Source: a virus. From it: a stretch of DNA of 20,331 nucleotides. A program made the translations under genes and the position numbers. Positions 1-20,331 of the stretch are shown piece after piece. Within the stretch, counting starts at the first letter, position 1; the number at the start of each line of letters is the position of its first letter. The notes beneath the pieces were generated by a model. The model was not told the DNA's origin, made no database searches, and worked only from the letters and a program-made list of their open reading frames with translations. The stretch covers positions 1 through 20,331 of IMG/VR virus record IMGVR_UViG_3300024492_000011; one strand, given 5' to 3'.

Positions 1-3000
1 CGTTCAGTCCGTATAGCCTGTTCGCCAGCGGCGAGCAGGGGGTGTGGTACGACCCCAGCGACCTGACGCCGGAGAAGGTGTCGTGGCGGCGGAACCTGCT
101 GACCTACTCGCAGGACTTCGAGAACGCGGCGTGGACGAAGTCGAACGCCAGCCTGCTGTCGAACCTCGCGCTCTACTCGCAGGATTTCGACAACGCAGCG
201 TGGGGCAAGTCTACAGCGTCGGTCACGGCAAATACGTCGGTGGCTCCCGATGGCACGACGACGGGCGATACCGTCACCTCGTCTGGCGCAACGGGCTACG
301 TCTATCCGGCGAACACGGGCCTGTTTGCGGCGGCGGGTGGCGCGACCTACACCTACTCGGTGTATGCCAAGGCGGGAACGGCAACGTCGATTACCCTGTT
401 GGTTGCCGCTACCGCGACGTACTCGGGAACGTTCAACCTGTCTACGGGCGTGTCTTCGACGGGGACGGCGAACACGACCGTCTCGATGGTTGATGCGGGC
501 AACGGCTGGTGGCGGTGTATCATCACCTGCGCCAGCGTAGCGAACACAGCGTATACCGAGCTACAGATTGGTCGCGTTGCCTCTACGCTCACATTCTTGG
601 TCTGGGGTGCCCAGCTCGTCGTCGGCTCCACGGCGCAGACCTACACGCGCTCGCTGGCGACGGCGGCCCCCGTGATGTTCAGCGACCCGCTCGGCGGGAC
701 GATGGCCGACAAGCTGGTCGAGAACACGGCGGCGGCAAGTCACACCGTCTTCCGTAGCACGACCATCTCCGCCGGTGCTGACTTCACCTACACGGTGTAT
801 GTCAAGGCGGCGGAGCGCGGCTTCTGTCAGGTGCGCTACGAGAACAGCGGCGCGACGAAGTTCTGGGCGGCGAACGTCAACCTGTCGGACGGCACATTCA
901 CCACGCAGGCGTTTGGCTCGCCGACTGGCACCTCAGCGTCAGTCACGGCGGTGGGGAGCGGCTGGTATCGCGTCACGCTTGGCGTGACGGCGGACACTAC
1001 CACGTTTGTCACCGCCGTCTTCACACAGGCTGTACAGGGCACTAACAGCTACACCGGCGACGGCGTGTCTGGCGTCTTGGTGTATGGCGCACAGCTGGAG
1101 CAGGCGTCCACGGCGTCGGCCTACCAGCGGATCACGGACTTCAACTCCGACTTCCTCGCGGCCTTCCCGACCCACGCGCTGTATCAGGACAGCACCTTCG
1201 CCACGCCCGTGACGGCCCTCGGGCAGTCGGTGGGCGGGGTGATTGATAAGCGGCTCGGCGGGTTGGCAGCGGTGGGGCCGGAGCTGGTCACGAACGGCGA
1301 CTTCAGCAGCGCCACGGGCTGGACGTTTACGGGCTCCACGCCCGGGTGGTCCGTGGTGGGTGGCGCGGCCGAGTGCCTGTCCACGGCGGCGGGCAATCGC
1401 TGGATTGTCCAGACGGCGGTGCCGATTGTGGTTGGCCGGACGTATGTGGTGACGCTCGACGCGGTAATCGCGGCCGGAAGTGTGACGCCAGACTTCGGCA
1501 ACAGCCTGTATATCGGCACGTCTGGCAAGAAACAATGGCTGGTGACGGCGACCACTACGCAGTTCCAGATTATGGGGACGAATGCGTTCATCGGCACGGT
1601 GGATAACGTGTCGTGCAAGCTGGTCCCCGGCAACCACGCGATCCAAGCGACCTCGGCCTCGCGGCCCACGTTGCAGGCGCGGGCGAACCTGCTGACCTAC
1701 AGCGAGCAGCTTGACAACGCCGCGTGGCTCAAGACCAACGGTGCGGTGATGGCCAATGGAGCAGTGGCTCCTGATGGCACCACGACGGCTGACGCCTTCA
1801 TCGAGAACACGGCCGCTGGGAATCACTACATCGGGCAATCGCCAACGGTGCTGGCGGGTTCGCACACCTTTAGCGTGTATTACAAGCTGGCATCTGGCAC
1901 CCGCAACATCGCCCTATATCACGCGGGCGTCAATCAGGGTCGGCAGTTCGATGCGAGCGGGAATAGTAGTGCCGGTGCCTTCAATGCCCCCGCCGCGTTT
2001 GCGGTGACGGCTGTTGGGAGTGGCTGGTATCGGGCCTCCATCACGGTCAGCTTGACGGCAAGCTCAAGCGAGTTCCGCCTCTGGTACTCGGACGCGAGCA
2101 ACAACCTCAGTTACACGGGTGATGGCACGAGCGGCTATTACCTCTGGGGCGCACAAGTTGACGCCGCCTCCACCGCCAGCACCTACCAGCGGGTGGTGAC
2201 GGCGACGGACTACGCGGACGTGGGCCTCCCGCGCAACCTGACGTTTGACGGCGTGGACGACTCGCTGGCGACGGCGGGGAACGTGGACTTTGCGACGTGG
2301 ACCGTGGGCACCCGGCGGAACCTGCTGACCGTGCCGACGATGTTTGATGACGCGGCGTGGACGAAGACCCGCTCCAGCGTCACCGCCAACACGACCACGG
2401 CCCCTGACGGCACTACGACGGCTGACAAGCTGGTCGAAGACACCACAGCGTCGGCCACGCACCCGATTTCCGTATCCTACACGACGGCGGCTTCGGCGTA
2501 CACGTTGAGTGTGTATGTGAAGGCGGCAGGCCGTTCGTGGGTGCAGTTGAGTTTGTTGAGTACGACCAATGCGTTCGGCAACTTCAATGTGTCCAACGGG
2601 ACGCTGGGCACGATTGGAGCGGCGGCGACGGCTGGTATTGAGGACGCGGGGAACGGCTGGTATCGGTGTCGGATTACGGCCACGACAGCGGCTGGGGCAA
2701 ACACCGTGGCGTTCTATCCAGCCTCGGCAGACAACACGGTGTCCTACACCGGCGACGGAACCAGCGGCCTGTTCCTCTGGGGTGCCCAGTTGGAGGTCGG
2801 CTCGACGGCGACGGCGTTTCAGGATGTCGGGACGGACAAGGTCACGCTGTTCTCGGGGGTATTCAAGGGCACCGACACCGGGACACAAGAGATTGTAGAG
2901 TTTGGCAACCGAGGAATCACGCAGGCTGGTTCGTTTAGCTTTGACATTCCTGCGTCAGCGGCGTATCGAGCAACGCTTGAGGGAACGCTCCAAACGAGCT

Positions 3001-3314
3001 TCTCCCCGGCTACGTTTGCTGCCCCAATCACTAATGTCGTCTCGCTGTTGTTTGATATCGGAGCCGCCGCTCGCGCTACGGAGGTCATTCCGCGAATCAA
3101 CGGCGTGGTTAACCAAACGAACCCGACGGGTTCTGCGGATGCTGGCACGGGGAACTTCGGCTCATATGTGCTGTTCGTTGGTCGCCGCAACAACGCCACG
3201 CTTCCCTTCAACGGTCGCCTCTTCCAGCTGGTCATCCGGGGCGCGGCGACGGATAGCGTGACCGTCGGCAACGCCGAGCGGTGGGTGGGCCAACTCACGG
3301 GGGTGGCGCTGTGA
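1..3314 (+). CDS. Large modular phage tail/adhesin protein (5' partial)
   Basis: The reading frame is open to the left edge (in frame from base 3), so the true start lies outside the window; the GTG at 42 is only the first start-type codon seen. The visible N-terminus (SPYSLFASGEQGVWYDPSD) matches the opening of phage structural proteins that I know with a GEQGVWYDPSD motif. The body holds four copies of a module of about 165-180 residues. Each opens with N-L-x-x-Y/V-(14 residues)-AAW, has a middle motif GxGWxR, and closes with W/Y-GAQ-L/V. The C-terminal part (about 2230-2290 plus 2830-3314; FDGVDDSL, then VTLFSGVFKGTD) looks like a concanavalin/LamG-type domain. The likely role is binding host surface glycans at the tail or on the virion; this is inference. 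The gene lies just upstream of the head genes and overlaps the next gene by four bases. GC drops towards its 3' end. Confidence 0.75.
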   Translation, partial: FSPYSLFASGEQGVWYDPSDLTPEKVSWRRNLLTYSQDFENAAWTKSNASLLSNLALYSQDFDNAAWGKSTASVTANTSVAPDGTTTGDTVTSSGATGYVYPANTGLFAAAGGATYTYSVYAKAGTATSITLLVAATATYSGTFNLSTGVSSTGTANTTVSMVDAGNGWWRCIITCASVANTAYTELQIGRVASTLTFLVWGAQLVVGSTAQTYTRSLATAAPVMFSDPLGGTMADKLVENTAAASHTVFRSTTISAGADFTYTVYVKAAERGFCQVRYENSGATKFWAANVNLSDGTFTTQAFGSPTGTSASVTAVGSGWYRVTLGVTADTTTFVTAVFTQAVQGTNSYTGDGVSGVLVYGAQLEQASTASAYQRITDFNSDFLAAFPTHALYQDSTFATPVTALGQSVGGVIDKRLGGLAAVGPELVTNGDFSSATGWTFTGSTPGWSVVGGAAECLSTAAGNRWIVQTAVPIVVGRTYVVTLDAVIAAGSVTPDFGNSLYIGTSGKKQWLVTATTTQFQIMGTNAFIGTVDNVSCKLVPGNHAIQATSASRPTLQARANLLTYSEQLDNAAWLKTNGAVMANGAVAPDGTTTADAFIENTAAGNHYIGQSPTVLAGSHTFSVYYKLASGTRNIALYHAGVNQGRQFDASGNSSAGAFNAPAAFAVTAVGSGWYRASITVSLTASSSEFRLWYSDASNNLSYTGDGTSGYYLWGAQVDAASTASTYQRVVTATDYADVGLPRNLTFDGVDDSLATAGNVDFATWTVGTRRNLLTVPTMFDDAAWTKTRSSVTANTTTAPDGTTTADKLVEDTTASATHPISVSYTTAASAYTLSVYVKAAGRSWVQLSLLSTTNAFGNFNVSNGTLGTIGAAATAGIEDAGNGWYRCRITATTAAGANTVAFYPASADNTVSYTGDGTSGLFLWGAQLEVGSTATAFQDVGTDKVTLFSGVFKGTDTGTQEIVEFGNRGITQAGSFSFDIPASAAYRATLEGTLQTSFSPATFAAPITNVVSLLFDIGAAARATEVIPRINGVVNQTNPTGSADAGTGNFGSYVLFVGRRNNATLPFNGRLFQLVIRGAATDSVTVGNAERWVGQLTGVAL
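93..1143 (+). repeat. Adhesin module 1, interrupted by module 2
   Basis: The module opens with NLLTYSQDFENAAW at 93 and continues only to about 161. After an in-frame stretch that is itself a complete module, it resumes near 654 with MADKLVENTAAASH, then AVGSGWYR, SYTGDGVSG and YGAQLEQAS (GAQL at 1086). Removing the inner copy leaves about 182 residues, close to modules 3 and 4. The opening and closing motifs therefore nest like brackets. Confidence 0.7.
162..653 (+). repeat. Adhesin module 2, nested inside module 1
   Basis: A complete module of about 164 residues: opening NLALYSQDFDNAAW at 162, VAPDGTTTGDTV, DAGNGWWRC, and closing WGAQLVVGSTAQTY with GAQL at 606. It lies between the first 23 residues and the remainder of module 1. 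It lacks the SYTGDG motif that precedes the closing motif in the other three copies. Confidence 0.7.
1686..2199 (+). repeat. Adhesin module 3
   Basis: Uninterrupted copy: opening NLLTYSEQLDNAAW at 1686, VAPDGTTTADAF, AVGSGWYR, SYTGDGTSG, and closing WGAQVDAASTASTYQR with GAQV at 2148. It follows a GNHAIQATSASRPTLQAR linker, which is the place where this module usually sits in proteins of this type as I remember them. The first 15 bases (aacctgctgacctac) are identical to those of module 1. Confidence 0.7.
2319..2829 (+). repeat. Adhesin module 4, inside the C-terminal LamG-like domain
   Basis: Opening NLLTVPTMFDDAAW at 2319, APDGTTTADKLVED, DAGNGWYRC, SYTGDGTSG, and closing WGAQLEVGSTATAF with GAQL at 2781. 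The sequence before it (FDGVDDSLATAG) and after it (TDKVTLFSGVFKG) reads as two halves of one domain. The copy therefore appears inserted between them. Confidence 0.65.
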
Positions 3315-3676
3315 CCGAGGACCAAGTGACCAAGACGCCGGTGGAGACGCCGGTTGACGTGCCGGTCGAGACGCCTGCTGAAGTGGTGGCGGTGGAGTAT
3401 ATCTTCCGGACGATGATTGTCCCGGCGTCGGAGCAGGTGTTGGCGCAAGAGATTGCCGCCGAGTATCCGGGGGGCGAGGGGATGTTCACGACCGCCTGCT
3501 CCCCGACCGGCCTCCTCCCGGCGACGGACTACATCTCGTCGGGCTATGTGACCACGGACATCGTGGACGCGCTGGCGGCGGGGCTGGTGGACGAGGACAT
3601 CACCGAGGAGCCGCCGTTCGTGGCGCTGGACCGGCTGGGCCTCAAGCTGGTGAGTGAGCCGGAGGATGCCGCGTGA
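3311..3676 (+). CDS. Small hypothetical virion-region protein with PVET repeats
   Basis: This 121-aa protein is of unknown function. I chose the GTG at 3311 because it overlaps the upstream stop as GTGA and has a purine-rich GGGGGTGG stretch just before it; an in-frame GTG at 3281 would run deep into the adhesin gene. The first 25 residues are a short repeat of TPVET, PVDV and PVET units. The rest is acidic, with no membrane segment or recognised motif. It may be a small accessory of the adhesin upstream, as an assembly factor or linker, but this rests only on position and translational coupling. It overlaps the next gene as GTGA. Confidence 0.6.
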   Translation: MTEDQVTKTPVETPVDVPVETPAEVVAVEYIFRTMIVPASEQVLAQEIAAEYPGGEGMFTTACSPTGLLPATDYISSGYVTTDIVDALAAGLVDEDITEEPPFVALDRLGLKLVSEPEDAA

Positions 3677-3945
3677 GCCTCGTGATCCATCTCCTCTGGG
3701 CTGGGGTGGCCGTGTATTTTGTGCATACCGCGGCGGCGGTGCTTCGGGAGTTCAAGCCCGCGGCGCCCCCGTCGGTACTGCCGCCCCCGCCGGTGGAGAT
3801 TCCGGAGGACTTGGTGGCGGTAGCGAACCAGGAGCGGGAACCGTGGGCGCAGGAAGAGGTCCTCCGGTCCATCCGGGAGCGGTATGAGGATCTCCGGGAC
3901 TGGAATCGGGTCAGAAGCGCCTTCGGCGTCGGGAGAATCGCGTAA
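3673..3945 (+). CDS. Small single-span membrane protein
   Basis: This 90-aa protein starts at a GTG inside the upstream stop (GTGA overlap). Residues about 3-23 (LVIHLLWAGVAVYFVHTAAA) form one hydrophobic span near the N-terminus. A proline-rich linker (PPSVLPPPPVEIPED) follows, then a charged, probably helical tail with EEVLRSIRERYEDLRDW. The topology resembles small single-span phage proteins such as spanin-like or structural accessories, but it sits next to the portal and away from the lysis genes. I therefore leave the function open. The stop is directly adjacent to the portal start. Confidence 0.6.
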   Translation: MSLVIHLLWAGVAVYFVHTAAAVLREFKPAAPPSVLPPPPVEIPEDLVAVANQEREPWAQEEVLRSIRERYEDLRDWNRVRSAFGVGRIA

Positions 3946-6159
3946 ATGACGAGTCCGTTTATCGAGTCGTTGCTGGACGATGCCGCCGTGCGGGCGATGG
4001 AGGGGTTCTCCAACGATCCCGCCACGCCGAACGACGAGGTCGCGCCGAACCCCCCGGAGGACACCGGGGCGACGGTTGAGGAAGACATCGCGGCCCTTCA
4101 GCGGGCGCTGTACGGGGCGGATTACCCCGGGGCGGACCCAAATACGGCCGAGGATATGGCCGCGTGGGCCTCGTGGGGCCGAGGGCTCTGGGAGTCCCGG
4201 CGCGAGGCCGTGCAGATGCACCTGCACTTGGTGGAGCGGAACCGCCTGTTCCGGGCGGGGCAACAGTGGATTTCGGCTAACGGGCTGGGGCCCTGGCGTG
4301 AGCCGGCCCGTCCGCGGGATGCGGCGCGGGTGGTCTACAACATGATCGACAAGGCGCTCGACCAGCGCTTGCAGATCCTGATGGACCAGAAGCCCGGCTT
4401 CTCGGTGACGCCGACGACGCAGGACCCGGACGATAAGCGCAAGGCGCAGGCTCAGCAGCTGGCGCTGGAGTATCAGTACGAGCAGATGTTGATGCCCCGG
4501 TTGGCGCGGGAGGCGGCGTTCTGGGCGCAGACGGACGGCGTGAGCTTCTGGCACCTGTTCTGGGACCCGGACAAGGGCCCGTGGGACGAGCGGCTGGGGC
4601 AGGTCCCTGGGCAGAAGAAGCCGCTGGGCGACTTGGGGTGCCAGACGCTCCGGGTCGAGCAGGTCCGTGTGTCGCCCAACGCGACGGTGTCGCAGGCCCC
4701 GCACTGGGTGGTCATCCGCGAGGTCATCACGAAGGCCGAGGCCGCGTTCCGCTACGGCGTGACGGGGCTGGAGGCGGCGGATACGACCCTCTCGACGGGC
4801 AACGCGCCGACCTATAGCGGGTCGGAGGGCATCGGGGCGTGGGTCCTGACGCAGACGACCATTGGGGAAGGCCAGCGGATGCGGGACGAGGACGTGACCG
4901 AGCGGTTCACGATCTACGTTGCCCCCCATCCGGATGCGCTCCCCGAGGGCCTGCACCTCATCATTGTGGGCGACACGGTGGTCTTTGGCCCGTCGCCCCT
5001 CCTCTGGAACGCCATCCCGATTGTCGCGGTCCGGGACGGCTCCAGCGATCCGTCGTACTATCCGCGCCCGGTGGTCGAGCAGTGGCTGGACCACCAGATG
5101 CGCGTGAACGCCCTGTTGTCCAAGTGGGTCGAGAACATCCGCGTGAACGCTGGCGGCCGGTTCCTGACGCGCCCCAATGCCATCGCCACCGAGACGTTTA
5201 TGGGTGGCGTGACCTCGATGATTGAGATTCGGGGCGCGGGGCCGATGTCGGACTCCATCCAGCCGGTGCAGGGCTTCTCGGTCGGGCAGGATGTGAAGGA
5301 GGCGCTGGCGCTGGAGAAGACGGCCTTCGAGGACGCCTCTGGCTGGAACGCGGTCAGCCGCGGGCAGGTCACCGGGGAGTCGGGCCGGGCCATCATCGCC
5401 AGCCGGGAGCAGCTGGAGCGGGTCTTCAGCCCCGCGGTCAACGCGCTGGCGCAGGCGTTCACGGACTGGTGCAAGGTGGCGATGGCCGGGATGGCGTGGG
5501 GCTATGATGTCCCGCGGGCGCTGGGGGCGGTCGGCAAGGGCCGGCCGGACCTCGCCCGGGCGGTGTCGTCCACGGACCTCGACGGGCAGTCGGATGTCCG
5601 GGTCGAGCCCGCGACGCTGATGCCGATGCCGATGGCCTTCCGGCTCTACCTGCTGGACAACTGGCTCCAGTCTGGCATCATCGATATCAAGGAGTACCGC
5701 CGTCGGCAGATGTTCGCCGTGGCGCGGGATATGTCCAGCCCCGACGAGGACCAGGAAGCGCGGGCCAAGCGGGTGGCGGACGCCATCCGGATGGGCGCGA
5801 TGGTCCCCGAACTCCGGTGGCAGGACAACGAAGCGATCCATCAGGATGTGCTGGAGCGGGAAATCCTCTTGCAGGATGACCTTGACCCGGCGATTATTGC
5901 CGCCGCGCAGGAGCGGTGGACGGCCTTGGCGAACCAGGCCGCACAGAAGCAGGGGGCAATGGCTCCGCCGATGGGCGGCGCACCCCCGGCTGGCCCCGGC
6001 CAATCGGCCGGTGCGCCCTCCTTCCCCGCGGGACAGCTGCCGCTGGCCAGCAATAATCCGCCGATGGGCGCCATTGGGGCCCTGCAGGAGGCCCAGATGG
6101 GCCAGTCGCCGGATCAGATGTTGGCGGGCCAGTTCGACACCCTGTCGCGCCAATTCTAG
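3946..6159 (+). CDS. Portal protein (head-tail connector)
   Basis: This 737-aa protein would form the dodecameric ring at one capsid vertex through which DNA is packaged and ejected. It carries blocks typical of short-tailed phage portals. An N-terminal acidic segment precedes NRLFRAGQQWIS (about residues 98-109). VVYNMIDKALDQRLQ and YYPRPVVEQWLDHQMRVNALLSK (about 370-390) follow. A GESGRAIIASREQLE segment (about 481-495) corresponds to the conserved SGxAI helix region of portals. The C-terminus is Pro/Gly/Met-rich and probably disordered (about 660-710). Length is close to the P22 portal (about 725 aa). The ATG follows the upstream stop directly, with GGGAGA before it. The order portal-scaffold-coat supports the call. 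A very long antisense reading frame opposite it is a codon-bias shadow. Confidence 0.88.
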   Translation: MTSPFIESLLDDAAVRAMEGFSNDPATPNDEVAPNPPEDTGATVEEDIAALQRALYGADYPGADPNTAEDMAAWASWGRGLWESRREAVQMHLHLVERNRLFRAGQQWISANGLGPWREPARPRDAARVVYNMIDKALDQRLQILMDQKPGFSVTPTTQDPDDKRKAQAQQLALEYQYEQMLMPRLAREAAFWAQTDGVSFWHLFWDPDKGPWDERLGQVPGQKKPLGDLGCQTLRVEQVRVSPNATVSQAPHWVVIREVITKAEAAFRYGVTGLEAADTTLSTGNAPTYSGSEGIGAWVLTQTTIGEGQRMRDEDVTERFTIYVAPHPDALPEGLHLIIVGDTVVFGPSPLLWNAIPIVAVRDGSSDPSYYPRPVVEQWLDHQMRVNALLSKWVENIRVNAGGRFLTRPNAIATETFMGGVTSMIEIRGAGPMSDSIQPVQGFSVGQDVKEALALEKTAFEDASGWNAVSRGQVTGESGRAIIASREQLERVFSPAVNALAQAFTDWCKVAMAGMAWGYDVPRALGAVGKGRPDLARAVSSTDLDGQSDVRVEPATLMPMPMAFRLYLLDNWLQSGIIDIKEYRRRQMFAVARDMSSPDEDQEARAKRVADAIRMGAMVPELRWQDNEAIHQDVLEREILLQDDLDPAIIAAAQERWTALANQAAQKQGAMAPPMGGAPPAGPGQSAGAPSFPAGQLPLASNNPPMGAIGALQEAQMGQSPDQMLAGQFDTLSRQF

Positions 6160-6170
6160 GAGCTGGACCG

Positions 6171-7292
6171 ATGGACATTCAGCAAGCACTGGCCGACGCC
6201 GCGTCGGCGGCTCTGGCGGAGACGACCGCCAGCGCCACCCCCACGCCCGCCGTGCCAGCCCCCGCTGAGCCGCAGGACCCGAAGACCGCCAACGCCCCCG
6301 AGGCAGAGGCCCCCGAGGCCCCAGAGGACGTGACTGAGACGGCCGAAGAGGCTGAGGAAGAAGCGACCGAGGAGGCGACCGAGGAGACGACGGACGAGGC
6401 GCTGGAGTTACCCGGCGGCTATGTCGCCGTCCCGACGGTCACCGAGGGGCTGGCGACGGAGTTCACGCTCCGGGACGCCGAGGGGGAGGTCGAGGTGCCG
6501 GACCTCATCGTCGAGTACAAGGCGAACGGCAAGGTGCGGCAGGACCGCTTGGACAAGGTGGTCAAGCTCGCCCAGTTCGGTGTGTACAACGAGGAGCGCG
6601 AGCAGAAGCTCCAGCAGACGGAGCGGGAAGCCGTCTCGCTCAAGTCTGAGCGGGAGGAGCTGGCGCAGCTCATCGAGGAGCGGGAGGCGCAGCTGGAACG
6701 GCTCCTGACCGACGAAGACTATTTTCTGGCCGTGCGGGAGGCCTACTCACAGGAGAACTCTCCGGAGCGGCGAGCCCAGCGGGCCGAGCAGCAGGTGAAG
6801 GACCTTCGGGTGCAGACGGAGATGCAGCGCATCACGGAGGCAGGACAGCAGTTCTACACGGGTGAGGTGCAACCGGCGATCCAGCTGATTGCAGAGGCGC
6901 TCCCCTCCGTGTCCCCGCAGGAGCTGGAAGAGCGGATGGCGTATGCCATGCAACTGCACGCGGCGGTCGCCCCGAATGGGCAGACCTATCTCCCCGCGTC
7001 ACAGTTCGACGCCGCTCGGCAGTACATCGTGCAGGACCTGGCGGTTTGGGCCCAGATGCAGCACGCCCGGCGTAGTGAGTCTGCCCCTTCCTCGCAGGTC
7101 AAGGAAGCGCAGGCCGCGGTCGCCAAGGCGCAAGTCGAGGCCCAGAAGGCGAAGCGGGCGGTGGGGCAGGCCACCAAGCCCGTGGGTCGTGCGGCGAGCA
7201 ACACCCCTGCGAAGCCGAAGGCCGCCAAACCGGCGACCGTCGATGACGCGCTGGACTCCGCGATGTCGGAGATTCTCGCGTCGATCCGTTAA
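6171..7292 (+). CDS. Capsid scaffolding protein
   Basis: This 373-aa protein lies between portal and coat, the standard place for the scaffold that guides procapsid assembly and is then removed. Residues 1-80 are Ala/Pro/Glu-rich and strongly acidic, with EEAEEEATEEATEETTDE. Residues about 130-215 form a long charged helix, probably a coiled coil (EEREQKLQQTEREAVSLKSEREELAQLIEEREAQLERL). The C-terminus (about 300-360) is Lys/Ala-rich and basic, as expected for a coat-binding tail. A good Shine-Dalgarno site (AGGAG, overlapping the portal stop) sits about 8 bases before the ATG. Sequence is weakly conserved in this class, so the call rests on position and composition. Confidence 0.82.
   Translation: MDIQQALADAASAALAETTASATPTPAVPAPAEPQDPKTANAPEAEAPEAPEDVTETAEEAEEEATEEATEETTDEALELPGGYVAVPTVTEGLATEFTLRDAEGEVEVPDLIVEYKANGKVRQDRLDKVVKLAQFGVYNEEREQKLQQTEREAVSLKSEREELAQLIEEREAQLERLLTDEDYFLAVREAYSQENSPERRAQRAEQQVKDLRVQTEMQRITEAGQQFYTGEVQPAIQLIAEALPSVSPQELEERMAYAMQLHAAVAPNGQTYLPASQFDAARQYIVQDLAVWAQMQHARRSESAPSSQVKEAQAAVAKAQVEAQKAKRAVGQATKPVGRAASNTPAKPKAAKPATVDDALDSAMSEILASIR
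6231..6408 (+). repeat. Low-complexity acidic Ala/Pro/Glu tract
   Basis: This in-frame stretch of the scaffold gene encodes first alternating Ala and Pro residues and then repeated EEA and TEE units. It is a compositional repeat within the coding sequence, probably a disordered N-terminal arm. Confidence 0.55.
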
Positions 7293-7317
7293 CACTTAGT
7301 CTCTCACACACACTCTC
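7293..7317 (+). promoter_or_regulatory. Pyrimidine-rich leader of the capsid gene
   Basis: The 25 bases between the scaffold stop and the capsid ATG hold 18 pyrimidines, including a CT/CA run (tctcacacacactctc), and no Shine-Dalgarno sequence. This is odd for what should be the most highly translated gene. It may be a site for ribosomal protein S1, or translation may be coupled to the scaffold; either is inference. Confidence 0.35.
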
Positions 7318-8628
7318 ATGCCGAATCCTACCGTTATCACGGATGCGGAACTCACTGGCCTCCTGAAGAATGTCTACAGCCAGTTCCGCGAGAAGGTCCA
7401 GAACCTCGTCACCCCCCTCCTCGCCCAGCTGGAGAAGGGCCGGGCGGGCGGCCCCCGCAACATGCGCTGGGGCGGCAACAACGTGTTCTTCGATGTCGTG
7501 ACCGGCCGTCCGGCGGGCGCGACGTTCTCGTCGGCCGGGTACTTCCCGCCTGACACCACCGCGACCGAAGTGCAGGCGAACGTCGGCGTCGTCCGCGCGT
7601 ACACCACGCGCCAGATTGACGGCCTCGCCTTCGTCGGCACGCAGTCCAAGGATGCTGCCTTCACCACCATCGCCAAGAAGACGATGGAGGAGATCAAGGA
7701 GGCGTCCACCCTGCTCATGCAGCAGGCGCTCCACAACAAGGCGGACGGCGTCGTGGCCCTCATCGGCACCGTGTCGTCCACCACGAGCATCATCGTGTCG
7801 TCCCCCTACGGCGTGAGCGGCGCGGGCCAGGGCTCGCTCCTCCTCTCCGTGGGCGACTACATCGCGGTGCTTGACACCTCGGCGTCGGACGCGGTCCTTG
7901 GCCGCGCGGCCATCACGGCCATCAGCAACAGCGGCGACAACGCCACGCTGACGCTTGGCACGGCCATCGCTGGCATGGCCGCGACGGACAAGATTGTCAA
8001 GGCGACCGCCTCGGACACCTCGTTCAACAGCGCGATGAACGGCCTCATCAACATCACGAACCGTGGTGGGTCGTACGCCTCGCTCCACAACATCTCGGCG
8101 TCCACCTACGGCATCTGGGACGCGACCCGGATGGTGGCCGGCACGGATACCCCGGATGCGAACCAGCCGACTGAGTCGGACATCTGGGACCTCATCCAGA
8201 AGATCTCCGGCCGCAGCGGCAAGGACGCGATGGTGCGTCCGAAGGACTTCCTCCTCATGACGACCCCGGGCCTCGCCAAGAAGCTCATGGAGTCGATGGT
8301 CGGCCAGCGCCGGTTCACCGCCGGCGAGTTCGCCACGACGATCAAGGGTGGCTACAAGGCCCTTGAGGTCTGCGGCGTGCCGCTCGTCCAGGACTACTAC
8401 GTCCCGGCCGGCACCATCTACCTCCTCCACATCCCCTCGCTGTCGTGGGTGGATGCGAAGGATTGGGGCTTCGTCGAGTTCGAGGGCGCGGGCCCGTGGC
8501 GTTGGCTCTCGGGGCGTGACGCCTTCGAGACGACCTACGGCTGGTACGGCAACCTCGCCTGCCTCGCGCGCAACGCGCACGGCTCGATCACGGGGTACAC
8601 CGACACCGCTCGCTACACGCACGTCTAA
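7318..8628 (+). CDS. Major capsid protein (P22-coat/HK97-like fold)
   Basis: This 436-aa protein, close to the P22 coat in length (430 aa), follows the scaffold and would form the icosahedral shell. The N-terminus (ITDAELTGLLKNVYSQFREKVQNLVTPLLAQLEKG) is a helical arm. FVGTQSKDAAFTTIAKKTMEEIKEASTLLMQQ (about 102-135) fits a long spine-type helix. Residues about 145-235 are a beta-rich insertion (SVGDYIAVLDTSASDAVLGRAAI) of the kind found in related podophage coats. The C-terminal half includes DAMVRPKDFLLMTTPGLAKKLME and VCGVPLVQDYYVPAGTIYLLH, typical of coat A-domain cores. A hairpin follows the stop. The ATG lacks a Shine-Dalgarno site. The fold assignment is by family resemblance and could be tested with a structure model. 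Confidence 0.88.
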   Translation: MPNPTVITDAELTGLLKNVYSQFREKVQNLVTPLLAQLEKGRAGGPRNMRWGGNNVFFDVVTGRPAGATFSSAGYFPPDTTATEVQANVGVVRAYTTRQIDGLAFVGTQSKDAAFTTIAKKTMEEIKEASTLLMQQALHNKADGVVALIGTVSSTTSIIVSSPYGVSGAGQGSLLLSVGDYIAVLDTSASDAVLGRAAITAISNSGDNATLTLGTAIAGMAATDKIVKATASDTSFNSAMNGLINITNRGGSYASLHNISASTYGIWDATRMVAGTDTPDANQPTESDIWDLIQKISGRSGKDAMVRPKDFLLMTTPGLAKKLMESMVGQRRFTAGEFATTIKGGYKALEVCGVPLVQDYYVPAGTIYLLHIPSLSWVDAKDWGFVEFEGAGPWRWLSGRDAFETTYGWYGNLACLARNAHGSITGYTDTARYTHV

Positions 8629-8643
8629 CCTTCACTGAAGTGG

Positions 8644-8667
8644 CAGGGGGTCGGTGACGGCCCCCTG
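8644..8667 (+). terminator. GNRA-tetraloop hairpin after the capsid gene
   Basis: A 10-bp stem, CAGGGGGTCG pairing with CGGCCCCCTG (one G-U pair), is closed by the four-base loop GTGA, a GNRA tetraloop. It is followed by the pyrimidine run TCCTTCT. It lies in the 56-base gap after the capsid gene, the largest gap in the window. The U-tract is poor for a full intrinsic terminator, so partial termination or an RNA-stabilising 3' end for capsid mRNA is as likely. Confidence 0.5.
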
Positions 8668-8684
8668 TCCTTCTGAGGACTTCT

Positions 8685-9122
8685 ATGCCTTTGACCTTCT
8701 TTGCGCCGAAGCCGGGGCGACTGGGGACGCTCCCGGTGCCGCTCACGAGCGGTCGCATCAACACCGGGACGCTCGCCGCGGGCACCCAGACGCACACGAT
8801 GGGCGCGATGCCCGGGAAGTGCTTCATCAACCGCGCGACCGTGTCGGCGGGGACCTACCCCACCGCGGCCACGTCCTGCGTGGCCCGGCTCATCAAGTAT
8901 GACAGCACGGCGAACACGGCCGTGACGCTGACGGCGGACTTGGACATCAACGCCAAGACGGCCCGTGAGGCGCTGGCGCTGGCGCTGACCAGCACCCTGA
9001 CGGAGGCTCAGCGGACGCTGCTGCCTGGCGACACGCTGGAGTTTGAGATTGTGACCGTGGGCGCGGTGTCGGTCCAGCCGGACGACATCGTGTGCGTGGT
9101 CGAGCTGTTCGTCGAGGAGTAA
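8685..9122 (+). CDS. Unknown small protein, candidate head decoration/accessory
   Basis: This 145-aa protein has no motif I recognise. It begins MPLTFFAPKPGRLG and is rich in Thr, Ala and Val in a pattern suggesting beta strands (TLAAGTQTHTMGAMPGKCFINRATVSAGTYP). It has three Cys and an acidic C-terminus. Its place right after the coat gene, with beta-rich composition, fits a capsid decoration or head-completion protein, but this is only positional. GAGGA five bases before the ATG is a proper ribosome-binding site, in contrast to the capsid gene. Confidence 0.6.
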   Translation: MPLTFFAPKPGRLGTLPVPLTSGRINTGTLAAGTQTHTMGAMPGKCFINRATVSAGTYPTAATSCVARLIKYDSTANTAVTLTADLDINAKTAREALALALTSTLTEAQRTLLPGDTLEFEIVTVGAVSVQPDDIVCVVELFVEE

Positions 9123-9125
9123 GAC

Positions 9126-9515
9126 GTGACCGTGCTGCTCAACGCAGCCGGCCAGCCCGAGCCGCCCACCCATGTGGTGGCGCGGCTCCGGGCCCTCCAC
9201 GCCGGATTGTTCTTGCGGTTCCTGGAGCACACGGGCGAACACTGGGCCATCTGCCTGCGATGGGGCCCGGAGGATCGCCGGTGGGAGTGGGTCCAGCAGG
9301 GCGAAACGGACCCGGAGATGGCGCACGATATCATCGGGTATCTCCCGATGCTGTGCAGCGTCGATGAAGCGCCGGGGTATCTGGAGCGGACGTTCCGGCA
9401 ATACCCCAAGGACGAGGTGCGCCGGATGGCGGACTTTGTCGAGCAGTTCAATGCCACCCAGCCCATCAGTCAGGCCGCGGACGCCGCGCTGACCGAGGCG
9501 CTGGACACGCTGTAG
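9126..9515 (+). CDS. Hypothetical protein between head and connector genes
   Basis: This 129-aa protein starts at a GTG (9126) six bases after GAGGAG, which lies inside the end of the upstream gene. It is mixed alpha/beta by eye. The first half (LRALHAGLFLRFLEHTGEHWAICLRWGPEDRRWEWVQQG) is Trp- and Arg-rich. The second half is helical and acidic and ends in ALTEALDTL. There is no signal peptide or membrane span. I do not recognise the family. Position suggests a small virion or assembly factor. Confidence 0.55.
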   Translation: MTVLLNAAGQPEPPTHVVARLRALHAGLFLRFLEHTGEHWAICLRWGPEDRRWEWVQQGETDPEMAHDIIGYLPMLCSVDEAPGYLERTFRQYPKDEVRRMADFVEQFNATQPISQAADAALTEALDTL

Positions 9516-9534
9516 TCCTTTACCCCCTCGCCCC
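9516..9534 (+). promoter_or_regulatory. Pyrimidine tract before the adaptor gene
   Basis: In the 19-base gap before the GTG start of the adaptor, 17 bases are pyrimidines (tcctttaccccctcgcccc). There is no Shine-Dalgarno match. It is one of four gaps of this type in the window. Confidence 0.3.
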
Positions 9535-10218
9535 GTGGCCGTCACCAAAGCCCAACTGATTGCGCTCACCCGCGAAACGATGGACGCGGTGTCCTCGGAT
9601 CGCTGGTCGGATGCGACCATCACGACCGTGCTGAGCAGCGTGTACGGGGACGAGTGGTCGAACATCCTCAATGCCCAGCCGTATTACACCTTCGCCAAGC
9701 GGACGGTCAGCACGGACGGCGACGGGATGGTGCCCTTCAGCGCCCTCTCGACGGGCGGCGGGGACACCCAGCAGAACTTCTACCGGGTCCTCTCGGTGTC
9801 GGACGGGAACGTCCTGTACACCCAGACCCGGTTCCAGGACGTGCCGCTGGCCACCACGACGAACTACCTGCCGACCTACCCGCGCCTGTTCTACACGGCG
9901 GGGCAGGCCCTGCAGGTGCTTCCGGTGGCCTCGGGCACGACGCTCTACGTCTACGTCAACTACAAGCCGACCCCGTTCAACCAGCTGGCGACCGACAACT
10001 CGGTCATCGACTTCCCGGATGGCGGGGAGTTGATTCTGGCGAACGAGGCGGGCGCGTCCCTGCTGAACAAGGGCGGCGCGGAGTCGGGAGCGGCGCGGGT
10101 CCTCCGGGAGGAGGCGAAGCTGTCCCGGACGCTGTTGCTGGACGATCTGCGGCGCTACACCATCCAGCCGACGATGATGGCCTATCCGGACCAGAAGTAC
10201 GACTGGAGTGGCGGCTGA
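9535..10218 (+). CDS. Head-tail adaptor protein (P22 gp4-like role)
   Basis: This 227-aa protein opens with VTKAQLIALTRETMDAVSSDRWSDATITTVL, a helical start I associate with the adaptor proteins that dock under the portal in short-tailed phages. The middle is beta-rich (YVNYKPTPFNQL). The C-terminus is helical (ELILANEAGASLLNKGG, AARVLREEAKLSRTLLLDDLRRY). It would extend the portal channel and hold the nozzle. The GTG at 9535 is preferred because the family-like N-terminus begins there; the next Met is 15 residues in. The stop and the next ATG share one base (TGATG). Confidence 0.72.
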   Translation: MAVTKAQLIALTRETMDAVSSDRWSDATITTVLSSVYGDEWSNILNAQPYYTFAKRTVSTDGDGMVPFSALSTGGGDTQQNFYRVLSVSDGNVLYTQTRFQDVPLATTTNYLPTYPRLFYTAGQALQVLPVASGTTLYVYVNYKPTPFNQLATDNSVIDFPDGGELILANEAGASLLNKGGAESGAARVLREEAKLSRTLLLDDLRRYTIQPTMMAYPDQKYDWSGG

Positions 10219-11744
10219 TGGCCCGGGAGCGCTTGGCGGACGCCCAGCCGCGGATGGACGGCGGGCTCAACAGCGTCTCGGATGACATTTCGCTCCAGCC
10301 GAACCAGCTGCGGCAGACGGTCAATATGCGCCTGACGGACTATGGCGCGGCCAGCAAGCGGGGCGGCACCCAGCGGACCTCCAGCGCTGTACTGGCGGCC
10401 GCGTCGGTGTTGAACGGCTATACGTTCCAGCAGGACAGCGGCACGAACCAGATTCTGGCGGTCTGCAACACGGACCTGTTCACGACGACCTACGGCACCT
10501 TCCCGCTGACCTACACGAATCAGGGCGGGACGTTCTCTTCGACCGTCGCGCCGGACTTCGCCCAGTTCCGGGATGGGACTGGCGCGGACGTGGTCTATAT
10601 CGCGGACGGCGGCCTGCTGAACAAGTGGAGTGGTTCGGTCCTGACATCCGACATTGTCAACACGGTGGCGACGGACACGATTCAGGTCCACAACCAGCGC
10701 CTCTGGGGATGTGGCAACAGTAGCTTCCCGGACAGCATCTTCTACTCCTCGCTGAACAACGGCGACACCCTCGGGTATGGCGCGGGCGGGGGCGGCCAGA
10801 TCGTGGTCCGGACCTTCGGGGATGAGAAGATCGTCGGGCTGGCCTCGGTCAACACCAGCCTCCTCATCTTCCATCGGCGCGGCATCTCGCGCCTGACGGG
10901 CTACGGACAGGACGACATCGTGGCGGCCCCGGCGGGCCTGACGGCGGATGTCGGCACCATCGCCGCCAAGAGCATCGTGGCGAACAACAACATCGCCTAC
11001 TTCATCTCCGAGCGCGGGCTCTACCGCTGCAACGAGGGCGAGGTGGCGGCGGTGGGGACGCCGACCAAGCCGGACCCGATTCTCCCGATTATCCGGCAGC
11101 TGTCGTCGTCGGACTTCGACAAGATCCGCGCGGTCATCAACCGGGCGACCAAGGAACTCTGGATCACCATCCCGGGCTATGGGTGCTACCAGTACCACAC
11201 GGTGCTGGATGCGTGGTCGGGCCCCTGGAACGGGGCCTACGTCAGCCCGGATACGACGGCGCTCTTCGAGACGATCAACACCAGCGGCCTCCCGGTCATC
11301 CTGCGCGGGGACGCCAGCGGGTGGGTCAGCCTCTGTGATGCGCCGAATTACAACAAGGACAACGTCGCCGCGAATGGGACCGGGGGCGATGTCTACACGA
11401 TGGTCGCCCAGTTCCACCGCCAGTACATGGGCGATCCAGCGCTGGCCAAGGCCCTGCGCTGGGGGTATCTGACTGCGAACCTGAACGGGTCCAGTAGCTG
11501 TTCCGTGTCGTGGTTGACGGATGAATCCTCGGGAAGTTATCAGCTTCCGGCGGGCTACGGCGGCGTCTGGTCCACCGGCTCGACGTGGGGCAGTGGCTTC
11601 TGGTCGGGCGTGCTGAGCCGCAACTTCCGGGTGCCGATGAGTGGGACGGGCTACTTCGTGGATGTAACGATCACCGACGCCGGCACGACCTTGCCGGTCT
11701 TCAGTCAGTGGCAAACCGAAACCTTCGCCTTGGGGCGTCGATAA
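10218..11744 (+). CDS. Tail nozzle/hub protein, beta-propeller-like
   Basis: This 508-aa protein starts at the ATG overlapping the adaptor stop by one base; the frame is open far upstream, but that part only shadows the adaptor gene. MDGGLNSVSDDISLQPNQLRQTVNMRLTDYGAASKRGG at the N-terminus is typical of phage tail hub or stabilisation proteins. Repeated short beta blades follow (VVYIADGGLLNKWSG, VHNQRLWGCGNSSFPDSIFYSS, KIVGLASVNTSLLIFHRRGI, NNIAYFISERGLYRC, KELWITIPGYGCYQYHTVLDAWSGPW), suggesting a propeller. The likely role is closing the head-tail channel below the adaptor, like P22 gp10. The stop directly precedes the fibre ATG. Confidence 0.72.
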   Translation: MARERLADAQPRMDGGLNSVSDDISLQPNQLRQTVNMRLTDYGAASKRGGTQRTSSAVLAAASVLNGYTFQQDSGTNQILAVCNTDLFTTTYGTFPLTYTNQGGTFSSTVAPDFAQFRDGTGADVVYIADGGLLNKWSGSVLTSDIVNTVATDTIQVHNQRLWGCGNSSFPDSIFYSSLNNGDTLGYGAGGGGQIVVRTFGDEKIVGLASVNTSLLIFHRRGISRLTGYGQDDIVAAPAGLTADVGTIAAKSIVANNNIAYFISERGLYRCNEGEVAAVGTPTKPDPILPIIRQLSSSDFDKIRAVINRATKELWITIPGYGCYQYHTVLDAWSGPWNGAYVSPDTTALFETINTSGLPVILRGDASGWVSLCDAPNYNKDNVAANGTGGDVYTMVAQFHRQYMGDPALAKALRWGYLTANLNGSSSCSVSWLTDESSGSYQLPAGYGGVWSTGSTWGSGFWSGVLSRNFRVPMSGTGYFVDVTITDAGTTLPVFSQWQTETFALGRR

Positions 11745-13388
11745 ATGGCAACGACGGTTGGACAGCACGCAGTCAGCACGTTCACCACGCCGCAGAACGG
11801 CGACGCGCTCAACGCGGATATCGTGCGGGGCAACGACAACACGCTTCGGACGCAGTATGTGGACCACGATGCCGACCCCGGCATCCACGTTCAGTCGTCG
11901 TCACTGGCCTCGCGCCCGTCGGCCTCGGTAGCTGGCAGCGGGACCAAGTGGATTAACAGCGACCACCCGCAGAAGCTCTGGATCAGCGACGGCACGAACT
12001 GGCACGAGGTCGGCGGCGACAGCATCAACATCTACTGCAAGGCGACGGAAACGCTGGTCAAGGGCGACATCGTCAAGGTGACCGGGTTTAACACCGGGCA
12101 GGACGTGGCCGAAATCGCCAAGGTCGCCAGCGCCTCTGATGTGGCGTTCGGCATCGTGGAGGCGGATATCGCCAACGGGGCGCTGGGCTATGTCGTGAAT
12201 ACGGGCATCTTGGAGGACGTGAACACGGTGGCCTTTGCCATCGGGAACATCCTCTACCCCAATACTTCCGGGGGCCTGACGACGACCAAGCCGACTTCGG
12301 GGAGTTACCAGCCGGTGGCCTACGTCCTCCGGGCGCACGCCAGCAACGGCGTGCTCTACGTCGAGTTCAGCGCTCCGCGAACGGTGGAAGTCTCGGCCAA
12401 CACGGCCAGCACAGTCGTCCTCCGGGATGCCTCGGGGAACTTCAGCGCCGGGACGATTACCGCGACGCTGGTTGGGTCGGCGTCGTCGCTGACCACGAGC
12501 CGCAGCATTAACGGGGTCGCGTTCAATGGCACGGCCGACATCACGGTACCCGCCGCGGCGGGTACCCTGACTGGCGCGACGCTGGCGTCTGGTGTGACGG
12601 CCTCCAGCCTCACCTCGGTTGGGACACTGACGGGGCTCACGGTGTCTGGGGTGTCGAACCTTGCTGACGGGACCGCTGGTGCGCCTGGGATTACGTTCAG
12701 CGCGGACACGAACACCGGATTCTTCCGCCCATCGGCCGACACGGTGGCGCTGACGACGGGCGGGACGGAGCGCTTCCGAATGGGCGGAGGCGGGCTATAT
12801 CCGAAGTTCTCAGACCTTGGGACGTATCAGTCGTCAACAGGAACGTATCCCGAGATCCGTACCAGCGCCAATCCGAGCAGCAATTTTATGCTCTACGCCT
12901 CGCATACCAACGCGAGTCCGCAGGGCGTCTATCTTAAGTTTGCCTCGGCCTCTCCAGACAACAGCACGGTGCAGTACTTCCTCATTTGCGAGGACTCGAC
13001 CACGGCGCGGTGCTACATCTGGTCTGATGGCGACCTTGCGAATCACGATGGCGTGTATGGCACTATTTCAGACGAGGCGCTGAAGCAGGACATCGTTGAT
13101 GCGTCAAGCCAGTGGGATGATATCAAGGCCGTTCGATTCCGGAAGTATCGGATGAAGACCGACGTAGAGGCCAATTCGGATGCGCCATTCATGCTCGGCG
13201 TGGTCGCGCAGGAGATTGCTCAGACCTCGCCGGGCCTTGTTGATGAGCATACGAACGCCGACGGGACGACGACCAAGACGGTCAAGTCGAGCATTCTGCT
13301 GATGAAGGCGGCGAAGGCGCTGCAGGAGGCGATGGGGCGAATTGAGCAGCTGGAGGCCCGCGTCGCCGCGCTGGAGGCCGGGGCCTAA
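11745..13388 (+). CDS. Tail fibre with C-terminal S74 self-cleaving chaperone
   Basis: This 547-aa protein is probably a trimeric receptor-binding fibre. Residues about 10-80 (RGNDNTLR, LWISDGTNWHEV) form an N-terminal, presumably virion-attaching, domain. Residues about 240-330 carry fibre repeats familiar from environmental phages (SINGVAFNGTADITVPAAAG, then FSADTNTGFFRPSADT). The C-terminal domain matches the peptidase S74 intramolecular chaperone: S442-D-E-A-L-K447 keeps the Ser/Lys spacing of the endosialidase family (Ser911/Lys916). Cleavage before S442 would release a 106-residue chaperone. The last 30 residues are a leucine-heptad coiled coil. The gene abuts the nozzle stop. GC is lower over the receptor-facing part (67 of 120 bases at 12841-12960). 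Confidence 0.82.
   Translation: MATTVGQHAVSTFTTPQNGDALNADIVRGNDNTLRTQYVDHDADPGIHVQSSSLASRPSASVAGSGTKWINSDHPQKLWISDGTNWHEVGGDSINIYCKATETLVKGDIVKVTGFNTGQDVAEIAKVASASDVAFGIVEADIANGALGYVVNTGILEDVNTVAFAIGNILYPNTSGGLTTTKPTSGSYQPVAYVLRAHASNGVLYVEFSAPRTVEVSANTASTVVLRDASGNFSAGTITATLVGSASSLTTSRSINGVAFNGTADITVPAAAGTLTGATLASGVTASSLTSVGTLTGLTVSGVSNLADGTAGAPGITFSADTNTGFFRPSADTVALTTGGTERFRMGGGGLYPKFSDLGTYQSSTGTYPEIRTSANPSSNFMLYASHTNASPQGVYLKFASASPDNSTVQYFLICEDSTTARCYIWSDGDLANHDGVYGTISDEALKQDIVDASSQWDDIKAVRFRKYRMKTDVEANSDAPFMLGVVAQEIAQTSPGLVDEHTNADGTTTKTVKSSILLMKAAKALQEAMGRIEQLEARVAALEAGA
12545..12566. repeat. Perfect 22-base palindrome inside the fibre gene
   Basis: Two GGTACC arms flank the self-complementary core CGCCGCGGCG, so the whole 22 bases equal their own reverse complement with no unpaired centre. 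It encodes the VPAAAGT part of a common fibre motif, so part of the symmetry may come from that motif and codon choice. Confidence 0.75.
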
Positions 13389-13651
13389 TGGGCATCGGGG
13401 ACTACGACATCAAGCCGTTCACGTCCCCGGTAGGGATGGATCGGGCGGCCTACGAGACACGGGGGAATGATAACGTCCTGCGTGACAAGTTCGTTGGCCA
13501 TCAGGCGGATGTCATCGCCCACCCGACCGCCGGAACATATGCCAACCTCCCGGTCACGGGGACCGAGGGGCAAATCTACTGTGCGACCGACGCGCCGAAT
13601 AACGGGGTCTATGTCTGGACCGGCGGCGCGTGGGTCCTGATTGCGAGCTGA
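13388..13651 (+). CDS. Stand-alone paralogue of the fibre N-terminal domain
   Basis: This 87-aa protein's ATG shares one base with the fibre stop (TAATG). Residues 25-45 (RGNDNVLRDKFVGHQAD...H) align without gaps to fibre residues 28-48 (RGNDNTLRTQYVDHDAD...H) with 12 of 21 identical. Both have FT-S/T-P about 12-15 residues before this, and both end in a Y/L-x-W/S-x-G-x-W motif (VYVWTGGAWVLI versus KLWISDGTNWHEV). It therefore looks like a duplicated attachment domain without a fibre shaft. It could be a second small tail protein, a cap competing for the same site, or the leftover of a swapped fibre. The function is inferred. Confidence 0.7.
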   Translation: MGIGDYDIKPFTSPVGMDRAAYETRGNDNVLRDKFVGHQADVIAHPTAGTYANLPVTGTEGQIYCATDAPNNGVYVWTGGAWVLIAS

Positions 13652-13653
13652 CG

Positions 13654-13848
13654 ATGCCGAAACGCAAGGTCGCGCTGAAGCGCCCGAAGCCCAGCGATCC
13701 CGGCAAGTGGGCCTCAGCCGTGGCCGAAGCCAAGGCCAAGTTCAAGGTCTACCCCTCCGCCTACGCCAACGCCTACGCCGCAAAGCGCTACAAGGCGATG
13801 GGCGGGGGATGGCGGGGACCCAATAACAAGGTGGAATCCAATGGCTAA
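13654..13848 (+). CDS. Tiny basic protein (KVYPSAYANAYAAKRYK family)
   Basis: This 64-aa protein starts at ATG 13654; a GTG at 13630 is in frame but lies inside the preceding gene. It is very basic at the N-terminus (PKRKVALKRPK). Residues 18-54 carry KWASAVAEAKAKFKVYPSAYANAYAAKRYKAMGGGWR. I recognise this as a small protein family (DUF5872-like, from memory) seen in environmental phages and giant viruses, with conserved VYPSAYAN and a terminal GGxWR. No function is known to me. Its stop overlaps the next gene by eight bases, indicating joint translation. Confidence 0.65.
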   Translation: MPKRKVALKRPKPSDPGKWASAVAEAKAKFKVYPSAYANAYAAKRYKAMGGGWRGPNNKVESNG

Positions 13849-14083
13849 GGGCGGTCTGGGCAAATGGTTTGGCGAGGAGTGGGTGGACATCTCCCGCACG
13901 GACAAGTCCGGCCAGCACCCCCCGTGTGGGCGCTCAGAGGCGGATACGTCATCGGCGGGCTACCCGAAGTGCCGCCCGAAGGCGGAGGCGGCGGGGATGA
14001 GTCGGGAGAAGAAGCGGCTGGCCGTCCGTCGCAAGCGCAGTGAACCCCAAGGGGTCGGTGGCAAGCCGACCATCGTGAAGTAA
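13841..14083 (+). CDS. Tiny conserved protein with CGR...YPKCRP motif
   Basis: This 80-aa protein overlaps the previous gene by eight bases. GKWFGEEWVDISR at residues 7-19, CGR at 29-31, YPKCRP at 41-46 and a basic helix MSREKKRLAVRRKRS at 53-67 form a pattern I know from a small uncharacterised phage family (DUF6321-like, from memory). The two cysteines may bind metal or form a disulfide; that is speculation. The basic tail suggests nucleic-acid contact or packing with DNA. It lies between fibre and ejection genes, so it could be carried in the virion. Confidence 0.65.
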   Translation: MAKGGLGKWFGEEWVDISRTDKSGQHPPCGRSEADTSSAGYPKCRPKAEAAGMSREKKRLAVRRKRSEPQGVGGKPTIVK

Positions 14084-14092
14084 GGAGCCCTC

Positions 14093-14272
14093 GTGCCGAT
14101 CCGTTCCAAAGCCCAACAGCGGGCGATGTACGCTGCCGCCGCCGGTCGCGGGAAGACCGGCATTTCCAAGGCCGTGGCCAAGGAGTACATTGAGGCTACG
14201 CCAAAGTCTGCCTACGCTGACCTCCCCGAACGGGCGAAGCGGCGCATGGCCCTCAAGCGCAAGTCCAAGTAA
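14093..14272 (+). CDS. Tiny basic protein, SKAQQRAMYAAA family
   Basis: This 59-aa protein begins at GTG 14093, five bases after a clear AGGAG (within taaggag overlapping the upstream stop). The sequence IRSKAQQRAMYAAAAGRGKTGISKAVAKEYIEATPK followed by a basic LPERAKRRMALKRKSK tail resembles small phage proteins beginning with KSKAQQR. These are common in phage structural regions but have no proven role. GRGKTG looks like part of a P-loop but is far too short and lacks the rest of the fold, so I do not call it an NTPase. It completes a run of three tiny lysine/arginine-rich proteins. Confidence 0.65.
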   Translation: MPIRSKAQQRAMYAAAAGRGKTGISKAVAKEYIEATPKSAYADLPERAKRRMALKRKSK

Positions 14273-14292
14273 CCTCCTCCCGGGTATCTCCC
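14273..14292 (+). promoter_or_regulatory. Pyrimidine-rich gap before first ejection-type gene
   Basis: Sixteen of 20 bases are pyrimidines (cctcctcccgggtatctccc). The run CCTCCTCCC resembles the 16S anti-Shine-Dalgarno tail itself rather than its complement. No normal ribosome-binding site precedes the ATG. Confidence 0.3.
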
Positions 14293-14988
14293 ATGGCCAA
14301 GACGTACAAGCAGATTCAAGAAGAAGCCGACCGGATGTTCGGCAAGGGCGCGAGCCGTGAGAAGTTTGAGTGGCGACAGGAGCAGCAGCGGGTGGCGGGG
14401 CTCTCGGAAGAGAAGCGCCGGCGGGGCGGGATTGCCCGTGGCTGGGATGTCGGCAAGTCGTGGATTCGGCCGGCGGCCCAGTTGACCGCTGGCTTCTTCG
14501 GTGGCCCTGCCGCGGCCTCGGCGGTGGGCGCGGCGATGCGCGGGCTGGATCGCCCGGGCAAGTCGGGCATCGGATTCGATGTCGGGCAGGGCGCTCGCGG
14601 CGCGATGGAGGGCTACCTTACCGGCAGTCTCGGGGCCGGGGCGCGCGGAGCGATGACGCCGGCGACGATTGCGACGGATGCTGGGTTGTCCACGGGGACG
14701 CGGTTGCAGGGGGCTGGGCAGGCGCTCAAGTCCTACTTCCAGCCCGGGATGCAGACGGCTGGGAACCTGGCCAGCTCGGCGTATGAGCTGGCGAAGAAGA
14801 ACCCGATGGCGACTGCTCAGTTCCTGCAAGCTGGCGTCAGTGGCTATCAGGCCGCCCAGCAGGCGCAGTTGGCGGCGGAAGAGGCGGAGTTGGAGCGGAT
14901 GCTACGGGAGGAGGAGGAGGCCCGGCGGCGTCGTCTCGCCCAGCTCTTCGTCCCCGCTTTGCAGGGCCTGTCCACCCAGAACCGATAA
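14293..14988 (+). CDS. Candidate internal virion/DNA ejection protein (231 aa)
   Basis: The protein starts with a basic, amphipathic region (TYKQIQEEADRMFGKG, then EEKRRRGGIARGWDVGKSW). Residues about 60-150 are a Gly/Ala-rich segment with short hydrophobic helices (PAAQLTAGFFGGPAAASAVGAA) that could enter membranes. Residues about 184-220 are a charged helix ending in EEAELERMLREEEEARRRRLAQLF. Length and type resemble P22 gp7 (about 229 aa), the smallest of the three P22 ejection proteins, but I see no sequence signature proving this. It heads a run of four genes of similar composition between fibre and lysis genes. Confidence 0.5.
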   Translation: MAKTYKQIQEEADRMFGKGASREKFEWRQEQQRVAGLSEEKRRRGGIARGWDVGKSWIRPAAQLTAGFFGGPAAASAVGAAMRGLDRPGKSGIGFDVGQGARGAMEGYLTGSLGAGARGAMTPATIATDAGLSTGTRLQGAGQALKSYFQPGMQTAGNLASSAYELAKKNPMATAQFLQAGVSGYQAAQQAQLAAEEAELERMLREEEEARRRRLAQLFVPALQGLSTQNR

Positions 14989-14996
14989 CCTCTCCT
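14989..14996 (+). promoter_or_regulatory. All-pyrimidine gap before the Pro-rich gene
   Basis: All eight bases between stop and ATG are pyrimidines (cctctcct). No Shine-Dalgarno match is seen within the gap, and the end of the upstream gene offers none at a usual distance. Confidence 0.25.
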
Positions 14997-16298
14997 ATGG
15001 CCACTAGTAGCTACGCCAATCTCTTTGGCACGACGGGCAGCGGCAAGAAGCAGGGGGTTGGCTTCGGCAACCTCTTCGGCCAGCAGCAGGCACCAAAGGC
15101 AGTCGCTCAGCCTCAGGATCAGCCGGCGAGGACCTTCGCCCAGATGCAGGCGGCGGGCGAGGCCCGTCCAGCGCCCCAGCAGGTCAGGACGCCAGCCCAG
15201 CCGCCGATGCTTCAGCAGCTGCAAGATCAGTTGCAGATGCCAGTCTTCAAGGCGCAGCCGAAGGCGCCTCCGCCAGCGGGGACGGAGTATGCGGCCCCCG
15301 GCACGACCATCACCACGACGATGGCCCCGGGTGCGGTAAATCCGTACACGGGAGAAGTGCAGCCCCCGGAGCCCAAGAAGCCGAAGGTGCCGGCTGGAGA
15401 GGTGCCGCCAGCAGCGCCCCCGACTGAGGTACCGCCTCCGGCTGCGCCGTTGCCGGAAGAGGTACCGGCCGCTCCGCCGACTGAAGCTCCCCCGACTGAT
15501 GTGCCGCCGACTCCGCCCGCTGAGGCGCCGGACGGTGGGCCGCTGCCGACGGAGGAGGAAAAGAAGCCAACAACCCCCGGACCGTCGGCCGATGTCCCGC
15601 CGTCTGGCCCGCCCTCGCCGTCCAGCGCCTATGATGACCTGATTCGGCAGATTCAGGACATCCTCAAGCAGCCTGCCGGATACTCGAACGAAGAGATGGC
15701 CAAGATTCGTGCGGCGCGGACGGCTGAGTTGGAGGAGACGTTCGGCGCTCAGCGGTCGGCGCTGGAAGAGGAGATGGCCCGTCGCGGGCTCTCGGCTTCG
15801 ACCATCGGGGCCGGGCGGTTCGGTGACCTGGGGGGCCAGCAGGCGCGGGCGCTCTCGACGCTTGAGGCCAACCTGCTCCAGCAGCAGATGGACGCGCAGG
15901 ATCGCGCCCGGGCCCAGCAGCTCACGACGCTGGCGGCACTCTCTGGCCAGCGGGCCGATATCTGGCAGAGTGAGTTGGAGCGTCAGCTCAAGGAAAAGCT
16001 CGGGCTGGCCGAATTCGAGGGGACGATTGGCGGCAAGGAGACGTTGCAGGCGAGAACGCAGCGGATGAACCTTGCCATCCAGTTGGCGCAGGCCATCGCG
16101 GGGTCGAATGACCCGGAGGCCATCAAGAACATCATGCCCTATATCTACCAGATTTTCGGCATCACGCCGCCGCCGAGCGGCGAGGATGACACGGACACGA
16201 CCACCACGACCACGCCGCGCAGTGGCCCAAGCCCGTCTGGTCCGGCGTCTGGCCCAACGGGACCGTCCACCAGTGGCCCAAGGGGAGGGTATAGGTAA
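14997..16298 (+). CDS. Candidate internal virion protein with Pro-rich tether
   Basis: This 433-aa protein has three parts. Residues 1-30 carry two NLFG motifs (YANLFG and GFGNLFG) around a GSGKKQG loop. Residues about 40-205 are Pro/Gln/Ala-rich and surely disordered, with runs of PPTEVPP and PPTDVPP type. Residues about 215-400 are helical (ETFGAQRSALEEEMARRGLSASTIGAGRFGDLGGQQARALSTLEANLLQQQ), a pattern common in phage structural proteins of ejection or tail type. The final 30 residues are again Pro/Ser/Thr-rich. Position and architecture suggest a virion protein that unfolds to pass the portal. Its stop shares one base with the next ATG (TAATG). Confidence 0.5.
   Translation: MATSSYANLFGTTGSGKKQGVGFGNLFGQQQAPKAVAQPQDQPARTFAQMQAAGEARPAPQQVRTPAQPPMLQQLQDQLQMPVFKAQPKAPPPAGTEYAAPGTTITTTMAPGAVNPYTGEVQPPEPKKPKVPAGEVPPAAPPTEVPPPAAPLPEEVPAAPPTEAPPTDVPPTPPAEAPDGGPLPTEEEKKPTTPGPSADVPPSGPPSPSSAYDDLIRQIQDILKQPAGYSNEEMAKIRAARTAELEETFGAQRSALEEEMARRGLSASTIGAGRFGDLGGQQARALSTLEANLLQQQMDAQDRARAQQLTTLAALSGQRADIWQSELERQLKEKLGLAEFEGTIGGKETLQARTQRMNLAIQLAQAIAGSNDPEAIKNIMPYIYQIFGITPPPSGEDDTDTTTTTTPRSGPSPSGPASGPTGPSTSGPRGGYR
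15358..15620 (+). repeat. Proline-rich low-complexity tract
   Basis: This in-frame low-complexity stretch encodes repeated PP-T-E/D-V-PP and A-PP units for about 85 residues. The DNA shows imperfect repeats of ccg-act-gag type codons. It is probably a disordered tether in the encoded virion protein. Confidence 0.6.
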
Positions 16299-17416
16299 TG
16301 GCACGCCGGGGTAATCGTGGAGTGGCCTTACAGGCGGCGCTGAGCGCCATCTCGGGGGGCCTGAGCGGGTACGCCCGCCAGCAGGAGATGCAGCGGGAGC
16401 AGGATCGGCTGAAGGCACAGGAAGAGCGGCAGAAGTCTCGGGACATCTTCGACCTGATGCAGGCTGGGTTTATGCGGCCAGAGGAGCTGACCCAGCGGCA
16501 GCAGGCCGTGACGCGGCAGGGGGGCGAGGTCGCCTCGCAGGCGCTGATGTCCGCCCTCAACCCGCGGGCGGGAGCGCCGATGACCGCCGTGAGCGGGCAG
16601 GGCGTGGGGGCGCTGTCGGAGGCGCTGGCTACGGCCGGTCGCGCGCCGGCCCAGCGGCTGACCTACGGCGGGCAGGAGTTCGTCCGGGCCGAGGCGCCGA
16701 CAGCACGGCAGGAGCGGCTGGCTGGGCTGGAATACGAGCGCGACCTGATGAAGACGCGGGCGGAGAGCCGACTCCGCGCGGAAGAGCGGGCCGAGGATCG
16801 CCAGTCCCGCAAGGAGCAGGCGGAGGCCAACGCGAAGCTCCAGCGGGACCTCACGCAGATGCGGATTGATGCGAGTCGGTCGCTGGCAGCGGTTCGAGCC
16901 GATGAGGAGGCTGGCAAGCCGCCGGCACGGCCGACTGAGGCGCAGGAGAAGAGCTTCCTCTTCGCCCAGCGCATGGCGGCGGCCAATCCAATCATCGAGC
17001 AGTACGGCCCGAAGGCGCGACTGGATCGCATCTCTGCGGCACTGGCCGCGGACAATGCGGTGACCCGGGCGATTGCCAACCGGATGCTAAACGACGAGGA
17101 GCAGCAGCTGGTGGTGGCGATTCGCCAGTTTGCCGAGCCGATTCTTCGCAAGAACACCGGCGCGGCGTTCAACAAGGAAGAAATCGGCTGGGTCGAGTCG
17201 CAGGTCATCCCGGTGTCCGGCGACTCTGAGGCGACCCAGAAGTACAAGTCGGCCTCGCGGATGCGTGAGCTGGAGACGTTCAACAACATCGCGCTTCCGG
17301 CGTCCCGGTACTATTCTCAGTTCGGTGCGGCGAGTGGCGCGGTCCAGCCTGCCGGACGACCGACGGCTGCCACGACCACCCGCCGTCCTCCGCCCTACAA
17401 CCCGGATGAATACTAA
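16298..17416 (+). CDS. Candidate internal virion protein (372 aa, coiled coil)
   Basis: The protein starts at an ATG sharing one base with the upstream stop, nine bases after AGGGGAGG, one of the best ribosome-binding sites in the window. The basic N-terminus (ARRGNRGVALQAALSAISGGLSGYARQQ) leads into a charged helix (EMQREQDRLKAQEERQKSRDIFDLMQAG). A second long coiled coil spans about residues 140-205 (MKTRAESRLRAEERAEDRQSRKEQAEANAKLQRDL). The C-terminal half has shorter helices and ends in a Thr/Pro/Arg-rich tail, with YNPDEY at the end. No enzymatic motif is seen. The call is positional. Confidence 0.48.
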   Translation: MARRGNRGVALQAALSAISGGLSGYARQQEMQREQDRLKAQEERQKSRDIFDLMQAGFMRPEELTQRQQAVTRQGGEVASQALMSALNPRAGAPMTAVSGQGVGALSEALATAGRAPAQRLTYGGQEFVRAEAPTARQERLAGLEYERDLMKTRAESRLRAEERAEDRQSRKEQAEANAKLQRDLTQMRIDASRSLAAVRADEEAGKPPARPTEAQEKSFLFAQRMAAANPIIEQYGPKARLDRISAALAADNAVTRAIANRMLNDEEQQLVVAIRQFAEPILRKNTGAAFNKEEIGWVESQVIPVSGDSEATQKYKSASRMRELETFNNIALPASRYYSQFGAASGAVQPAGRPTAATTTRRPPPYNPDEY

Positions 17417-18888
17417 TGGCCAACGGTGACCCGACGACGCCGCGGAAGGACCCGACGCAGGCGATGCTGGAAAATATCCGCTTTATGCGGGAGAACGGGT
17501 ATTCGGCGGAGGAGATTAACGCCGAAATTCAGCGGTGGGCTCCGAAGATTGCGGCGTTCAACGCGGCCGAGATGCAGCGCGAGGACCCGATGGGGCTGGC
17601 CGAGATGTCCCCCGCCGCGGCAAATATCAAGGCGGGCGCTAGGGCAGGACTAGAGGCGCTCCAGACGGTGGCCGCTGGGTTCCCTGGCGCTCAGCTGGCG
17701 ATGTCCGGTCTGCGGGCCGCGACCAGTGGCGTCCCGCTGGAAGAGGCCAAGCGGCAGATTCAGGCGGAGACGACTGATGTGCCAGTGGCCTCGGCGGTTG
17801 GCCGGATGGCGGGCGGCCTGCCCCTGATGGCCGCTGGAGGGGCAATAGCGGGCCGTGCCCCGCAGGCCCTGCGTGGGGCGCTACAGGCCGCTGGGAGGCT
17901 GCCAGTGGCGCGATCGGGTGCGGCGCGACTGATGGGGGGTGGCGCTGGCCTCGCGGCTGGCGAGCAACTCCTCTCCGGGGCGCCTGGCATGGAGGGGCGT
18001 CGGCTGGAGTCGGCGCTTGAGGCTGGGGCGGTTGGGGCGGTTGCCGCGCCGGCCTTGGCTGGGGCAACCCGACTTGGGTTTGCCCTTACCGACTTAGCTA
18101 AGGCGATGGGGACGCCATCTACCGACGTGCTAGAGGATGCGATGAAGCAGGCGCTCCGAGCGAGGACTGCACCGATGTATCAGGCGGCGGAGGCTGCCGG
18201 CCGGGTTACGCAGGGCCCAGCGCAGACGTTTGGTCAGGCCGGCATCCGTGAGTATGTCGATGACATCCTTAGTAGCCCATCGTTCCGAGAGAAGTACCCC
18301 AACCCGAGCCAGCAGGATATCCTGAAGGCGGTGCGGGAGCATATCATCGACGTGCAAAAGGCCGCCGAGAACGCGGCGGTCAGCCAAGCCGGGACGGGCG
18401 CTCAGCGCGTGAGGGCGGCGACGCGCCTCTCTGGCGAGGACGCGCAAGTGCTGGCTAGGCGGCTATTGGATGAGTCGGATTATTTCACGCAGGGTCTATA
18501 TCGACAGGCCGTGACTGAGACGGCGCGTGGCAAGGCCGCGCAGCAGGCTGGGGTCTATGCCAGTGAGGTCGCTAGTCCGGTGATACGCGGCACTCGCGTC
18601 CCCGCCAAAAAGATTGGAGCGCGTGGGTTCGCGCCATTCGCCCGCAAGATCCCCAAGATGTCTCCAGAGGAAGTGCAGGCGGCCCTGCCGATGGCACGCG
18701 CTGAGCTGGCACAGGCGGTCAAGATAAGCCCAGATATCCAAGAGGCGTTCGGGATTCCCCGGGCTATCGCAGCCCCGTTCCGGGCGCGTAAGATTCTTGG
18801 CCCTCTGGAAGAGGCCGCCGCTGGCCGTCCGTTGATGCAGCCGAGTACGCTGAAGGATTACCTGCTCGCCGCGGGGATTGGTTACTGA
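17416..18888 (+). CDS. Candidate internal virion/ejection protein (490 aa)
   Basis: The start shares one base with the upstream stop (TAATG). Residues 12-45 are helical (MLENIRFMRENGYSAEEINAEIQRW). Residues about 75-225 are extremely Ala/Gly-rich, with several stretches long enough to cross a membrane (GLPLMAAGGAIAG, LMGGGAGLAAGEQLL, AGAVGAVAAPALAGA). Residues 230-490 are more ordinary and helical (YVDDILSSPSFREKYPNPSQQDILKAVREHIIDV). Such a split suggests a membrane-inserting part of the ejection channel, as proposed for large internal proteins of podophages. The 3' third uses rarer codons, for example a TTA leucine at 18094, and looks less GC-rich, hinting at mosaic origin. Confidence 0.5.
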   Translation: MANGDPTTPRKDPTQAMLENIRFMRENGYSAEEINAEIQRWAPKIAAFNAAEMQREDPMGLAEMSPAAANIKAGARAGLEALQTVAAGFPGAQLAMSGLRAATSGVPLEEAKRQIQAETTDVPVASAVGRMAGGLPLMAAGGAIAGRAPQALRGALQAAGRLPVARSGAARLMGGGAGLAAGEQLLSGAPGMEGRRLESALEAGAVGAVAAPALAGATRLGFALTDLAKAMGTPSTDVLEDAMKQALRARTAPMYQAAEAAGRVTQGPAQTFGQAGIREYVDDILSSPSFREKYPNPSQQDILKAVREHIIDVQKAAENAAVSQAGTGAQRVRAATRLSGEDAQVLARRLLDESDYFTQGLYRQAVTETARGKAAQQAGVYASEVASPVIRGTRVPAKKIGARGFAPFARKIPKMSPEEVQAALPMARAELAQAVKISPDIQEAFGIPRAIAAPFRARKILGPLEEAAAGRPLMQPSTLKDYLLAAGIGY

Positions 18889-19463
18889 TGCCCGACTCCC
18901 TCATCCCCAAGGATCGCCTCAAGGTCCCGGCGGATAAGACCGTGGTGCGTGGGCACCTGCCCTACAGGCCCCCGCCGCCCGAGGTCGTCCGGGCCCAGTT
19001 GCTGGACGAGGCGTTGCAGATGGTGGCCCCGCGGGAAGGGTTCCGGGAGCGGGCGTACCGGGACCCGGCGGGCGTGTGGACGGTCGGCTATGGCGAGACG
19101 GGGCCGTCGGTCGGCCCTGGTACGACCCGGAGCCGGGAGGCAGCGCTCAACTTCCTTCGTGGGCGCTTGGCCGAGGACGCGGCGATGCTGGAGCGTCAGC
19201 GGGTGCCACTGAGTCCCGGCCTCCTCTCGGCCACCTATAACCTCGGCCCGACCAAACTCCGGCGCTATGGCGTCATCGAGGCGCTCCGGGCTGGCGAGTA
19301 CGACCGGGGCGCGGACATTCTGGAGACGGCGACGAAGGCGCGGGTGCGGGGGCGGTTGCGGGACCTGCCGGGGCTCGTGGAGCGGCGGCAGGCGGAGGCG
19401 ATGAGTATTCGGAAGTCTGACCCTAACGATCCGCTCGGCATTTTTCGGACCGGGCAGGAGTAA
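18888..19463 (+). CDS. Phage lysozyme (GH24, T4-type endolysin)
   Basis: This 191-aa enzyme would cut the N-acetylmuramic acid to N-acetylglucosamine bond of peptidoglycan. The GH24 catalytic pattern is complete: E50 (REGF), D59 (YRDP) and T65 (WTVGYG), with the same spacing as T4 lysozyme E11, D20 and T26. The C-terminal motif DLPGLVERRQAEAMSI matches the family's GLxxRRxxE end. There is no signal peptide or anchor, so it would need a holin, and two membrane genes follow. The 45 residues before the domain (KVPADKTVVRGHLPYRPPPPEVVRAQ) are unusual for T4-type endolysins and could link it to the virion. The start shares a base with the preceding stop (TGATG). Confidence 0.88.
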   Translation: MPDSLIPKDRLKVPADKTVVRGHLPYRPPPPEVVRAQLLDEALQMVAPREGFRERAYRDPAGVWTVGYGETGPSVGPGTTRSREAALNFLRGRLAEDAAMLERQRVPLSPGLLSATYNLGPTKLRRYGVIEALRAGEYDRGADILETATKARVRGRLRDLPGLVERRQAEAMSIRKSDPNDPLGIFRTGQE

Positions 19464-19465
19464 CG

Positions 19466-19747
19466 ATGGCACAGGATAAGAACAGCATCATGCTCGTGGT
19501 CGCCGGCTTCTTCGGGAGCCTCATCGCCGTGGGCAAAGCCAGCCACGGCAATATGCGGGACAACCTCCTCGCCATCAGCGCGGGGACGAGCAGCGCCTAC
19601 TTCCTGACGCCCGTGGTCTTTTCGCTCACGGGCATCGAGGCCAGCCAGCAGACGATGAGCGCGATGGCGTTTCTCCTCGGAGTGCTGGGCCAGCGTGGGG
19701 TCGAGATTGTCATTGGCAAAATCTTCCCGGAGACGAAAGATGCTTGA
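19466..19747 (+). CDS. Holin-like membrane protein (three predicted spans)
   Basis: This 93-aa protein shows hydrophobic stretches at about residues 8-23 (IMLVVAGFFGSLIAVG), 34-54 (LLAISAGTSSAYFLTPVVFSL) and 63-84 (MSAMAFLLGVLGQRGVEIVIGK). The N-terminal AGFFGSL and the middle ISAGTSSAYFLTP resemble phage holins of the LydA-like type, from memory. It directly follows the lysozyme, two bases after its stop, with GGAG before the start. It would make the inner-membrane hole that lets the lysozyme out. It overlaps the next gene by eight bases. Confidence 0.72.
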   Translation: MAQDKNSIMLVVAGFFGSLIAVGKASHGNMRDNLLAISAGTSSAYFLTPVVFSLTGIEASQQTMSAMAFLLGVLGQRGVEIVIGKIFPETKDA

Positions 19748-20072
19748 CCGGCTGAACCTCTTCGCTAACGCGGTAATGACGCTCGCCTCCGCCGCGTTCT
19801 ACATTATGATTTTTACGAAAGCCGCGCCGGGGTTCGATGCGACGCAGCACCTTCGGCCCCGGTCGTACTGGACCGTGCGGGTGGGGCTCTCGTTCTTTGT
19901 GGCCGGGAGCCTGCTGGCGACGCTGACGATGCCCGAAGTGTCGGTGTCGCAGTTCACGCGCAACGTCGGGACGGCCATCCTGTTCGCGTGGGCGGCGCTC
20001 TACCACGCCAAGAAGTGGGGCGTGATTGCCGCGCCGCGTCGCAAGACTGGTAGCATCCCGGTGGTCAGATGA
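19740..20072 (+). CDS. Second small membrane protein of the lysis cassette
   Basis: This 110-aa protein starts at ATG 19740; the frame is open upstream to a GTG at 19695, but that part lies in the holin gene. Spans are visible at about residues 6-26 (NLFANAVMTLASAAFYIMIF), 45-64 (VRVGLSFFVAGSLLATLTM) and 75-90 (VGTAILFAWAALYHAKK), with a basic tail (PRRKTG). It could be an antiholin, a second holin or another lysis-timing protein. I see no lipobox or periplasmic coiled coil, so it is not a spanin. Its stop overlaps the amidase start as ATGA. Confidence 0.62.
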   Translation: MLDRLNLFANAVMTLASAAFYIMIFTKAAPGFDATQHLRPRSYWTVRVGLSFFVAGSLLATLTMPEVSVSQFTRNVGTAILFAWAALYHAKKWGVIAAPRRKTGSIPVVR

Positions 20073-20331
20073 GTTGCACCCACCCGTCCCCGAACCACAA
20101 CACGCGGGGCGCACAGGCGGTCAAGGTCATCGTCCTCCACGCCGATGCCAGCCCGAACGAGAAGGGGTGCCTGTCGTGGCTCCAGTCGAGCGAGTCGAAG
20201 GTCAGCTACCACGCGCTCGTCGGGCGTGACGGCAAGGTCTACACCGTGGTCCCGTACGACCGCCGGGCGTGGCACGCGGGCAAGAGCGAGTGGAACGGCC
20301 ACAAGGACGTGAACGGCGTCTCGGTGGGCCT
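20069..20331 (+). CDS. N-acetylmuramoyl-L-alanine amidase (Amidase_2), 3' partial
   Basis: The frame is open to the right edge; 87 full codons are visible. VIVLHADAS places the first zinc-ligand histidine at H24. SYHALVGRDGKVYTVVPYDRRAWHAGKSEWNG (residues 46-77) is the classic Amidase_2/PGRP core: Y47-H48, the dG-turn, and the W68-H69-A-G substrate loop as in T7 lysozyme. The later zinc ligands (H122 and C130 in T7) lie beyond the window. It would cleave the bond between muramic acid and L-alanine. The ATGA overlap with the upstream membrane gene places it in the same lysis cassette as the GH24 enzyme. Confidence 0.85.
   Translation, partial: MSCTHPSPNHNTRGAQAVKVIVLHADASPNEKGCLSWLQSSESKVSYHALVGRDGKVYTVVPYDRRAWHAGKSEWNGHKDVNGVSVG

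Follow-up and report, generated by a model that had tools for sequence, protein, structure and literature searches.

The nearest sequence of solved structure to the adhesin studied here is Rcc01080, the head spike fibre of RcGTA, the gene transfer agent of Rhodobacter capsulatus. The fluorescently tagged protein showed full binding to encapsulated R. capsulatus and only ~4% binding to a capsule-less mutant (PMC10218006). The fibre structure was resolved for residues 2-10 only (PMC7296036). Insertion between related domains and domain mosaicism in receptor-binding proteins are both already known. Domains are exchanged among phage tail fibres and spikes (Smug et al. 2023; PMC10684548), and in a 2026 ECOD survey 65.8% of domain insertions were between different homology groups (PMC13114784). 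Judged by sequence, the adhesin described below contains the same module as Rcc01080 (E=4.1e-36 with its module 4; E=1.5e-53 for Rcc01080 against the family profile, over profile positions 1-168). However, Rcc01080 has one unbroken module in a 325-residue protein.

The window, i.e., the whole stretch of viral DNA that was analyzed (20,331 nucleotides of IMG/VR record IMGVR_UViG_3300024492_000011), opens with a large structural frame that adjoins portal, capsid and tail genes and matches PHROG 5939 'tail protein' (E=3.5e-83). The GTG at 42, from which residues had earlier been counted, is not the gene start but an internal codon, because the frame is open at the first base of the contig, and relatives have more coding sequence upstream. 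Upstream of WYDPSDL, three relatives (L002, L003 and L010; L numbers denote related contigs from viral metagenomes) have Leu-Gly-rich N-terminal repeats (NLGIQPDLGLLPNYGYLSDLG), which resemble the Leu-Gly peptide that, in RcGTA, pins the head fibre on a pentameric base (PMC7296036). Another, Arg-rich start (RRRRRG) was seen in L027, L035, L082 and L088. In the window the N-terminus of the adhesin is cut by the contig edge, and positions 8685-9119 gave no match to a spike base protein. A Pfam search of the window protein returned no name and no CBM family at E<=1. The parts of the protein are listed in the table.

Table. Parts of the window adhesin (HMM, module profile HMM with profile positions h).
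Feature	Position	Strand	Basis
Spike/adhesin reading frame	3..3311	+	5' end open at contig edge; stop codon 3312-3314
Host-string pieces	30-92, 1137-1286, 1635-1685		Continuity in L046/L047
Host string GEQGVWYDPSDLTPEKVSWRR, first part; resumes past the nest as LYQDSTFATPVTALGQ	30..92	+	Uninterrupted WYDPSDYSTLFQDVAGTTPVTAVEQ in L046/L047
Outer module (module 1), opening part, 23 residues	93..161	+	HMM h1-24; pLDDT 92-97, predicted ordered in empty homologue
Inner module (module 2), complete, 164 residues, in outer loop after residue 23	162..653	+	HMM h1-171
Linker LATAAPVMFSDPL, inner-module exit; type conserved in other nests	654..692	+	Alignment of nests
Outer module, remainder, from module position ~20	654..1127	+	HMM h23-173, h19-170
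Unnamed domain (VTNGDFSSATGW) between two host-string parts	1281..1634	+	Sequence; host string unbroken there in L045-L047
Module 3, uninterrupted	1686..2201	+	HMM h1-172
Lectin-like domain, first part	2202..2318	+	Excised window lectin aligned with uninterrupted L003/L034/L090
Module 4, inserted in lectin-like domain	2319..2828	+	Single full HMM match; empty site NVDF-TATDK in L003
Lectin-like domain, remainder	2829..3311	+	Alignment with L003/L034/L090; weak Laminin_G_3 match in L003

The preliminary description had located four opening motifs (93, 162, 1686 and 2319) and four closing motifs, GAQL or GAQV (606, 1086, 2148 and 2781), the first two modules being ordered open-open-close-close, and we found both the positions and the order to be correct. 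Membership in the module family (RcGTA head-spike-fibre/PHROG 5939) was assigned by a profile match spanning the whole module, NLL..YS opening and GAQ[LV] closing included; modules 2, 3 and 4 and the spliced module 1 all gave such a whole-module match. Over the first 350 residues the profile was matched in three pieces (h1-24, h1-171 and h23-173), and modules 3 and 4 were single full matches. As proposed, the piece in the middle is a complete module situated after residue 23 of module 1. When it was excised and 93-161 was joined to 654-1137, the spliced outer module aligned from end to end with modules 2, 3 and 4 (local BLOSUM62 scores of 190, 295 and 281; best of 100 shuffles 82, 63 and 72, respectively). 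Its length, described earlier as normal, is only near normal, at 184 residues versus 172 in modules 3 and 4, and includes ~6 extra loop residues (VMFSDPL). We also looked for a complete module in 654-1137 by itself and found none: its HMM match is h23-173, its alignment with modules 3 and 4 begins only at module residue ~28, and 654-1139 alone is without the first ~20 module positions. On this sequence evidence, 93-1139 is one module interrupted by a complete second copy of a related module. The split HMM matches, a constant offset and near-identical relatives with an unbroken outer module support self-insertion over tandem duplication, as had been suggested. The accompanying remark that self-insertion is rare needs caution, since the 65.8% of the ECOD survey leaves roughly one third of insertions that do not join different homology groups (PMC13114784).

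Further insertions were found in the same protein. The window lectin-like domain (2202-3311) with module 4 excised aligned with the uninterrupted domains of L003, L034 and L090 (scores 432, 324 and 264), and the insertion site, empty in L003, is occupied in L088, L099 and L110. The Laminin_G_3 match of the L003 domain was weak and below cut-off (E=0.018). In a 6,220 bp metagenome contig (L161) the lectin end is 100% identical to that of the window; therefore, the window phage is present in more than one assembly. The string WYDPSD..LFQD..TPVTAVEQ....GNHAT is continuous in L046 and L047 (WYDPSDYSTLFQDVAGTTPVTAVEQ...GNHAT), whereas the window copy is interrupted by module 1 and by a VTNGDF domain, which is the unnamed domain of the table and had no Pfam match. 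Because the module 1 nest itself sits inside this host string, insertions in the window protein are at least two levels deep.

The same nest order was complete in the viral metagenome relatives L002 and L003, occurred in a different spike architecture in L004, and could be followed up to the contig end in L010, L025, L027, L035 and L036. Further scans of viral contigs added nests in L082 and L099, and 57 stretches in the viral collection, mostly true nests, matched a degenerate DNA pattern of two successive openings. Five candidates (L180, L187, L208, L219 and L220) were of the pattern type W.KMKAVYPFVTD.RNL and are not nests. A second scan, which targeted the closing end of the outer module and did not presume the slot, detected nests in L305, L308, L320, L322 and L334 with the same split position. 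The viral contigs contained 23 complete distinct nests, and the split was at h21-26 in every one and elsewhere in none; in all 19 complete nests compared, the inner module follows exactly 23 residues of the outer one. The nests span two spike architectures and are 34-51% identical to the window, and their inserts stay in frame and complete. Ten contigs of nested phages end in or at the nest (L010, L025, L027, L035, L036, L096, L099, L201, L213 and L215), as would follow from inner modules that differ among the strains of one sample. In bacteria, the double-opening DNA pattern, which is not fully sensitive, gave 73 matches in 84,980 species genomes, and these are chance matches because none matched the module HMM. 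No nest was found among 50,697 phage records; apparent full-length matches in the cultured phages S-TIM54, S-B28 and Nonlabens P12024L were single or tandem modules.

Empty sites were detected in close relatives. L011 has the outer module without an insert, in flanking DNA that is 90-96% identical to the nested L172 and L210, and carries 18 bp (ATTGCAGCTAGTACAGTT, IAASTV) in place of their ~575 bp inner block. The flanks of the empty L304 and the nested L218 are 88-95% identical, L309 and L176 form a further such pair, and in L088 module 1 is unbroken within the window's own spike architecture. An IQ-TREE phylogeny of 43 outer modules, calculated with the insert columns left out, required occupancy to change 10 times, with at least 6 of these changes forced by well-supported branches, and gain and loss could not be distinguished on this tree. 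The compared sequences demonstrate the nest, a single conserved slot, and occupied and empty versions of it in close relatives.

Outer and inner modules had different relationships. In a module tree, all 19 spliced outer modules clustered, joined by two empty ones, whereas inner modules were scattered among ordinary tandem modules, and in 159 of 171 pairwise comparisons between nests, inner identity was below outer. The window inner module is 64% identical to a single module of another spike, L177, 57% to one of L005 and 44% to the best sister inner module, and the closest sequences to the window outer body are sister outer modules (48%). In L003, the inner module and module 3 are mutually closest among the fetched modules (56% at the amino acid level; 67% in DNA over 363 bp), which suggests exchange inside one gene. 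The L218 inner module and the first of the tandem modules in L304 share 86% DNA identity. Because inner modules are more variable and scattered among tandem modules, the slot looks like a site of module exchange. These relationships fit exchange via recombination, which would be the mechanism.

AF2 models were obtained for both the nested and the empty form. Using an alignment of 19 nests, the nested protein was predicted to form two sandwich bodies (residues 37-177 and 205-336), but its outer opening (residues 1-35) was left unplaced (pTM 0.48; pLDDT ~31 for residues 1-30), and therefore we infer the docking of this segment in the nested form. When empty modules were joined to the nested alignment, MAFFT placed their opening on the inner opening. 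The empty outer module of L011, predicted with 125 single modules, reached pLDDT 93.8 and pTM 0.90, with an ordered opening followed by strands 14-17 and 19-23, loop 24-35 and strand 36-40, and the L172 inner module maps to residues 21-26 of this model, the entry to the loop. Since the empty module is predicted to be ordered with its own opening, the socket would be a complete domain, with the slot in a loop predicted to lie after the second and before the third strand of a CBM-like beta-sandwich. Fold and loop position are both predictions only. The best two fold matches of the empty module were the baseplate proteins of the Pseudomonas phages Pa193 (9b45; Z 22.0) and E217 (gp45, 8env; Z 19.2), over 176-177 residues. 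In these proteins, however, the sequence match starts from profile position 19 and no nest was seen in the match, and gp45, as one of the subunits of the baseplate triplex, serves to anchor tail fibres (PMC10329688). The next matches were CBM4, CBM16, CBM61 and CBM22 (Z ~10.5-11.6), whose beta-sandwiches aligned with the model from module residue 1 over 130-140 residues, although with identity of ~8-14% and no Pfam CBM match.

Taken together, the first ~350 residues probably represent a CBM-like adhesin module with a homologous module plugged into a fixed loop, that is, a glycan-binding socket that is repeatedly refilled and whose plug branches off the spike. Each module would bind a cell-surface glycan; such binding by the window modules is likely by analogy, because their nearest solved relative, Rcc01080, binds cells in a capsule-dependent manner. 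The outer module would serve as the conserved socket, its slot being filled, emptied and refilled by homologous recombination among related adhesin genes, and the plugged-in module, held at both ends, would branch off the spike and might alter avidity or glycan range. It could be argued that the nest is a neutral by-product without a role of its own, arising because adhesin genes recombine heavily and the loop tolerates an extra domain. Module swapping is indeed common in phage receptor-binding proteins (PMC10684548), occupancy changes often, and close relatives manage without the insert. However, nests use one slot in 23 of 23 cases, are retained in two spike architectures, also where identity to the window is 34-51%, and keep complete, in-frame inserts, and we regard a purely neutral origin as improbable.

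The order of motifs might also reflect an exchange of segments between two consecutive domains, such that 93-161 would complete the inner body, and the 693-1127 body would be completed by the second opening. The pairing of openings is not directly seen in the nested AF2 model, where residues 1-35 are unplaced. Such an exchange is nevertheless very unlikely, because the empty outer module of close relatives is predicted by AF2 to fold, at the high pLDDT given above, with its own opening segment; in addition, the second opening runs directly into the inner body, and identity among sisters is 96% for outer openings as compared with 71% for inner openings. It is hardly conceivable that the segment 93-161 arose as a stray repeat of the next opening, through an assembly chimera or a broken duplication: the five sister contigs L010, L025, L027, L035 and L036 do end inside the nest, as repeats or strain variation cause, but the same order is present in many independent assemblies, with a matching truncated start downstream.

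If a homologous module is indeed plugged into a fixed loop of the outer module, the slot would be an insertion site in a CBM-like fold that is already used in nature, and the natural filled and empty pairs could provide a direct measure of adding one putative glycan-binding domain. That the slot is filled in some environmental phages and empty in others points to a built-in site for swapping parts of host recognition. A broader proposal, which we offer tentatively, is that phage adhesins possess a dedicated self-plug socket: modules of the same superfamily might be inserted, removed and swapped at a single loop of one glycan-binding-module lineage, yielding a combinatorial, branched receptor-binding repertoire from homologous recombination and not from reverse transcriptase.

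In its formal architecture, the nest is the same as the homologous insertions of the ECOD survey (A1-B-A2, with A and B related; PMC13114784): B is complete, A1 and A2 together make one module, and uninterrupted A is present in relatives. The available part of that survey, however, mentions neither phage adhesins nor the switching of a slot between close relatives. In the mosaicism described by Smug et al. (2023), domains occur in different combinations, but the word 'nested' is absent from the text (PMC10684548). The literature covered, which was partial, contained nothing relevant on nested self-insertion in phage proteins, and as far as we found, a recurrent self-slot that is filled or empty is undescribed in phage adhesins. 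Changes in phage host range are usually pictured as end-to-end swapping of domains. Insertion of whole homologous domains at a fixed loop, which is filled or empty in near-identical phages, would be a second route to such changes.
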